Assembly (NCBI RefSeq): GCF_016745425.1
Contig: NZ_JAERVK010000015.1
Coordinates: 71,447-135,446 of the forward strand
DNA: 64,000 nt
Source of the DNA: Candidatus Methylomicrobium oryzae
GTDB taxonomy: Bacteria > Pseudomonadota > Gammaproteobacteria > Methylococcales > Methylomonadaceae
Reading direction: 5' to 3'
Numbering within the stretch: position 1 is the stretch's first letter; the number at the start of each line of letters is the position of its first letter. A program made the translations under genes and the position numbers. Under the pieces are notes generated by a model, which saw only the letters and a list, made by a program, of their open reading frames with translations, did no database searches and was not told the DNA's origin. Shown here piece by piece: positions 1-64,000 of the stretch.

Positions 1-405
1 GGCCACGGCGACATACCAACCAGCGTCAAGGCGATGAAAGAAGGCGCGGTTGATTTTCTGACTAAGCCGGTGCATGAACAAGACTTGATCGCTGCCGTCC
101 ACGCCGCCATCGAAAAAGACCGGTTGAACCGCCAGGCGCGCGCCGAACTGACGGGTTTTCTGGCAGGACTGGCGACGCTCACGCCGCGCGAGAAGGAAGT
201 TCTGGCTCATGTCGTTACCGGCAAACTCAACAAACAAATCGCGGCCGATCTCGGAACCGTCGAGAAAACCATTAAGGTTCACCGTGCCCACATTATGGAG
301 AAATTACACATCAGGTCGTTGGCCGATCTTGTGCGCTTGACGGAACGGTCGGGAATCAAGTTCATGCCGATCGAAAAGAGCGTAAAGGCTGAGCGCCAGC
401 GATAG
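1..405 (+). CDS. FixJ-type response regulator, C-terminal part
   Basis: The gene enters from the left edge, so only the end of the receiver domain and the output domain are visible. The first residues read GHGDIPTSVKAMKEGAVDFL followed by TKP, the end of a FixJ/NodW-type receiver domain with its conserved lysine. A LuxR/GerE helix-turn-helix follows, with the typical LTPREKEVL start and a K-TIKVHRAHIMEKL recognition helix. The protein would be a cytoplasmic transcription factor activated by phosphorylation from a partner kinase that lies outside the window. The phospho-accepting aspartate is upstream of position 1. Family assignment is confident; the regulated genes are unknown. Confidence 0.9.
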   Translation, partial: GHGDIPTSVKAMKEGAVDFLTKPVHEQDLIAAVHAAIEKDRLNRQARAELTGFLAGLATLTPREKEVLAHVVTGKLNKQIAADLGTVEKTIKVHRAHIMEKLHIRSLADLVRLTERSGIKFMPIEKSVKAERQR

Positions 406-419
406 CCGATTTTATCCCT

Positions 420-440
420 CGATAATCTTTTTGATTATCG
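420..440. other. Perfect inverted repeat after the response regulator
   Basis: Two 8-base arms (CGATAATC and GATTATCG) are separated by TTTTT, 15 bases after the stop codon of the regulator. The position suits a terminator or mRNA-stabilising hairpin, but no T-run follows it on the plus strand. The rest of 441-743 has no gene I can support; it ends in one copy of the dispersed motif described at 747-763. Confidence 0.4.
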
Positions 441-743
441 GCGATGCGAAATCGCCAGATTGATTCGCAACGTAAAGGCTGCTTTGTTTGATGGCCTGCT
501 TCGGAAAAACACCGGCAGCACCTTCTCTGCATTATAAAAATGACCGTCGGAGAATTTTCCGATATTCCTGCGCCATAGCATTCAGCAACCTGCGTAAATA
601 CCAGTTCGCAACCACTTTTAATTTTTTAAAAAGTAACCCATTCATATGGTATCTTCAAAATCGGCTGTTATTCATCGCGCCGCGAAAGCGTCGATCGCTG
701 TTTAAGTTAGGGAAAGAGAATTTATCGCTCGCTTATTCCGGCA

Positions 744-1724
744 CTAATGGACTTTAGGCCGATTCCGTGAATTATCGGGCGCAACGCCACCTTTCTTGAA
801 AACCAGAATTTCCCCTTCCATCACCAGGTTCAACACAAGCTTGTTATCGCGTATTTCCACACTGACCGCATCGGTCAAATCCCTCAAGTAATCCATATAC
901 CGCGATCCCGGCTCACATTCGGCCAATGTTGCCGGTCCCGGCATGATCTTGATGCGCCCGTCTTCCAAGGTATATTGACCCTGCATCCGATTACAATCGG
1001 CTTTGACTCGATACGAACCGTCCGGTAGAAAAATCAGCGTGTATTTGTCGGGGGTGTCGATCACGGCGCGGTACGGCTTTCGGGTGTCCTCAAAGCGCTC
1101 CCATTGCCAGACGATGCCGGTAATGCTTTCTCTCGGTACGAGCGTGATTTTCGGATCGGCTATTTTTTCGGCGCTGCGTTCCCATTTGCCGCCGTGCAGA
1201 CGGTAGACTTGCCGCACCTGCCGGCTCAGGCAACATGCAGGATCGCCAGCCCTTGCCGTGAGCATATTCAAGTACACATAACCTTGGGCAATCGATAGAT
1301 CGGTAATTCGAGCCCGGTCACCTAATAGAACGCTAGCCTGCTGTTCAGGCGCACCGCCGGTATTGCGCATAGCCATCAGATACTTGAAATTTCCCGAACC
1401 TCCGCTTTGCTGATCCAGAATAACGACCGCATCGCCTAATCCGTCCTGGTCCAGATCCCCAAAGGCGGACCTTTCCAGAGTGACCTGATCCTTCTGTGTC
1501 ATTCCTTCGCCGTACGGACGTTTAAACGCACCCTCGTCGAGACGGAATTCACCCAATGAATCGATTCGATAGATTGCATTGGCAAGATCATTTCTTGCCA
1601 ATGACTGTTTGACGTCGACGGGATTCGGCTTACCGACGGCCGCTCCGCCGGAAGTACTGCTGCATGCCGAAACCAGGACGTGCGCCGTCAAGGCCGTAAT
1701 GATCGGCCATTTGGAAGTTTTCAT
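744..1724 (-). CDS. Lipoprotein with C-terminal META (HslJ-like) domain
   Basis: The first 21 residues form a lipoprotein signal ending in the lipobox LVSAC, so the mature protein should be anchored in the envelope. The last ~115 residues match the META/HslJ fold: an ITGIVWQWERF start, a FLPDGSYRVKADCNRMQGQY core and a closing EGEILVFKK strand. The middle section has an EF-hand-like DLDQDGLGDAVVIL stretch. A GAGGAG ribosome site lies five bases before the ATG. META-domain lipoproteins are linked in other bacteria to heat or antibiotic tolerance; no such role can be read here. It stands alone, convergent with nothing obvious. Confidence 0.8.
   Translation of the reverse strand: MKTSKWPIITALTAHVLVSACSSTSGGAAVGKPNPVDVKQSLARNDLANAIYRIDSLGEFRLDEGAFKRPYGEGMTQKDQVTLERSAFGDLDQDGLGDAVVILDQQSGGSGNFKYLMAMRNTGGAPEQQASVLLGDRARITDLSIAQGYVYLNMLTARAGDPACCLSRQVRQVYRLHGGKWERSAEKIADPKITLVPRESITGIVWQWERFEDTRKPYRAVIDTPDKYTLIFLPDGSYRVKADCNRMQGQYTLEDGRIKIMPGPATLAECEPGSRYMDYLRDLTDAVSVEIRDNKLVLNLVMEGEILVFKKGGVAPDNSRNRPKVH
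747..763. repeat. Dispersed motif, copy 1 (ATGGACTTTAGGCC core)
   Basis: This copy shares GGACTTTAGGCC with three other sites in the window (5076-5093, 11014-11031, 60905-60922) but has diverged at the 3' end. It lies directly after the stop codon of the META lipoprotein gene. See the finding on this motif. Confidence 0.4.
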
Positions 1725-1826
1725 TCTGCTCCTCTGTCATTTACCAGCGTTTTTATACTGGCCATGCTTGGTATGTAAATTCGGTTTTCTCACTCAATCC
1801 GGCGAGTCATGAAGACGGTATTGCCC

Positions 1827-4274
1827 CTACTCGGCTCTTGCGATTCCTTCCAGTTCCTGAACCAGCCGTTTTATGCCGGCGTCGTCCGGGATCACTTTGG
1901 CCGCTTTTCGCGCGGACAACAGCGCCGATCTGATGTCGCCTGACTCGCGCTCCATTGAAATGAGCGCGCTCAGAATTTCGAGATCATAGGGCTGGCGAAT
2001 TGCTGCGGCCTTTAAAATCGCCAGCGCTTCACGCGGCCTCCCGGCGGAATGGAGGCCTATGGCATAAACATAAGCGTACCGCGCATTATCGGGAGCGAAC
2101 TGCGTGGCAGCCATCAGGTCCTGGAGCGCGGCGGACATATGGCCCTGGCGTACCAGCACCAACCCCAGTGCATGGTGCAAGTCGGCCGCGTTCGGCAATA
2201 ACGCCAGTCCCCGGCGCAATTGCTTCTCGCCTTCGTCCTCGCGGCCTTGCTGCCGATACACATCGGCGAGATTCACGTAAGCGGCGGCAAAGAGCGGATC
2301 CAGCCTGAGCGTGCGCTCGTACGCGGCAATCGCGGCATCCTCCCTGCCCTGACGCCATAATAAATTGCCCCGATTAACATTTTCCGAAGGCCAATCGGCA
2401 TTGATCGTCAAAAAACTCTGGTATTCCTTGAGCGCGGTTGCGCGCGCCTTTAACCGATGCGGAGGAAATCGGCTGTCCGGCACATCGGCCAACAGGCGGG
2501 CCGCTTCGACACGAACGCCGCGTATCGCATCGGACAGCAGCGGAGATGCCATTTCGACACGGCTGTCCGGATCGATCGACTCGAGCAAGCTTAGCGCCGC
2601 GATCCGCACCGACGGATCGGCATCTTGCAGCAGCTTCCGCGCAACACCTGCTAAATCCGGAGGCAGCATCGGTCCTGCGAGCAGCGCAGCCGTCGCGCGA
2701 ACGACGGCAGGGCTGGCCGAGTCTTGGGCAAGCTCAAGCAAGGCAGGCAAGGCGGTAATGCCCTGCGAGACCCCGGCTTCCAACACGCTGCCGAAATGCG
2801 GACGCTGCCGCCAGGATTTGCCGTACCGTTTATCCAGCGCATCGGCGGCCCATTCGGGCTTACGGTTTTGGTGGCACAGCGTGCAGGCGTTCGGACTGCC
2901 CAAAGATAGCGACAAGTCCGGCCTGGGCAGGCGAAAACTATGATCGTGCCGGCCGTCGATGACCATGTAATTTTGTTCGGGCGCATGGCAGTCGATGCAC
3001 TGCGCGCCTTTTGAACCGGCTTTGTGGAAATGGTGCTTGCCGGTATCGAACACGGCCGGATTGTGGCAGCGTGCGCATAAAGCATTGCCTTCAGCGCGGA
3101 GCTTGAGCGTGTGCGGTTCGTGGCAGTCCAGGCAGGTCACGCCTTTTTGATACATCTTGCTCTGGCGGAATGAGCCCCAAGTATAATCTTCATCGCGCTG
3201 CTGACCGTCCGCGTAATAGGCCGGCTGTATCAACAGCGCCGGACGATGGGTGTCTTCCAACGGCAAACCGGGCAATCCGTCTTCGGCCAATGTAGAACGA
3301 CGCGCATGACAAGCCCAGCAAGTATTCATCAGCCTGTCGTCCGCAGGCCGATCCCGTTGAGCGAATTTCGCATCGCTCGTCGGAAATTTCCACGCCTCCC
3401 GCCATCGGCTGAGCAGGCGTACCTCAAATCCTTTGCCGTCTTCCTGCCGATACGGCGGCCGGGCTTGTTTGGCCCATGCGACGTGTCGGGCTGCGGGGCC
3501 GTGGCAGGCTTCGCAGGATACGTTCAATGCGCTGAATGTCGTTCGGTAATTATCCGACGCCGCATCGTAGCCTTTTTTGAGAGCGGTCGAATGGCATTCG
3601 GCGCATTGCATGTTCCAGTTCTGGTAACGCCCTGTCCAGTGCAGTTGGTCCTTATGATCGATTTTCTGGTTGGGGTAAAGATGGAACCAGCGCTGCCCCC
3701 CTTCGGGTTTTGTGCGGCTATCCCAGGCGATACCGAGAGCCTGGTAGCGTCCTCCCGGAAATTCGATCAAATATTGCTGCAACGGCGTAATGCCGAACGC
3801 GTATTTGACCGGATAATCGGCGAGTTTGCCGTCCGGGCCCTCTGTCCGCACCATGAACTTGCCGTCGCGTTTAAAAAACTTAGACTCCAAACCATAATGC
3901 ATGAACGTCGCATTATCGAAATCGCCGAGCACGGTTTGCGCATTCGCCGGCTGCATCGCGAGTGCGTGGTGCGAACCCGCCCATGCTTCGGCCTCGTCCT
4001 TATGGCACTCGCTGCACGCATTCGCACCGACATAATCGTTATGCGCTATAAGTGCCGCGGTTTCGGAATTCATCGCTGCCGGCGCAGGGGCTTTCTTGGG
4101 CGGATGTTTCAAATAAATGAAAGTCTCAAACGCCATTGCGATCAAAATCAATGAAAGGATAATTGCCGTCGGTCGACGTATTTGCCAAATCGGCAATTTA
4201 GAGACGCCTTCCATTGGTGAATCAGGCACAGTTTGCGCAGTCTGGACCTGTTTGTGTTTCTTGCGCCGGCTCAT
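1827..4274 (-). CDS. Octahaem c-type cytochrome with HEAT-like and TPR repeats
   Basis: An 815-residue protein with an N-terminal membrane anchor (about residues 35-55). Eight CXXCH haem motifs follow: CSECH at ~87, then CAECH, CEACH, CWACH, CLDCH, CARCH, CIDCH and CTLCH. After the haem part comes an alpha-helical region with HEAT-like repeats (~500-590), and the last ~190 residues are TPR units such as AAIAAYERTLRLDPLFAAAY. The haem part resembles the cytochrome c554 group of multihaem proteins, and fusions to TPR are known in environmental proteobacteria. It should face the periplasm and carry electrons or reduce a small substrate, but the substrate cannot be read from the sequence. The downstream neighbour is unrelated. 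Confidence 0.85.
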   Translation of the reverse strand: MSRRKKHKQVQTAQTVPDSPMEGVSKLPIWQIRRPTAIILSLILIAMAFETFIYLKHPPKKAPAPAAMNSETAALIAHNDYVGANACSECHKDEAEAWAGSHHALAMQPANAQTVLGDFDNATFMHYGLESKFFKRDGKFMVRTEGPDGKLADYPVKYAFGITPLQQYLIEFPGGRYQALGIAWDSRTKPEGGQRWFHLYPNQKIDHKDQLHWTGRYQNWNMQCAECHSTALKKGYDAASDNYRTTFSALNVSCEACHGPAARHVAWAKQARPPYRQEDGKGFEVRLLSRWREAWKFPTSDAKFAQRDRPADDRLMNTCWACHARRSTLAEDGLPGLPLEDTHRPALLIQPAYYADGQQRDEDYTWGSFRQSKMYQKGVTCLDCHEPHTLKLRAEGNALCARCHNPAVFDTGKHHFHKAGSKGAQCIDCHAPEQNYMVIDGRHDHSFRLPRPDLSLSLGSPNACTLCHQNRKPEWAADALDKRYGKSWRQRPHFGSVLEAGVSQGITALPALLELAQDSASPAVVRATAALLAGPMLPPDLAGVARKLLQDADPSVRIAALSLLESIDPDSRVEMASPLLSDAIRGVRVEAARLLADVPDSRFPPHRLKARATALKEYQSFLTINADWPSENVNRGNLLWRQGREDAAIAAYERTLRLDPLFAAAYVNLADVYRQQGREDEGEKQLRRGLALLPNAADLHHALGLVLVRQGHMSAALQDLMAATQFAPDNARYAYVYAIGLHSAGRPREALAILKAAAIRQPYDLEILSALISMERESGDIRSALLSARKAAKVIPDDAGIKRLVQELEGIARAE

Positions 4275-4317
4275 CGGGCTTATCTTATTGAGCTAGATGG
4301 GAATATGTCGGCCGAAA

Positions 4318-4833
4318 TCATTCGGCTTCAGCCGTTACAGGCATCCCCGACCAAAAAAGGTAAATGAGTTTGTCCCGGCCAATGATCTGTACCAGTTCTC
4401 TTAGCAAGCAATAGAGGAAGAACAATACCGCAAGCCACATCTGGATGATCCAGAAATGAGGCCAGACGATTTTCTCCAGCAGATGTCGATGGGCTTCGAG
4501 GATATCCCCGCCCTCTCGCAGTAAAGGAAACACATGCTCGGCATAACGCACAACAAATGTCGCAAGAAAATAGATGCCGCTTTTCCAGGCAATGCCACAA
4601 AGTAAAGGCTTACCGGCGAATTTATTCATCAATGACAGTTTATCGACGACCAGGACCACCTTCCCGACAATCAGCGCTCCCATCACCGCGACACCTAGCC
4701 CGGTCAGTGGAATCCCATATTCCCGTTCGATCAAATTCCGCGTGGTGGCAAGCAGAAGAAAAGAAATGAAAAAAAAGATCGTTGGAGGCAGGACCAGCAG
4801 GAACTCGTGTTTTATTTTATTAATTAGCTTCAT
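4318..4833 (-). CDS. Uncharacterised inner-membrane protein, four predicted TM segments
   Basis: A 171-residue hydrophobic protein with membrane segments at about residues 15-30, 45-62, 82-98 and 125-145. I do not recognise the family. The start is well supported by an AAGGATGG ribosome site before the ATG. It is transcribed in the same direction as the octahaem cytochrome and ends about 40 bases before that gene begins, so the two may be cotranscribed. No catalytic motif is visible. Confidence 0.65.
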   Translation of the reverse strand: MKLINKIKHEFLLVLPPTIFFFISFLLLATTRNLIEREYGIPLTGLGVAVMGALIVGKVVLVVDKLSLMNKFAGKPLLCGIAWKSGIYFLATFVVRYAEHVFPLLREGGDILEAHRHLLEKIVWPHFWIIQMWLAVLFFLYCLLRELVQIIGRDKLIYLFWSGMPVTAEAE

Positions 4834-5335
4834 TTAAGCCATCCTTATCGATTTATTGCCGTATTTGAATTCAGACAATCACACCCGGTCTCTTCAGCCC
4901 GGCATTCACTTACTGAAACCGAGCACAGGCAATCGCCACTATAAGCCGTCAGAAAACGGAGTCGCAGTGATCGAACCGAAAACATGGATTCTTCCTTCAT
5001 ACGTTGTTTGCTTACGGATCATTTTTCTGCTGAAACCGCGACGGACCATTCTATTGCGAGCCAGCCGGTACGGCTATTGGACTTTAGCCCAAGTTTTATC
5101 GGTGCCGGCGGATTGGCGAGGCTTCATTGCGCTGCCAACGTAATTCGCTCGCAGCTCGGAGCGGAGCTCCGCCATCAGGAATCTGAATTTTTATAAAGAA
5201 GCGTTATATTCCGGCTTTTCAAGCCTGCTTTGCCTGTTTCGGCACGCCGTGTTGAGCCGATGCATTGATGATTTACAATATTAACCCGGCAGTCGGGGCA
5301 GTTTTGCAGACTCGAAGGATGGCCACTAAAACCGA
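4834..5335. other. Intergenic region without a supported gene
   Basis: About 500 bases with no open frame that shows protein character. It contains one copy of the dispersed TTGGACTTTAG motif (5076-5093), about 240 bases upstream of the membrane-protein gene at 4318-4833. Confidence 0.5.
5076..5093. repeat. Dispersed motif, copy 2 (ATTGGACTTTAGCCCAAG)
   Basis: This 18-base site differs by one base from the two identical copies at 11014-11031 and 60905-60922. The ends TTGG and CCAA form a short inverted repeat in the intact copies. Confidence 0.45.
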
Positions 5336-7339
5336 TCACCCCGGTATGTCCGAATTTGCCAACTGATTGACGGACAAATACTTGTAACTGCCTTTACGCA
5401 TATTGAAAAACACGAGCTCGGGAAGGCTCATCAAGATGCCCGTGGCGCCAGATTGCAAATTTTTTCCCGAATCCCATGGCCAAGAAAAAAACCCGTAAAG
5501 GCTTTGGCCGATACCGGCAGTGGTATTAAAAAGGCCGAACAAGGGCCGCAAGAACACGTTGTCATCGGTAAAAAACACGAATAACGCATCGTCGGGATTG
5601 TATTGATATAAGCGGCTACTCACGATATTCGATTCTTTCAACGCCGTTAACATCCTGTTTTGCCGCGACATGATCTGTTTCAATGCCATACCCCGGTATG
5701 AATCCAAATCGCGGCTCTGCGTCACGCGATATTGATCGCGGACGGATCGATAGGAGACAAACGGAATGAAGTTGTAGGCGGAGTCCACATATCCCCCTAA
5801 CCGTTTTACGGATTCCTTCACCGCCAACGTATCCGACGCTAACCGGTTATGACTGTTACCGTAAGGTTTCAGCAAAGCCTGGTGGATGGTTCTGAAAAGT
5901 TCGGTGACACAGTTGCGCGTGATCAGATCGTAGCGGTATTCCTGCTGCAATTTTTGAAACAGGCTCCGTTCGACGTTATCCAACGCGGACAGCGCCGTTG
6001 TCAGGCGTTCCGGAGTCAAATTCGGCGTCGGCCCCTCCGGAAAAGCAATACTTTTGGAAGGCAGAGCGTTTTCGCCGCTCATGCGGAAACCACGCTGTTG
6101 TTCGCTCTTGAGCAATTCGAAGTAACGATTGGCGATCATCTCGATCTGGCTCCACTCGGTTTCGGTCAACCGTTCCCGGGCTGCTGCCAATTGCCGGTGG
6201 CGATTCAGCGCCACTTGGGCATCGTTGAGCAGAACCCGTATTTGGCCTTTATGCCGGAGGTATTGATCCGGTTTAACCCATTCGGGGTTTTCGCCAAAAT
6301 CGTCGACAAAAAACCAATAACCCGACAGCAGCGAGGCTTCAACCGCGAGATAACGGGCCAGATTGACCAAAACCGCATAGCCCCAGTCCGGGCGGTTCGA
6401 ATCGAGCGCTTCGATGAAGCCGGTTTCCAGATCACGGCGTAACGTCTTCAGTGCTCGCCTTTCCGCCGCGGAAATCCTGAAGGCTTGCCGCTTTGTCGAT
6501 AAAAGCGCATCGGGCTGTAACGGCCGCGCTTCATCGATGGCTTTGAGGGCATATAATGCCGTCAGGCAGTCCGTATACCTTTCGGTGAAGGAATAGACCG
6601 AGGCCGGAAAACTGTCATCAGTGAAATCCGGATCGATCACGGGCCACTGGCTGGGTGCCAGCGTATTGATTTGCGCTTCGGCCCGAGCGCGACGGCGATG
6701 CAAAAAGTCCGCACCATAGCGCTGCTCCACTTTCTTGCGCAAACTCTGGATGCTTTGCGATTGGCGTTTCGTTAATTCGCTGGCCGGTTGCCGAAGCGGC
6801 CGGCCGGGCTCCGGATAAAAAAGCCCGACGCCTTTTAGCCGCAGAATCGACGTTGCATCGGCATCAAGAAGCGTATGACCGGCTTTCGACTTCTGCAGCA
6901 AATACCGGATAAATGTCCGATCCTTATGCAGATCGTCGAGCCATTTGAACTGTCTTTCCTGCGCCAGAAACTTCCATTTGAATTGATTTTTCAGCAGCTC
7001 AAAGGTGTCTTCCTCCACCTCGACGCGGCTCAAATGCATCGGACGGTTCTGCAAGTACCGGTAATGAAAATGAAAATCGGCCTTTTCCCGCCGGAACAAG
7101 CGAATGAGCCCGGAATCGAGATGCTGGAAATGATAAATGTCGTCATCGAATTGAATTGCGGTATGCCCCCCGCTCGAATTCCCTTCGCTGGCTTCTACAT
7201 ACAGATAATTGAAAGAGTTGGCCGATACCGCGGGCGCTAAAAAAAAGAAGGCCGTTAACGCCGCACGAACGCCGATGGCAAAGCACAAGCGTAGCATGAT
7301 GCGAGTGACCGGCCTTTCAAACTGGCAATTAAGAGCCAT
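5336..7339 (-). CDS. DUF4105 / Lnb-like periplasmic protein
   Basis: A 667-residue exported protein. The N-terminal part has GNSSGGHTAIQFDDDIYHFQ, and the later part has YDLITRNCVTELFRTI. This His-then-Cys order matches the permuted papain-like DUF4105 fold, which is shared with the lipoprotein N-acyltransferase Lnb. The conserved GGHT histidine and NC-TEL cysteine are both present, so an acyl-transfer or hydrolytic activity is possible. The first ATG lies nine bases after the stop of the upstream lipoprotein gene, which suggests coupling. A start at Met15 (7297) would give a cleaner signal peptide ending near AVSANS. Function beyond the family is inference. Confidence 0.75.
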   Translation of the reverse strand: MALNCQFERPVTRIMLRLCFAIGVRAALTAFFFLAPAVSANSFNYLYVEASEGNSSGGHTAIQFDDDIYHFQHLDSGLIRLFRREKADFHFHYRYLQNRPMHLSRVEVEEDTFELLKNQFKWKFLAQERQFKWLDDLHKDRTFIRYLLQKSKAGHTLLDADATSILRLKGVGLFYPEPGRPLRQPASELTKRQSQSIQSLRKKVEQRYGADFLHRRRARAEAQINTLAPSQWPVIDPDFTDDSFPASVYSFTERYTDCLTALYALKAIDEARPLQPDALLSTKRQAFRISAAERRALKTLRRDLETGFIEALDSNRPDWGYAVLVNLARYLAVEASLLSGYWFFVDDFGENPEWVKPDQYLRHKGQIRVLLNDAQVALNRHRQLAAARERLTETEWSQIEMIANRYFELLKSEQQRGFRMSGENALPSKSIAFPEGPTPNLTPERLTTALSALDNVERSLFQKLQQEYRYDLITRNCVTELFRTIHQALLKPYGNSHNRLASDTLAVKESVKRLGGYVDSAYNFIPFVSYRSVRDQYRVTQSRDLDSYRGMALKQIMSRQNRMLTALKESNIVSSRLYQYNPDDALFVFFTDDNVFLRPLFGLFNTTAGIGQSLYGFFSWPWDSGKNLQSGATGILMSLPELVFFNMRKGSYKYLSVNQLANSDIPG

Positions 7340-7350
7340 ACCGAGCCGGG

Positions 7351-7782
7351 TTATTTTTCGGACTCGTAACCTTTTTGAATATTTTCCATTTTATTCTCGT
7401 CAGCGTTTGCAAAATTCTTTTTGTAGGTTTCGTAGGCAATCCCTTCGATGCCGGCTTTTTTCAAACCCTTGCCGATTGCAATATAAGTTATCGGCTCCCG
7501 GTCCCAGTTTGCGATACCGGCCTCGGCGGCAATGCCGCTCAAGCCTTTAAGAAAACCGGAGTAATCGGCCTCCGCATGGGAGGACTTTACATAAGCTGCC
7601 GTGTAATCGGACACATTTTTTTCGTACTTCTTTTCTTTATCGGAAATGGAAGACGGGCTACTGATGATGGAGCTGGTCGAATCGGAAATGCTTTTGGAGC
7701 TATCCGAAAAAGAACAACCGGCGATCATAAATGAAACTATCAAAATCCAACATTGATTAGAATTTACCAAATAGGAAGGCAT
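7351..7782 (-). CDS. Small lipoprotein of unknown family, upstream of the DUF4105 gene
   Basis: I place the start at 7782, because it is preceded by GGGAG at six bases and gives a 143-residue protein with a clear lipobox (SFMIAGC). A longer frame to 7875 lacks these signs. After a Ser-rich linker the protein has a conserved-looking segment FLKGLSGIAAEAGIANWDRE and a charged C-terminus. I do not recognise the family. It ends 11 bases before the DUF4105 gene, so the pair is probably one operon and the two products may work together in the periplasm. Confidence 0.65.
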   Translation of the reverse strand: MPSYLVNSNQCWILIVSFMIAGCSFSDSSKSISDSTSSIISSPSSISDKEKKYEKNVSDYTAAYVKSSHAEADYSGFLKGLSGIAAEAGIANWDREPITYIAIGKGLKKAGIEGIAYETYKKNFANADENKMENIQKGYESEK

Positions 7783-7987
7783 GACTATCTCCCGCTTAAA
7801 ACCAGAGGCATACAGAATATTTATTAATAAGTTTTTTCCTGAGTCTGTCCCGACGAGTAGTCGGGTATTCGGCATTTCGACGACGAAAAATCCGACAGGC
7901 TTAATTTTATGTTTTGAACAAGCCCGGACTCATTGCATCATAGCCGGTTTAAACCAGCCTTGCCGGGAAAAATACCGGGCAAGCTTT

Positions 7988-8014
7988 GCCGATATCTCGT
8001 CGGCTATTTTTTTT
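7988..8014 (+). terminator. Hairpin followed by an eight-T run
   Basis: Arms GCCGA and TCGGC enclose a seven-base loop and are followed by TATTTTTTTT, the form of an intrinsic terminator on the plus strand. No plus-strand gene ends here, so its role is unclear; it may block antisense transcription between the two minus-strand units. Confidence 0.3.
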
Positions 8015-8127
8015 CGTCTGCTGCACGGAAGATGACTTATATGACTTTATATTGTTATTTACTCATCTGCCGACAGCCTAAATACCTTGCCCGGTCTATC
8101 CTTTAAATCCGATGCTTTACCTGACTT

Positions 8128-9075
8128 TTACTGCCGACTTTCAGCGAGCTTCCATCCCTCGGGGTTAAACGCCTTAATCGCTTTGACCTCTTGGCTAGTC
8201 TTTGGGCCTAAGTCCTTTTCGAGGACTTTTCCCTGATGATTGATCATGAAAGTCATGATTCCGGACGAACCGTATTTGGCCGGAAAGGCGAGCAGACCGA
8301 AACCGGCGATCATATTGCCGTTGATCACATAATCATATTTTCCTCCGGCCGCATCTTTTCCCTGCCGGGTCAATAATTTGTAATAATACCCATGATAAGG
8401 CTGCGGCTCGTCGGTTTTGGAAGCAGGATAAGCTTCAGAGCGTGCCTTTGCAATCAACGGCCCAAGCGGGCTTGGCTCCCCGCCTGCAGCGCTCTCCCAA
8501 TATAGGCCGTCCTGCCGGCCTGCGCTGCTCAGGAATTTTTGCGCATATTCCAGGACGCCGTCTTGATCTCTGTCCTTACTTGCGTAACTGAACTGGGCCT
8601 CGGCATAGGCTTTCGCGACATTGATGGCGCTGAGTTCGTTGCGCCCGATGCGGCGGCTCAACATTTCGTCAATCCCCGCCTCGGTATCGAAACGCCACGT
8701 ATTTGCTTCCTGAACAAGGGGAATCGGCAAAGGCCAAGCTTCATTGCCGACGACCAGAATCGCGCGTCCGTCAGCCTGTTTTTCGATCCGCTGTTTGACC
8801 GCGGCAGCGGCGGCGAATTGTTCGCGATTATTTTTGTCTTCGACGGGATCGCCGCTGGTCAATTGTTCCCGGTATCGGGATCCGAACAGAGCCATCAAAG
8901 CCTCGACGTTGTCGGCATTGATGGCCTCCAGCAAAGCGTTCACTGCCTGTTCCGGCGATGCAAAAAATTGCTGATCGGGCACCGGCTGCGCTTGCACTCC
9001 GTTCACAATCAGAAGAGTGGCCGATACGGCTATACGGATTAAAGCCTGTTTGCTGAAAAATAAAAAGCGTTCCAT
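8128..9075 (-). CDS. DUF2950 family exported protein
   Basis: A 315-residue protein with an N-terminal signal sequence ending near NGVQAQP. The body follows the DUF2950 pattern throughout: FASPEQAVNALLEAI near the start, AWPLPIPLVQEANTWRFDTE in the middle, then RDQDGVLEYAQKFLSS and PYHGYYYKLLTRQGKDA. DUF2950 proteins are commonly found next to DUF3300 proteins, and here the DUF3300 gene is directly upstream in the same direction (gap about 160 bases). The function of the pair is not established. The length is usual for the family. Confidence 0.85.
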   Translation of the reverse strand: MERFLFFSKQALIRIAVSATLLIVNGVQAQPVPDQQFFASPEQAVNALLEAINADNVEALMALFGSRYREQLTSGDPVEDKNNREQFAAAAAVKQRIEKQADGRAILVVGNEAWPLPIPLVQEANTWRFDTEAGIDEMLSRRIGRNELSAINVAKAYAEAQFSYASKDRDQDGVLEYAQKFLSSAGRQDGLYWESAAGGEPSPLGPLIAKARSEAYPASKTDEPQPYHGYYYKLLTRQGKDAAGGKYDYVINGNMIAGFGLLAFPAKYGSSGIMTFMINHQGKVLEKDLGPKTSQEVKAIKAFNPEGWKLAESRQ

Positions 9076-9233
9076 CTACGGTATCTCGTTAATAGGGTGG
9101 AAAACTCGATCACTGGATCGGTAACTCTGGCTGATTAAAAACAGAATTGACACACTTGATTGAATACTGGCAAGAAGCTTGGTCCCAGCCCAAACAGTTG
9201 CTTCTTGCGCGTGCGACAACATGGAGCAATCTG

Positions 9234-10943
9234 CTAGCGTCGCCCGAATCCGCCGGCGGATTTGCGAGCCTCGGTCCTCCCTAAGGCTTGTGCCCGGCTC
9301 GATTGCCCTCTTTGGCTGTATGCTTTCGCCCTGCCGCCTTCATTAATCCCGCCAAAAGCGCTCCTCGATGCCGAATCCCTGACTGCAAAGTTCCGTTGCT
9401 GGGGTATCGGTTTCGGTAAAGATTGCGAACTCAGCGATGTTTCCGACGTACGGTCCTTCCCGCGTTCCCCTGGTTGTGCATCGGATCGCGCAACACGCCT
9501 TTCGCTTCCGCCCGAGACCGTCTTATTCCTCCGAGCGCCGGAGAAATCATTCCTCTGACCGGCTGGCGCCGCGGGTTGGCTTGAAATCCCCGGCTTCTGG
9601 TTTGGGTTACTGAGAGACTGCGCGATCCTCTGCGGCGATGCCTTCTCCTGCCGCTTCCGTAAGGAAGGATTCGCTTGACCGAGCGTCTTTTCAATTTGAG
9701 CCTGCCGTGCCCGATCCATTTGATCCCGGTCAAAACCGGCATAATCAAGATTGGCGGGCTGGTCTATCGTCTTCCGCTGCCCCGCGAGCGCCGGTTGCGG
9801 TTGGGGTTGAACGGCAGCTAGGCGTTGCTGCGCCTGGGATGTATAACGGTAACCGCGCCGATGTTTAGGGTCGTGAATCCACGCCGTCGGTCTGGGGCGA
9901 TCGTTGATCGGATTATCACGATTGACGTTTATCTCGTCGGCATTAATGTTGACATTACGGTCGATATCGATCTCGTTGCCTACCCGACTGCCGTAACCAT
10001 AATGGTAATTGGGGTAATGAGAGATTGCTGGATAATGATAATAACCGTGATAATGGTCATTCCAATCGTCATCGCTCCATTCGGAAATCGCCCAACCGAG
10101 CAATGCGCCGGTGGCCACCCCAGCGCCGAAAGTCAGCCAGGGCGAGGTCTGGCCGGTCGTGGTGGTGGTCGTCGTGGTGTTATAAACCTGGGCAGGCGGC
10201 GGACTGTACAATACTTGCGGATTGTATTGCGGAACATAAATCACTTGCGGATTCGCGGGCTCAATGCGGACGACCTCGGCCTGTGTTTTTCGAACCGACG
10301 ATTGCGCGGAGGGCGCTTCGACCCAAGTACCGGTAGCGCCTTGATCTCCTGCAGAAACCTTTGTGATCGAGGCTTTGGTAATTTTCTGTTCCGGCGAGTC
10401 TTTCAGCAGTCCAGCCGCCATCGCCTTGGCGCGCAGGGACTGTATCGATCCAAGCATGGCCTCCGGTTCCGCCAGGAATCTGTCCCCTAGCTGAGTCGTC
10501 CATTCGAGCCGGTCGTTCATCAAGGAAATAACCTGAGGAAATTCAAGCAGCGCGATGATACTGGGCGCCCAATCCTGACCGGTAGCTAAGGTGGCATTGG
10601 GATTGATTGCAAGCCAGCGGGCCGCCTGCACAACTTCCAGCGGATAGGTCGCGGCAGGTAGCAATTGAGCAAGCAAGGGATCGGGATATAAAGCGATCGG
10701 GGCCACCAAGGTTTCCAGGTCGGTAGGCTTGGAAGCGGGGAGTGCGGGTGCCGTTAACGGTGCATTCGCCGGCTCGGCGGCTACAGGCGTTGCCTGGCCG
10801 GCAGCGGTTGCGGAAGGAGACGGTTCTACCGGCTTGTGCTTCCATTTCATCACCCCAAAAACCGCCGCGGCGCCGGCCAGCGCAGCCGCCAATGCCAGCG
10901 CTAAAGGTTTGGCTGCTCCTTTAGCGCTATGTTCGACTTGCAT
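9234..10943 (-). CDS. DUF3300 family membrane-anchored protein
   Basis: A 569-residue protein with an alanine-rich N-terminal membrane segment (residues ~14-32). The DUF3300 domain begins at about residue 75 with LETLVAPIALYPDPLLAQLL and ends near VIYVPQYNPQVLYSPPP. A glycine-rich membrane-like stretch follows, then His/Tyr-rich and Asn/Asp-rich segments (NEIDIDRNVNINADEINVNR). The long C-terminal tail is rich in Gln, Arg and Ser and looks disordered. CGGAGC precedes the ATG. It pairs with the DUF2950 gene downstream. One intact copy of the dispersed motif lies 70 bases upstream of the start. Confidence 0.85.
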   Translation of the reverse strand: MQVEHSAKGAAKPLALALAAALAGAAAVFGVMKWKHKPVEPSPSATAAGQATPVAAEPANAPLTAPALPASKPTDLETLVAPIALYPDPLLAQLLPAATYPLEVVQAARWLAINPNATLATGQDWAPSIIALLEFPQVISLMNDRLEWTTQLGDRFLAEPEAMLGSIQSLRAKAMAAGLLKDSPEQKITKASITKVSAGDQGATGTWVEAPSAQSSVRKTQAEVVRIEPANPQVIYVPQYNPQVLYSPPPAQVYNTTTTTTTTGQTSPWLTFGAGVATGALLGWAISEWSDDDWNDHYHGYYHYPAISHYPNYHYGYGSRVGNEIDIDRNVNINADEINVNRDNPINDRPRPTAWIHDPKHRRGYRYTSQAQQRLAAVQPQPQPALAGQRKTIDQPANLDYAGFDRDQMDRARQAQIEKTLGQANPSLRKRQEKASPQRIAQSLSNPNQKPGISSQPAAPAGQRNDFSGARRNKTVSGGSERRVARSDAQPGERGKDRTSETSLSSQSLPKPIPQQRNFAVRDSASRSAFGGINEGGRAKAYSQRGQSSRAQALGRTEARKSAGGFGRR

Positions 10944-11013
10944 AATAGATTGCTCCGATTAAGGTCTTTTAAGAATTTCGGAGATAATCTATATTCCTTC
11001 GTCCTCTGAATCT

Positions 11014-11031
11014 ATTGGACTTTAGGCCAAG
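11014..11031. repeat. Dispersed motif, copy 3 (intact)
   Basis: Identical over 18 bases to the copy at 60905-60922. It lies 70 bases upstream of the DUF3300 start codon, where an operator could act. Confidence 0.55.
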
Positions 11032-11206
11032 GTTGCTCTGAGACAGGGCGAAGAAATTTTGAATCACAAGCTGAAAAAGCGGCGCTCTTTACGAGCCCGA
11101 TAATCGCTACCCGGTATCGCTACAGGATGAGCCATAATGTTTGTGAAATGGTTTAATGAACCCGAACACCTCTCAAGGCGACTGTATACTCTCAACAGAG
11201 GTTACC

Positions 11207-11390
11207 ATGACGAACGACATAGAATACAAGCGTCCCAAATACAGTCTGGAATTCAAGCAGCTGCCGCCAAACGGGTACTTGAAAAAGGCTATAACCAACA
11301 ACAGGCCGCCCATCACTTGGGCATATCCTTAAGTACCTTGGGGCGTTAAGTTCGAGCTGAGCGTAAGCCTTCGGTCAATTGGGTTATGAA
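11207..11390 (+). pseudogene. IS3-type transposase OrfA relic
   Basis: The start reads MTNDIEYKRPKYSLEFKQ and, after a one-base frameshift, the frame continues AAAKRVLEKGYNQQQAAHHL and GISLSTLGR. That is the helix-turn-helix start of an IS3-family OrfA. A stop codon then interrupts the frame, and only a short further stretch (AERKPSVNW) is recognisable before similarity is lost. No OrfB remains, so this is a dead fragment. The rest of 11391-11555 holds nothing I can identify. Confidence 0.6.
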
Positions 11391-11555
11391 ACACTGGCTC
11401 GAGTTCTACTCGTTGACTTTTTAATTTGGCTTGGTATTCCTACTCGGCCTGCTCCTCTTTCCTGCTATAAAGTTCGTCGGTAGATATCCCCTTCGGTGAT
11501 GCTGCGGTTAGAGTAACGCTTCCAAAAGAAGTCTTCATTATTAATAAGTCAACTT

Positions 11556-13163
11556 CTAGGTTGAGTCAGAGAATTGTTGGGCGATTTGATAAAAATCGGC
11601 TTCATTGCCTAAAAAAGCTGCAACAATGTCAGGATCAAAGTGGATGCCGCTCCCTTCTATAATTAGAGATTTAGCTTGTTCATGCGAAAAAGGTTCTTTA
11701 TAAACGCGCCGGCAAGTAAGAGCATCATAAACATCAACCAGAGCCAAAATGCGTGCGGCAAGCGGTATCGATTCGCCCTGCAGACCATAAGGGTAACCAC
11801 TGCCATTCCATTTTTCATGATGACAATATGCGATATCCATACCGCATCGGATAAAACTTTGCGAAGGGTATTTTTCATAAAGTACACGCAGGGTATCGCC
11901 GCCAATCAGCGCATGTGTTTTCATGATCTCAAATTCATCGGGCGTTAATTTACCCGGCTTCTTCAGAATAGCATCGGGTATACCGACTTTGCCGATATCG
12001 TGTAAAGGTGACGAACGAACTAAATCTTGAGTAAATTTCGGCGTAATGAGATCACGATATCTATCAGTGTTCTCCAAGTAACAGCAAATCAACGCACAAT
12101 ATTTTTTCAGGCGAAGCAGATGCGCTCCGGTTTCTGGGTCTCGATATTCGGACAATTTGGCCAGCGCGGTGATAATGGCATCCTGCGCTTCGTCATGGGC
12201 TTCACGATGCCAATAGCTTTGCAGCGCGGTGGCTGTAACATCAGCCATACCGGCTAAAGCATCCAGCACATCGTTTGTTAATTCAATTTCAGAGCCGGCT
12301 AAATTTAACAGCCCCAGGATGCCTTGTTTGCTAAGTAAGGGGATGGACAGCAACGGTTCGCCTCGAAACAGTGAGCGATCAAAAGTACTGATTGCCTGAA
12401 TAACATCATTATTGCGCCACCAAGGTTGCTTACTGCTCAATAGACAGGCAATGATGCCTTCAGGACAGTTTTTCCCCTGAAATACCGGCCAACTGGCATT
12501 AGGCGGATAATGGCAGGCAAATTGGTCATCCAGCTTGGGGCTGAGCCATAAAGTAATATCCTGCACAGAGGTCAATTCAACAACATTGCCAGCAAGAGCT
12601 TCAGCTATTTCCGAAGAATGGCTTACTTGGGTCATGCGTGTGGCATAACGGTATTGCAATTGTAATGAACGGGTTTTTTGCTCGACCAATGCTTCAAGGT
12701 GATGGTTAAATTGGCAGAGCTGCTGATTGGCTTCACGCAACTGGTCTTGTAGCAACTGCTCTGAAACTCGCAGTCGATATTGTTCCAAACCGTCTCTTAA
12801 AGTTTCAATCAATATTTCCTTTGGACAGGGTTTATTGAGAAAGCGAGAAATATGAGCGTTATGCAAGGCCTTCACCGCCACATCAAGCTCGGCACGCCCC
12901 GTGAGCATGATGAGCACGGTCTGTGGATAAAGCCGATTAACCGCACTGAGAAACGCGATACCATCCATGCCCGGCATATTGAAATCTGACACGACTACCG
13001 CGAATGGACCTAGTGATGCCAAAAGTTCCAAGGCAGCGTCACCGCTTTCGGCAAAGCTAAGAGCAAATTCACGCCGTAATTGACGTTTTATCCCTTCCAA
13101 TAGCAGTGATTCATCATCAACAAACAGGATTTTCCGGCTGATATCGAAGGTTGAGTTAATCAT
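11556..13163 (-). CDS. Response regulator with HD-GYP phosphodiesterase domain
   Basis: With the start at 13163 the product has 535 residues. Order: receiver domain (ILFVDDESLL, phospho-aspartate in VVVSDFNMPGMDG, lysine in LNKPCP), a coiled linker, a GAF-like middle, and a C-terminal HD-GYP domain with SPLHDIGKVGIPD and HHEKWNGSGYP. HD-GYP enzymes hydrolyse cyclic di-GMP, and both the HD pair and the GYP motif are intact. A longer frame to 13295 overlaps the upstream gene by 51 bases and begins with TTG, so I prefer the internal ATG, although no strong ribosome site precedes it. It is the last gene of a three-gene signalling operon. Confidence 0.85.
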   Translation of the reverse strand: MINSTFDISRKILFVDDESLLLEGIKRQLRREFALSFAESGDAALELLASLGPFAVVVSDFNMPGMDGIAFLSAVNRLYPQTVLIMLTGRAELDVAVKALHNAHISRFLNKPCPKEILIETLRDGLEQYRLRVSEQLLQDQLREANQQLCQFNHHLEALVEQKTRSLQLQYRYATRMTQVSHSSEIAEALAGNVVELTSVQDITLWLSPKLDDQFACHYPPNASWPVFQGKNCPEGIIACLLSSKQPWWRNNDVIQAISTFDRSLFRGEPLLSIPLLSKQGILGLLNLAGSEIELTNDVLDALAGMADVTATALQSYWHREAHDEAQDAIITALAKLSEYRDPETGAHLLRLKKYCALICCYLENTDRYRDLITPKFTQDLVRSSPLHDIGKVGIPDAILKKPGKLTPDEFEIMKTHALIGGDTLRVLYEKYPSQSFIRCGMDIAYCHHEKWNGSGYPYGLQGESIPLAARILALVDVYDALTCRRVYKEPFSHEQAKSLIIEGSGIHFDPDIVAAFLGNEADFYQIAQQFSDST

Positions 13164-13243
13164 CAGAATGTCAGAGTTCGCCTTATTCGTAGGCTTGGCT
13201 AAATAAAGGAATTTCTCGGAGAGGATATTGCTATCGGCAGCAC

Positions 13244-14470
13244 TCAATGAGGCTGATATGATTGGTTTAACGCTTTCGCTGCCAGCGACTGCCAATCGGG
13301 GAGTCGCTCAAGTTTGTTGATACGCTGTAGATATTCAGTATCTAGATCGATTTCGAATAAGCGAGCATAATCGTCCTGTAAAGGAGGCTTCGATAAGCTG
13401 GCGGCGACATGAACAGCGGTCAGCGCATTCATACCATTGTAATCTGTCTCGTTAGGATTTTTTTGTAGCAGAATTGCTTCAATAATACGGGGCGGAATTT
13501 TCCATATACTTAAAACATAAGCCGCAGCTTCACAACGATTGAAGCCGAAGACCTCTGCTTCCAGCTCAGCGACGGGAGTTTGAAAGTTTTTAACATGCTC
13601 CAGCAAAGACTCAAACTTATCCCCACTATGCGACATGAAAATCAATAAGCCCAGATTATGTAACAGTCCACTTAAATAGGCTTGATCGGGACGGTCATCC
13701 GACTGTTGTTCGGCTAGTGCGATCAATCGGGCCAGACAAGAGACCTGCATCGCATCCAGCCAAAGATATTCCATATGATGTTCCAAGCGGGGATTACTGA
13801 TTGGAAATGCACTTTTGACGTGGACGGACAATATCAAGCTGTGGAGTTGTTTAAGTCCAATCAGATTAATAGCCTCGGTTAGGCTAGAGATCTTACGGTT
13901 CAGACCAAAATAAGGGGAATTAACCAGCTGCAGCAACTTTGCCGACAAAACCATGTCGCGAGAAAAAATCTCGGCAATGTCACGATTACTCGTGTTTTCG
14001 TTGGCAATGGCAGCATTCAACTCGTGATAGATTTTGGGCAAACTGGGCAATTGACTAATATCGCCGATGCCGGAGATAAGGCGCGGATTGCTAACACAGG
14101 CTTGAATCTTAAATACCTGGGCAATCACCTCGCGCAACATTTCCGCGCTGCAGGGTTTACTAAGATATTGATGGGCAACTTCCAGACCGCTTTTCAGTGT
14201 GGCTTCGTCGGCATGGCCACTGAGAACGATACGGATCGCCGCTGGATAGCGCTCCCTGACTTGTTTTAAGAGCTTGTCTCCGCACATCTCCGGCATCATC
14301 ATATCGGTGACGATCAGATCAATGGGCTGTTTGGCCATCCATTCCAATGCTTGTTGGCCGTTATTTGCAAAAAATAATTGCCATTGTTCGCGGTAAGGGC
14401 GGAGCTGGCGCTGAATGCCGCTAATCACGTTTTCATCATCATCGACAAAGAGGATATTTTTTTTATTCAT
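13244..14470 (-). CDS. Response regulator with HDOD domain
   Basis: A 408-residue protein. Residues ~1-125 form a receiver domain with the acidic pair in NILFVDDDEN, the phospho-aspartate in LIVTDMMMPEM and the lysine in LSKPCS. Residues ~145-340 form an HDOD domain: LPSLPKIYHELNAAI, then DMVLSAKLLQLVNSPYFGL. HDOD proteins are signalling scaffolds related to HD hydrolases but usually inactive. The gene starts six bases after the kinase gene ends and is followed by the HD-GYP regulator, so kinase, HDOD regulator and HD-GYP regulator probably form one phosphorelay that ends in cyclic di-GMP control. Confidence 0.88.
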   Translation of the reverse strand: MNKKNILFVDDDENVISGIQRQLRPYREQWQLFFANNGQQALEWMAKQPIDLIVTDMMMPEMCGDKLLKQVRERYPAAIRIVLSGHADEATLKSGLEVAHQYLSKPCSAEMLREVIAQVFKIQACVSNPRLISGIGDISQLPSLPKIYHELNAAIANENTSNRDIAEIFSRDMVLSAKLLQLVNSPYFGLNRKISSLTEAINLIGLKQLHSLILSVHVKSAFPISNPRLEHHMEYLWLDAMQVSCLARLIALAEQQSDDRPDQAYLSGLLHNLGLLIFMSHSGDKFESLLEHVKNFQTPVAELEAEVFGFNRCEAAAYVLSIWKIPPRIIEAILLQKNPNETDYNGMNALTAVHVAASLSKPPLQDDYARLFEIDLDTEYLQRINKLERLPDWQSLAAKALNQSYQPH

Positions 14471-14476
14471 GACATT

Positions 14477-15919
14477 TTATGTCGACTCTTTAGAGGCAAG
14501 AGGTAATTGAATGTGAAAAGTAGTGCCGATACCCACCTCTGATTCAAAAAACAGCCGGCCATGGTGTTTTTCCACCACAATGTTGTGAGCAAGGCTTAAC
14601 CCCTGGCCCGTGCCTTTACCGACCGGCTTGGTCGTAAAAAAAAGATTGAACACTTTTTCTTGAATGTCCTTCGGGATGCCCGCACCGTTGTCGGTAAACA
14701 GAATATCCACGTTATTATTATTCAGTTTGCGGGTGACGATGCGAATAAGCCCCCTGCCCGCTTTTTTCTCTTCGATCGCATGGGCAGCATTGATGATCAA
14801 ATTGAGAAATACCTGATTCAGTTCACCCGCATAACATTCGATTGAACCCATCTCGGGATCAAAATCTGTTTCGACATCAGCAACATATTTATAGCTGTTG
14901 CGACTTAGCGTTAACGCATCGTTAAGCGCCTCAGGCAAATTAATCAGCTGCTTGGTTTGGCTAGCCTCGACATGAGAAAAACTTTTCATGGCTTTCACGA
15001 TTTCCGCAACCCGTTCAACTCCTTCCAATGCCTGTTCGATTGCTTTAGGACTATCTTCCAGAATAAACTGGAGATCATGACGTTCAATCAATTGATCCAG
15101 TTTAATCTTCAAAGACTCATCCGCCAAGACATCAAGATTCCTTTGAAATGCAATGATCTCGTTAAAGTTATCGTATAAAGCCGAGAGATTGTCGCCGATA
15201 TATTGAATCGGGGTATTGATTTCATGTGCCACACCAGACGCTAACTGGCCGATTGCTTCTAGTTTTTGGGCCTGACTTAGCTGGGCCTGTAAAACTTTAG
15301 TTTCACTGATGTCATCGACCATGCCGGTAAAAAACAACTCGTCTTCCATCTCAAGGAGGCTGACCTGTAGCAAGGCGGGGAAAATTTCGCCATTTTTACG
15401 TTGCGCTTCCACTTCACGACGCTTGCCAATAATGACCGCCTTCTGCGTATCAAAAAAACGACGGATATATCCGTCATGTTGTTCAGCGATAACCGCAGGC
15501 ATTAAGCGATTTATCTTACAGCCTATGACTTCACTGGGGCTGTAACCGAAAATGCGTTCCGCTGATCGATTAAAGCTAATTATCGTACCGGTTTTGTCAA
15601 TGGTGATAATGGCACTGGCCACAGTATCCAGAATCGTGTTGAGTTGAACAGTACGTTGCTCCAAACTCTCCATCTTTTGCTTGAGCCACATGCTGATTTT
15701 GCCAGTGAAAACGCCCAAAAAAGCCAGAATCAACGCTACAGCCCCCCACATCGATAAATCATCATGCCCGTCATAAAGTGCGAGAATGTGATTCCATGAG
15801 ATAGATTGATTGCTGTACCAAAGCTTGAATACTCCAGTTGTAACGGGAAATAACAGAACAAAAAATGCGGAAAAAAGAATTGAAAAGCGGTAAGGATGAC
15901 GCAGCAAAAAATTGATCAT
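14477..15919 (-). CDS. PAS-domain sensor histidine kinase
   Basis: A 480-residue inner-membrane kinase. Two membrane segments (about 12-30 and 56-75) are followed by a PAS domain (IDKTGTIISFNRSAERIFGY) with its PAC end (DELFFTGMVDDISE). The phospho-accepting histidine sits in GQLASGVAHEINTPIQYIGD. The ATPase domain has NLIINAAHAIEEK (N box), ILFTDNGAGIP (G1) and TGQGLSLAHNIV (G2). The periplasmic loop between the membrane segments is short, so sensing is probably through the PAS or the membrane. It is the first gene of the operon with the HDOD and HD-GYP regulators. Confidence 0.9.
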   Translation of the reverse strand: MINFLLRHPYRFSILFSAFFVLLFPVTTGVFKLWYSNQSISWNHILALYDGHDDLSMWGAVALILAFLGVFTGKISMWLKQKMESLEQRTVQLNTILDTVASAIITIDKTGTIISFNRSAERIFGYSPSEVIGCKINRLMPAVIAEQHDGYIRRFFDTQKAVIIGKRREVEAQRKNGEIFPALLQVSLLEMEDELFFTGMVDDISETKVLQAQLSQAQKLEAIGQLASGVAHEINTPIQYIGDNLSALYDNFNEIIAFQRNLDVLADESLKIKLDQLIERHDLQFILEDSPKAIEQALEGVERVAEIVKAMKSFSHVEASQTKQLINLPEALNDALTLSRNSYKYVADVETDFDPEMGSIECYAGELNQVFLNLIINAAHAIEEKKAGRGLIRIVTRKLNNNNVDILFTDNGAGIPKDIQEKVFNLFFTTKPVGKGTGQGLSLAHNIVVEKHHGRLFFESEVGIGTTFHIQLPLASKEST

Positions 15920-16034
15920 AAAAAATTAAGTATAAAAATTAATAGCTGGCAGATTTTGGCAAATAACACTCTGAACCACAGCAAGCAACGCCATATCCGG
16001 GAGTTTGCCGCCAGCTTTCTGTTCGCTCCTTCGA

Positions 16035-16268
16035 TTACCGTGGCCCAGCTTCACCAGCCTTATTACCCCTATTTGAAGCTTTACCCCGAGACTTGCGGCC
16101 ACCATCCTCACCCTTTTCAATGCATTGCTTAATAAATAAGTCTAGCTCTTGTTTGGCGACTTCCTTACAGCTAAAAGGACCAAAATCACCTTCCCGGGCT
16201 TTAAAAAACCACTCTGTTTTTCCTGTTTTAAGATTACGTTGAATATAAATTCTTGCTGCTTTGAACAT
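16035..16268 (-). CDS. Small basic-tailed protein of unknown function
   Basis: From Met at 16268 this gives 77 residues: MFKAARIYIQRNLKTGKTEW, then FKAREGDFGPFSCKEVAKQE and a Lys/Arg/Gly-rich tail. The 'aREGDfGPF' pattern, a short beta-rich module followed by a helix, occurs in small conserved proteins of gammaproteobacteria. No function is known to me. A longer frame extends to 16382 but its extra residues show no family character. The basic tail suggests nucleic-acid contact, which is speculation. Confidence 0.5.
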   Translation of the reverse strand: MFKAARIYIQRNLKTGKTEWFFKAREGDFGPFSCKEVAKQELDLFIKQCIEKGEDGGRKSRGKASNRGNKAGEAGPR

Positions 16269-16382
16269 TTTGAGCCCGTTACTGAAAATGCTGTTAACCT
16301 TAATAATAGCAAGGAGTTTCTGCTTTTCTAGAAAACATAATAGGGCTTTACAGTAGGAACGTCTCAGGTTGTTGGTCAACAT

Positions 16383-16850
16383 TGACTACTTGACAATTCT
16401 TTCAATAAATTAGCATCGAATATTACTTGGCTGTTTTTGTAATTAATTGATTATAATGAGGGTTTGGAGGATTGAAAGAGTAATTCTATGGCGACTCCTA
16501 GTACAAATTCCGAATCAACTTCAGCGGGTCCAGTGAATGCCGTTCATAACTGTTCTGCTTTCTCAAAGACATTTTCCGCAGTGTCGCGTCCGTCAATTTC
16601 TTACAATGTAACCATAAGGAATTGGATTCCATCAAAGATGAGTAAAATCCAAGCCACGTAGCAGCCCCTCGAGGTTTCTTCGTTCCAAGCTTATTTTTTG
16701 TATTTCTATAGCCCGCTTCATTTTCGATATTACTCAGCCATAGATGCCGAATTAGATTTGCAGTCATTAAAAATAATGGGGCATGGCTAGAACAGGGGTC
16801 TATTTCTGATCATTTTGAGGAGGGCCAAAGTCTCTGAAAAGGCCTGAGTC
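16383..16850. other. Intergenic region without a supported gene
   Basis: About 470 bases. A TATAAT box with an extended TTGAT upstream is visible at about 16450 on the plus strand, but its -35 match is poor. A minus-strand frame at 16498-16767 (89 residues) has no recognisable domain, and I do not call it. Confidence 0.35.
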
Positions 16851-17831
16851 ATGCAACCTCATAGTAAATTGCCTTGGTTGAAGAATACGCCATTGCCGCG
16901 GAATTTCTGCCTGATGATTTTGTTTGGGGGCTTGAGTATTGGATGCCCGAGTGGCGCCAGCTTCCTGACTCCGGGTGATTACCGGTTTGAATTGACAAAA
17001 AGCGGCCGGACCCGAACCTATTGGGTTCATGTGCCTCCCCAAGCTATATCCGGACCTTTGCCCCTGGTGATCAACCTGCATGGCGGGGGTGGCAACGCCC
17101 GGCAACATCGTCGAAGTTCCGGCATGGATGAGGCAGCCGACCGAGACGGGTATATTGCCGTTTATCCCAACGGCACCGGACGGTGGACCAATCATCTTCT
17201 GACCTGGAATGCGGGTGATTGCTGCGGCTATGCGCAAAATCAAGGCATTGACGACGTCGGTTTCATTTCTGCCCTGATTGACGATATCGAACGTCGGGCC
17301 GCCATCGATTTCAAACGCATTTATATTGTAGGCCATTCCAATGGCGGCATGATGGCTCATCGCTTGGGTGATGAACTACCGGAGCGCATCGCCGCTATTG
17401 CCTCGGTTGCCGGAGCGCATATGCCTTTTAATAGGAAGGGGCGATCGGTTCCCGTCCTGCAACTCCATAGCGTGGACGATCCGCGCGCCCTCTATGAGGG
17501 AAGCCTGGGCCCGCCTTTTCCGTTGACGGGCATGCGGGTGATGCATTCATCGGTTCAGGCCACTGTCTCGGCCTGGATACAACGGAACGGTTGTGATTCG
17601 ATAGCCTCCGAGAAGGAACTCAAGAAATGGCACCAACATACGGCCCAACTGTGGGTTTATGGAAACTGCCGAAATGGCGCAGAAGTGGCGCTTTGGAAAC
17701 TATCGGGGGCCGGCCATGGCTGGCCTGGGGCAGAACCAAAGATGGAAGTATTGCTGGGGCCAGCGACAAAGGTAATCGATGCCAATACCGAAGTCTGGCG
17801 TTTCTTCTCGCGGTTTTCTCTCTCCCGGTAA
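16851..17831 (+). CDS. Secreted PHB-depolymerase/feruloyl-esterase-type hydrolase
   Basis: A 326-residue alpha/beta hydrolase. A hydrophobic export segment lies at about residues 19-35. The oxyanion loop is LPLVINLHGGGGNARQHR, the nucleophile elbow is VGHSNGGMMAHRLG, and the catalytic acid and base are expected near HSVDDPRALY and GAGHGWPG. This is the LpqC/polyhydroxybutyrate depolymerase esterase family, whose members cleave polyester or aryl-ester bonds outside the cytoplasm. The length fits a single catalytic domain without a substrate-binding module. It stands alone on the plus strand. The substrate cannot be predicted. Confidence 0.82.
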   Translation: MQPHSKLPWLKNTPLPRNFCLMILFGGLSIGCPSGASFLTPGDYRFELTKSGRTRTYWVHVPPQAISGPLPLVINLHGGGGNARQHRRSSGMDEAADRDGYIAVYPNGTGRWTNHLLTWNAGDCCGYAQNQGIDDVGFISALIDDIERRAAIDFKRIYIVGHSNGGMMAHRLGDELPERIAAIASVAGAHMPFNRKGRSVPVLQLHSVDDPRALYEGSLGPPFPLTGMRVMHSSVQATVSAWIQRNGCDSIASEKELKKWHQHTAQLWVYGNCRNGAEVALWKLSGAGHGWPGAEPKMEVLLGPATKVIDANTEVWRFFSRFSLSR

Positions 17832-17915
17832 GAAAACCGAGGAACAGCCGCCGTTGCCAGATACGGGGATGCTCAAGCATATGAGTAACTAAGCTATTTA
17901 GAAGCCATGGAACGA

Positions 17916-18017
17916 TCATAGCTCAATGCCTTTGGTTCCAACTAAGAACAGGGTAATCAACTGAATCAATAGAAACAGCAACCCCAGCACCAGTAATAAT
18001 TTTTTTACGTCTTTCAT
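17916..18017 (-). CDS. 33-residue single-pass membrane peptide
   Basis: A short frame reads MKDVKKLLLVLGLLFLLIQL and then ITLFLVGTKGIEL. It has a basic N-terminus, one clear membrane helix and a short C-terminal tail. A GTGAGG stretch lies just upstream of the ATG. Codon choice and the amphipathic layout look like a real small membrane protein rather than chance. It sits between the two esterase genes. The function is unknown; small peptides of this type often bind and tune larger membrane complexes. Confidence 0.5.
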   Translation of the reverse strand: MKDVKKLLLVLGLLFLLIQLITLFLVGTKGIEL

Positions 18018-18129
18018 AACCTCACGCCCTTCTGATCTTAATGAAGACTGGTGTAAAAAATTGTTATCTGTCTGCTCACTCTAAAAAGCATACATCGAAG
18101 AAAACGCGATGGAAGTGAAAAGATTGCTT

Positions 18130-19242
18130 TCACCTGTCTGTTTTCACGGCTTTGAAAAACTCGATCATCGCTTTATTCTTACCCGGCCATTCGGGATGCG
18201 GGCCGCTGCCTTCGCAATACCAGGTTTGCACGCCGTTTTTACAGCCGCTGTAAGCCACGCAACCTTCCGCGTCTTGGACGGGAACGGTATTGGGTAAAGG
18301 TTGGCCGATTTTCAGATCTTTGGCTTTTTGTTCAAGTTCGTGCCGGTAATAGCTTTCCCAGCGCATGGGCTTGCCGGACAAGGATTTACGGTCCTCCAGG
18401 TTGTACTTTTTGGTGGCGCATTGATTGCAGTTCGCCCACCATTCAATCGCTTCTTTTCCATAATTCGGGAACAGCTTGTCGCGGCGACTGTGCATCATCA
18501 TGACGGGTATGGGCTTTACACAATTGCGGTCGGTCAGATCATCCCCGCGAAGGCCCACCGCGCTGGGGGCGATGGCGGCGGGGATATGCTTGGTACCGTT
18601 GAAAAAGGCGATAGCCATCGTGGTTGTGCCCCCGTCGGAGTGTCCGGTCAGAAAAATCCTCTTGCTGTCGATGCACCATTTTGCTTCAACCGCTTTGGGT
18701 ATTTGGGCCAGACGCACAGCCTCTTCAGGCGATAACCTGCGGTGGTCCGCATACGCGATAATAAAACCTGCCGCCGTAGCTTCCCGAGTCAAATGGGTAA
18801 ATGCTTCGGTTTCTTCCCGATCCCTGCCGGCCGGCGCATACACCACCAGTAAAGGATGGGCGACGGTATCTTTATAATTGGTCGGTGTCCTGACTGAAAA
18901 ACGAATGCCGTCATCCGTTTCTTCCTCGTCGCTGGCACCGGCCGGGCCCGGTTTCGAGCCAAGTTGACAGCCTGCCGCAGCGAGGCGATCCATATAGTCT
19001 GCGGCCGCCGGGATCACGTCTTCCTTGGCCGCTTCAACAGTCCCTTCGTCAACGGAAAAGTAGGTTTTGCTCGCCCCGGTAAAACCCGCCATGAACAGAC
19101 CGGCAGCCAACACGAAAGTCATCAGAGGGTCCGGCTGTTTGCCGCGCAACCGCAGCCATTCGGGTTTGAACAAACCCACCAACAAAACCACGGGCGCTGA
19201 AATAATCAATACTCTAAAAAAGAACAGGAGGAGCGTGCTCAT
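18130..19242 (-). CDS. Membrane-anchored alpha/beta hydrolase (esterase)
   Basis: A 370-residue protein with two N-terminal membrane segments (about residues 4-22 and 42-58). The hydrolase domain has PLLVVYAPAGRDREETEAF, the nucleophile elbow FLTGHSDGGTTTMA, and an acidic/histidine end with GSGPHPEWPGKNKAM. It resembles the PHB depolymerase-type esterase encoded at 16851-17831 but is far diverged. A GAGG site lies nine bases before the ATG. It is the last gene of a putative operon with the carboxymuconolactone decarboxylase and EthD genes, which points to a role in breakdown of an ester or lactone compound; this is inference. Confidence 0.75.
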   Translation of the reverse strand: MSTLLLFFFRVLIISAPVVLLVGLFKPEWLRLRGKQPDPLMTFVLAAGLFMAGFTGASKTYFSVDEGTVEAAKEDVIPAAADYMDRLAAAGCQLGSKPGPAGASDEEETDDGIRFSVRTPTNYKDTVAHPLLVVYAPAGRDREETEAFTHLTREATAAGFIIAYADHRRLSPEEAVRLAQIPKAVEAKWCIDSKRIFLTGHSDGGTTTMAIAFFNGTKHIPAAIAPSAVGLRGDDLTDRNCVKPIPVMMMHSRRDKLFPNYGKEAIEWWANCNQCATKKYNLEDRKSLSGKPMRWESYYRHELEQKAKDLKIGQPLPNTVPVQDAEGCVAYSGCKNGVQTWYCEGSGPHPEWPGKNKAMIEFFKAVKTDR

Positions 19243-19282
19243 CGGCTTTACCTCGTCGCTTGACTACAGTCAAACGAAACAA

Positions 19283-19813
19283 TTAATGAAGAAGGCCGAC
19301 CTGTACCGGCCTGGCCACAGGCAACAGCGTGGGAGAGTCGGCTATGGCTTTATCGATGCCAATCCCTATGGCCAGCCGATTCATGCAGTTGACGACCGCG
19401 CACAGGCAAATCGCGTCAAGAAAGCGGCGTTCGTCCCAGCCTGCCTCAAAAATGGCCTTAACATCCGCCTGAGAGATCAATTGCGGGGTTAATGTCAGTT
19501 TTTTTACAAAATGCAGGATCGGCTTTAATTTCGTTTCCACATTCGCCCTGTCGATGTCGGCTTTTAGTTGGTCGAAGACGACCGCTTCAACCTCTAATTG
19601 CATGGCTGAACGCTTATGCGCCTGATAGCAGAACGCCGACTGGTTGAGCCCCGAGATGTAGGTCATCAGAAGTTCACCCATCCCGCCGTCTTGCGGCGAA
19701 AAACTGGCCTTGACGTTTTCCAACAGCTTCCACAACAGGATGCCGCTTCGGGGATATTGGGACAATAAATTGGCCAGCGTGGCCATTTCCGGACTTGAAG
19801 GCAGGTAAGACAT
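19283..19813 (-). CDS. Carboxymuconolactone decarboxylase/AhpD-like protein
   Basis: A 176-residue all-helical protein of the CMD/AhpD family. The active-site segment reads SGLNQSAFCYQAHKRSAMQL. The classical peroxidase motif is CxxC followed by xxxH; here the second cysteine and the histidine are present but the first cysteine is replaced (QSAFC). It would therefore lack the AhpD-type disulfide cycle and may act as a single-cysteine peroxidase or in another reaction. AAGGA precedes the ATG. It is followed by the esterase gene and preceded by the EthD gene, all in one direction with short gaps. Confidence 0.78.
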   Translation of the reverse strand: MSYLPSSPEMATLANLLSQYPRSGILLWKLLENVKASFSPQDGGMGELLMTYISGLNQSAFCYQAHKRSAMQLEVEAVVFDQLKADIDRANVETKLKPILHFVKKLTLTPQLISQADVKAIFEAGWDERRFLDAICLCAVVNCMNRLAIGIGIDKAIADSPTLLPVARPVQVGLLH

Positions 19814-19845
19814 AAGAATCCTTGGAACTATCCACGGTAGTCCGC

Positions 19846-20172
19846 TTAAAAAATGAAGGTTTCGACTTCCGCAATCAGGAACAAAGGGGCGCCCCCGCTC
19901 GAGATTTCGACCGCATGCGCCGCCGTTTCTTGACCTCCGGGTGAACTCAGGCAGTCTTCCAACGCCTTCATGGAAGGGAAATACACTTCCGCGATCCGAT
20001 GATAAGGCGCCTGCTCCCGTCCCGGTGCCGAGGCAATCAAGTTGGCGTCAAAACGGATTTTTCCGGCCAATTTTTCGACCGCCATCGGCACGTGTTCCTG
20101 TGCATAGCGGCGTTCGAACACGGCCACATCGGCTGGGGTGGGATACATGACTATTAATTTTGCAGCGTTCAT
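19846..20172 (-). CDS. EthD-family protein
   Basis: I place the start at 20172 because AGGAG lies five bases before that ATG; the product has 108 residues. It follows the EthD pattern: an N-terminal strand KLIVMYPTP, then FERRYAQEHVPMA with the conserved histidine, and a C-terminal AEVYFPSMKALEDCL. EthD-like ferredoxin-fold proteins appear in catabolic gene clusters and some bind or convert small aromatic or ether compounds. It is the first gene of the operon that continues with CMD and esterase, and it diverges from the LysR regulator at 20297. Confidence 0.82.
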   Translation of the reverse strand: MNAAKLIVMYPTPADVAVFERRYAQEHVPMAVEKLAGKIRFDANLIASAPGREQAPYHRIAEVYFPSMKALEDCLSSPGGQETAAHAVEISSGGAPLFLIAEVETFIF

Positions 20173-20225
20173 CGCCTCTCCTTTCATAGCATTTGTTTAT
20201 GATGGCGGCCATGATAGGTTGGAAA

Positions 20226-20238
20226 TACAAGGCTTGTA
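20226..20238. promoter_or_regulatory. Candidate LysR operator (T-N11-A palindrome)
   Basis: TACAAG and CTTGTA flank a single G, giving an exact T-N11-A inverted repeat, the form bound by LysR-type regulators. It lies in the 124-base gap between the divergent EthD and lysR-type genes, so it could serve both promoters. Confidence 0.55.
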
Positions 20239-20296
20239 AAATACAAACTGTCTATGAAAGAATAGGTTTTAACTATACTGATCTGAGCGAGCACTT

Positions 20297-21169
20297 ATGG
20301 AACTGCACCAAATCCGTTATTTTTTGGCGGTCTGCGACCATGGCAGTTTTACCCGTGCCGCGCAATTCAGCTATATTTCCCAGCCGTCGTTGACCCAGGC
20401 CATCAAAAAACTGGAGGATGAATTAGGCGGTGAATTATTTACGCGGGACCGTTCCGGCTGCTTGTTGACGCCACTCGGCCGTATGGTCGAGCCTAATTTA
20501 CGGAAAATATACAAAGACACCTTGGCGACCAAGGCCGAGGCGATCCGCTTTACCCAGTTGAACAGTGTGCCGCTGCGGATAGGCATGATGGAAACCGTCG
20601 GCGCCCAACGCTTAGGCCCTGTCTTTGCCCATTACCGGCAAGCATTCCCCCATATCGAATTTGAACTGATTATCGGCACGGAGGCCGATTTGCTGAAGCA
20701 ACTGGAAGCGGATTTGCTGGATTTGGTGATCAGCGCCCCGACTCAACTCTTGGCGCCGCCGTATCAATCCACACTGCTCTATACGGAACGCTACGTCGTG
20801 GCTTTTCACAGCAGCCACCGCTTTCATCGCCTGTCCCGGATCGACTTGAAGGACATACAGGCGGAACCGTATCTGGATCGGCTCAACTGCGAATTAAGGG
20901 AAAAACTCAAGGCGGTCTGCCAGGATCAAGAGATCAACCTCTACGCTTCTTACCGAAGCAACAGCGAAGACTGGATCATCAACCTGATCCGCGCCGACCT
21001 TGGCGTCGCCTTGATGCCGGAGTATACGCTGCCTTTGAACGCTCAGGACGTGCAGTGCCGCTATTTAGCCAATCCTGAAATCAGCCGTCAGATTTATGCC
21101 GTCTGCCTGCCGCAAAGCCGCAAAAATGCCGACATTAAGACTTTGCTTGCAAGCCTATCCAATCTTTGA
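20297..21169 (+). CDS. LysR-family transcriptional regulator
   Basis: A 290-residue LysR regulator. The N-terminal winged helix reads MELHQIRYFLAVCDHGSFTR, then AAQFSYISQPSLTQAIKKLE, a typical recognition helix. The co-inducer domain (about 90-285) has the usual two-lobe pattern. It is divergent from the EthD-CMD-esterase operon and probably controls it through the palindrome at 20226-20238. LysR proteins usually activate in the presence of a pathway metabolite; which one is not visible. Confidence 0.9.
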   Translation: MELHQIRYFLAVCDHGSFTRAAQFSYISQPSLTQAIKKLEDELGGELFTRDRSGCLLTPLGRMVEPNLRKIYKDTLATKAEAIRFTQLNSVPLRIGMMETVGAQRLGPVFAHYRQAFPHIEFELIIGTEADLLKQLEADLLDLVISAPTQLLAPPYQSTLLYTERYVVAFHSSHRFHRLSRIDLKDIQAEPYLDRLNCELREKLKAVCQDQEINLYASYRSNSEDWIINLIRADLGVALMPEYTLPLNAQDVQCRYLANPEISRQIYAVCLPQSRKNADIKTLLASLSNL

Positions 21170-21200
21170 CTGATTTCTTGAGTTCGGCCTCCAGTCAAAG
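21164..21200 (+). terminator. Possible weak terminator hairpin at the end of the LysR gene
   Basis: CTTTGACTG and CAGTCAAAG are exact 9-base inverted arms that overlap the stop codon of the LysR gene. The loop is about 19 bases and there is no strong T-run, so termination is uncertain. Confidence 0.3.
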
Positions 21201-21415
21201 TTTGGCGACAGCTTTTTAGAACTCTAATGCTCCGCCTCCGACAGCTGATAGCGGTCTTTTCTATCGCTACACCCCAAGGTAAGCAGGTCGCCTCCTAGGC
21301 GCCAAATAATGCCAAAAAATCTGCGCCAACTCATTTAGAAAGTGACATCTGAATCCGGCCCCTTCCCTAGCTTTAAACTCCTGATAACCGATTTTATCAA
21401 GAGTAAACTGACCCA

Positions 21416-22345
21416 ATGAACGCCACTGAAAATTCCCTCCACGATCCCCTCCGAAAGCCGTCTTTTTAACGGCGGAAGATTTTTTACGTCTGAGCGATGT
21501 GCCCGACCGAAGTCGAATGGTTCGCGAACCTGACCAATCGGTGCACCCGCCGTGCCTATGAAAATACGATCCGGGATTTTATGGCCTTCACCGGGATCCA
21601 GAAACCGGGCGAGTTCCGGCGTGTGACCCGGGCGCATGTGATCGCCTTACCGGACGACTTAGGGAACCGGGTCCTGAACGGCACGACGATTCGGCACCGG
21701 CTCTCGGCGTTGTCGGCGCTGTTCGATTATTTGTGCGAGAAAAATGCGGTGACCCATAACCCGGTCAAGGGCGTCAAACGGCCGAAGCACGACAGCCTGG
21801 AAGGCCGGACTCCGGCCTTGGGCGATCACCAGGCCCGGAAATTGTTGGATGCCCCGAATGGCGACTCACTCCGGCCCCTCCAAGATAAGGCGATTCTGGC
21901 CATCCTGCTCTATCACGCCTTGCGGCGCAAGGAGTTGTGCAAATTGACCGTGAAGGACTTCAAGCACGAACGGCGCGGGGTGCCGTACCTGAAAGTGGCC
22001 GGCAAAGGCGGCAAGACCCGCTATGTGCCGCTGCATCCGGCCGCCGGCGGGCTGATCCATAACTATCTGGAGCGGGCCGGACACGGCGCAGATGATGCCG
22101 GCGCCCTGTTCCGGCTGGTCAGCCACAACACAAAAAGCGGCGAGGCGAAGGCAATCACGCCGGATGGCGTCTATAAACTGGTGCGAACGTATTCGGGAAA
22201 ATTAGGCTTTGAAATCGGCGCGCACTCGCTACGGGCCACCTCGGCGACCAACGAGCTCGATCATCAGGCCGATATCGCGAAGGTGCAGGAATGGCTTGGT
22301 CACGCCAATATTGCCACGACCCGGATGAAGATTTTGTCCTTATAG
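21416..22345 (+). pseudogene. Tyrosine recombinase, frameshifted and without its catalytic tyrosine
   Basis: An XerC-like integrase. Translation from the ATG at 21416 (MNATENSLHDPLRKPSF) stops at a TAA caused by a missing T in the run at 21463-21467. The next stretch (LTAEDFLRLSDVP) is in another frame, and an extra base near 21502-21505 restores the original frame at TEVEWFANLTNRCTRRAYEN. The core keeps the arginine region (LYHALRRKELCKLTVKDFK), GAHSLRATSATN and WLGHANIATTR. The tyrosine that should follow ATTR is missing: the sequence reads MKILSL and stops one base before the first CRISPR repeat. The protein is almost certainly inactive. The truncated end marks a recombination junction with the array. 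Confidence 0.8.
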
Positions 22346-22346
22346 T

Positions 22347-24081
22347 TCGATCCCCGCGTGCGCGGGGGGAAGACGAACATGCGCTTGATGCGCTCGTTGC
22401 GCTGGTGTCGATCCCCGCGTGCGCGGGGGGAAGACTCCTACACAAGTCAATTCAAAGTCCAGTGTCAAAAACACCCCCACGGGCGTGGGGAAGACCCAGT
22501 TAATTCGATTCAGACCATTTCCGAACCGGAAACACCCCCACGGGCGTGGGGAAGACTTGGCATGAGCGAGTCGACATTGCGCGCGAAGAGAAACACCCCC
22601 ACGGGCGTGGGGAAGACCCAAACATGCTCTCGTTTCCTTCCACTAAACTAGAAACACCCCCACGGGCGTGGGGAAGACTGTCCCAAAACTCCGCACGCCA
22701 ACTATAACCCAGAAACACCCCCACGGGCGTGGGGAAGACGAACCACAGAATTTCCCCGGCGCGTTTTTGTAAGAAACACCCCCACGGGCGTGGGGAAGAC
22801 CGCTTGCGCCGTGGTTTGCGACATCGTGAAGCGGAAACACCCCCACGGGCGTGGGGAAGACGTTGTAGGTAAACTCGCGTATTGCGTTCATGGGGAAACA
22901 CCCCCACGGGCGTGGGGAAGACCGAACAGCACGGTAAAACCTACACCGTAGAATAGAAACACCCCCACGGGCGTGGGGAAGACTGCGTCCTGGGTGAAGC
23001 AAACCGCAAAAACCCGGAAACACCCCCACGGGCGTGGGGAAGACTAAACCTAGCCGAATGGCTAGACGATCAACGGGGAAACACCCCCACGGGCGTGGGG
23101 AAGACCAGGGGAAAGTCGGCGGCATACCCAAGATGTCGGAAACACCCCCACGGGCGTGGGGAAGACCCGCGCGATGCCCTCCAGAATATCACTGGAAGAG
23201 AAACACCCCCACGGGCGTGGGGAAGACCAGATCGCTTGCCGGCTACTGCAACGGCCTTCGGAAACACCCCCACGGGCGTGGGGAAGACCCGCACGAACCG
23301 GCGTGAAGACGGCTATCCGCAGAAACACCCCCACGGGCGTGGGGAAGACTGCAGCGTGGTGCGGGCCAGCCACAACGGATAAGAAACACCCCCACGGGCG
23401 TGGGGAAGACCCAGCCAGGTTACCGTCAGCGACTGCCGCTTGAGAAACACCCCCACGGGCGTGGGGAAGACCCAGACGCTTTTCTTGTATATCGCCACGT
23501 ACCAGAAACACCCCCACGGGCGTGGGGAAGACTACGACGCGCTGCGGGCCTCCTATACCAGTGCTGAAACACCCCCACGGGCGTGGGGAAGACACGTCGG
23601 CAAACTCAAGAACGCTGTATATTGAAGAAACACCCCCACGGGCGTGGGGAAGACCGTACAGCAATGCCACGCCGGCGAACTACTATGGAAACACCCCCAC
23701 GGGCGTGGGGAAGACATCGATCACACTGAGGACTGGATAGAATTTAGAGAAACACCCCCACGGGCGTGGGGAAGACATCGATCACACTGAGGACTGGATA
23801 GAATTTAGAGAAACACCCCCACGGGCGTGGGGAAGACTTTGGGTGAAATGGATTTGACGTATGATTCTAAGAAACACCCCCACGGGCGTGGGGAAGACTC
23901 CCGGATCTGCACCTCGATCTTATCCGGCATAGAAACACCCCCACGGGCGTGGGGAAGACGGCCGGCGGGTAACGGGTAAACAGCAATATGCGGAAACACC
24001 CCCACGGGCGTGGGGAAGACTAAATAGGCGTTTTTTTCTTTGAGTTCATCCTGGAAACACCCCCACGGGCGTGGGGAAGAC
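22347..24081 (-). CRISPR. Type I-E CRISPR array, 29 repeats and 28 spacers
   Basis: 28-base repeats alternate with 33-base spacers at a 61-base period (the spacer after the second repeat is 32 bases). On the plus strand the consensus begins GAAACACCCCCACGGG and ends CGTGGGGAAGAC; the crRNA strand is the minus strand, where it begins GTCTTCCCCACG and ends GTGTTTC, as in type I-E. Twenty-six repeats are identical to the consensus and the third from the left differs at its first base. The two leftmost, leader-distal repeats (22347-22374 and 22408-22435) have a different stem, TCGATCCCCGCGTGCGCGGG plus GGGAAGAC. Spacers 23716-23748 and 23777-23809 are identical. The array lies directly downstream of cas2 and reads in the same direction. 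Confidence 0.97.
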
Positions 24082-24144
24082 ACCAGCATTTTGTGGTGAA
24101 TTTTTATACTGAAACAATATGCAGTGTTTTTGAATAGTCCATTT
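24082..24144 (-). promoter_or_regulatory. CRISPR leader
   Basis: The 63 bases between cas2 and the array are A+T-rich, as expected for a type I-E leader. On the minus strand a -10-like TATAAA lies in TTTCAGTATAAAAATTCACC, about 30 bases before the first repeat. The leader is short, so part of the array promoter or integration signals may lie within the 3' end of cas2. Confidence 0.6.
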
Positions 24145-24432
24145 TTATTCCAACCCCGCTTTTTCTTGCACCAATTGCAAGCCGGATAATTCGACAATAC
24201 TGCGCTTGGTATCACCTATGCCGCGTATTTCATAGCCTGGGGCATCGTTGATACGGCGAAACACCATAAGCCCGCTTTCCGGTGGACAGTGCTCATACAG
24301 ATAATCCACAACGGCTTTGCCCACAGAATCCTTGATTCCCGAAATAAAAACATTGGGACGGGGTTCAACAAACCAAAGTTTCATACGACCGCGCACGGCG
24401 GGTGGTAGATCATTGGCTATTACGACGAGCAT
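24145..24432 (-). CDS. cas2: CRISPR adaptation protein Cas2 (type I-E)
   Basis: A 95-residue Cas2e. It begins MLVVIANDLPPAVRGRMKLW and has the FVEPRPNVFISGIKDSVGKA strand-helix unit of the ferredoxin-like Cas2 fold. It forms the core dimer of the Cas1-Cas2 integrase that inserts new spacers. An AGGAGG ribosome site precedes the ATG, and the gene overlaps the end of cas1 by 23 bases. It is the last gene of the cas operon and abuts the leader. Confidence 0.95.
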   Translation of the reverse strand: MLVVIANDLPPAVRGRMKLWFVEPRPNVFISGIKDSVGKAVVDYLYEHCPPESGLMVFRRINDAPGYEIRGIGDTKRSIVELSGLQLVQEKAGLE

Positions 24433-25297
24433 TTTTACCTCCTAGCATTTCTTCGATATCGTCGCTTATGGTAGCGAGTAAATCCATCTCAATCACCCGT
24501 TGCCTAAAGCCTTCCGACACTTTGTGTTTATTGTACTTACCAGCCATGTCTAGCGTGAGTGAAAATGCCAGATCAATACACAGTTTTTCCTTGTATAGGT
24601 CGGCCAAGTCGTAAACAAAGGGCAACGGACTGCCGGCGTGAATGAATCCGATATGGGGTGAGTAGCCAAGACTATAAACGGCTGACGTGAGGATGCCGTA
24701 TAAGGCGGCATTGGCCGATGTCAGGATCTGGTTGGTCAGATCGCCCATTTCAAACTTTCCCGGCACATAGGAACGGCCTTTCCAACCTACTTTATACTCG
24801 TTGGCCATTTTTTCGTATAACTCGCGAACGCGGTAGCCTTCCATGCCCATCATTTCTTTTAAGCTTTTGCCGGCGAGTTCCGCTTTAGGGAAGCGGCGTG
24901 CATACATTCTGCGGGCGACCTCCAGTGATTTTGTATCGTCCGCAGATAACAGCATTTGTTTGCGTAAGTTACGCGTATTTGAGGTGGGAGTTTGGCCGAC
25001 GGCATAAAACAACAAACTGTCTTCACCCACCCAGCAAACCGCGCAATTGGCCGCCGCAATCACTTTGACGGCTTCATGGGTGATGGCCGTACCCGGACCG
25101 AGCAATAAGCAGTTTAAGGTGGCGATGGGTAAACGTATGACATTGCAATCACAGTCTATCCATTTGACACTACTGTCGTCGATCTCCAACCGGCCCCGTT
25201 CCAGATAAATAAACGGGTACTTGCTACTCACCTGGGGCAGAGTATCGCGTGTGACTTTAATCAGGAGCCGAGTCGGACTCTGCTTATCTTCCGCCAT
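24410..25297 (-). CDS. cas1: CRISPR integrase Cas1 (type I-E)
   Basis: A 295-residue Cas1e. The metal-binding active site is visible: Glu153 in GMEGYRVREL, His220 in GFIHAG and the aspartates near 230-233 in VYDLAD. Cas1 catalyses the two strand transfers that join a new spacer to the first repeat. The length is usual for the family. It follows cas5 with a gap of about 60 bases and overlaps cas2, so adaptation genes appear cotranscribed with the effector genes. Confidence 0.96.
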   Translation of the reverse strand: MAEDKQSPTRLLIKVTRDTLPQVSSKYPFIYLERGRLEIDDSSVKWIDCDCNVIRLPIATLNCLLLGPGTAITHEAVKVIAAANCAVCWVGEDSLLFYAVGQTPTSNTRNLRKQMLLSADDTKSLEVARRMYARRFPKAELAGKSLKEMMGMEGYRVRELYEKMANEYKVGWKGRSYVPGKFEMGDLTNQILTSANAALYGILTSAVYSLGYSPHIGFIHAGSPLPFVYDLADLYKEKLCIDLAFSLTLDMAGKYNKHKVSEGFRQRVIEMDLLATISDDIEEMLGGKNARRNSQ

Positions 25298-25360
25298 AAA
25301 TCGTATCCGTTAACCTTTATGTTGCCCGTGAAAAATCCAAATTGTTAAAGAGCAGCCCAT

Positions 25361-26083
25361 CTATTCGGCGTTAATCACGGTTACCCGTCGATCTCGGTAT
25401 TGTTTATGCTCGCCGAACTGGACCGGCACATCCATTAAGGTGAGCGCTTCGCCCGAGTGTTCGCCACAGAGTACACGAAAGTCTTCCAACAGAGATTTTT
25501 CGCTGGCAATGTTCAGGGCTTGAGCCATGGCTTCGCCCTGGGTCGGATATTGGCCACGGTAGATAAAATCGGTGGGGACGCAATTCTTCCTGCCCAGATA
25601 TACGTCCCAAGCCGGATTTTGTAAGGCTTCGGCAATGGCATTAGCCCGGGTGGCAGGAACCTCCAGCGCCACCGCAAAATAAGCATCCTGCAGATAGTAG
25701 CGGTAGGTCATTTTAGTACCACCACCTACCGCTTTTTTGCCTTCGTTGGTTTTCGGGATTAATAAACTTTCCCAAGGGTTTTGGTCGTCGTAACCGCTGC
25801 CAACCATGTGAAAATCGCGTAATAACGGTTGCCGATCAGTTTTGATGATCTTATCGTTACCCGTAGTGCGCGTGGATACGAAAGCCAGCACGGTTTGATC
25901 CAACGGTGCAAACTCCGCCAACAGTTCTTGCTGCTCGCCGCCGGCTCCCAATGCGCTACAGATCAAACCCAATACACCGGATTTGGTTGGAAAATTCAGG
26001 GTATCGCGGCGGCCGAATTTGGAATCGTGCCCCCAGGATTGTAGCGGCGCTTCCAGCCATAACAGCAGATAAGGGTTACTCAT
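25361..26083 (-). CDS. cas5: Cascade subunit Cas5 (type I-E, CasD)
   Basis: From the ATG at 26083 (MSNPYLLLWLEAPLQSWGHD) the protein has 240 residues; an earlier ATG at 26101 has no ribosome site, whereas AAGGATGCGGGA precedes 26083. The SWGHDSKFGRRDTLNFPTKS region is typical of Cas5e. Cas5 caps the crRNA 5' handle in Cascade. The start overlaps the end of cas7 by eight bases, which indicates coupled translation. Confidence 0.95.
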   Translation of the reverse strand: MSNPYLLLWLEAPLQSWGHDSKFGRRDTLNFPTKSGVLGLICSALGAGGEQQELLAEFAPLDQTVLAFVSTRTTGNDKIIKTDRQPLLRDFHMVGSGYDDQNPWESLLIPKTNEGKKAVGGGTKMTYRYYLQDAYFAVALEVPATRANAIAEALQNPAWDVYLGRKNCVPTDFIYRGQYPTQGEAMAQALNIASEKSLLEDFRVLCGEHSGEALTLMDVPVQFGEHKQYRDRRVTVINAE

Positions 26084-27227
26084 TCCCGCATCCTTCGGCA
26101 TGTTGTTTGAGCGCCGCCACTAAATCGTCGATGCTGAAATTGGTATCTTCACCCCAGGTATAGTCGGCAATTTTGCCAAACAACGAGCCGAACAGTTTTT
26201 CTTTGTTGGCCAGGTAGTCGGATAATGCGGTAATGCTAGGTTGTAAGAACCCGCCATCTTTGGCTTTTACAGCTGTTTCAAAGGGAACTTGCAGGCGCTG
26301 GCCTTTTCTGATTAGGATTTTGGCGTATTCCCAAGGTGATGCGCCGGATTGCGTGGTTTGCCGGGCAGCGGGTATCGCGACAAACAAGGCCTTGGTAAAG
26401 GCTTCGACGGCTTCCGGCAGGCTTTGTCCGGCGAGGGTTTGGCAAAGTTGCCCCAAGTCCAGGCTGACATAGCGGTAATAGGTGGCTGAATTGAATTCAA
26501 GGCTGCCCATGTGCGCGGCACCGGGATCTTCTTGCAGGTCGTCCAATGCGGTAAAGAACTCGACTTCGTTGCTGATCTTGTGGGTGGAAATGGCGTGGGA
26601 AAACGAGGCGGCGGCTTCAATATTCAGTTCCGCCGCCTGGGCGACCATGCGACCAAATAAGGCAATATCCAGTGCATCAACTGCCTCAGATACTTCACCG
26701 ATCAAAGCGGCCATTTCTTTAGCTTGTTTTTTTGCATCCTTTTGAAGGATGACTAGGTCTGGATCAAAACCTTTTTCAGCAAATGCTTCGGCAAGTATGC
26801 CGACTTCTTTAGGACTTAAAAATAACAGCGTATCGGTTTTTTCTTGACCGGAATCTATTGGCGCTTCTTCCAATGCCTCATTGTCTTTAGCTTTTTTGGG
26901 TTTCTTCTCTTCTTTTTTCTTGATAAAAATCTGCTCGATTTTGTCGCCACATGCCTTGGCTTGATCGTCATTTGCACCTTTTTCAAGACAGGCTTTGGCA
27001 ATCATGTCAGATATGAGCTTGGTTCTGGAGCCGTGAGTGATGCCTAATTCATGCATGGCTAAACGTACTTGCCTTTTCCAGCATTGTGAACTGACTCTCG
27101 CCCGCGTACTGCCACCTACCGTTGCTACTTTAGGTGCGCCGACATCATCTCTGTTTAAACAAGTTACAGGAAAAGATTGCAGAATATGAAATTCGATATG
27201 AGTAGATTTAAAAGGGTTATTATTCAT
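26076..27227 (-). CDS. cas7: Cascade backbone subunit Cas7 (type I-E, CasC)
   Basis: A 383-residue Cas7e. The N-terminus (HIEFHILQSFPVTCLNRDDV, then GAPKVATVGGSTRARVSSQC) is the RNA-binding strand and loop of the family. A Lys/Glu-rich insertion lies at about residues 95-125. Six copies normally line the crRNA in Cascade. The ATG follows AGGATAAC. It does not follow cse2 directly: cas6e and a degenerate mini-CRISPR lie upstream. Its codons 25-35 (27121-27153) are matched by the spacer of that mini-CRISPR. Confidence 0.95.
   Translation of the reverse strand: MNNNPFKSTHIEFHILQSFPVTCLNRDDVGAPKVATVGGSTRARVSSQCWKRQVRLAMHELGITHGSRTKLISDMIAKACLEKGANDDQAKACGDKIEQIFIKKKEEKKPKKAKDNEALEEAPIDSGQEKTDTLLFLSPKEVGILAEAFAEKGFDPDLVILQKDAKKQAKEMAALIGEVSEAVDALDIALFGRMVAQAAELNIEAAASFSHAISTHKISNEVEFFTALDDLQEDPGAAHMGSLEFNSATYYRYVSLDLGQLCQTLAGQSLPEAVEAFTKALFVAIPAARQTTQSGASPWEYAKILIRKGQRLQVPFETAVKAKDGGFLQPSITALSDYLANKEKLFGSLFGKIADYTWGEDTNFSIDDLVAALKQHAEGCGNE
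27121..27153 (-). promoter_or_regulatory. Protospacer-like site in cas7 matched by mini-array 1
   Basis: Read on the minus strand, 22 of 33 bases match the spacer at 27277-27309, in register and without gaps, with AAA (27156-27154) in the PAM position. Both sequences translate alike in the same frame: NRDDVGAPKVA in cas7 and RDDVGAPKTA in the spacer. Most differences fall at third codon positions. Confidence 0.6.
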
Positions 27228-27248
27228 AAAGTTATCCTAAAAATTAAA

Positions 27249-27338
27249 TATACACCCCCACTGAAGTGGGGAAAATATTGCCGTTTTCGGCGCACCGACG
27301 TCATCCCGAGAAACACCCCTACTCATGTAGGGAAAGAC
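27249..27338 (-). CRISPR. Mini-array 1: two degenerate repeats and one spacer, between cas6e and cas7
   Basis: Two degenerate copies of the array repeat (27249-27276 and 27310-27338) flank one 33-base spacer. Both keep the ACACCCC start and the Cas6e hairpin but change the loop (TGAA and TCAT instead of GGGC). The second has a C-G pair replaced by T-A on both arms (CCCTAC with GTAGGG). Orientation is the same as the main array, so transcription of the cas operon would produce a crRNA-like guide whose 5' end is TCGGGATGACGTCGG. It lies 22 bases upstream of the cas7 start codon. Confidence 0.85.
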
Positions 27339-27374
27339 GCCCATGTAATTTAAATATCCATGACATTGTCTTTT

Positions 27375-27995
27375 TTAGATCGCCACGATTTGTAGCAAAC
27401 CAAAACCAAAGGCGCGGCCCCGGCCTATGCCTTGGCGAAAGCTTTGGTTGAAGTGTTCTCTGTCAATCACTTGCAATTCGCCTTTCAAGGTAGCGCTGCC
27501 GTGGGTGACGATTTGGTTGTCTTTTTTGAAGGTTTGCACGGCCATTTTTTCGATTTGCAGATTGATGGGATTAACCTTGAAACCCCAGGATGTTTCGGCG
27601 CGTTCGATAAACCAGTGAGTAATGGCCTCGCGGCCACGCACGGCAACGATTTTGCCGGTTTGTTTGTCGCGTCTGCCGGGATTGATGACCACTTCAAAGG
27701 CATAGCGCGAGTGTTGTAAGAAGGCTGCACTGATGGTTTTGCACTCAACTTCGCCATGGTCCGGCGCGAGGTTGGGTGGACGATTGGCCAACATCAAGAT
27801 TCGGCGGCTATTAAAGTCACCGCCTTTATCGGCATACAAAATGCCGCTGGGCAAACTGGCCTGTTTTTGCTGGTCGCTTCGGACATCGTCAAACAAATCA
27901 TAAACTACCCGATGCAATGAATAGGGATCGGTTATTTTCAGGGTTTTGACATCGTTCCTGGATAAGCGCAAGACGGCGGCGTACAGATTGGTCAT
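27375..27995 (-). CDS. cas6e: CRISPR RNA endonuclease Cas6e (CasE)
   Basis: A 206-residue Cas6e. It starts MTNLYAAVLRLSRNDVKTLK, has the catalytic-histidine region DPYSLHRVVYDLF and ends with the glycine-rich loop FRQGIGRGRAFGFGLLQI. The enzyme cuts each repeat hairpin to release crRNAs and stays bound to the 3' handle. GAGGTGGC precedes the ATG, which overlaps the end of cse2. In the usual I-E order cas6e follows cas5; here it lies before cas7. Confidence 0.95.
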   Translation of the reverse strand: MTNLYAAVLRLSRNDVKTLKITDPYSLHRVVYDLFDDVRSDQQKQASLPSGILYADKGGDFNSRRILMLANRPPNLAPDHGEVECKTISAAFLQHSRYAFEVVINPGRRDKQTGKIVAVRGREAITHWFIERAETSWGFKVNPINLQIEKMAVQTFKKDNQIVTHGSATLKGELQVIDREHFNQSFRQGIGRGRAFGFGLLQIVAI

Positions 27996-28513
27996 GCCAC
28001 CTCCTCGGTGTTGCTGCGCTGGTAAAAATCTTGCGCCCAGCGACTTTTGACGCGTTGCGGGTTACTATGGAAATACAGCAAATCGCTGAGCAATTGGTCA
28101 TAGTTCAAATTCAGTCCCGCTTTAGCCTCAATCAGACTGAATAATGGCCTGAGTATCCGGCAGACTTCGTCGACGGCTTCACAGGCTAGCAAGCGCCGGA
28201 GTTTGGCTTTGGCTTGATCATTGGCATTGCCGTCCTCGTAGCACAAGGCAATGGCGCGACCAATACCAATGTTGCCATTGTGTTCAGCCTTCGATTTGGC
28301 GATGGCCGCAGCGATGGTGGCATACGGTAGGCGCTCAAACTCTTTTTCCAGATCAATGTGGAACGCAGCCAGATGCTCCCAGCACTGGTATTCAGTATTA
28401 GGGTTGTCGGCCCGTTTCAATTTGGCGGCGATACCTCTGTCTTTTTGGCATTGCTCAATGGTGTATGTCACAAAAGCTTCTGATCTACTCGGTTTTTTTG
28501 CGTCATCGCTCAT
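27992..28513 (-). CDS. cse2: Cascade small subunit Cse2 (CasB)
   Basis: With the start at 28513 (MSDDAKKPSRSEAFVTYTIE), preceded by AAGAGG, the protein has 173 residues, the usual Cse2 size. The helical body contains LKRADNPNTEYQCWEHLAAF and a C-terminal DLLYFHSNPQRVKSRWAQDF. Cse2 dimers stabilise the displaced DNA strand in Cascade. Start and stop codons overlap those of cse1 and cas6e by four bases each, which indicates tight coupling. A longer frame to 28615 lies inside cse1 and is not used. Confidence 0.93.
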   Translation of the reverse strand: MSDDAKKPSRSEAFVTYTIEQCQKDRGIAAKLKRADNPNTEYQCWEHLAAFHIDLEKEFERLPYATIAAAIAKSKAEHNGNIGIGRAIALCYEDGNANDQAKAKLRRLLACEAVDEVCRILRPLFSLIEAKAGLNLNYDQLLSDLLYFHSNPQRVKSRWAQDFYQRSNTEEVA

Positions 28514-30018
28514 ACTGGAACCTCTTCTTTTTTGGTTTGGTCTTTCAGATATTTGCCTAGATTGGGCCGGTTTTTTGCCCAAGCGTCGAGTTGTCGGGCC
28601 GTGTCTCTGGGGCAAAAATGATCGTAGGCTTGATTGGCGAATCCGGCGAAGTGTTTGCGAAGTGCTTTGGCTTGCTCAGTGTCTTCACATACATTAACCA
28701 GGTCTTGAAATCTACGCTCGCACAGCTGCCAGAATAGGTTACTGGCTATTACCGCTTGCGCTTTACCTTCACTATTTTGAGTTTTGAAAAAATTCAAAGT
28801 GGCGCTATAGACGACTTTGGAGAGCTGCTCGAGTTCGGCCATTTCCAGTTTTAGGTTGGCGAACCACGTTTCACCCAACATCGTTTGCGGCAGCATAATG
28901 ACTGATTCTACGTAGTCATCGGTGCCTGAAACGTATTGCTCGCCGGCATTGCTGCTGACGCGTAACCCGCCAGACCAGATTCCCAGCGCGTTGACTTCTG
29001 CTCTAGCGCGGAGCAGGCCCAAGCGCAAGTGATAGCAATCAAACCCTTGTGTGCCGGTTTGAGTCACAAACCCTAATAATGCCGTCAAAAATCGCCAGGG
29101 TCTTTTTTCAGGATCGACCCAAATGGCTTTGGGATCTTTACCGGAAAAGTCTACCGAGACGCTGGGATCGACCATGTTGTCTTTGTAACCCAGATGGGCA
29201 ATGCCTTCGGAATAATGCAGCCCGTTTTCGACCAATAAACAAAAACGCGATAGCGGCAGCAATCGCCCCATCAAACTGTTTTGCAAAGCTTTGGCGATAT
29301 CGCAGGCTTCGCCGGCCGGCATTTTTTCCCACGGCGGAACACCCAGCCCACTGCTGTAAATCGGTAGTTGTTGCAAATGCTCACGAGTTAACAGGTTTAG
29401 CCAGAGGGTTTCAATAATCGATTGCCCCACGAGAAAACTGTGCAGAAAGCCCATAAAACCAATGGCCGCTCCTGGCTTACCGGTACTGGCTTTGCCTTTA
29501 TCGTTGCTTTTGCCCTTGTAGCCCGATGAGAGCACGATACTGTTATCGGTTTTTTTGCCGCCTAAACTAAAGCCCATCAACGTTAACAGCAATAGCGCTT
29601 TGTCGGCTTCCGATAACTGTTTTTCGATATGGCTCTGAGTTAATACTGTGGTATTGCCGGTGGCAATTTCGGCTAATACTGCGCCGAAGCTCTGAATATC
29701 AGCGGCCTGAATAGCCGGCATTTGCAAAAACGGCTGGTTACCATAAAGCCAAAAACGCTCATGCCATTGATCCAAATATGCCAAACTTTTTTTTGCCATG
29801 CCATCCGCGCCCAATGCCGCCCAGTCGTCATCGTCTTCAGGTGTGCAAGCAGCTTGAGCAATGGCCAACAGCAATTTAGTCAAGGCAATTTTCTGTACGG
29901 GATTGCCGCCTAAAGCGCGGTAGCCGCTATGGCTAAATAGCGCTTTCAAGCTGACTAGCCCAACATCTACAATGGGTATCCAGGGTTCGTCGATCAGGTT
30001 AAAACGTGCCTCAATCAT
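28510..30018 (-). CDS. cse1: Cascade large subunit Cse1 (CasA)
   Basis: A 502-residue Cse1 that begins MIEARFNLIDEPWIPIVDVG, the family hallmark. It recognises the PAM and recruits Cas3. The C-terminal four-helix bundle is present (LRKHFAGFANQAYDHFCPRD). I use the ATG at 30018; a TTG one codon earlier is possible. No strong ribosome site is seen. The upstream gap to cas3 is unusually long (329 bases) and holds a predicted promoter and mini-array 2. Confidence 0.95.
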   Translation of the reverse strand: MIEARFNLIDEPWIPIVDVGLVSLKALFSHSGYRALGGNPVQKIALTKLLLAIAQAACTPEDDDDWAALGADGMAKKSLAYLDQWHERFWLYGNQPFLQMPAIQAADIQSFGAVLAEIATGNTTVLTQSHIEKQLSEADKALLLLTLMGFSLGGKKTDNSIVLSSGYKGKSNDKGKASTGKPGAAIGFMGFLHSFLVGQSIIETLWLNLLTREHLQQLPIYSSGLGVPPWEKMPAGEACDIAKALQNSLMGRLLPLSRFCLLVENGLHYSEGIAHLGYKDNMVDPSVSVDFSGKDPKAIWVDPEKRPWRFLTALLGFVTQTGTQGFDCYHLRLGLLRARAEVNALGIWSGGLRVSSNAGEQYVSGTDDYVESVIMLPQTMLGETWFANLKLEMAELEQLSKVVYSATLNFFKTQNSEGKAQAVIASNLFWQLCERRFQDLVNVCEDTEQAKALRKHFAGFANQAYDHFCPRDTARQLDAWAKNRPNLGKYLKDQTKKEEVPV

Positions 30019-30100
30019 CAAATTATCTTTTGTAATTCTACTGTTTAAAGGGAACCTGGCCTTCCTTCGATGGAAGGGCCAGCTTAAGTTCGTCTATACA

Positions 30101-30190
30101 GAAACACCCCCACTAATGTGGGGAAAAACTTGCAAAAATTACTAAACAACCAAGTCTATCGGAAACACCTCCACATCAAGTGGAGAAAAT
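30101..30190 (-). CRISPR. Mini-array 2: two degenerate repeats and one spacer, between cas3 and cse1
   Basis: Two degenerate repeats (30101-30129 and 30162 to about 30190) flank a 32-base spacer, the same 61-base period as the main array. Both begin GAAACACC, keep the hairpin and change the loop (TAAT and ATCAA). The second has a compensated pair (CCTCCAC with GTGGAG). Read on the minus strand, the spacer starts CGATAGACTTGGTTGTTTAG; its first 12 bases match exactly, and 15 of its first 16 match, a site at 30315-30346 in the same intergenic region. Confidence 0.9.
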
Positions 30191-30313
30191 TTTGTCTTTC
30201 CAATTTCGACGCAAGGCAAAGCTGGATTTCACGCTGCGCCCGGCTGTTGGGATTTTAGGATTCGCTTTTCCGTAAGCGATTTAATGGCTTTGCTAAGTCG
30301 GAAGGACGGAATT

Positions 30314-30343
30314 ATTATAGATAAATTTTTACATCCAAGTCTA
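30314..30343 (-). promoter_or_regulatory. Predicted sigma-70 promoter for cse1 and mini-array 2
   Basis: On the minus strand TAGACT (30343-30338) and a perfect TATAAT (30319-30314) are separated by 18 bases. Transcription would begin near 30307, run through mini-array 2 and then into cse1. The whole promoter lies inside the site matched by the mini-array 2 spacer. Confidence 0.6.
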
Positions 30344-30346
30344 TCG
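30315..30346 (-). promoter_or_regulatory. Protospacer-like site matched by mini-array 2
   Basis: The minus strand reads CGATAGACTTGG followed by ATGTAAAAATTTATC. The first 12 bases equal the spacer seed; 21 of 32 match overall. AAA (30349-30347) occupies the PAM position, as at the cas7 site. The site begins one base after the cas3 stop codon and covers the -35 and -10 boxes. Confidence 0.75.
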
Positions 30347-30347
30347 T

Positions 30348-32903
30348 TTATTTTTTTATTGAAAGATAACCTAATTGTTGATCGTATTGAATCGTGTACT
30401 CTTCTGAGGCATCACCGCCATCCAAGCTAACGACGGTATCGCTATCCAAAACCCTGGCCACTCGCAATCGGAATCGGCTTTCGCCCTCATGTTTGCCCAG
30501 GTATATGTAGTCTTGCAGCCAGTCCAGACTTTTTAAATCCATGGCTTTAGGCGCCAAATAATCGGCAACTCGCACGGTATTCCGCAGCAGTTTGGCCGCC
30601 AACTCCCGGCGTTGCCATGGCGACAGGCCTTTACCCTTCTCTGGCAGCAGCGCGGTGGTATCGTCTAGGAAACGCACAAAACATCCGCCTTGCTGGGTAT
30701 CGAGGCGATAATTTTTGATCAGCAACACTTCTACGCTGTCTTGCGCGCTATAGCGGGTGCTGGCTTTTTCTTCGGGCAGGGTTTTGCCTGCTTTGGATAA
30801 TCCAAAGAGAGCCTGATTTCGCATCTCTTCTTTCTTCTTTTCAAGGGCGTTTAAATGGCTCAACATCGCGCCACCTTCGCCCCTGTCCATATAAGTCGCT
30901 TCAATGATTTCCCTGATTTGTCCGGGTACGGCAACCGTTCGCCGGTCTTGCCAGACTTCCAAGCTACGGCACAAGACATAAGGACTATAGATCTTAGCGG
31001 TTTGGCCAAACGCCTGTTCAGGGTTGTCAATAGCGCTGGCCAATTCCGGAACTAATAACCAGGTTTCGCATAGCGCTCCGGCAATTCGAACCGTTCCGCT
31101 GTGTCGCCATAAGCGGCCCATGCGCTGTAACAACATATCGCTGGGCGCAAAGCGGCTGATTAGAAAATCGGCATCAATATCCAGCGATTGCTCCAGAACC
31201 TGTGTCCCCACCAGAATGCGCCCACACTGCTGACGTTGTGGGCCGCCGTCTTTACCATACAGTCTGGTCCAATGCTCTTCGTTTTTTTCGCGATCCATTT
31301 TGAGAAAACGTGAATGCAATAAACCGCATTCAATTTTGGGTTCGCAGTCGCGGGCAGATAATGCTTGATAGATTCGCTGGGCTTCGGCCACGGTATTTTC
31401 TACCCATAACACCTGTTGACTTAATTCCGCGCGGCGCAAGGCTTCTTCAATCGCTTCGTCTTCATCATAGCAATGCTGAATGGCAATCGTGCAATCGGCA
31501 ATCTTGAGTACCGGTTGTTCGATCAAACAACCATTTTTCGGTAACGCCGAAATCAACGGGTAAGCCTCATTGGATGAGGCCGTGCCTAATAAAGCACTAC
31601 GGCGCTGTTGGGTCAGGGTTGCGCTGAGAATAATCACCGTACAATGCAATTCGCGCAATACCTTAACAAGTTCATCGAGCAAGGTGCCGGTGTAACTATC
31701 ATAGGAATGGACTTCGTCCAGTATCACCACTTTACCGGCCAGACCAAAGGTGCGCACAAAGCCATGCTTAACATTCATGACCGCCATAAGCGCTTGGTCG
31801 ATGGTACCGACGGCAAACGGCGCGAGAATGCCGCGCTTCGAGGCCTGAAACCAGGAACCACCCGGATTACCTTCTTTGCCCAATTCGGTTTTGAGCCAAG
31901 CATTGCCATGTAATAACAAGGGTTGTTGATGCGGACCTTCACCGACTAGGATGCGCTGCAAAAATTGACCCACACGTTCGTGAATTTTGTCGGAGGTCAG
32001 TTGCGTCGGTAGCGCAAAATACAAACCGGATGCTTGATGGGTTACAAGCAATTGGTAGGCGGCATACAGCGCCGCTTCGGTTTTGCCCAGCCCCATCGGC
32101 GCTTCCAATACATATACACCCGGTTGCTTGACTTGCTCAATAAAGTACTGTTGGGTATCACGAGGTTGCCAAGAAAAAATATCGGTAAAACGTAAGTCGG
32201 GTTTTAATATTGGTCGTACAAAACCAGCTTCATCAATGGCTTGTTCTATCTTTGGTTGCCAGTTTTCCGCTGGATCATTAAACAATGACCCAGAACCAAT
32301 CCAGTCGGAAACACTGGTAAATCCTGCCAGAATTCTGGCTTGGAGTTCATTCTGTACGGTTGGGAAATCGGTCTGTAGCGCGCTTTTTAAATCGGTGAGT
32401 AATTCTTCACGCCGTTGTTGCCATACGCTACCACCAAACACTTCATCGGTTGCCAAGTTGGCAACATTTGGTGAATAACCATGATGCTGGCCGAGAATTT
32501 CAGGGATGAATTTGCCAACTTTTAAGTATTTTGCCGTAGCCTGGCTGACGCCAGCATGACCACCCCATTGGTGTTCTATTTCTGGGTTAAAGCTTATTAA
32601 TTCAGGGGGTAAGTTATCTTTATAGGCATCAGTACCCTTATAAATTTTGGCCTGAAATGTTGGGCTGACTTTGCCGATATCGTGCGCTGCCGCAATCAGC
32701 TCTACCCCATTGGGAAATAATTCTGCAACCAGCCAATCCGGTAGCCGTGCGAGTAGTCCACGGGCTACTTCGCCAACAATATGGCAGTGGTTTAGTACCT
32801 GGCGCCCTGCTTTTTTCTCGCCGGTATTCGCTACATAGGTTTTGGCAAGGCATCGGGTTAAAGGAAGCGGTGGGCTAGCTTTAGTGGTTTCTTTACGGAA
32901 CAT
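30348..32903 (-). CDS. cas3: Cas3 nuclease-helicase
   Basis: An 851-residue fused HD nuclease and superfamily-2 helicase. HD motifs: the histidines near residue 40 (LNHCHIVGEV), His74-Asp75 in AAAHDIGKVS, EHQWGGHAG and LGQHHGYSP. Helicase motifs: LEAPMGLGKTEAALYAAYQL (Walker A), ILDEVHSYDSY (DEVH box), LSATLT, and the late arginine motif in LLQRMGRLWRH. Cas3 is recruited by Cascade at a full match and degrades the target strand. GAGG lies before the ATG at 32903. It is the first cas gene. Confidence 0.96.
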   Translation of the reverse strand: MFRKETTKASPPLPLTRCLAKTYVANTGEKKAGRQVLNHCHIVGEVARGLLARLPDWLVAELFPNGVELIAAAHDIGKVSPTFQAKIYKGTDAYKDNLPPELISFNPEIEHQWGGHAGVSQATAKYLKVGKFIPEILGQHHGYSPNVANLATDEVFGGSVWQQRREELLTDLKSALQTDFPTVQNELQARILAGFTSVSDWIGSGSLFNDPAENWQPKIEQAIDEAGFVRPILKPDLRFTDIFSWQPRDTQQYFIEQVKQPGVYVLEAPMGLGKTEAALYAAYQLLVTHQASGLYFALPTQLTSDKIHERVGQFLQRILVGEGPHQQPLLLHGNAWLKTELGKEGNPGGSWFQASKRGILAPFAVGTIDQALMAVMNVKHGFVRTFGLAGKVVILDEVHSYDSYTGTLLDELVKVLRELHCTVIILSATLTQQRRSALLGTASSNEAYPLISALPKNGCLIEQPVLKIADCTIAIQHCYDEDEAIEEALRRAELSQQVLWVENTVAEAQRIYQALSARDCEPKIECGLLHSRFLKMDREKNEEHWTRLYGKDGGPQRQQCGRILVGTQVLEQSLDIDADFLISRFAPSDMLLQRMGRLWRHSGTVRIAGALCETWLLVPELASAIDNPEQAFGQTAKIYSPYVLCRSLEVWQDRRTVAVPGQIREIIEATYMDRGEGGAMLSHLNALEKKKEEMRNQALFGLSKAGKTLPEEKASTRYSAQDSVEVLLIKNYRLDTQQGGCFVRFLDDTTALLPEKGKGLSPWQRRELAAKLLRNTVRVADYLAPKAMDLKSLDWLQDYIYLGKHEGESRFRLRVARVLDSDTVVSLDGGDASEEYTIQYDQQLGYLSIKK

Positions 32904-32944
32904 TAATCATTCCTCAATAAGTTAGAAATTATCTGGCCACCGCG

Positions 32945-33112
32945 TCAACTGCATTCCCAGCCAGCATCCAATAGCCTACAATGGCCGTTATCTTCGTCAG
33001 CGTCAAGCCAGGCCTCTAGCGCTACAAACCCTATGATCGGCACTACTGCGACGAACCTCCATGAAAGGCGTCGGGTATTGCATTCGCTGTTTGCCCTTCT
33101 GTGACATAACAC
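32945..33112 (-). CDS. Possible 55-residue cassette-encoded membrane peptide
   Basis: A frame from GTG at 33112 gives a single membrane segment (WRFVAVVPIIGFVALEAWLD) and ends with CRLLDAGWECS, similar in style to the Cys-rich C-terminus of the next small membrane protein (ACLDAGGRW). It begins within a few bases of an attC-like right end, the usual layout of integron cassettes. No ribosome site or known family supports it, so confidence is low. Confidence 0.3.
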   Translation of the reverse strand: MLCHRRANSECNTRRLSWRFVAVVPIIGFVALEAWLDADEDNGHCRLLDAGWECS

Positions 33113-33154
33113 GTCTGCGCAGACATGAAGGTAGCCTGGAGCATCTTGTTGGGC
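33104..33154 (-). other. Degenerate attC-like site
   Basis: On the minus strand GCCCAAC (33154-33148) and GTTATGT (33110-33104) bound a 51-base sequence with partial inverted symmetry (CAAGATGCTCCAG opposite CTGCGCAGACG). It follows the stop of the 104-residue membrane protein. The right core fails the GTTRRRY rule at one base, and the site is shorter than usual. Confidence 0.3.
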
Positions 33155-33159
33155 CTGCC

Positions 33160-33474
33160 TTACTCATGCGTACACCTCAATTTTCTTGCAACCCACCGCC
33201 CGCCTGCATCAAGGCAGGCATCCGAAGCGGGGAACTCCCGAATATGCGGAACGACCCAGAGCACAAGAGCGAGAATCAACCAACTCAGCCTAAATGTACT
33301 GCGCCGTGGCCACTTTCCTAACACAAAAAATGCCCCCATACCGGCGCTTAAGAATGCCAATGACCACGACAAGAAATTCCACGCGCTAAATAGCCATCCT
33401 TCCGAGTTTGAGGTAGGAGGCCCGCCGGATAGCCAGGCTCGATAGGCCGCGCCATTCAAATAGAGTATAAACAT
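33160..33474 (-). CDS. Small membrane protein, three predicted TM segments, cassette-like
   Basis: From the ATG at 33474 the protein has 104 residues, with hydrophobic segments at about 1-15, 30-55 and 65-82 and a soluble end DACLDAGGRWVARKLRC. I know of no function. This 'CLDAGGRW' ending is common among small hypothetical membrane proteins carried in cassette arrays. The start lies ten bases after an attC-like right end. Confidence 0.5.
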   Translation of the reverse strand: MFILYLNGAAYRAWLSGGPPTSNSEGWLFSAWNFLSWSLAFLSAGMGAFFVLGKWPRRSTFRLSWLILALVLWVVPHIREFPASDACLDAGGRWVARKLRCTHE

Positions 33475-33483
33475 CCCAATCCC

Positions 33484-33558
33484 GGCCAACAGCAGAAGCT
33501 ACCGACAGACTAGGTTCAAGGCGCGCATTGAAAGGCCCACCGGCCAGCGCAGTTATGT
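33484..33558 (-). other. Degenerate attC-like site
   Basis: On the minus strand ACATAAC contains the stop codon of the DUF3806 gene, and GTTGGCC lies 75 bases on, ten bases before the next start codon. The layout is that of an integron cassette joint, but the right core deviates from GTTRRRY at one base and the inner arms pair poorly. Confidence 0.4.
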
Positions 33559-33975
33559 CAACGGTTGTTTGAGTGCATTGATTTTTGCACAGGCATTTTC
33601 AAATAAATTGAAAACATTCACTTCCTCATCGTTTTCGATGCGTTTTGATAGGGAAGTGAGGGGGAACGTCATAATTGACGTCCCTTCTACGATCAGCGCT
33701 GGGTCACGGCCATATTCATCCTCAACGATAACCCACTTCAAACCGAGTTTCTGCGCCAGAGCGTCACCGAACGTAATTCCGAGGCATTGGAGCTTTACCG
33801 TTTCGTTAGGTTCTATCCATTGGTTCTTGAGTATGGTGTCTAGCAAAACCAGCTTCCCTTCTAAGCTCTGATATTTATCTTCTGATTCTGGTGGATAATG
33901 TTCGCGCACCCATTTCCTTTGGGCCTCAAGCCTCGCGTAATCTTCTGGCGATAGCGCTTCTACTTTCTGTTTCAT
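33553..33975 (-). CDS. DUF3806-family protein
   Basis: From the ATG at 33975 (MKQKVEALSPEDYARLEAQR), preceded by AGGGAG, the product has 140 residues. The C-terminal part, with LKWVIVEDEYGRDPALIVEG and then FPLTSLSKRIENDEEVNV, matches DUF3806. It is a soluble protein of unknown function of the kind often found in mobile cassettes. The stop codon TAA lies inside an attC-like left core. Confidence 0.7.
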   Translation of the reverse strand: MKQKVEALSPEDYARLEAQRKWVREHYPPESEDKYQSLEGKLVLLDTILKNQWIEPNETVKLQCLGITFGDALAQKLGLKWVIVEDEYGRDPALIVEGTSIMTFPLTSLSKRIENDEEVNVFNLFENACAKINALKQPLT

Positions 33976-34058
33976 CTCCCTGCGGTCCTTAATTGGCGTA
34001 AAAATGAAGATCAGCCGCAGCCGTCGGCCATCGGCTGGAGCGAATGGCAAGCCCGCGC

Positions 34059-34481
34059 TCAAATGCAGTAGACATGCGGCCCCTCTGCTCCGCTCGCCCA
34101 CCATGCTTCCATTTCAGGGAAGCAAGAAATAACTTGTTCTACAACTTCCTCCGGTGCGTACTTCAACCGCCCGGTTTTTATGACTTCCCGCAGTGGCTTC
34201 CTGAGGTTGAACCAACAGCTCAAAGAGCCCCCTCGCTTGCGTTGAAGGCGACCCTGTTTCGTCCTCGAACCGACTAATGTCGCTTCGGCCTGACTGAAAT
34301 TGAGTACAAAGTAGGGGCGGTGATACTTATCCCATTGAATCTCAAAGACGTATGTTGCTTCTCCGGTATCCTTGCGGAATTCTGTGAAGAGTGAATTTGT
34401 TGACTTAATGCGCGCGAACCCGCGGGACTCTGCAAATGGGTAGAACCTCTGTTTGACGGCTTCACGAAGCGGATTGGGCAT
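34059..34481 (-). CDS. Uncharacterised cassette-type protein (distantly DUF4304-like)
   Basis: From the ATG at 34481 (MPNPLREAVKQRFYPFAESR) the protein has 140 residues. The pattern of an N-terminal helix, a strand pair (TYVFEIQWDKYHRPYFVLNF) and a Trp-rich C-terminus recalls DUF4304 proteins, but the match is weak. The start lies a few bases after the degenerate attC at 34487-34578. No function is known. Confidence 0.55.
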   Translation of the reverse strand: MPNPLREAVKQRFYPFAESRGFARIKSTNSLFTEFRKDTGEATYVFEIQWDKYHRPYFVLNFSQAEATLVGSRTKQGRLQRKRGGSLSCWFNLRKPLREVIKTGRLKYAPEEVVEQVISCFPEMEAWWASGAEGPHVYCI

Positions 34482-34486
34482 AGCAT

Positions 34487-34578
34487 GCTCTAAGGCAAAT
34501 AAAGGATGCGCCGCTTGCAGATGAGCCAAGGCAGAGCCGAATTGATTTCACCACGTCGGCTCCACTGTTTTGTTAGAG
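34487..34578 (-). other. Degenerate attC-like site
   Basis: On the minus strand CTCTAAC follows the DUF4375 frame and CTTAGAGC ends the site 92 bases on, just before the next start codon. Inner arms GGAGCCGACG and CGGCTCTG can pair with other parts of the site. One core base deviates on each side, so the site may be inactive. Confidence 0.4.
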
Positions 34579-34826
34579 GTCATGGCCGCCTCCTCAAATG
34601 CCTTAGCAGACCTAAGGGCTCCAACAGCTTCATAGGCTTTTACAAAGTCCTTTATGTCAGGCTCGATATTAAAGGGGACGCCAAAGAAATATTCGAATCC
34701 GCCATTGTCAATTATGCCTTGGGCAGTCGTGAGCATTACGGCTACCTTATGGGAAAAGGGCGATTGGATCGGATCAAAGCCGTTTTTGACTATACGATCT
34801 ACAGTCGCGTCAATCAGGTCGTCCAT
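34548..34826 (-). CDS. DUF4375 (DMP19-like) protein, short
   Basis: A 92-residue frame with the signature TTAQGIIDNGGFEYFFGVPF and VKAYEAVGALRSAKAFEEAA of the DUF4375 family. Family members are commonly longer, so the N-terminus may be truncated; the dispersed 232-base repeat begins only 23 bases upstream of the start. The last residues (SNKTVEPTW) run into the attC-like site. Confidence 0.55.
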   Translation of the reverse strand: MDDLIDATVDRIVKNGFDPIQSPFSHKVAVMLTTAQGIIDNGGFEYFFGVPFNIEPDIKDFVKAYEAVGALRSAKAFEEAAMTSNKTVEPTW

Positions 34827-34848
34827 ATGTGTAATTTAGTAATTAAAT

Positions 34849-35080
34849 GGTTTCCGTTTATCTTCCTGCTTTTTGGGCAGCTTTACAACAAATCTGTGAC
34901 GTTAGGCAGGTTCACTTAACGGCCTATCATCCTAAAACGGGGTGATAAACTGATCCGGATCTCATGGCATGCAGTTGGGCCCATCCGAACAATGCAAGTT
35001 TGACGGGGACTATTGTGAGTCCGCTTATTGACAGCGAGCAGGCATTCAAGGAATAGCGCTTGAAAGACCGATAAGGGTCC
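34849..35080. repeat. Dispersed ~230-bp repeat, copy A
   Basis: This stretch aligns with 46986-47213 over its whole length. Shared blocks include GTTTATCTTCCTGCTTTTT, CTTTACAACAAATC, GCCTATCATCC and AATAGCGC/AATAAGCGC near the right end. Copy A ends exactly where the 168-base TIR element begins. In the minus strand both copies give a similar short frame around ACHEIRISL/ACHNIRIYL, so the repeat may come from an old coding sequence. Confidence 0.65.
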
Positions 35081-35248
35081 AGGCTGTGTAAAAATGTGGA
35101 AAATGAAGGCAGAAATTGAAAATTTCTCGATTTGGTTCATCCTTCAGCCCATTTAAACCACCTTGATCTCCACTAAGATTTGGCACTAATTGGCAAACTG
35201 ATTACAAAATTCCACCTCTATCCGGAATTTCACGTTTTTACACAGCCT
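35081..35248. mobile_element. 168-bp MITE-like element
   Basis: Terminal inverted repeats of about 20 bases bound the element: AGGCTGTGTAAAAATGTGGA at the left and the reverse of AGGCTGTGTAAAAACGTGAA at the right, with two differences. There is no coding capacity inside. No clear target duplication is seen. A similar TTTTACACAGG end lies at 35317-35330, next to the stop codon of the neighbouring cassette gene, so a related element may have been there too. Confidence 0.6.
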
Positions 35249-35320
35249 GAGTCGAGCCCTGCCTGTCTGCCTTATTCAGTCAAGGCTAATTTCTGAATCC
35301 TGCTGATCAAATCCAGAGTT

Positions 35321-35713
35321 TTACACAGGAGTCTTCGCCTTGATGAAGGCTTCAATCTCTCCAGGCCGGCGTGGACCTCGTTCCAGCCACTCGACCCGCC
35401 ATTCAGCAATTCGCTCTCCCTTTTCATGGATAAATTTTCCGGATTCCGGCTCATTGATCCATTCCCACTGACGAATTAAAACAAGAGGTTCTTCAGCACC
35501 GGGGGCTTCTATGGAGCACGCTAGGGCCTCTTCATACGTTTCAAACGCATAGTAATAATCACCCTCATCAAAATCCTCTGTGGAGTCAGAAGTAGGATGG
35601 CACCATACTCTGTATTCGAGGACTTCGTCGAAAAAGTAGCCTGCTCCAGATTTAGCGAGTGCCGGGTATTCACCTACCCTAGTTGGGACGACGGCTTTGG
35701 GATATTTGCTCAT
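35321..35713 (-). CDS. Cassette-type hypothetical protein
   Basis: From the ATG at 35713 (MSKYPKAVVPTRVGEYPALA) the protein has 130 residues. The body is acidic and aromatic: GYFFDEVLEYRVWCHP, YYYAFETYEEALACS, PLVLIRQWEWINEP. I recognise this as the sort of conserved soluble protein repeatedly found in integron and phage cassettes, with no known function. The C-terminus (IKAKTPV) ends at a sequence that looks like a mobile-element end, so the natural end may be lost. Confidence 0.6.
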   Translation of the reverse strand: MSKYPKAVVPTRVGEYPALAKSGAGYFFDEVLEYRVWCHPTSDSTEDFDEGDYYYAFETYEEALACSIEAPGAEEPLVLIRQWEWINEPESGKFIHEKGERIAEWRVEWLERGPRRPGEIEAFIKAKTPV

Positions 35714-35927
35714 GAATGACCTTTGATGGCTAAGATGTCCGCTTTCTCGTTTCTTTAACTCTTTGCAAAGGTTGAAAGGGTTTGAAGTCCAAGGGGACGA
35801 AAACATATGTTAGCGTTTAATATAATTCGCTTACGAGTTTATCTCAAGCAGACCGACGGACAACACTAGGCCATTTTCTGCCGGTTTTATGCATTTTCCA
35901 GCGGCTGCTAAAGATCACCAATTGCTC

Positions 35928-35988
35928 GCTCAACGCCTGAATTAAGCCGAGCTGCGAAGCGGCTTCGGCTTGAAATGAATTGTTAGGC
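35928..35988 (-). other. Integron attC recombination site
   Basis: On the minus strand the site begins GCCTAACAATTCATTTCAAG and ends GGCTTAATTCAGGCGTTGAGC (last 20 bases GCTTAATTCAGGCGTTGAGC). Both outer cores fit RYYYAAC and GTTRRRY exactly, the inner arms AAGCCGA and TCGGCTT pair, and the whole is very close to the attC of aadA-type cassettes. It is 61 bases long. The stop codon TAA of the preceding gene lies inside the first core, as in classical cassettes. Confidence 0.88.
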
Positions 35989-36372
35989 ACCATCCGCGAA
36001 CTCCCCCTGTTCCGAGTCATCTACGGGGCGAGGTAAGCGCCCCTCCAGCCAATCCGCAACGGTACCGGGTTGGAACGAAGGGTCTTTAGACTCAATGACC
36101 CAGGATAAGTAATCCTCCGGTCCTCCATTGAGATAGGGCGCGGGAGATACCGGCATAAAAACCGTCGGCAGGCGCTCCTTGACGGAGAGATAGTTGAGAA
36201 CGCAGCCGAACTCTTGAACGACGTGCCACGCCAACGGATGCGTAATGTCTATGCCGAACTTGACCCACCAATTGCCATCGTCGAAGCGGCCCGTACCAAT
36301 GGCAGCAGGCGACATGGCCGGAACCCGCTTGAGGTAGGCCAGCAGCTTGTCGAAATCTCGGGTGTCTCCCAT
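35983..36372 (-). CDS. Cassette-encoded hypothetical protein
   Basis: From the ATG at 36372 (MGDTRDFDKLLAYLKRVPAM) the protein has 129 residues. It starts four bases after the right core GTTAGGT of one attC and ends inside the left core of the next, so it is a complete integron cassette gene. The sequence includes WWVKFGIDITHPLAWHVVQE and a C-terminal SFQPGTVADWLEGRLPRPVD. The fold resembles small immunity-type hypothetical proteins, but I cannot assign a family. Confidence 0.65.
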   Translation of the reverse strand: MGDTRDFDKLLAYLKRVPAMSPAAIGTGRFDDGNWWVKFGIDITHPLAWHVVQEFGCVLNYLSVKERLPTVFMPVSPAPYLNGGPEDYLSWVIESKDPSFQPGTVADWLEGRLPRPVDDSEQGEFADGA

Positions 36373-36375
36373 GGC

Positions 36376-36444
36376 ACCTAACGCCAAGCTCAACCGAGGA
36401 AGGCCGTATCGCGGCCTGACGTAGGCTGGAGCGACTCGTTATGT
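36376..36444 (-). other. Probable integron attC site
   Basis: On the minus strand the site runs from ACATAAC to GTTAGGT (69 bases). Inner pairing includes TAACG with CGTTA and GCTC with GAGC, and the right part (GGTTGAGCTTGGCGTTAGGT) is typical of chromosomal integrons. One left-core base departs from RYYYAAC. A start codon follows four bases after the right core. No credible cassette gene is seen upstream of it. Confidence 0.65.
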
Positions 36445-37081
36445 TTGTTTTTCACGCGATGCCTATTGATTGTAATATTTGATGATACATACCGTGCCCT
36501 TTCAATCGGAACATTAAATGAAAACTGCAATTCGCTAATGCCAAACTCGTAGAATCTTCTCGGACTTATTTCGGCCAAGAGCTGTCAATTAATAGGTGTT
36601 TCGAATGGCTGATTTTATGTCAAGAAGCGGACCGGTCGCAGGCAACCGTCCTGGTTTCTTAGCGATTTCGATATTAATAAGGCCCAGGTAGGGTCCCCCG
36701 GATGGAGAAAACTTTGAAGAATAAGGGATGATGGTTCGCGAGGGAGATATAACGGAAAGTCATCGCTTCTTCAAATGATAGCTAAATGAGTAGCTTGTCT
36801 TGCGTACCAGGTCGCGGAGATAGCACTCTTATTTTTTCGCCCTGGTTGGGCTACGCGCTATGTTTCATGGATAGACAGCTCGGATCAATAGACCACGATC
36901 AAAACAGCGGTCGAGCACTGCCGGCCAAAAACCGACGTTCCGTTTTACAAATGCTTCCCCCGAGTCGGAGCAAGAGGCTTAAAGGTAAGGAAAATACGTT
37001 ATCCCTTTCCCTCCGAGCTCATGCCTGCTCGAAGGGAAAGGCCGAAGGTCATCAAAGGATAGCGCTATCTCGTTCCCAGAA
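36445..37081. other. Intergenic region beyond the cassette cluster
   Basis: About 640 bases without a supported gene. Near its right end lies the hairpin at 37004-37041. A plus-strand frame at 36786-37157 has no domain and overlaps the cytochrome gene, so I do not call it. Confidence 0.4.
37004..37041 (-). terminator. Strong hairpin after the dihaem cytochrome gene
   Basis: CCTTTCCCT pairs with AGGGAAAGG and, inside, CGAGC pairs with GCTCG around an eight-base loop. It lies 41 bases after the stop codon of the cytochrome gene on the minus strand. The following sequence is only moderately T-rich (GATAACGTATTTT). Confidence 0.4.
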
Positions 37082-38527
37082 TTATAGGGATTTCAAGTAT
37101 TCAACCAGATCTTTCTCTTCTGAGTCGGTTAGCTTCAGGTCAAAACGAGCGTTATAGCTGTCGACCACATCCAGTAGTGTTTTGAAGCGCCCATCATGAT
37201 AAAACCGCCCTGCGTTTTCATCTTTCATGAACAAACCTTCCTCCCTGACGAAGAGACCAGCCAGATTCATCGTCTTATAAGTGTCTCCCGGCGCACGATT
37301 CGCCTGAAAGGCGTCGATCTTCATCTCCGCCGGCGTATGGAGATTCCAGCCTGGATCGGTCCATAACGGCTCGGCATGACATTGGGTACAATTGGCCTTG
37401 CCGCTGAACAGTTCATCACCTCGTTTGGCCGCGGCCTCGTCAAAGTCGATGCCGGCTCTGGGTTGGGGCGCCGGCAGGGACAATTGATACAAATGCAGCG
37501 GCGGTAATTTGGCCGTGACCAAATCCTCATCCGGATCCACCGTGATATGGCCAAATTTCTTCGCCGCCGCAATCGGGAATTTGGCTGCATTATCGAGCCT
37601 TGGATCGAAGAAATTCCCAACCCCATGCATTTCCAAGATGGCGACAAACGCATTCCAGTAGGGAATCGAGCCCCAGTCGCCGGTCCAGGTATGCTGATTA
37701 AAGCCTGCCAAGCCGTACGCATTGGGCAGCAGCGTCGCACCCGGGACATTGGTTGCGGTGACTACGCCATTGGTAACCTGCTGCGGATTGGAGGCCTTGC
37801 CATCCAGCACCAGCTCCGCATCGAATTTTCCAGGCCCCCAGCTATTCAGGACAGTGCGTACATTCTCGTCCGTAATATCGGGATTCACAATTTTCAACAG
37901 GTCGGTAAGCGGCTGTACCGTAGGAGCAAAAGCAATGATGGCCCCGACGTTAAGGTCGCGGTTCGCCCAGCCGTCCAGCCGGTGGCCTACGCCGTGCGTC
38001 AGGGAGTCATCCACCGTGGAGTGACAGAGTGCACAGGTGATCCCGACCGACTGCAGCGAATTGCCGTTGAATGTGCCCTTAACGCCCACCACGGCATCCA
38101 GCTTGAGGAGAGCCAGAGTGACGGCGACATCGTTCAGGTCGACTTGACCTGCTTCAAGCGCCTGGACGATGTCCTGCGGGAGTGCGTCGACATCCACCTT
38201 CAGCCCCAATTCCAAGGCTTGCGCAGGGGATAAGCCGGAACCGACCCCGCCGAACTGCTGGCCTTCGATCGCTTGATGCAAATGCAGCGCATCTTCCCAG
38301 AATTGTTCATCGCCAAACGTGTCGAAACGGAAAATATCGCGTCCTTGAGTGAGCATTTGTGCCGCGTTCTTCATGATGGGGTCTTTCTTCAGGGCCATTT
38401 TGATGGAAGATTTTGAGGATAAAGGTGCCTGACCGCCGGCAAAAGTCATCGAATTGAATATAAGTCCTGTAATTAAAAAACAGAACAGGATAAGTTTCCA
38501 GGGTACGAAGTTGGCTTTATTCATCAT
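37082..38527 (-). CDS. Exported dihaem cytochrome c
   Basis: A 481-residue protein with an N-terminal signal segment (WKLILFCFLITGLIFNSMTF). Two CXXCH motifs are visible: VGITCALCHSTVDD at about residue 170 and KANCTQCHAEPLW at about 375. Distal methionine ligands could come from segments such as YKTMNLAGLF or LFMKDENAGRFYHD. The spacing of the two haems and the LLDVVDSYNARFDLKLTDSE ending resemble the MauG/cytochrome c peroxidase superfamily loosely. AGGAGA precedes the ATG pair. It stands alone, so its electron partners are unknown. Confidence 0.75.
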   Translation of the reverse strand: MMNKANFVPWKLILFCFLITGLIFNSMTFAGGQAPLSSKSSIKMALKKDPIMKNAAQMLTQGRDIFRFDTFGDEQFWEDALHLHQAIEGQQFGGVGSGLSPAQALELGLKVDVDALPQDIVQALEAGQVDLNDVAVTLALLKLDAVVGVKGTFNGNSLQSVGITCALCHSTVDDSLTHGVGHRLDGWANRDLNVGAIIAFAPTVQPLTDLLKIVNPDITDENVRTVLNSWGPGKFDAELVLDGKASNPQQVTNGVVTATNVPGATLLPNAYGLAGFNQHTWTGDWGSIPYWNAFVAILEMHGVGNFFDPRLDNAAKFPIAAAKKFGHITVDPDEDLVTAKLPPLHLYQLSLPAPQPRAGIDFDEAAAKRGDELFSGKANCTQCHAEPLWTDPGWNLHTPAEMKIDAFQANRAPGDTYKTMNLAGLFVREEGLFMKDENAGRFYHDGRFKTLLDVVDSYNARFDLKLTDSEEKDLVEYLKSL

Positions 38528-39449
38528 GTGTTCTCCTGCAATAAAGGTTTTTTGAGAATTCCCCCTTCATCGGTCAGTCGTCGCTACGTGGGACTCTGGA
38601 AGCCGAAAAACATACAGCGCCGTGCGGCGTGGCGCGCCATACACGTGCGGCGCGAAACCTTTAAGCCGGCCGCCCCAACCGGAAGGCATCGCGATGTATT
38701 ATTGGCGTTAGAATAACCGCGAGCACGATCACAGCAAATAAGCGGAGAGGGAAAACACTCCCATGTCTCAGACCGCCTTATGAAAAAGAGCACGGCGGCG
38801 CTAAACGCAGGGGATGAGATAACTACGAGTGGGGCCTAATGACCTTTTCGCTCGGGTGAGCGGTTTGAGCTTCTTCTTGGTTTCCCCTTGTCTTCTCGCT
38901 ATCGGCAATTATCAAACTAGAGTTTAACGTCCTGCAGCGGTGGGTAAATGGAGAATTAAGGCTATCTATAGGATAGAGAATAGGTAGGATAATTATTTAC
39001 CAGGAGAGAGCTGTATCATAGAGTGTGGCGCAGCAGAAGGGTATGAAATAGTTTTCATGGCTTATCACTCCGTTTTGCTGAATATCTTTACTCAAAATCC
39101 GCAGGAATATTTACGAGGGTTAAAAAATGTCAACCGCCGCTAGCAAAGCCAAGGCTTTCTCAAAAAAGAGACCAGCGTTATTACGCCTTTTTCCTATTTC
39201 CTCGAAGATCAAAAATGACATTGCCGATAAGTAAATTTTGAGATTAAATCTCCGTCAACGCCTTTCAAAAACGGCTGAATTATGAATACCTGAATTCGGC
39301 CACTATTTATTTTTGGATGTTTCCTGACGAATAGCGGGTTTATGCCAATAAACAGCCCTTAACCGTCCTTAATACACAAAGGCGAATTAAAGGCTGGAAA
39401 ATAACTATTGATTTATGGAAGGGCCATTCACTATTTTTGCAGTTGTCCC
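38528..39449. other. Long intergenic region
   Basis: About 920 bases with no gene I can support. The first part is G+C-rich (GCCGTGCGGCGTGGCGCGCC), and the rest is A+T-rich. A 35-codon plus-strand frame at 39127-39234 (MSTAASKAKAFSKKRPALLR) has no ribosome site. Nothing else stands out. Confidence 0.4.
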
Positions 39450-40964
39450 TTATCTGGAAAAACTGGCTTTCACAGACATGCTTTTATTGACCGTCACCAC
39501 GCATACATTTCCGGTACCCGCACAGTCTCCACTCCATCCTAAAAATTGTTTTCCCGCTGGGGGGATGGCTGTAAAGGTCACTACCGTGCCTTGGGCGAAT
39601 TTAGCCGAACAATCCTTACCGCAGTTAATCGTTCGATCGATCCCGTTGGGCGTCGCGGTTACCGTACCCGAATTGCTGGTAGCTGCCGAAACGGAAAACA
39701 AGGATACAAATGTCGCGGAGGTCGTGATTTGATCGTTAACCGTAACATTACAGGTCGGGCTTGTTCCTTGGCAGGCCCCTTGCCAACCTGTAAATATGCT
39801 TCCTGAACCCGCACTGGCATTCAGCGTGATGACGGTGCCTATTTCATAGCTTGATGAACATGTCTTGCCGCAGTTAATGCTCTTTTCATTCGATACGACA
39901 CTCCCGTTGCCGGAGGTCGACACACTTAACGACGGCACAGCGATATTGGCCGCTGCCATTTGGGCAACTAATAGGTCCCCTAACTCACCATCCAGTGGCG
40001 CGTTACAGCTACCATCGCCCCCGCACACGGCTTCATGTGTCAAAGGATCGTAATTTCCCGTATACGCGTACGTTTCATAACGTCTGACCACAGCCCTTGA
40101 CCCACTGTGGGGCGAGCCTTGATTGGCATATTTTCCGCGTTGACGGTGCTTACCATCGGGTGGTGGACTCGGTTGCATCAGCACCCAATCTGTTTCCACT
40201 TGTGCCGCATCTTGGGGTACGAGGGTATTGGGCGTGCCATCGGGATTAGTCGAAACCAGCTCGCTCAACTCGATTTCTCGATTTAGTTCCGTTTTATATA
40301 CCTTCATCCAGGCGGCATCGCCGTACTGGGGTACGGGTTCCGGCTCTGGGGGTGGAGGGGGCGGAGGTAACTGAACTTCTGCAACTAACACTGGCGGAGC
40401 TGTAGGTTGATCCAGCGGTGGGGGCTGAAAGTAATAGTTGGGCGTCGGTACCGTTACTGTATTCGCCGAGCCGATCAATTGACCCGGATTGGCCGAATCT
40501 TCCAGCAGCCAGCGATAGGTAACCGCAGTTGCTTTGGATACGGCGGTGTAATTCAAATGAATCCCAAAGTGGTCACACCCCGCTGTGAGATAACTGGGGT
40601 TCCACTGGTAACACGTTCCAGAAAAATTTATACCCGGCGTTTTGGCAATCGTTGTAGCGGGAAATTGGTGGCTTTGCGTATCGTAGGGACTTTGGTAGCG
40701 GACATAACTGCCTGTGGCATAGGGTTCTACCACGGGTTGACCGTATTTGTTGCCGGTCCAAGGCTGAGTCATGTCGCCGGGTTGAATGCCCTCCAGCTGC
40801 ACTTCAAACCCATGTGCATCCTGACCTTCAAAATTGGCCGCATCGAAGTTGCCCAATGAGCCTACAATATAGTTTCCCGCTGCTGCGAGGGACGGCGTCA
40901 GGAAACCCACAGCAAACAATAGATTTACCTTCCGTATGAGGTGCGACGACCCAGTTCGATTCAT
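39450..40964 (-). CDS. Secreted protein with two C-terminal beta-repeat domains
   Basis: A 504-residue protein with a signal peptide ending near SLAAAG. After an N-terminal domain and a proline-rich hinge (QLPPPPPPPEPEPVP) come two ~75-residue repeats at the C-terminus. Each contains INCGKTCS/INCGKDCS, a GTVxT(L/F)xA strand and a FxGWxGxC turn followed by CxVTVN. This is the bacterial GW/'Listeria-Bacteroides'-type beta repeat seen in surface and secreted proteins, each with two probable disulfides. AGGAGA precedes the ATG. The N-terminal domain is not recognised; it may be secreted or surface-bound. Confidence 0.7.
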   Translation of the reverse strand: MNRTGSSHLIRKVNLLFAVGFLTPSLAAAGNYIVGSLGNFDAANFEGQDAHGFEVQLEGIQPGDMTQPWTGNKYGQPVVEPYATGSYVRYQSPYDTQSHQFPATTIAKTPGINFSGTCYQWNPSYLTAGCDHFGIHLNYTAVSKATAVTYRWLLEDSANPGQLIGSANTVTVPTPNYYFQPPPLDQPTAPPVLVAEVQLPPPPPPPEPEPVPQYGDAAWMKVYKTELNREIELSELVSTNPDGTPNTLVPQDAAQVETDWVLMQPSPPPDGKHRQRGKYANQGSPHSGSRAVVRRYETYAYTGNYDPLTHEAVCGGDGSCNAPLDGELGDLLVAQMAAANIAVPSLSVSTSGNGSVVSNEKSINCGKTCSSSYEIGTVITLNASAGSGSIFTGWQGACQGTSPTCNVTVNDQITTSATFVSLFSVSAATSNSGTVTATPNGIDRTINCGKDCSAKFAQGTVVTFTAIPPAGKQFLGWSGDCAGTGNVCVVTVNKSMSVKASFSR

Positions 40965-41385
40965 TCTTTTCTCCTGTTATTGGACACATACTTACATTCA
41001 GCCGGCTATTTTTTGCCTCACTCTTTTTTGCCAGCGGAGCGTTAATTCCCAAAGTCGTGCAAAAGGTTCAAAAATTTTTATCCAGGAGAATAGGTAGGCT
41101 TCACAGGAGTCAAGATTCAACCAGAACAGGAGCTTTCAATAGTAGCCTCGCATTTTAGATCGGAATAGGTACGATAGATTTTGAGCGTGTGTTATATATG
41201 ATCGTTTGCTGTCACAATTATTTTGAGAGAATAAATGACGGCATAGAGTCGATTGCGTTGAAAAAGCCGGTTTTTGCTGAATTTTGGGAAGTTAGGAAAG
41301 TTTGAGCCTGTATCAGATAACATCGAAAATTCACTATCCCGGAATAACCGTCGCGATTCAATCAGGATTGAGGAAATTTCTTGAA

Positions 41386-42561
41386 ATGACAGATAGAGCA
41401 GCTGTATCCGATGAACAGCCCGGCGACCCCGCCGGGCAAATTCCATCCCCTTTCGCGCCGTCGTTTAAGTGCAATTTTATCAATGGCGCCTATCTGGAAA
41501 TTCAGGGGGACAGCCCCAATCGCTATCGCGTGGAATTCCAGGATCTGGATGAACCGGAGTATGTTCTGCAATGCGAAGTCCCGGCCGGAGGCTGGGTGCG
41601 GTCTCCCCAATCCTATTTTGTGCGTTGGGCTATCGAGGTTTTTGAGCTGTCCGGCAACAAACCCGTTTTTCAGCATCGTTACGATTGCCGGGAGAAACGG
41701 GTTTATATTGGCTTTGAGTCCAGTTCGCTAGGCGATACCCTGGCCTGGTTTCCGGCCGTTGAGCAATTCCGGGAACAGCACGGCTGTCGGCTGATCTGTT
41801 CCACGTTTCTCAACGGCTTATTCAAGGGTAACTATCCTGAGATCGAATTTATCGAGCCCGGGGCGATTGTCGAGGATCTTTATGCGGCCTATCGGATAGG
41901 CGTGTTTTATCGGGAGGATGGGAGCTACGACTACAGTAAAAACTACTCGGCGTTTCGCGAACACTCCATCGCCAGGGCGGCTTACGACATTTTAGGATTG
42001 CCCTATGCGGAGACAAAGCCCAGAGTAAAGTTGAAAGACTTGCCTCTTCCCATGGATAAACCTTATGTCTGTATCGGTTTTCATTCCACTTCACAGGCCA
42101 AATACTGGAATAATCCGAAAGGCTGGGATGAAGTCGTACGGTTTCTGCATTACAAGGGCTATAAAGTGGTGCTCCTGTCCCGGGAGGGCAAAGAATACAT
42201 GGGCAACCGCATTCCGCAAGGGATTAAACTGCTGCCGGAAATCACGCTGGACATCATGGTCAATTATCTGCAGCACGCCAGCATGTTTATCGGAATCGGG
42301 AGCGGCCTGAGCTGGCTTTCCTGGGCAGTGGGATGCCGCACTTGTCTGATCAGCGGCTTTTCATACCCGTACACCGAGATGCAAGATTGTATCCGGGTGT
42401 TTCCCCGGGCGGATATCTGCAGCGGATGCTTCAACCGTTTTCGCCTGGACCCCAACGACTGGAATTGGTGTCCGGACCATAAAGGCACGCCACGGATGTT
42501 CGAATGCTCCCGTCTGATCAGCGGCCGCCAGGTTATCGAAGCCATAAGACCCTTCTTGTAG
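41386..42561 (+). CDS. Autotransporter-type O-heptosyltransferase (Aah/TibC-like)
   Basis: I start at the ATG at 41386, preceded by GAGGA; the product has 391 residues. It has the GT9-like heptosyltransferase core (FESSSLGDTLAWFPAVEQFR; VCIGFHSTSQAKYWNNPKGW; FIGIGSGLSWLSWAVGC). The C-terminus carries four cysteines in DICSGCFNRF, WNWCPDHKG and MFECSRLI, matching the iron-binding finger of the TibC family. These enzymes transfer heptose from ADP-heptose to serines of surface proteins in the cytoplasm. No autotransporter is encoded nearby, but the next gene, convergent, encodes a Gly-Thr-Ser repeat protein. A longer frame from a TTG at 41302 exists. Confidence 0.85.
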   Translation: MTDRAAVSDEQPGDPAGQIPSPFAPSFKCNFINGAYLEIQGDSPNRYRVEFQDLDEPEYVLQCEVPAGGWVRSPQSYFVRWAIEVFELSGNKPVFQHRYDCREKRVYIGFESSSLGDTLAWFPAVEQFREQHGCRLICSTFLNGLFKGNYPEIEFIEPGAIVEDLYAAYRIGVFYREDGSYDYSKNYSAFREHSIARAAYDILGLPYAETKPRVKLKDLPLPMDKPYVCIGFHSTSQAKYWNNPKGWDEVVRFLHYKGYKVVLLSREGKEYMGNRIPQGIKLLPEITLDIMVNYLQHASMFIGIGSGLSWLSWAVGCRTCLISGFSYPYTEMQDCIRVFPRADICSGCFNRFRLDPNDWNWCPDHKGTPRMFECSRLISGRQVIEAIRPFL

Positions 42562-42670
42562 GCTACTGCCTTACCTTGAGCGTTGTCCGCACCCTTGAAA
42601 ATTTTTGAAAAATCGGGAAACACCGCTCCAAGTTCAATCGACTCGGAGCGGTCTGCCTGTCCGGTGCAGT

Positions 42671-43372
42671 TTAAGGATTGAAAATCCCGGTCGCGATTTC
42701 CACATTTGGCGTATCGGGATCGTCATCGGCATCAAAGTCGATCACAATCGGGTTGCCGGCATAAAGAGGAAGTTGCGGGGCCGTTTGCGAAAAATCGCAA
42801 AAACCGTCTTTCTCTTCATAAACCCCTTTTCTCACCCTGAGCTTTAAAGCGTATTTGTAATGCTTGCGCGGATTATCGTCGCTTTCTAGCTCGCACACGA
42901 CGCCATCAGGGAATACCGCTCTCACGACTCCCTCATCGAAATTGTCCGAGGTAATTACCCCCCCTTTCCCGACCTTGACACTAATCTTCAGCTCCTGTCT
43001 ATTCCCCTGCCTTTTGACGGTATGTTTGAAAGTCGCTTTTACCATCGGCGTGCCGAGAGATGGAGTAAAGCCTCCTCTGACAGTTCCATTTACAGCCGGT
43101 GCAATTGTGTTGCTCGAAGTCCCTGAAGTCCCTGAAGTCCCTGAAGTCCCTGAAGTCCCTGAAGTCCCTGATGTTCCTGATGTTCCTGATGTTCCTGATG
43201 TTCCCGAGGTTCCCGAGGTTCCCGAGGTTCCCGAGGTTCCCGAGGTTCCCGAGGTTCCCGAGGTTCCCGAGTTTATCCCATCATCTGCACCGTTTTGCGC
43301 AAAGGCTGGATTCATTATCGCTAAGCTCCCGACCAGTAATAACGCGACTTCTTTGTGCTTTGTCAATTTCAT
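42671..43372 (-). CDS. Exported protein with (Gly-Thr-Ser)17 tract
   Basis: A 233-residue protein with a signal peptide ending at NPAFAQ. Right after it comes a tract of 17 Gly-Thr-Ser units, then a beta-rich domain ([40 protein letters not shown]) and two cysteines that may form a disulfide. AGGA precedes the ATG. The Ser/Thr tract is a good candidate for O-glycosylation, and the gene faces the TibC-like heptosyltransferase gene, their 3' ends 109 bases apart. I know of no family for the globular part. Confidence 0.65.
43116..43268. repeat. 17 tandem 9-bp units encoding Gly-Thr-Ser
   Basis: On the plus strand six GAAGTCCCT units are followed by four GATGTTCC(T/C) units and seven GAGGTTCCC units. 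The three homogeneous blocks indicate recent expansion by slippage. A change in unit number keeps the reading frame, so the tract length, not expression, would vary. Confidence 0.95.
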
Positions 43373-43519
43373 GGTTTTTCCTGATTAAGTCTATGTTGAA
43401 TTTCAACTGATAGTTGAGGCATTGGAATTTGCTCAGCCCGTTAATTCCCAAAAACCATGCAAGGTTCAATAGACACGGAAAAAACCTGAAAAACTACCGT
43501 GCGTCTGTCCGCCTTTCTT

Positions 43520-44833
43520 TTACGGAACCGAGGGATTTGACGCCATTTTATTCGAGACAGTTTGTAAAATTGGAACATCTCCCTTCGGCTCAGGAGCTTT
43601 CTGAAAAATAGGGTTCTCCGCATTGAGCGTATGAGCCGTTAACCGATTGGCTTCGGAAATAAACGCGCGTTTGAGTTCGGCCGCCTGCCAGTCGGGATGA
43701 AGCTGCATCAAGAGTGCGATAACGCCGGCGACATGCGGCGTGGCGAAGGAACTGCCGCTCATGAAGTCGTACCCTTCATGGGGAACCGTCGTCAGAATAT
43801 CCTGTCCCGGTGCGACGACAATGCCCGGCTTCTCATTTTTTCCTTCCTGGGCCACGGGAATTACGCCGGGCATCGACGCCGGGAAACTGTCGTTTTGATC
43901 ATCGCCTGGCCGCGCCGCGACGACAACGATCCCTTTACTCAGCGCTTTCTCAATCAACAGCTTCAGTAACGGGTCTTCCGGACCGCTTAAGCTCAGATTG
44001 ATGATGCGGCTATCGAGGCGAATAGCCTGGTTGAGCGCCAATGCCAACGTAAAGCTATTGCAGCGGGCTGCCAAGGCGCCGGATTTTTTCGGCCAGCAGG
44101 CGCGAAAAGCCAGAATTTCGGCTTCGGGCGCTATGCCCGCGATACCGATATGGTTGTCGGAGCGAGCCGACAGCACCCCGGCCACCGCAGTTCCGTGGAT
44201 CTCCGCGAAATCGGAATCGCCGGGGTCAGGAGCCATATTTTCGAAGTAACCGATTTGCCCCTTCAAATCAGGATGACCGATATCGACTCCGGTATCGATC
44301 AGCGCAATGCGAACACCTCGCGCCGTACTTTTTTTATGTAACTCGGAAACTCCCAGCGATTGAAACCCGGCCTGCAATTTTAAATAAGGATCATTATGCG
44401 GGGGAGCAACCGACAGTTCGTCTCCCAGGACTTCAAAACTGTGCATCAGTTGGACGACCGACACATCCGGGTCGTGCTGTAACGCGGCCATCACCTCCTC
44501 CAGCGGCAACGCTTCGGGAACTTGGAAAACAACGCAACTGACGCCTAATTCCGTTACCGGCCATTGAGCGACGAATTCAAGATGATAGCGCTCTGCCAAT
44601 TGATGGGCTAGGCGTTCACTCCAGCCGGAATTGCTGTATCGACCGCGAAGACGATAATTGTCCTGGGAATTGCCGGAAAAGTTGCGGTTGATCGTGCGAT
44701 CCGCAAAAGTCACCAAGAGGCGCCGTTCTTCGGCGCCGGCATTGTCGCCCAATTGGAAATTGCCGGCTTTAGGGGCACACCCCGAGAACAGGATGGCCAA
44801 TACAATAACGGCGCCGCGGTACAACCAATTCAT
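43520..44833 (-). CDS. Subtilisin-like (S8) serine protease, lipoprotein
   Basis: A 437-residue protein with lipobox IVLAILFSGC. The propeptide-like N-terminal part has VTFADRTINRNF and LQHDPDVSVVQLMHSF. The catalytic triad is complete: Asp in VRIALIDTGVDIGHPDL, His in EIHGTAVAGVLSARSDNH, Ser in MSGSSFATPHVAGVIALLMQ; the oxyanion asparagine region is also present (RIINLSLSGPED). The start codon overlaps the stop of the anti-sigma gene. As an envelope protease downstream of an ECF sigma and its anti-sigma factor, it is probably either a target of that system or part of its signal relay. Confidence 0.88.
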   Translation of the reverse strand: MNWLYRGAVIVLAILFSGCAPKAGNFQLGDNAGAEERRLLVTFADRTINRNFSGNSQDNYRLRGRYSNSGWSERLAHQLAERYHLEFVAQWPVTELGVSCVVFQVPEALPLEEVMAALQHDPDVSVVQLMHSFEVLGDELSVAPPHNDPYLKLQAGFQSLGVSELHKKSTARGVRIALIDTGVDIGHPDLKGQIGYFENMAPDPGDSDFAEIHGTAVAGVLSARSDNHIGIAGIAPEAEILAFRACWPKKSGALAARCNSFTLALALNQAIRLDSRIINLSLSGPEDPLLKLLIEKALSKGIVVVAARPGDDQNDSFPASMPGVIPVAQEGKNEKPGIVVAPGQDILTTVPHEGYDFMSGSSFATPHVAGVIALLMQLHPDWQAAELKRAFISEANRLTAHTLNAENPIFQKAPEPKGDVPILQTVSNKMASNPSVP

Positions 44834-45510
44834 GGTCGTACGACGGGTTCCGCCAGCAGCACATCCCGACGGCTGCGAAGCAAGGCAATGGCGTTTTGCA
44901 TCTGCGCAGGACTGTCTTGACCGCCCTCCAGCCTTACGGTAAATGCGCCGATACTGTTGGGTTCGCCGACCTGCTGACCTTGAATTTCTGCCAATACCGC
45001 ACTGATTTCCGCGTTAGAGAGGGATTTGGCAAAGACGATACGCAGTTCGTTTCGGCTTGGCGATACCGGTTTGGCGTCAGAAAGCGTGGCATACGCCTCC
45101 GACGAGCTTATTTGCAAGGTATACCGGATTAACGGAACCGTTGCCAGCAACAACGTAGCAGCCATGGCATACCTGATAAAATACTGGCGACCGCCGGGAG
45201 GCGGTGTTTTACGGTACTTGGCGGCATTAGCCGAGTCGAATGCCTGCGCATGATCGGCCTTTCGAGGGGATAATTTTAAACGCAACGCAGCAAAAGACGC
45301 TTCCGCGTCCCCTTCCGGCTCGGGCATTTCCGTTAAGGCCTGGGCGAAATTTTCCAGGCCTTCCAATTCCTGGCGGCACGCCGGACAATCGCGCACATGA
45401 ATTTCCACGCGGCGATACTCTTCGAACGGCAGGCTTTGGTTTAGATACCAAGGCAGCAGAAGCCGTATCTGTTGGTGCGGATCGGTTGTCGTTGATGTCA
45501 ATGAGGTCAT
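44830..45510 (-). CDS. Membrane anti-sigma factor with zinc-finger and propeptide-like periplasmic domain
   Basis: Starting at 45510 (AGGAG ten bases upstream) the protein has 226 residues. The cytoplasmic part has the anti-sigma zinc finger (VEIHVRDCPACRQELEGLEN). One membrane segment (FIRYAMAATLLLATVPLIRY) follows. The periplasmic end reads ELRIVFAKSLSNAEISAVLA, then IGAFTVRLEGG and LLRSRRDVLLAEPVV, which has the strand-helix-strand order of subtilisin propeptides (I9-like). The gene lies between the sigma-factor gene and the S8 protease gene, with a four-base overlap to the latter. Confidence 0.82.
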   Translation of the reverse strand: MTSLTSTTTDPHQQIRLLLPWYLNQSLPFEEYRRVEIHVRDCPACRQELEGLENFAQALTEMPEPEGDAEASFAALRLKLSPRKADHAQAFDSANAAKYRKTPPPGGRQYFIRYAMAATLLLATVPLIRYTLQISSSEAYATLSDAKPVSPSRNELRIVFAKSLSNAEISAVLAEIQGQQVGEPNSIGAFTVRLEGGQDSPAQMQNAIALLRSRRDVLLAEPVVRP

Positions 45511-45514
45511 GGCA

Positions 45515-46108
45515 TTAATTCTCCTGAGCTTCTGCAAAGGCATGAAGCTTCTTGCGCGCATGAAACATGCGCGTTTTAACGGTATTTTCCGGGCAGCCGA
45601 GAATTTTGGCGATATCCTGATACGCCAGCCCGTGCTGGAAAGTCAACTCGATTACAGCGCGCTGACCGACAGACAATTGATCGAGCGCACAATCCAGCCA
45701 ATCCTGTATTTCAGTGGTTTCCGCCAAATTGCCCATGGGGTCGCCGATGATTTCATCCAGTTCATCCATATCCATTTCCTGACTGCGCCGGGCCGTCTTA
45801 GCCATCGCTTTAAGCGCCTTGTGATACGCGATCCCGAATACCCAGGTCGATATTTTGCTCTCGTAATTAAAGCGTTCCGGCTTCTCCCAAACGAACAATA
45901 ACGTTTCCTGAATCAGCTCCTCGACGAGCTCGGCTTGCCGAGTCGTTCGCAGAATGAAACGAAACAGCCTCGGATAGTAATGCTTATAAAACACTTCGAA
46001 TGCCGAGGCGTCACCCTCGACGATACGCTGAAGCAAAACATATTCATCCATGTCGGCCTGTTTCCTATCGGGTATTTGTGATGCTCTGTTACCAACTAAA
46101 CGCCCCAT
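45515..46108 (-). CDS. ECF sigma factor
   Basis: From the ATG at 46108 the protein has 197 residues. Region 2 is visible in FEVFYKHYYPRLFRFILRTT and ELIQETLLFVWEKPERFNYE; region 4 in LSVGQRAVIELTFQHGLAYQ and DIAKILGCPENTVKTRMFHA. It directs RNA polymerase to envelope-stress-type promoters and is held by the anti-sigma factor encoded just downstream (gap of four bases). Other starts (46186, or 46051 preceded by ACAGG) are possible. Confidence 0.9.
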   Translation of the reverse strand: MGRLVGNRASQIPDRKQADMDEYVLLQRIVEGDASAFEVFYKHYYPRLFRFILRTTRQAELVEELIQETLLFVWEKPERFNYESKISTWVFGIAYHKALKAMAKTARRSQEMDMDELDEIIGDPMGNLAETTEIQDWLDCALDQLSVGQRAVIELTFQHGLAYQDIAKILGCPENTVKTRMFHARKKLHAFAEAQEN

Positions 46109-46195
46109 GGTTAAAACTTTTTCCTGTGCTTTCGAAGACGGCTTCGTAACTGTATTCTTCCGAGAAACAAAAAAGTTCAATCGCATCGAAATTTT

Positions 46196-46930
46196 TTAAA
46201 ATCCCAGAATGATCGAGAATAGATAATTGTGGTCTTGCTGGCGAGGATAAAACTGATCGGGAGGATGATCCTCCGCTTCGTGCGGAGAGCTGAGGTCGAC
46301 ATCGACGTAACGCAGGTCGATAGCCAAATAGGAAGTCGCAAACCAGGATAGGCCCGCATTCCAGTAGAAATAGTCGTGGCCCAACAAAGCCCCGGCCTGG
46401 TGATATCCCAATCCGGACGAAAACTGCAGATTGTCCCAAAGATCGCGCCGATAACTTAGCTCATAATTTAGCACATCGGCGCCGCGCTGATAGGCATCGG
46501 GCGCGATTGATGCCCTGACGCTCAGCCAGTCCCGATAATGCAAAGAAGCGTAAATTTCCGCGTAATCAGGGTTCCGGCCGAAAATTTTGCCGTCGTAGAG
46601 ATAACCGCTGACCGAGAACTCGGCTCTCCAGTCTGAGGAAAGCGGTAAACTCCAGCCCAAGTAAGGCGTTACTTCGATCTCGGCGCGTTCTCGGTCTATC
46701 TGGTCATCAAAACGGACTTGAGATACGCCCAACCCGGCAAACCATCCGGCATTCCCCTGATAGTCAACATGAGCCTGGGCTACAGGATGCCCTCGGCTTT
46801 TCGAGTATCCTCTATAAATATAGTCGGTCAGAAACTTCAGATCTCCGTGCCACTCGGCCAGTACCCCTTGCGGCCAAATAGCCAAAAATAGACAGGCAGC
46901 CCGCAGAAGAAAGGTCGATGTTGAAGTCAT
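46196..46930 (-). CDS. TIGR02001-type outer-membrane protein
   Basis: From Met at 46930 the protein has 244 residues, with a signal peptide ending near GVLAEW. The start of the mature part, GDLKFLTDYIYRGYSKSRGH, followed by alternating hydrophobic beta strands and the end HNYLFSIILGF, fits the TIGR02001 (TorF-like) family of beta-barrel proteins. Some members are linked to metabolite uptake; the substrate here is unknown. It ends about 90 bases before the sigma-factor start, in the same direction, and may head that operon. Confidence 0.75.
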   Translation of the reverse strand: MTSTSTFLLRAACLFLAIWPQGVLAEWHGDLKFLTDYIYRGYSKSRGHPVAQAHVDYQGNAGWFAGLGVSQVRFDDQIDRERAEIEVTPYLGWSLPLSSDWRAEFSVSGYLYDGKIFGRNPDYAEIYASLHYRDWLSVRASIAPDAYQRGADVLNYELSYRRDLWDNLQFSSGLGYHQAGALLGHDYFYWNAGLSWFATSYLAIDLRYVDVDLSSPHEAEDHPPDQFYPRQQDHNYLFSIILGF

Positions 46931-46985
46931 GAAATTCCATGCATGGAGCAACCGAACTGATTTAGGAATATCTAGTAATGTAGGT

Positions 46986-47213
46986 GGTTCTGTTTATCTT
47001 CCTGCTTTTTCAGGCAACTTTACAACAAATCATACAGTATCAGCCCGGCTCGCTAACAGCCTATCATCCCAAAGAAGGGTATAAATAGATCCTAATATTA
47101 TGACATGCATTTGGATTCACCCATAAGTGCAAATTGATCACGGTTATCGTCAGCCTGCTTACGGTTCTCGAGCGGCCTTTCAAAGAATAAGCGCGAGGGA
47201 CAGGAAAGGGTCG
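46986..47213. repeat. Dispersed ~230-bp repeat, copy B
   Basis: Homologous over its length to 34849-35080, with the same order of conserved blocks (TGTTTATCTTCCTGCTTTTT, TTTACAACAAATC, GCCTATCATCC, GACATGCA/GGCATGCA). It lies upstream of the outer-membrane protein gene and is not flanked by the TIR element found next to copy A. Confidence 0.65.
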
Positions 47214-47967
47214 AACTAGCTCATTCAAGCTCGACAGAGCACTATAGGCCATCTGCGATCGTTCGTCTTTTTATTGGAGCCGTCACTCGAGCGTTGGCTC
47301 CACCTAGGCAGCTGTCGTCCGCTCATCTACCACTTTTGTTGCATCTCGGCCTCGCCAGTCATTCATCCTGACCAATAAGGGTACGCACTCTTGCAGAAGG
47401 TCTTTTTTGTCTCAATAGAGTCGAGCCAGGCAGCGAGCACAGCATATTACAAAGCTTCCGTAACGGAAGGGGATCGGGAACATCCCTCCGGACCAGAGGT
47501 AGTCAAAGCCCAAACGGTGGCATTTCGGGAGTGGAAGCAATTCAAGGGCGAGCGCTTCGCAAACCTGAAGAACATCCGTCAAAAACGGGTATACTGCTCA
47601 TAACCCAGCGTTCGACGACCATTGATTTAAAGTACCATGGTCACCGAACGGTTTCCGAATAAAGCAGGCTCATCATCAATCCCTTTACCTGGTAACTCGC
47701 TCAATGGATAGCCCAATATTGATGGGTTACATCCAACTCCTCGTGAACTCATGAGGATCTTCCCAATCGAGCCAGTCTTGCATTGATGTCTAACAGGCAA
47801 GCTTTATTGGGGAACTGGCTCGTCAGGCTGTATATCCTATAAGGATAGGCATTTAAGACATTTTGAAAGCATACCGTTCGATTTCATCGTTGGCATCAAA
47901 AGTATTATCCGGTCTACAACAGGGCCTTGAGGATTTACCAGAAAACTGAATAACACGGCGGAAAAAA
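47214..47967. other. Intergenic region without a supported gene
   Basis: About 750 bases. A 70-codon plus-strand frame at 47391-47603 has no recognisable domain and no ribosome site. Nothing else is identifiable. Confidence 0.4.
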
Positions 47968-48306
47968 ATGTTAGTTACGTTCAGCTGCAAGGCATACCCG
48001 AATACCACCTATTTTGGTGATGTTGCGCAAACTTTGTTGAAAATGATGGGGAAAAGCGGCAACGTGCCGGGCGCCCTTCTGGCGGAAGATGTTCCGAAAG
48101 CACTGGAACGGTTGCAGAGCGCAATCGAAAAACTAAAGGCACAGCCACCGCTTAAGACATCCCGTCAAGAAAATGCAGATCAGGATGACTGGAAAGAAAA
48201 ACCCGTGTCTCTAGCACATAGGGCCTTACCGTTAATCGAATTGCTCACCGCCGCCGCGAAAGCCCGTTGTAATGTCATGTGGGATCAGAATCAAAGAAAT
48301 TTTTGA
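47968..48306 (+). CDS. DUF1840-family protein
   Basis: A 112-residue protein. It begins MLVTFSCKAYPNTTYFGDVA and continues LLKMMGKSGNVPGALLAEDV, the DUF1840 signature, and ends with a helical ALPLIELLTAAAKARCNVMW. Members are small proteobacterial proteins without known function. GGCGGA precedes the ATG. It is isolated on the plus strand between a gene-poor region and an IS relic. Confidence 0.85.
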   Translation: MLVTFSCKAYPNTTYFGDVAQTLLKMMGKSGNVPGALLAEDVPKALERLQSAIEKLKAQPPLKTSRQENADQDDWKEKPVSLAHRALPLIELLTAAAKARCNVMWDQNQRNF

Positions 48307-48381
48307 GTTCTACTATAACTGTGAAGTTGATCCAACCTCTAACGACGGTTTTCCTTATTAAAGTTTACCTACAGGGCGTTC

Positions 48382-48799
48382 TCAATTAAGCCAAATCATG
48401 CTGGCGGCCAGGTTGAGCATCGATTGATAAGTAATCGCCAGTCGCTCATAGCGCGTGGCGATGCGGCGGAAATGCTTCAATTTCAGGAAGCAGCGCTCAA
48501 TCAGATTGCGCTCCTTATACACTTTATACATACAGTGCTTTATCGTAATCTCTCGGGGCTGTTCGATTCTTCTTTGGTGGAATCACAGGCCGTGCTTGTT
48601 GGGCGATAATCGCGGCGATAAAGGTATCCGAATCGTAGCCTTTATCTGCCAACACATAATCCGCCTCAACCCCTTCGATTAAAGCTTCCGCCTGGGTATA
48701 TTCAGAAGCCTCGCCGGGAGTCAGCACTAGGCGAACCGGATTGCCCAAGGCATCTACAGCTGCATGAATTTTAGCTTTGAGCGAATTTTTATGTGACAT
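48382..48799 (-). pseudogene. IS5-family (IS427/IS1031-type) transposase relic
   Basis: The start MSHKNSLKAKIHAAVDALGN, followed by PVRLVLTPGEASEYTQAEAL, is the middle of an IS5-family transposase, so the N-terminal part is lost. After PPKKNRTAPRDYDKALYV the frame breaks. The C-terminus continues in another frame (YKERNLIERCFLKLKHFRRI, then ATRYERLAITYQSMLNLAAS) up to the stop at 48382. Both truncation and frameshift show that it is dead. It abuts the 3' end of the FtsH-like gene. Confidence 0.8.
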
Positions 48800-48807
48800 C
48801 GTAAGAG

Positions 48808-50934
48808 TCAGACCCTTTTGAGCTCAGCCTCAATCTGAAATTCCTGATACATTTCTGACACCGTACAGGCGGCCTCGAAGCTGCGGATTTCGAGTAGCGC
48901 TTCACTCAGGCTCATTTCGTGGGCTTCCAGGAGCTTGCCGACCAGATGCTCGGTCAGCGGCTTGAGCCGGGCCAATATAGCCTTGGTCTCGCCATATAAG
49001 CGCTCGCTCTGCGCTTCCATGATGCTGCGCGTTTCCTCATCCAGATCCTTCGCGCCGCTGTGCCTGTCCTGCAGCGCACTGAAATTCAGCCGAGTGGCGC
49101 GGAACATGCCCATTTCGCCCACGGCATGGTGCAGCAAACGCGTCACGCGAGTGATGTCGTTGTGCGCCCCGTTGGTCGTGCCTTCCTCGCCAAAGAACAG
49201 TTCCTCATTGGCCATCCCTCCCAGCAGCACGCGCACATCGTGTTCGATGTCGCCTTTGGTCTTGAGCAGATTGGTTCCTTGCTTGTGGAAGACAAAGCCC
49301 AATGCGTTGGTGCGCGGGTTAGCTTTGAGCGAAATCTTGATAGTTTTCATGTCATCCAGGATCTGTTCCCAGTTGTCGTTGGTCTGCCGGCGTTCATGCG
49401 CAAGATCCACCAGGAAGTGGCCCCATTCGTGCACGGCGATGATGCGGCGGTCGCGCTCGCGTTCCTTCGTAGTGTTGGTGTTAACGTTGCCCACCAGTAC
49501 GCGCTCGGCGGCCTGCATCAAGGTATCTGACCCAATAATTCTTCCCGTCTGCACGGCCGTGATGCCTGCTTGGTTGACGATAGTCTCCAGGTCGGCCGGG
49601 CTACGGCCTTCGGTTACTTCCACTAAATGGCGCAGGTCCAGGTCGGGCAGCACCTTGTCCGCCCGCTGGCCCAGATAGTGGTTGAAGATAGCCAGCCGTT
49701 CCGCCCGATTGGGCATCCGAAAGTCTACCTTCATCTGAAAGCGGCGCAGCATGGCCTCGTCCATCTCCATGGTTTCGCTGTTGAAGTTGCTGGCCACGAT
49801 CCAGATGATCTCGGTTTCGTTCTTGCTGCGCACGCCATCCAGCATAGACAAAAACGTGTTCGCGGTATCGTCGTCGAACTTGCGGCGGCCGCCGCGCTTC
49901 ATGAACAGATCCTGCGCCTCGTCCAGGAAGATGATGCAGCGTTTGCGCCGTTTGGCCATGGCTACGATGCGGCCGAGTGTAGTCGAGCCGCCGGACACAA
50001 AGCCCGTTTCCAGGTTGGCGGCGGAGTGGAACAGGATGGGTAGCCGCAGTTCTTTGGCAAGGTAACTGGCCAGCTTGGTCTTGCCGGTACCCGCCGGACC
50101 ACTGAACATGACATTGAAGGGCTTGAATATGCCGTATTCGGCATATTCGGTGCGGCGCTCGTACTGATCCTTAATCTGTGCCACCTCGGCCTTGATATCA
50201 TCCATACCCAGCAAGTCGTCGATGGAGCCTTGTATCTGTGCCGGCTCTATGAAGGTGAGCGACTTGTGTTGGCTTTTGATCTGGAAGTACAGGAAACCTA
50301 GCACGCCGATCGTCAGTATGCCCGATAACACGCCGCTGATGCCGGCCTTCCAACTGTCCTTCTCGAGCTGCGGGCGGGCGCTGGCAAAGCGCTGGTCCAG
50401 GAGTTCGAACAGTTCAAGGCTGTCGGAATTGAGCTCTTCGCGTGGAATGAAGGTAAGCTTGCTGCCCCACGGCGCGGTGACGGCCTTGTCGGCAAAGATT
50501 TTGGCTTCCATGTCGCTGGGGTAATACGCATGCAGTTTGCCCTGCGCTTCGACCAGGAAGATGCGTTCCGATACGTTCCACAGCAGCGGTTCGTAGACCA
50601 CGGTGATGCGCTCGACCGGGTGCGTTTCCAGAAAGCTCAGCACCGAACCAGTACCAAACACCACGGGCAGCTTGTCGTTGAGTATTCCCTCCTCCTTCTC
50701 CTTATCTGCCGCCATGGTCTTAATCTGCTCAATCATAGCGGCCTGCCTCTGGACGAGCATGAACGAATAGATACCGGTGACCGGGATCAGGAGGGCAACG
50801 GCCAGCACTGTCAGCTTGATAACTACCGATTGGATCACGAACCAGTCCTGTAGCCGGCCGACAGCCTTCTTGATGGTGATTCTAAGACGCGTGGTAGCCG
50901 GAGCTGCATCACTGGGTTTCAATAAATCAGACAT
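48808..50934 (-). CDS. FtsH-like membrane AAA+ metalloprotease
   Basis: A 708-residue protein. Two membrane segments (~44-63 and ~198-217) frame a periplasmic domain. The AAA module has FSGPAGTGKTKLASYLAKEL (Walker A) and CIIFLDEAQDLFMKRGG (Walker B), followed by arginine-finger and sensor motifs. The C-terminal protease domain has AVHEWGHFLVDLAHE, an HEXXH zinc site with Trp in place of the usual Ala of FtsH. The domain order matches FtsH, but the sequence is clearly diverged, so it is a paralogue rather than the housekeeping enzyme. It probably degrades membrane or regulatory proteins under special conditions. Its immediate neighbours are unrelated. Confidence 0.85.
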   Translation of the reverse strand: MSDLLKPSDAAPATTRLRITIKKAVGRLQDWFVIQSVVIKLTVLAVALLIPVTGIYSFMLVQRQAAMIEQIKTMAADKEKEEGILNDKLPVVFGTGSVLSFLETHPVERITVVYEPLLWNVSERIFLVEAQGKLHAYYPSDMEAKIFADKAVTAPWGSKLTFIPREELNSDSLELFELLDQRFASARPQLEKDSWKAGISGVLSGILTIGVLGFLYFQIKSQHKSLTFIEPAQIQGSIDDLLGMDDIKAEVAQIKDQYERRTEYAEYGIFKPFNVMFSGPAGTGKTKLASYLAKELRLPILFHSAANLETGFVSGGSTTLGRIVAMAKRRKRCIIFLDEAQDLFMKRGGRRKFDDDTANTFLSMLDGVRSKNETEIIWIVASNFNSETMEMDEAMLRRFQMKVDFRMPNRAERLAIFNHYLGQRADKVLPDLDLRHLVEVTEGRSPADLETIVNQAGITAVQTGRIIGSDTLMQAAERVLVGNVNTNTTKERERDRRIIAVHEWGHFLVDLAHERRQTNDNWEQILDDMKTIKISLKANPRTNALGFVFHKQGTNLLKTKGDIEHDVRVLLGGMANEELFFGEEGTTNGAHNDITRVTRLLHHAVGEMGMFRATRLNFSALQDRHSGAKDLDEETRSIMEAQSERLYGETKAILARLKPLTEHLVGKLLEAHEMSLSEALLEIRSFEAACTVSEMYQEFQIEAELKRV

Positions 50935-51179
50935 GAAAGTTTCTCAAAGGGGGCGCGGATCATGTTCCGGAGTCGGAGCATGATCTCGGTGAACTAAACT
51001 TTCTTAGATCCTGACTCAAGCTCGAGGTTCCATTGCCTAGGTACAAGTACATAAAGATGCTCACCGCTTTACAGCGAGATCTTCATGCACGAGCAGGGCT
51101 AGCGGCCAAATCGTCGAGCGATATGAAAACTGCGAAGATCATACAGGTTGGGCATCAGTCTGGCAGTTCGGTCTACTGA

Positions 51180-51779
51180 CTACTGCTTTCGCGTATACGT
51201 CATCTCCATCATCTTCCATTCCTTGCCGCCGTGGTGAGCCCCATACATGTCAAACGTTTGGGTATTGTTATCCACCATCTTCCAGATGGCGCGATGCTTC
51301 ATGTATCCGCCACCCGGCTCAGCATGCTGGCCTTTCAAGGTGACCGTCTTACCATCCGCGCTCGCCGTGCCTTCCATCATGAAGATCCCGGTGCCCATGG
51401 TAGACATCCAGGCCGTAACATACCGCTTGAGCAGATTATCGTAGGCGGTAATCTCAATCCCGGAGAAAGGCTGCCCCATCATTTGGCCGGTGACTTCCTG
51501 CTGGAGAAAACGACCCTCCAGCAGCATTTTCATCTCTGCGGAGCCGGTAGACTCCACGGGTGGTTTGTTGGGCTCCATCCATTCCTTGGTTTTGATTGTC
51601 CAGCTTCCCGCAAGGCTTGCTAATTGCTTGTGCTGCTCGCCCGGTGTGGCCAGCTTCGTGTAGGCCTCCATCATCGCCTGCGGATCCTTCGATTTCTCCG
51701 ACTTTTTGTCCTTCGCCATGACAACCGATGCCATCAGTACGATGCAGAGACTGGTGAAAGTGAGTTGAATGTAACGCAT
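51180..51779 (-). CDS. DUF1579-family exported protein
   Basis: A 199-residue protein with a signal peptide ending at VVMAKD. The body follows DUF1579: QLASLAGSWTIKTKEWMEPN, MKMLLEGRFLQQEVTGQMMG, ITAYDNLLKRYVTAWMSTMG and a YGAHHGGKEWKMMEMTYTRK ending. The family is a lipocalin-like beta-barrel of unknown role. GAGGAGG precedes the ATG. It is monocistronic as far as can be seen. Confidence 0.85.
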   Translation of the reverse strand: MRYIQLTFTSLCIVLMASVVMAKDKKSEKSKDPQAMMEAYTKLATPGEQHKQLASLAGSWTIKTKEWMEPNKPPVESTGSAEMKMLLEGRFLQQEVTGQMMGQPFSGIEITAYDNLLKRYVTAWMSTMGTGIFMMEGTASADGKTVTLKGQHAEPGGGYMKHRAIWKMVDNNTQTFDMYGAHHGGKEWKMMEMTYTRKQ

Positions 51780-52291
51780 GGTTTCCTCCTCTCAGGATGT
51801 GGTTAGAAAGTCATGTGTAAACAAGGTCCATTGTGTGCGGGCATCGCCACCATGCCCTAATATAGCGGTATACGCACCTTAGCGATCAGCCGGAGACGGT
51901 CAAAATTGTATTGCGTTTGTTTTTGCACCGCATTTGCTCTCTTCTGGACTTCATCTAAATCTAAGGTTTAGCCGCCGATCAGTTCCTTGGTTTCACCGAA
52001 GTATCCATTAACCACGCTGCGCTTTTCTTCGGTGTAATGGATACGCTAGCTCTTGGAGGACGGCTGAAGCAAAGGCGCGTAACGAAAAATTAGACCCTAA
52101 GTCATTCCTCTTTGATTCATCTCTTGGATGGCTGGATATATTCCAAATCAAACAAGAGCGGTTGGTTCTATTGGGTGGCGCGGCAGTCAGACTGTGCTCC
52201 GAACAGGAAGGCTGGCGGCCCCGTTTGACAGGCTAAGCGGCCCTTCAAGCTTGTGATAGGTAAATCGGCTTTGGGTCGAACTTGATTATTT
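51780..52291. other. Intergenic region without a supported gene
   Basis: About 510 bases between the DUF1579 gene and the DsbA-like gene. I see no coding frame, repeat or clear hairpin. Confidence 0.4.
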
Positions 52292-52927
52292 TCATTTTGA
52301 AATGTTTGGCCTGCTTAGGCGCTCGACTTGATCAAGCACGGTCCTGGCATGATGGTAATCGTGCAGAATGGCAGTAAAAATACCTTCCTTTTCCAATAAC
52401 AGGGTCGGAAAGCCTTTTACTGCCAACCTGTGCGTGAACGCAATCTCTTTTAACAGTTCCTCCTGGACGGATAGACTTTCGATATCCACGGAAAAGCGCG
52501 CCCTTTCCAAACCGATTTCACTGGCCAGTTCAATCAGCGTGTTCCTATCGGCTGGATTTCTTGCCTCCAGATAATAGGCCTGCTGGATCGCCAGGATCAT
52601 CGTTTCTTCAGAGCCAGGATGCTGTCGCCGGGCGGCAATGACAGCACGGCAGGCCGCGTAAGTGGAGCGTCGAGGCGTACATTTGTCCCAAAATTCAAAA
52701 TTGAACGGCGTGCCGGGGACAATCTGTTGGATGGTCTGCCAGATGCTCCTCAGCTTAACCTGCATGTCTATTGGCATCGCTTGCTCCGTGTCAGGCGCAA
52801 GTCCGCCCAGAGTGCGTTGACTCCGTACAGCATCAGAAAGGTCCGCCACGATTTCTTGCCAGTGCGGCCTGAATGCCCAACACCAGCTGCACATAGGGTC
52901 ATGGAAATAGTAAAGCGTCATAGACAT
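52292..52927 (-). CDS. DsbA/FrnE-type thioredoxin-fold protein
   Basis: From Met at 52927 the protein has 211 residues without a signal peptide. The active site CSWC lies in YYFHDPMCSWCWAFRPHWQE, and the cis-proline segment is AVKGFPTLLLEKEG. This is the cytoplasmic DsbA-like group (FrnE/YjbH-related) with a helical insertion. It may act as a disulfide oxidoreductase or isomerase. It is divergent from the glutathione S-transferase gene with a 90-base gap, which hints at a shared role in thiol chemistry. Confidence 0.85.
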   Translation of the reverse strand: MSMTLYYFHDPMCSWCWAFRPHWQEIVADLSDAVRSQRTLGGLAPDTEQAMPIDMQVKLRSIWQTIQQIVPGTPFNFEFWDKCTPRRSTYAACRAVIAARRQHPGSEETMILAIQQAYYLEARNPADRNTLIELASEIGLERARFSVDIESLSVQEELLKEIAFTHRLAVKGFPTLLLEKEGIFTAILHDYHHARTVLDQVERLSRPNISK

Positions 52928-53017
52928 CGCTGAACCTAGCAAGTAAAGGGTAATCCAAATTTTATCGCCAATGCGCGTTATAAAGTAATGAGATTATTTT
53001 TTAACGAGAGGAGACGT

Positions 53018-53629
53018 ATGATGAAACTTTATTATGCACCGGGCGCCTGCTCGATGGCTCCGCATATCGTGCTGCGTGAAGCGGCCTACCGCTTCGAATT
53101 GGAAAAGGTGGATCTGGCCGACAAGCAAACCGAACGCGGCGAGAACTATCTGACGATCAATCCCAAAGGCTATGTGCCTGCACTGCGGCTCGATGAGGGG
53201 GACATCCTGACCGAAGTAGCCGTCATACTGCAGTATCTCGCGGACCAAAAGCCGGAGTCCGGGTTAGCGCCTAAACTGGGAACGAAAGAGCGCTATCATT
53301 TGATGGAATGGTTGAATTTCATCTCTTCGGAGCTCCACAAGCTGTTCGGCTCACTGTTCAACCCTAAAATTCCGGCGGAATGGCGAGAAAATCAGTTGGA
53401 AAGGCTTGGCCAACGTTTCGACTATTTGACTCATCAGCTCAACGGCAAGCCTTACCTGGCAGGCGACTCTTTCTCCGTGGCCGACGCCTACCTTTTTACA
53501 GTCCTGAATTGGAGCGCTTTACTGAAGGTCGATCTTAAGAAATGGCCTAGACTCCAGGAGTATCTTACCCACGTCGCAGCACAGCCCTCGGTAGTGGAGG
53601 CCATGCAGGCAGAGGGGCTTCGCCATTAG
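53018..53629 (+). CDS. Glutathione S-transferase
   Basis: From the ATG at 53018 (GAGGAG four bases upstream) the protein has 203 residues. The N-terminal thioredoxin domain has MMKLYYAPGACSMAPHIVLR, with the beta-class catalytic cysteine, and the glutathione-binding NPKGYVPALRLDEGDILTEV. The C-terminal helical domain ends KPYLAGDSFSVADAYLF. It conjugates glutathione to electrophiles or reduces them in the cytosol. The divergent DsbA-like gene is its only close neighbour. Confidence 0.92.
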   Translation: MMKLYYAPGACSMAPHIVLREAAYRFELEKVDLADKQTERGENYLTINPKGYVPALRLDEGDILTEVAVILQYLADQKPESGLAPKLGTKERYHLMEWLNFISSELHKLFGSLFNPKIPAEWRENQLERLGQRFDYLTHQLNGKPYLAGDSFSVADAYLFTVLNWSALLKVDLKKWPRLQEYLTHVAAQPSVVEAMQAEGLRH

Positions 53630-53844
53630 CTCCGACGGAAGAGTCTTCCGATAGATTCAGTCCTTCAATGGCGTTGGAGCTTAAATCCGTCAGAGGTCAA
53701 TTTTTGGGGATAGCTTAGGATTGTAACTACTCCCTGAATTAATACGTAGTGACTTGTAGGGGGGCAAGTTTTTTCAAACACAGGGCTTTATTGCATAGGT
53801 CAAAAGGCGGATAAATTTACCCTTACCCCAAATTTGGGGCGGAT

Positions 53845-54290
53845 TTAGGGTATAACAAGTGGCACCGGTATCTCCAATTGGGTAAACCGATTTAAAAGTG
53901 CAGAGCGAACCTGTAACTCGGCTACTTGACTGTTAAAGTGACGCGACATGACGCGCTCGGCTCAATCGTTGAGCGGTACGTAACGTTTGCTTATGTTGCA
54001 AAAGTCGATTTTGGGCGTATTCAAGCTGATTCGACCATGAGCGAAAATAATAACTCATTGTTATTAATATAAATAAATTTTTGAAGTAAGCTGTTTTCTA
54101 TCCCAAACTGACTTTTTCAACACAATCGTTTCATTTCCGACTTTGACGCCTGAGGTATGCTCTTTCCCCAGCTTGCCTTTCTTACGCACGGGAATAATGG
54201 CTTCTGCGCCGCGTACGGCAATTGCGGGAAGACAGGCTTTGGTGTCATCAGCACCGTCCCCCTCACCTGCATGATGATCTCATCAGCTGA
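53845..54290 (-). pseudogene. IS5-family (IS903-like) transposase relic
   Basis: The minus strand encodes GDGADDTKACLPAIAVRGAE and AIIPVRKKGKLGKEHTSG, which is the catalytic-domain part of an IS903-type transposase. About 200 bases further on the C-terminal part appears in another frame (MSRHFNSQVAELQVRSALLN, then RFTQLEIPVPLVIP and a stop). Pieces between them are missing, so it is a decayed copy. The flanking 53630-53844 and 54291-54378 hold nothing identifiable. Confidence 0.6.
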
Positions 54291-54378
54291 AATCTGGACC
54301 AACAAGTCTGGAAGCACCGGAACAGAGTAGGAAGCTTCGTAGTGACATCAGACTACTTTAGGCCCTCTAACCGACAGG

Positions 54379-55584
54379 CTACAGCAACATTCCGATAAGC
54401 CGCTTCAACAAATCTTCCAGCGAGATCATCGTCAGTAAAAGAGGTACCAACGGTAATAAGGCTACCACGACCGTTTGCAATATTGTCTCTCTTCCGAACG
54501 GAAAAACCTGCATGGTGCGAATAATTTCAAAGCTATTATTCAAATCGGCCAGGGACTGGATGTCACCACTCCCAATCAATGCTTCATCCTGTGAAGCTTC
54601 CCCTAGCAACCATTTTTTATCGAATTCAACCACATACTGGCTCGCCAAAGCACCGTAAGTCAGAAGGCCTTGCCTTTTGGTTCTCGCCAGGAGGGGAGCG
54701 AATACGCTCAGAGGCCCAAGCACTAGGAGTATAAGGAGCACCACAAAGATTGCAATCTCTTGCTTGAAGGACAGCAATGTTGCCCCCTCGAAGAGAATTC
54801 GCTCTCCGATAATTGCGGAAAGCAAGGCTCCTTGGGAAATTAGAAACGGAATAAATGCGGCGAGGCTGCCAGCTAGAAAACTCAAGCCGCCGGCGTGATC
54901 CGGATGAGTCGGCACGAGATAAAGCTTCAGCCGAGACACCTGCCAAAGGAACCACCCCCAGATGAAGAACCGGAACAGCCAGCGGACAAGAAAAAATTGG
55001 AACACAGGCAAACTGACATAGGCGAACCAGTAACCTGCAGCAGAGAAGCGGACCTCCGATACTGTCCTAATGAGATACCAAGTGTCAACTTTTACGGTCA
55101 TCAGATCGAAAAAATACGAATGCCCAACAGTGACAACCAGAACAATCAACGCAATCTCGATCAGCATGGAATTACGCAAACGTAATGCTGATGTAATGCA
55201 TGCATCAAACAAAGGCCGTATTTTTTCCGTCACAATACCCCGTTCGATAAACTGCGTAACAACTGGCTTCAATCTCTGGTGAACAATCAATTCCGTCATT
55301 AAAAGCAATGGCAAGGCAAACAAGAAGCGGATATGTGTTTCGAGGTCATGCAGAAACGGAATCTGTACGCCGTCTAATGTGAACCCGGAAACCGTCGACA
55401 ACAACAGTAAAGGCAACCAGGTCAGCGAGGAAAAGAAAATGATCCGCCGTTTGAGCCAGCCCAACTCGCTCGTCGATAAACGGCTACGGACAAAAAGCTG
55501 AAATAAGGGCCCGCCCTGCACGAGAGAAAAATCGTCGGGCAATTTGACACCGCATGAGGCGTTAATTGGTTTATTAATGTTCAT
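54379..55584 (-). CDS. Uncharacterised multi-pass membrane protein
   Basis: A 401-residue protein with about six membrane segments, for example IIFFSSLTWLPLLLLSTVSG, SMLIEIALIVLVVTVGHSYF and VLLILLVLGPLSVFAPLLAR. A conserved-looking PTHPDHAGGLSFLAGSLAAF loop lies in the middle. I recognise the type as a conserved hypothetical membrane protein often found near DUF389 or transport genes, without known function. It is separated from the DUF389 relic by only three bases. Confidence 0.65.
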   Translation of the reverse strand: MNINKPINASCGVKLPDDFSLVQGGPLFQLFVRSRLSTSELGWLKRRIIFFSSLTWLPLLLLSTVSGFTLDGVQIPFLHDLETHIRFLFALPLLLMTELIVHQRLKPVVTQFIERGIVTEKIRPLFDACITSALRLRNSMLIEIALIVLVVTVGHSYFFDLMTVKVDTWYLIRTVSEVRFSAAGYWFAYVSLPVFQFFLVRWLFRFFIWGWFLWQVSRLKLYLVPTHPDHAGGLSFLAGSLAAFIPFLISQGALLSAIIGERILFEGATLLSFKQEIAIFVVLLILLVLGPLSVFAPLLARTKRQGLLTYGALASQYVVEFDKKWLLGEASQDEALIGSGDIQSLADLNNSFEIIRTMQVFPFGRETILQTVVVALLPLVPLLLTMISLEDLLKRLIGMLL

Positions 55585-55587
55585 TTT

Positions 55588-55949
55588 TTAAGTGAATCTG
55601 TATGTTTTGACCGTCTCCCCGTTACCCGTTTCAAGGTCCAGACTTTCATAGATGCCGATTACGAAAGCAGCCACCATTACAACTGCCGCCCCAGCCAATA
55701 AGGAAAATGTGCTTTTCCAAAGGAACTTTATGTCACTATCCACCAAGGCCAGCGCGATACCTGCGATAGGCCCCAGCAACATTGCGACAATCATCGTCCC
55801 CATATGAGCGCCGGACTGTTCGCAAGCAATCCGAAACTGGCAATTGTAGCGGCAAGAATGTCCATCAACAGATAGGCAACGCTCAACTCCACGCCTTCCT
55901 GGATGTTCTGGCGAACGGTGAGCTGGTGCGGGTTCCCGATACGGGATTC
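55588..55949 (-). pseudogene. DUF389 membrane protein remnant, frameshifted
   Basis: The stretch ESRIGNPHQLTVRQNIQEGV, then ELSVAYLLMDILAATIASFG and LLANSPALIWGR, is followed after a one-base frameshift by MGTMIVAMLLGPIAGIALAL. Together these match the start of the DUF389 membrane domain, where the 'ANSPAxxIGxMIVAxLLGPI' stretch is normally continuous. An upstream TAG closes the first frame and the C-terminal half is missing, so the gene is broken. The 71-residue second part could still be translated from its own ATG at 55803. Confidence 0.7.
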
Positions 55950-55969
55950 CTAACTGTCATCGATCTTCC

Positions 55970-56596
55970 TTAAGGTATTTGTCTTTCTTTCAGGGCCTGT
56001 TGCAATGCCCCCGCTAACTCGCGGCTCATCCGATCCAGACAATCGTTCAGCGCCGCGACCATCACGGCATAGTCCGTTGTCGAGGCCGGCGAGTGGTACG
56101 AGACCTGTCGATTCAAGAGCGTATCGTCGCCGCGAATAATCTGCCATTGCGCGTTTAATCCCGCCTGTCCTTCTGAATTCACATGAAACTCCCTGATATT
56201 GACCGCGACCCGCAGCGTTGCCTGGCGAGCTCGACTAGAGCCATTGGCAAGCACTGTATTCACGGAGGCCAGTTGCGACAGATTCTGCACCAGCACGCGG
56301 CTAATATTGTCGTCAAGCGACTCTGCCCAGCGATTCAGTTCGCTCAATTGATACATATTCTTACCGGACGCCCTGATTATCTGAGGGCGGTCAACATAGC
56401 GGGGAACGCGTACCGGCCCGAGCGCAACGACAGGCTTTTCGGTCAGCTCCGTACTGGGATTTTCGTTCTGTCCGATCGGCTCGAGAAGATAAAATTGCGC
56501 GGGAGGTGTCGAACCGCCGATACAGCCTGCCAGGGGCAAGAGCAAAAAAGATAGTAATGAATAATAAATAAAACGGTATGTGTACATGATTAACAT
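55970..56596 (-). CDS. ABC-transport auxiliary lipoprotein (PqiC-like)
   Basis: A 208-residue lipoprotein with lipobox LPLAGC. The body matches the ABC_trans_aux/PqiC family: PAQFYLLEPIGQ at the start, VVALGPVRVPRYVDRPQIIR, then ELNRWAESLDDNISRVLVQN. It would sit at the outer membrane and work with the MCE protein encoded seven bases upstream, as PqiC does with PqiB. It is the last intact gene of the lipid-transport operon. Start may be the second ATG at 56587. Confidence 0.88.
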   Translation of the reverse strand: MLIMYTYRFIYYSLLSFLLLPLAGCIGGSTPPAQFYLLEPIGQNENPSTELTEKPVVALGPVRVPRYVDRPQIIRASGKNMYQLSELNRWAESLDDNISRVLVQNLSQLASVNTVLANGSSRARQATLRVAVNIREFHVNSEGQAGLNAQWQIIRGDDTLLNRQVSYHSPASTTDYAVMVAALNDCLDRMSRELAGALQQALKERQIP

Positions 56597-56602
56597 CCCC
56601 CC

Positions 56603-57628
56603 TTAATGATCCTTTCCGGAAATCAAGGATTCCGGATGCCGTTCCAGGTAATCAGTCAATTCTTTGATTGAGCGCGAGGCCTCTTTTAGCGATTCCAGCG
56701 TCTCATTCAATGCCGAATCCGGGCCAATTGCCTCGCTGACGTTCGCCATCGACTCCTGTGTTCTATTCAATGCCGCAGTGGCCGCCAATAAAGTCTTATC
56801 GGTAGTAGCCAGAATCGGCCGAATATCCTGATGCACATCCCGAACCATCGCCCTGGAGTCCTGCATGAATAAATTAGTATTCTGAATGGCCTGATTCGTA
56901 TCCTTAAGCAGCGGCTCAAGATTCTTATTCAAGGTAGTAACCGTTTTTTCCATCCCTTCAAGCGTTTTGGTCAGCGCTTGTCTGGATTTCTTAACGTCTT
57001 CGGAAGCCAGAAGATTTTTGAGCTCTTTTACGCTTTCCGCAAAATCCATCACGATCTGATCCAGCGGCAACGAGCGTAGTTTTTTCGCAACTTCCTCGGC
57101 CGTGTTGCGAAGCTCATCGGTTGTTTTGGGAATGCTTGGAAACTCCACCAGCCCCTTATAATCCAGCCCGACAAACACTGGCGGCTTGTCGCGATACACG
57201 TCAATATCGACGTACAGCAGGCCGGTCAAGAGGCTTTGCGTTTCCAGACGGGCGCGAAATCCGGCTTTCACCAAATTGTCACGATTGATTACCTGTTGAG
57301 CACGCGTCATCGCTCTGGGAAATTTGACACCGCCGACACCGGTTAAGGAATTGCGATCGATCTCGACCACAACCGGTTTGTACGTCTTGATCGTTTTAGG
57401 ATCGAGTTCTATTGAAATTTCAGTGACTTCACCGATCTTGACCCCCTGCATTTTGACCGGTGCCCCTGCATCCAAGCCATTCAGCGATGTATCAAAATAA
57501 ACCACAAAGCGAGATTTGTCGGCATTGAAAAACTGACCGCCGCCGAACATCAGCACCCCCACGATCAGCAGCGCCAGAGCGCCAACAGTGAAGCCTCCTA
57601 TCGCCATAGGATTAATCGGTTTACTCAT
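56603..57628 (-). CDS. MCE-domain lipid-transport protein (MlaD/PqiB-like)
   Basis: A 341-residue protein with an N-terminal membrane anchor (AIGGFTVGALALLIVGVLMF) and one MCE domain (RFVVYFDTSLNGLDAGAPVK, MQGVKIGEVTEISIELD). A long helical C-terminus with heptad-like repeats (LTKTLEGMEKTVTTLNKNLE; AALNRTQESMANVSEAIG) follows and could form a periplasm-spanning tube, as in PqiB-like proteins. It binds the permease-ATPase complex encoded upstream and passes phospholipid or another lipid across the periplasm. Confidence 0.92.
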   Translation of the reverse strand: MSKPINPMAIGGFTVGALALLIVGVLMFGGGQFFNADKSRFVVYFDTSLNGLDAGAPVKMQGVKIGEVTEISIELDPKTIKTYKPVVVEIDRNSLTGVGGVKFPRAMTRAQQVINRDNLVKAGFRARLETQSLLTGLLYVDIDVYRDKPPVFVGLDYKGLVEFPSIPKTTDELRNTAEEVAKKLRSLPLDQIVMDFAESVKELKNLLASEDVKKSRQALTKTLEGMEKTVTTLNKNLEPLLKDTNQAIQNTNLFMQDSRAMVRDVHQDIRPILATTDKTLLAATAALNRTQESMANVSEAIGPDSALNETLESLKEASRSIKELTDYLERHPESLISGKDH

Positions 57629-57657
57629 GATACTTATTGCTCCGTTTCGGGCTGACT

Positions 57658-58413
57658 TTAAGCACGGCCTTCGCCTCGCGTGAGAAATTGAATAATTTTG
57701 GGATCCTTGGACTCGGCCAACAACTTCTCGGGCGCGCCGGTTGCCAGCATCGTTTTGGTCTCCGGATCGAGAAACACGGAATTGTTGCCGATTGCGAAGA
57801 TGCTTGCCAACTCATGGGTGACCACCACGATCGTGGTGCCGAGCGTAGCGCGCAGGCTAATAATCAGATCATCCAATAACCGGGCACTCACCGGATCAAG
57901 GCCGGCCGACGGCTCATCGAAGAACAGGATTTCCGGATCGAGTGCCATCGCCCGCGCCAGCCCTGCGCGCTTTTGCATGCCGCCGCTGATCTCCGACGGG
58001 TAATAATCCTCGAATCCCGCCAGACCCACCAACGCGAGTTTATACGAAACGATATCCGCGATTTCTTGCCGGCTAAAGTCGGTAAACTCGCCGAGCGGCA
58101 AAGCGATATTCTCGGCCAAGGTTAGCGAGCTAAACAAAGCCCCGCTCTGATACAAGACACCGATGCGGCGCATCATCTTGACGCGCTCTTCAGAATCGGC
58201 ATGCCAAAAGCTTTGAGCTTCATAAAAAACATCTCCTTTGGCGGGCTGCTGTAAGCCGATTAAATGCCTGAGTAGGGTGCTCTTGCCGCAGCCGCTTCCC
58301 CCCATGATAATGAATACGTCGCCGTGATTAATGGTGAAGTTCAGGTCGCGCTGGATCAGAAAGTCGCCATAGGCCATGGTCAGATCGGTGACAGTAATAT
58401 GAGGCGTACTCAT
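57658..58413 (-). CDS. ABC transporter ATP-binding protein (MlaF-like)
   Basis: A 251-residue ATPase. Walker A is FIIMGGSGCGKSTLLRHLIG, the signature is SGGMQKRAGLARAMALDPEI, and Walker B is LFFDEPSAGLDPVSARLLDD. The SGGMQ-RAGLARA form is characteristic of MlaF-type exporters/importers of lipids. It drives the permease encoded 18 bases upstream. GGGA precedes the ATG. Confidence 0.94.
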   Translation of the reverse strand: MSTPHITVTDLTMAYGDFLIQRDLNFTINHGDVFIIMGGSGCGKSTLLRHLIGLQQPAKGDVFYEAQSFWHADSEERVKMMRRIGVLYQSGALFSSLTLAENIALPLGEFTDFSRQEIADIVSYKLALVGLAGFEDYYPSEISGGMQKRAGLARAMALDPEILFFDEPSAGLDPVSARLLDDLIISLRATLGTTIVVVTHELASIFAIGNNSVFLDPETKTMLATGAPEKLLAESKDPKIIQFLTRGEGRA

Positions 58414-58431
58414 GATTTTTCCCGCTGACGT

Positions 58432-59568
58432 TCAAATACCAAGCCGGTTGCAGATCAAGGTAATGATCGAATCAGCAACCACGATATAAACAATGCTGTT
58501 CACAACAGCGGCGGTCGCCGCATCGCCGACTGCCGAAGCACTGCGTCCGCATTGCATCCCGCGCATGCAGCCGGCCGTTGCGATCAGTACCGCGAACACC
58601 AGACTTTTAAACAAACCGATGCCGAAATCCATTAAGTGCACGGACTTGCGAGTTTCGTTGATATACTGAATCAGCGACACATCGAAGGCGCTGATCGTGA
58701 CAGTTGCTCCGCCCAGGATCCCCATTAGGTCGGCGTAGAGACAGAGTAAAGGCAACATCAGGATCAAAGCGAGCATCCTCGGCATCACCAGAAACTCCAT
58801 CGGCGATATTCCCATCGTCTTGAGTGCGTCGATTTCGCTGTTCACGTTCATCGTGCCTAATTGAGCAGCATAAGCGGCGCCGGTCCGGCCGGACATGATG
58901 ACGGCCGTCATTAAAGCTCCCATCTCGCGCACCGTTCCCAAGCCGACCAGGTCGGCGATAAAAATCTGCGCACCGAACATCGCCAATTGCACAGCCCCGA
59001 CAAAGGCAAGAATCAAGCCGACTAGCAGGCTGATCAGCGTCACGATCGCAAGTGCCCCGGGGCCGGCGTCCTGGAGGCATAAAAATAAGTCATGCAGCCG
59101 AAACCGCGCCTTGCCTCGCGCCACGGCCAGTCCGGCCAGCACGGCCTCACCGATAAAGGTAATGAGGTCTTTGGCATCCTTCCAACCGCCCAATACGGAT
59201 TTGCCTAATTTGGCCAGTAACGGCATTGATGTGGCGGTCCTGCGGGCGCCTGCACGTTCTGGAACCGCGCGAGCGAGTTTGAGTAATCCTTGCACACCCT
59301 CCGGCAAACCGGACACATCAATGTCGATGCGATGGGCTTGGCAATAATCCAGAATTTTGAGCAAGTAAGTGGGCAGGCGGCTGTCCCATCTTTCAAATTC
59401 ATTCGCCTGCAATAATATCCGCTGGAAAGGCGCTGAGCCCTTGATTTCCGTGAGCACAACGTCTGCCGGCTTGATCTTGGCGCCCTGAACCCAGTTCCCG
59501 CTCAGATAAATAACAAGGGTGCGCGCATCGATACGATCGAGTTTTATTTCGCCCGATAAGTCATGCAT
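58432..59568 (-). CDS. MlaE-type permease with N-terminal STAS domain
   Basis: A 378-residue protein. The first ~125 residues form a STAS-like domain (KLDRIDARTLVIYLSGNWVQ; YCQAHRIDIDVSGLPEGVQG), and the rest is the MlaE permease (GAVQLAMFGAQIFIADLVGL, GTVREMGALMTAVIMSGRTG, ALKTMGISPMEFLVMPRMLA). The fusion of STAS and permease is known in MlaE-like proteins, while in Escherichia coli the STAS partner is separate (MlaB). It is the first gene of the operon permease, ATPase, MCE protein, auxiliary lipoprotein. Confidence 0.92.
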   Translation of the reverse strand: MHDLSGEIKLDRIDARTLVIYLSGNWVQGAKIKPADVVLTEIKGSAPFQRILLQANEFERWDSRLPTYLLKILDYCQAHRIDIDVSGLPEGVQGLLKLARAVPERAGARRTATSMPLLAKLGKSVLGGWKDAKDLITFIGEAVLAGLAVARGKARFRLHDLFLCLQDAGPGALAIVTLISLLVGLILAFVGAVQLAMFGAQIFIADLVGLGTVREMGALMTAVIMSGRTGAAYAAQLGTMNVNSEIDALKTMGISPMEFLVMPRMLALILMLPLLCLYADLMGILGGATVTISAFDVSLIQYINETRKSVHLMDFGIGLFKSLVFAVLIATAGCMRGMQCGRSASAVGDAATAAVVNSIVYIVVADSIITLICNRLGI

Positions 59569-59613
59569 TTTAAAGGCTCTCCCGCTGCAGCCAAAAATAA
59601 AGGCTTATACCAC

Positions 59614-60066
59614 TTATTGAACGCTATAGCCGCGCCCGGTCAGGCACGCGCCCAAAGCACGATTATAATTATTCACTGCCTCGTTAGAGGCTGTAGACGC
59701 AGCTTGCCTATTTGCATCTTTTTGAGCGAAGCGGCGCTTCATTCCGCCTGCCGCCGCACCGATGGCCGCTCCTGCTCCCGCATCACCGGCAATTGCACCG
59801 ATCGCGGCGCCCCTTAAGGTTTTCCGTCCCAAGCTGCCTTGTTGAGAACTCGGCTGCGTAACGGATGCGCCGGTACTCGGGTTGTAGCCGCTCTGTTAGA
59901 CCGCCCAGTTATGGCATTCGAAACGATCTTTAGACATCTGGTCTGGCCTTTGTTCTTGTGCTGGATAGACCATCGGGTTTTGTGCAAAAACCGATAAGGG
60001 TAAGGTTACCGTCAAGAAAGCGGCGATTGTTTTTAGTTGTTTCGTAGGTTTTGTATAAGCTTCCAT
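59614..60066 (-). pseudogene. Glycine-zipper (YMGG-like) protein gene with an in-frame stop
   Basis: From the ATG at 60066, preceded by GAGGCACAGG, the frame reads MEAYTKPTKQLKTIAAFLTV with a signal peptide, then QMSKDRFECHNWAV and a TAA at 59896-59898. The same frame continues without any shift: QSGYNPSTGASVTQPSSQQG, then LRGAAIGAIAGDAGAGAAIG and a C-terminal RALGACLTGRGYSVQ. The family has CxxWAxxQxGYNP, so the TAA replaces a Gln codon (CAA) by a single C-to-T change. The gene is otherwise intact, which suggests a very recent nonsense mutation. Confidence 0.8.
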
Positions 60067-60190
60067 CCTGTGCCTCACTAAATGTAAGGGTAATTTTATA
60101 GTGCAATAATGTGCAGAGGTCGCTGCATCCGGCAGTTTTTTCTATACGGTTGGCATCTGATTTATAATCGTCGGATGCGCATTGATTTAT

Positions 60191-60763
60191 CTATTCGGGA
60201 TAGATGCGTGTGATTTTAGAGCCTTGCAAACCCAGCCCTGCCATCAACCCTTTTTGACCAAAGATAAATGCATAAATATTGTCTCTGGCGGTTGTGGTGG
60301 TCAATGTTTTGGCTTTTCCTGCATCGACAATCACAATGCTGGGACCGACTCCGATTTCCCATCCTCCGCTGCGATTGAGGTAATTTAGTGCCTCATTATT
60401 CATAAAAAACAGCGCATATCCGAAAGATTGCACACCCGCTTGCAATCCGTAGGAAGCTGCGAGGCTCTGGTAATAGCCCACTGTTCGACCTCTGACCCGT
60501 AAAGCACCGCCGCGTCCTAATTGTCCACCAAACATGAAACCGGCTTTGACGATGCTGGGGAATACCAGAATACCTTTCGCACTTGTAGCCAATTTTCTTG
60601 CAGCGGGATTGCTTTCGTAGAGCTCCTGTAACGCGTAATCGACGTCACGATCGATCTGTACGGAAGAACCCGCCACTGCCGAGCCAACGCTCCCCGTGGA
60701 TTGGCACCCAACTAAAATCCATAAGGTTATGAACAAATAAATCAATCGATATTTTTCAACCAT
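60191..60763 (-). CDS. SYLF-domain (Ysc84-like) lipoprotein
   Basis: From the ATG at 60763, preceded by AGGA, the protein has 190 residues with lipobox LWILVGC. The body is a full SYLF domain: AARKLATSAKGILVFPSIVK, AGFMFGGQLGRGGALRVRGR, YYQSLAASYGLQAGVQSFGY and a C-terminal GLMAGLGLQGSKITRI. SYLF proteins bind phospholipids; bacterial lipoprotein members are linked to envelope stress. An intact copy of the dispersed motif lies about 140 bases upstream of the start. Confidence 0.88.
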   Translation of the reverse strand: MVEKYRLIYLFITLWILVGCQSTGSVGSAVAGSSVQIDRDVDYALQELYESNPAARKLATSAKGILVFPSIVKAGFMFGGQLGRGGALRVRGRTVGYYQSLAASYGLQAGVQSFGYALFFMNNEALNYLNRSGGWEIGVGPSIVIVDAGKAKTLTTTTARDNIYAFIFGQKGLMAGLGLQGSKITRIYPE

Positions 60764-60904
60764 GGCATTTTTCCTGATGATCTGGCGTTTCTTGATCTGT
60801 ACTAACAATAAGTGGCAGTTTTAGTCAGTTAACTGGATAACCCATTTGTTAAGGCAATTGAAGATTTATGTTGAGGAATCTATCGGGAATTGTAACTGCT
60901 GACT

Positions 60905-60922
60905 ATTGGACTTTAGGCCAAG
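60905..60922. repeat. Dispersed motif, copy 4 (intact)
   Basis: ATTGGACTTTAGGCCAAG, identical to the copy at 11014-11031. It lies upstream of the SYLF lipoprotein gene. Confidence 0.55.
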
Positions 60923-60996
60923 TATAATGAAATAGAGAAACGCCCTTTCGTTTCATCATATGTCACGTCTCGGCAGATAATATACCGAGTAGTCAG

Positions 60997-61440
60997 TCAC
61001 TCAGAAATACCAGAATACAGGCGGGCCAGCCTACGTCGCGCGTCTCGCGCGGTAAACCGCCAATTGACGGGTGTCGCCTTAGCGTTACGCGATAGGATAT
61101 TGGCTTCGACCTCACGGTGGAGGCTGGCTTTGTCCGATATCCGCTGCGACAAACACATGTTCGACAGGACAGCCCATTCGATTTCAGCGATGTTCAACCA
61201 ACTACCGTACTTGGGCGTATAGTGGAACTCCAGCTTCCGTGCCAAAGCTCGAGCTTGCTCGGCGAGGAAAGCTTCATACAAAGAGGCCCCCTTGTGCGTA
61301 TTGAGATTGTCGAGCGCTACCCGGATCACCATGGCTTCGGGATATAGCTCGGCGATGTGCTTCATGCTGTGCGCAAATTCAAGCTTGGTGCGCCGATCGG
61401 TGATCTCCACCTGACGAAAGTCCCCGTTTGAATTCGCAGA
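60997..61440 (-). pseudogene. IS630-family transposase, C-terminal part
   Basis: The recognisable part begins near 61440 (NSNGDFRQVEITDRRTKLEF) and includes MVIRVALDNLNTHKGASLYE, the second catalytic aspartate region, and YTPKYGSWLNIAEIEWAVLS with the third catalytic residue. The N-terminal half is missing: twelve bases further on the sequence changes to the end of another IS element. It is inactive. Confidence 0.78.
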
Positions 61441-61451
61441 TCATCATTAAT

Positions 61452-62745
61452 CAGGCTGTTGATTTTATCCTTCTGGAAGCCGCATTCATTGGGTAAGCCG
61501 GAGCCGGATAAACGCTATAAGGTACTGTTATTGATGATAAGGAAGCACGGATTCCCCAAAACCATCCGCTGCGCAAACTACGGGCAGTGGTCGACCTCCT
61601 GCTCGCTACGCTGGATGAGGCGTTCGACGCCTTGTATGCGCGCCGCGGCCGGGATTCCATTCCACCGGAACGCCTGCTTTGCGCCAGTCTGTTGCAAGTC
61701 CTGTTTTCGAGCCGCTCCGAGCGGCAGTTGGTGGAGCACATCGACTTCAACCTGCTCTACCGCGGGTTCGTCGGCTTGACGTTGGATGACGCGGTTTGGG
61801 ATCACTCCACCTTCAGCGCCAACCGCGACCGCTTGTTGAACGAACGGATCAGCCGCTTGTTTTTCGAGCGCGTGCTGGCCTTGGCGGAGTGGAGGCAACT
61901 GGTTTCCGACGGCCCATTTCTCGGTGGATGGCACGCTGATTCAGGCCTGGGCCTCGCAGAAAAGCTTCGTCAAGAAAGACGGCTCGACCCCGCCGCCGGA
62001 AGACGGCGGTCGTAATCCCACGGTCAATTTCAAAGGCGAGAAGCGCAGCCACGAGACCCATGCATCGACGACCGACCCGGACACCCGGCTGTACAAAAAG
62101 AGCGAAGGCGACAAGGCGCAGTTGGCTTTCCTCGGCCATGCCTTGATGGAAAACCGCAACGGCCTGGTGGTTGATGTCGAACTGACTCAGGCCACCGGCA
62201 CCGCAGAACGCGAGGCGGCCCACACCCTGGTCAAACGCAGCATTCGCAAGCCAGGGGCTACGTTGGGCGCGGATAAAAACTACGATACGCAGGACTTTGT
62301 TAGCAAGCTACGCCCGCCTAAAGTCACCCCGCCTGTCGCGAGCAAAGATCAAGGTTCCGCCATTGATGGCAGGACCAGCCGACATGAGGGCTATCGTAAA
62401 AGCCTCAAAATCCGTAAGCGGATAGAGGAAGTCTTCGACTGGGCCAAGACCGTCGGCCCGCTACGGCAAACCAAGTTCCGTAGCTTGAAAAAAGTCGCTG
62501 CGCAAACGCTGTTTACCTTGGCTGCGTATAACCTCACGCGCATGGGCGCCATATTCGGTTGGCGTTACAGTACGGCCTAAGTGGTGGTCGTGCGCCTGAA
62601 ATCCGCCAAAAGGCGGAAATTAATCCGTCGAGGCGAATATCATCGGCTAAAACCGGTTTTTGAGGCCTAATCAGGCTTCCAGTGCCTCAAAACCTCGAAA
62701 AAGGGCGCCGAATCCGAAGGCATGTCGGCAAATTTCAACAGCCTG
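61452..62745 (+). mobile_element. IS5-family insertion sequence, about 1.3 kb, defective
   Basis: The ends are inverted repeats: CAGGCTGTTGATTTTAT at the left and the reverse of CAGGCTGTTGAAATTTG at the right, with 11 identical bases at the tips. One transposase gene lies inside on the plus strand. I see no convincing target duplication. The element abuts the IS630 relic, so it probably inserted into or next to it. Confidence 0.72.
61521..62580 (+). pseudogene. IS5-family transposase, frameshifted
   Basis: The first part reads HPLRKLRAVVDLLLATLDEA, ERLLCASLLQVLFSSRSERQ and LVEHIDFNLLYRGFVGLTLD, the N-terminal region of this IS5 group. Near 61908-61916 an extra base breaks the frame just before the catalytic FSVDGTLIQAWASQKSF. 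The second part continues to DKNYDTQDFVSKLRPP and KRIEEVFDWAKTVGPLRQTK, and stops at 62580. All catalytic segments are present but split over two frames. Either the element is dead or it uses a frameshift; no slippery heptamer is evident, so I favour the former. Confidence 0.75.
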
Positions 62746-62912
62746 TTAAAGGGACGCTAGCAAAACGAATAAGAGTCTATCCAGCATTTTTTAATCTGGC
62801 ATGATTGGTAATGTGTGCGGATTTTAAGGAGAAATGTAGCGTGTAAAGTGGCAATTGACGCCAGTGTTAGCGTCTTTTAGGATGGTTAATTTTTATCTTT
62901 CTGAGTGAGAGT

Positions 62913-63563
62913 ATGAGGCACAAGGGGAAACTGAATAAATGGAAGGACGATCGGGGGTTTGGCTTCATCGAACCGAGTTTAGGGGGTGATGAAATCTTTG
63001 TCCATATCAAAGCGTTCCAAAATCGCTCACGTCGGCCCGTAGTTGGGGAACTCGTGACTTACGAAATTCTTACCGACAGCAACGGCAAACCTCAGGCTAA
63101 ACGTGTAGTTTATAGCGGCGAGAAGCTTCGTCCAGTAAAACGAACCCAGTCAAGAGTTGGTTTTTTTATCGCAACTATTGCTTCGCTGGTCTTCCTGCTT
63201 TTAGTTATCGGCTTAAGTGTATTGCGATATCTTCCTGGGTTTCTTGTTTGGCTTTACCTAGGCGCAAGCATTATAGCTTTTGTTATGTATTGGCTCGACA
63301 AATGGGCGGCGCATAATGGATATCGACGTTCAAGAGAAAGTACGCTTTTACTTTGGGGATTGGTGGGTGGTTGGCCTGGCGCTCTCTTTGCCCAACGCTT
63401 GTTTCGTCACAAGACCGCCAAAGTCGAATTCCAAGTGAGTTTCTGGATTTCAGTTTTAATAAACGTGGTCGCGCTTGGAGAAGCATTAACTCCGTCGGGG
63501 GCGGCTAAGCTCGCAATTTTAAATGGAAGCCTAAACAAATTGATGCCCTTAATCATCAGTTAA
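62913..63563 (+). CDS. Cold-shock domain protein fused to DUF1294 membrane domain
   Basis: A 216-residue protein. Residues 1-65 form a cold-shock domain with the RNA-binding motif WKDDRGFGFIEP and the second motif EIFVHIKAF. Residues ~85-205 contain four membrane segments of the DUF1294 family, including YWLDKWAAHNGYRRSRESTL, the family signature, and GLVGGWPGALFAQRLFRHKT. The fusion is widespread in gammaproteobacteria. It may place an RNA-binding domain at the inner membrane; the substrate is unknown. The gene is intact and lies between two IS elements. Confidence 0.9.
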   Translation: MRHKGKLNKWKDDRGFGFIEPSLGGDEIFVHIKAFQNRSRRPVVGELVTYEILTDSNGKPQAKRVVYSGEKLRPVKRTQSRVGFFIATIASLVFLLLVIGLSVLRYLPGFLVWLYLGASIIAFVMYWLDKWAAHNGYRRSRESTLLLWGLVGGWPGALFAQRLFRHKTAKVEFQVSFWISVLINVVALGEALTPSGAAKLAILNGSLNKLMPLIIS

Positions 63564-63600
63564 TTTACATTTATAAATTGTAAGAATTTCTAGCGTTGTT

Positions 63601-63624
63601 TACAGTATTTTGGAAAATACTGTA
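63601..63624. promoter_or_regulatory. Perfect 24-bp palindrome before the IS481-type gene
   Basis: TACAGTATTTT and AAAATACTGTA flank GG, a perfect inverted repeat that ends one base before the ATG at 63626. It is followed directly by the coding start, so it may be part of the insertion-sequence end or a hairpin that limits translation of the transposase. Confidence 0.5.
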
Positions 63625-63625
63625 G

Positions 63626-63970
63626 ATGAACATTCACAAACGGACCCGCTTAACCTTACTGGACCGCCAGGAAATCTGGCAGCTTTATCAAACCCGGTTA
63701 TGGAAAGTGACCCTGCTGGCGGAAAGCTTCCGCGTCAGTCCACCAACGATTGATGCCGTGCTGAAACGGGCCAGGCTGCAGGAGTTTACGCCGCGTAACA
63801 GCACCAATCATCGGTTTAAGACGCTGCAATATGGCCTCAAACGCTTAGCCAAGATCGAGCAATCGATCCAGGAGCGCCTGAAACGGGAAGCGAAGCGCTA
63901 TAACAAGGCTTATCCGGGTGAACGGGTCCACTTTGATACCAAGCGGGAGGGTGTCCTGAATTTTGTGTAA
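63626..63970 (+). pseudogene. IS481-type transposase, truncated by another element
   Basis: The frame begins MNIHKRTRLTLLDRQEIWQL, with a helix-turn-helix (LAESFRVSPPTIDAVLKRAR), and reaches YPGERVHFDTKR, the start of the IS481 catalytic core with the first aspartate. At 63947-63951 the sequence changes to GGGTGTCCTGAATTTTGTGT, and the frame ends at 63970. The catalytic domain is therefore lost within the window. Confidence 0.7.
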
Positions 63971-64000
63971 ACGGAGTTTTTAACGGTTTGGCATCCGGTC
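63949..64000. mobile_element. Left end of an IS256-type element, continues past the window
   Basis: The sequence GGTGTCCTGAATTTTGTGTA resembles the terminal repeat of IS256-family elements (GGGTGTCC... TTTTGTGTAAA). It interrupts the IS481-type transposase frame exactly after DTKR. Only 52 bases are visible, so the identity is tentative. Confidence 0.45.

Follow-up and report, generated by a model that had tools for sequence, protein, structure and literature searches.

The window, a 64,000-nt stretch of Candidatus Methylomicrobium oryzae DNA, carries a complete type I-E CRISPR system on the minus strand, in the order cas3, cse1, cse2, cas6e, cas7, cas5, cas1, cas2 and array. Profile matches above cut-off identified cas3 (30348..32903; TIGR01587 and TIGR01596), cas6e (27375..27995; TIGR01907), the predicted processing enzyme, and cas7 (26076..27227; TIGR01869). 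The first Cascade gene, cse1 (cas8e, 28510..30018), is the predicted regulated gene and matched TIGR02547 with 232 bits against a cut-off of 70. The main CRISPR array (22466..24081, minus strand) contains 26 exact repeats and served as the reference for the repeat and for the PAM-derived base. Two copies of a different repeat-like unit, TCGATCCCCGCGTGCGCGGGGGGAAGAC, lie at the far end of this array (22347-22435). Elsewhere in the window, a pair of 22-nt inverted repeats, 91% complementary and 126 nt apart (35080-35249), is possibly a miniature transposable element.

The gap between cas3 and cse1 is 326 bp long and holds a degenerate mini-array of two repeats around one spacer, at 30189-30101 on the minus strand. 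The first repeat (30162..30189) shares 20 of 28 bases with the array repeat and retains the stem CTCCAC/GTGGAG and the handle GGTGTTTC, while the second (30101..30129) shares 23 of 28. Their hairpins have predicted energies of -10.1 and -11.7 kcal/mol, respectively, compared with -11.7 kcal/mol for the main-array repeat. Both the hairpin and the terminal 8 bases that would form the 5' handle are preserved in sequence and predicted fold, confirming the first-pass annotation, which had described two hairpin-retaining degenerate repeats around one spacer in this gap. The element lies beside the cas genes and outside the main array, and as a repeat pair around one spacer it has the form by which CreR elements are recognized.

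In E. coli, the last base of the repeat derives from the PAM. A pyrimidine, T or C, follows 25 of the 26 main-array repeats in the window and all 13 repeats in the array of a relative, G095. Because of this pyrimidine after 25 of 26 array repeats, the C at 30161, the first base of the mini-array spacer (30130..30161, minus strand), was taken as PAM-derived. Guide position 1 is therefore G30160, the guide begins with GATAGACTTGG, the matching self-target site starts at G30345, and the PAM of that site is AAC (30346..30348, minus strand), overlapping the cas3 stop codon. The first-pass annotation had assigned an AAA PAM and a register one base earlier. Both were dropped, since they disagree with the pyrimidine in 25 of 26 window repeats and since the mismatches at the other loci described below fall solely on positions 6 and 12 only when the register is shifted.

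The recurrence itself was found exactly where it had been reported: the 12 bases CGATAGACTTGG recur at 30346-30335. In the corrected register, guide positions 1-11 and 13-15 match the site at 30345-30331, giving 14 of 15 with position 12 as the sole mismatch, so that the seed match stood while its earlier count of 15 of 16 did not. Beyond position 15, position-wise agreement within the window is at chance level, as had also been claimed. The 32-nt footprint of the site (30314..30345, minus strand) lies 185 bp upstream of the guide, over a sigma-70-like predicted promoter. When both strands of ~850 bp were scanned, mismatches being permitted at any position, the self-target site had 1 mismatch in 14 and the runner-up 5 in 14. 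In the 4.7-Mb genome, the AAY PAM plus guide pattern occurs once without mismatch, at the promoter site, and once with one mismatch. The recurrence is thus real, and stronger than first stated. A coincidence, or a direct repeat bound by an ordinary repressor protein, might be suspected from the degeneracy of the repeats and from the frequent binding of proteins to direct repeats in promoters; with only 3.3 × 10−6 AAY-PAM sites matching at all 12 positions expected by base composition in the ~850 bp, we regard this explanation as exceedingly improbable, and the comparison of loci below weighs further against it.

The predicted promoter, TAGACT-N18-TATAAT (30314..30343, minus strand), reads towards the mini-array and cse1 and was recognized by consensus match, agreeing at 10 of 12 bases. 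Its predicted -10 box marks the end of the 32-nt footprint. The motif previously called a near-ideal promoter is therefore present, but the scan returned 3 promoter-like sites against an average of 1.1 in shuffled sequences, and the promoter itself is accordingly a prediction.

To compare related systems, Cse1 was searched in 201 genomes of the host family, yielding 23 loci in 22 genomes. Repeat elements precede cse1 in seven of these loci, which were picked by their repeats and not by their matches; five are assessable, the contig of G091 ending before any promoter and that of G095 inside the element. One further genome, G076, has a single repeat remnant before cse1 and falls outside the mini-array count. 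For G142 and G036, repeat identities refer to array repeats borrowed from kin. All five assessable loci have a single clear self-site upstream of cse1 on the same strand, with a PAM of AAC (four loci) or AAT (one locus) and 1-2 mismatches in 14, against at least 4 for the runner-up. The guides themselves differ, beginning with GATAGACTTGG, CTAGGTTTAGT or TAATAACTTGA, and with ATGAGATTTAG in two congeners. Across the five loci, positions 1-14 other than 6 and 12 match in 60 of 60 cases and positions 6 and 12 in 3 of 10, and complementarity at positions 15-32 is only partial (30 of 90).

The same design was found in a distant type I-E locus, G615, which has an E. coli-like repeat and a mini-array that is antisense to cse1, its spacer comprising 20 bases. 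All 51 copies of the repeat in its array have G as the final base, and the PAM of its site is AAG; the sole mismatch in the first 14 positions is at position 6, and the runner-up site has 5. With G615 included, the match is 72 of 72 at positions 1-14 minus 6 and 12, and 4 of 12 at positions 6 and 12, and in all six loci the PAM suits the array of the lineage. All 8 mismatches within positions 1-14 fall at 6 or 12 (p ~5 × 10−8, with the loci taken as independent; p = 3.5 × 10−7 for the five host-family loci and 2.5 × 10−6 without the congener G080). G142 and G080 are congeners with similar guides, and the six cases amount to about five independent ones. The comparison with related genomes that had been proposed as a check thus came out in agreement, each of the five assessable loci and G615 matching the region upstream of its own cse1. 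An operator bound by a protein would have no such gaps at positions 6 and 12, and the rule argues against coincidence by recurring in six loci whose letters differ and whose PAMs suit their lineages. The pairing pattern, constant at positions 1-5, 7-11 and 13-14 and seemingly free at 6 and 12, points to use of the guides in the cell.

G615 came from a wider scan of 57 further Pseudomonadota Cse1 loci (29 from the class and 28 from the phylum) among the matches listed, and it is the only one of these 57 in which the element was found. Of the 57 loci, 17 yielded one or more pairs at the 12 scored positions, and G615 alone was kept on the basis of repeats, PAM and place. The other 16, assessed visually on no more than six rows apiece, showed palindromes, array repeats, coding repeats and chance pairs, some with a hairpin ahead. 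An AAY row at L024, in a comparison from which rows lacking AAY were dropped, is a tandem duplication within cse1 and was taken as chance. The scan takes the flank edge as the start of cse1, an assumption that does not hold for some of the partial matches (e.g., L177, L190 and L198), and by treating positions 6 and 12 as free it is blind to other mismatch patterns; the five host-family loci are without such bias. The pattern CTCCA-N4-8-TGGAGGTGTTTC occurs in 8 places in 7 of 311 genomes of the host order. It occurs in at least 118 stretches of genome contigs, where the mini-arrays among the matches listed carry only spacers of loci already found, and in 66 stretches of viral contigs.

The hairpins could instead do no more than let Cas6e cleave the cse1 message within its 5' leader and so tune its stability, the spacer having no guide function. 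They retain the Cas6e-type form, and another mini-array lies between cas6e and cas7; however, this explanation leaves the seed match, the register, the PAM and the free positions 6 and 12 in six of six loci unaccounted for, and the G615 mini-array is antisense to cse1. We consider it very unlikely.

A somewhat less remote alternative, though still an unlikely one, is a CreTA module, in which the guide would be an antitoxin repressing a small toxin RNA or peptide from the same promoter, with cse1 merely downstream. In CreTA, the target of the guide is the promoter of its own operon, and the CreT toxins are small and poorly conserved (PMC8501985 and PMC9458426). The operon look is shared, with a promoter, a ~115-nt leader, two degenerate repeats and then the cas8 gene, and small ORFs are present in the leaders, e.g., one of 18 aa in the window and a hydrophobic one of 41 aa in G080. 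The CreA guide of CreTA likewise has two degenerate repeats and pairs at positions 1-5 and 7-11, leaving 6 and 12 free (PMC8501985). Unlike in CreTA, no toxin was found between target and cse1, and the target here precedes a Cascade gene. A small ORF common to the five host-family loci was searched for and none was found, and the G142 site abuts the cse1 start, leaving no space for a toxin. CreR is therefore favoured over CreTA, an unconserved RNA toxin being the improbable form in which the latter survives.

We thus favour, with a probability of roughly 0.84, a mini-array that encodes a CreR-type guide with which Cascade, sitting on the likely cse1 promoter, would repress its own operon without cutting. 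We infer transcription, processing, loading, promoter activity and repression as follows. The mini-array transcript would be cut out by Cas6e to give a processed RNA beginning with GGUGUUUC and the guide, which would be loaded into Cascade. The AAC PAM and seed pairing would hold Cascade on the likely cse1 promoter, where it would block RNA polymerase and so repress its own operon. Cutting by Cas3 would be absent, with only ~15 PAM-proximal bases matching. In E. coli, binding can be achieved with a PAM and only 5 seed bases, while interference requires at least 18-25 bp (PMC5904413), and repression without cutting is expected on this ground. Every sixth base of the crRNA is flipped out of the Cascade duplex (PMC5904413 and PMC11127173), and one type I-B CreA that was put to the test withstood changes at positions 6 and 12 but not at the ten remaining positions up to 12 (PMC8501985). 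CreR repression is eased by abundant crRNAs or by anti-CRISPRs (review PMC12737573); by analogy, repression here should ease when crRNAs abound or when Cascade is tied up by an anti-CRISPR.

In the predicted fold of the free guide RNA (30160-30120, minus strand), the seed AGACUUG pairs with CAAGUUU at the 3' end of the same molecule. This fold-back of the guide alone counts against the CreR-type reading, and it might slow or tune loading. The first-pass proposal that Cascade with a seed-only guide represses the cse1 promoter nevertheless stands as the best reading, being consistent with five of five host-family loci and G615. As judged by sequence, the window element is a CreR-type autorepressor with unusually clear comparative support, and the combination of a seed rule free at positions 6 and 12 with a lineage-fitting PAM is, on these alignments, a CreR signature.

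The layout of site and guide varies. In the window, G071 and G036, the site is upstream of the mini-array and the guide is downstream of the targeted promoter, and could thus be made from the promoter it blocks, as had been proposed for the window. G142 and G080 have the site between the mini-array and cse1, with no strong promoter evident there. With G615 antisense, the guide follows the targeted promoter in only three of six loci, and the self-made loop is therefore not the common feature; what the loci share is a site before cse1.

On a Cse1 tree of 22 host-family loci, two of them with long branches, the element is scattered, well-supported branches forcing at least 4 changes, and its clustering is no greater than that of shuffled labels. 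It is present in only 5 of the 23 host-family loci (7 with the two cut-off cases) and 1 of 57 others, and is therefore dispensable. In G032, the sister and closest relative of the window, the cas3-cse1 gap is 23 bp and lacks the element. Given this scatter and the short gap, promoter and mini-array appear to be gained and lost together, as a cassette, at the cas3-cse1 junction. Since the junction of the closest relative is just 23 bp, the cassette probably also uncouples Cascade expression from cas3.

A second mini-array in the window lies between cas6e and cas7 (27252..27339, minus strand), with repeats at 27339-27310 and 27277-27252 around a spacer at 27309-27278. Its guide, here called guide 2, reads RDDVGAPKTA, a piece of Cas7. 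It matches the cas7 genes of relatives at up to 26 of 32 bases, and all 6 differences from the cas7 of G176 fall at third codon positions. The match to the resident cas7 is 22 of 32, with seed mismatches at positions 1, 3 and 9. The resident stretch is closer to the sister's cas7 (25 of 32) than to guide 2 (22 of 32), a modest hint that guide 2 may have had a foreign donor.

Among host-family mini-arrays between or before cas genes, all seven non-promoter spacers are cas-derived, each from the gene adjoining the element: cas7, cas1, cas5 (four times) and cse1. They comprise one spacer each from the window, G095, G142, G080, G091 and G139, together with the second one of G071. The count excludes the beginnings of canonical arrays close to the end of a contig (G091, G076 and G139) and becomes 7 of 9 if a borderline two-spacer array of G176, located after cas5 without adjacent cas1-cas2, is included. 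The best identities of the seven are 26-28 of 32-33, while none of 241 array spacers reached 25 of 33 against host-family cas loci, the top score of 24 occurring once (Fisher p ~1 × 10−13 for the count of 7 of 7). For six of the seven, an AAY PAM is present in one or more of the homologues listed. The exception, G139, was scored against more loci than the others; its homologous PAM is CAT, and its spacer contains a stop codon. Together with the even differences of G095, the lack of AAY at the own site of G091 and the missing exact donor allele, all described below, these points weigh against our reading of the cas-derived guides. Third-position bias is clear in the window and G071 (6/6 each), weaker in G080 and G091 (4/5 each) and absent for the G095 spacer compared with the cas1 of G145, where the differences are distributed 2, 2, 2.

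In G142 and G071, the cas-derived guide agrees with the gene of its own operon throughout seed positions 1-10, next to an AAY PAM, and may act there as a second repressor. Those of the window, G095, G080 and G091 fall short of such an own-gene match in seed or PAM, the site in G091 itself lacking AAY. The relatives' single-spacer mini-arrays beside cas genes, with spacers from cas1, cas5 or cse1, lie at L162, L287/L337, L295/L338, L297, L329 and L339; the two that match their own gene in this way are L337 and L339.

The exact donor allele of the cas-derived spacers was not found. For relatives of Cas7 as donors, none was confirmed in viral contigs, and 3 phage and 212 plasmid records were all below 60% identity. 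One viral contig with AAY and 16 guide 2 bases diverges immediately afterwards, is not cas7, and was taken as chance. Within its own genome, the guide 2 seed has 1 exact and 14 one-mismatch targets, compared with 8 for a reversed-pattern control (~twofold); the exact place was rejected, lying in coding sequence with an agreement of just 15 of 32. As side observations, G114 carries three copies (L379, L380 and L381) identical over more than 3.2 kb, each with an 82-aa ORF resembling the Cas7e N-terminus, and a Vibrio campbellii plasmid (L348, ~4290-5320) carries I-E genes with no cas3 annotated in that stretch, where the hairpins before cse1 look repeat-like and degenerate by eye.

A tentative interpretation, which we hold to be possible though doubtful, is that the cas operon would police itself with two sets of guides. 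The CreR guide would dose Cascade, and the guides in mini-arrays beside single cas genes, as fragments of foreign alleles of the adjoining gene, would cut incoming homologous operons or gene conversion tracts while sparing the resident allele, which differs in the seed.

CreR elements, cas-regulating RNAs, were reportedly described by Liu et al. in 2023, and standalone mini-arrays with partial matches to cas8 promoters are said to have been described by Shmakov et al. in the same year; the window element similarly adjoins cas8, with a spacer that partly matches a predicted cas promoter. A CreR guide is crRNA-like, has degenerate repeats and is partly complementary to the promoter of its own cas operon (reviews PMC12737573 and PMC13131331), and CreR is reported for types I-B, I-E and V-A (PMC13131331). 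The window element agrees in its guide from degenerate repeats beside the cas genes and its partial complementarity to its own predicted cas promoter. It differs in belonging to a new lineage, methanotroph I-E systems, with several independent members known from sequence, and in that the guide is not downstream of the targeted promoter in three of six loci. Orphan arrays of E. coli are known to carry anti-cas spacers, in genomes without the targeted cas genes (PMC2886076; Almendros 2016, as cited in PMC8616872). Guide 2 and the six others likewise match cas genes of the cognate subtype, but are single guides within an intact operon, beside their own diverged homologue. In the literature searched, with subscription journals mostly outside it, no description of cas-derived guides inside intact operons was found.

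CreR is a kind of system already known, and the window element adds a lineage and comparative support. The loci form a natural comparative test of Cascade pairing, in which positions 1-5, 7-11 and 13-14 are identical and 6 and 12 look free with different letters each time. Self-tuning of CRISPR expression would thereby extend to the type I-E systems of methanotrophs, and regulators of this sort could be recognized by a simple test on sequence. The cas-derived guides are the more surprising lead, for they raise the question of whether a CRISPR operon defends itself against replacement by related operons; if true, this would be a CRISPR operon that excludes replacement by its relatives.
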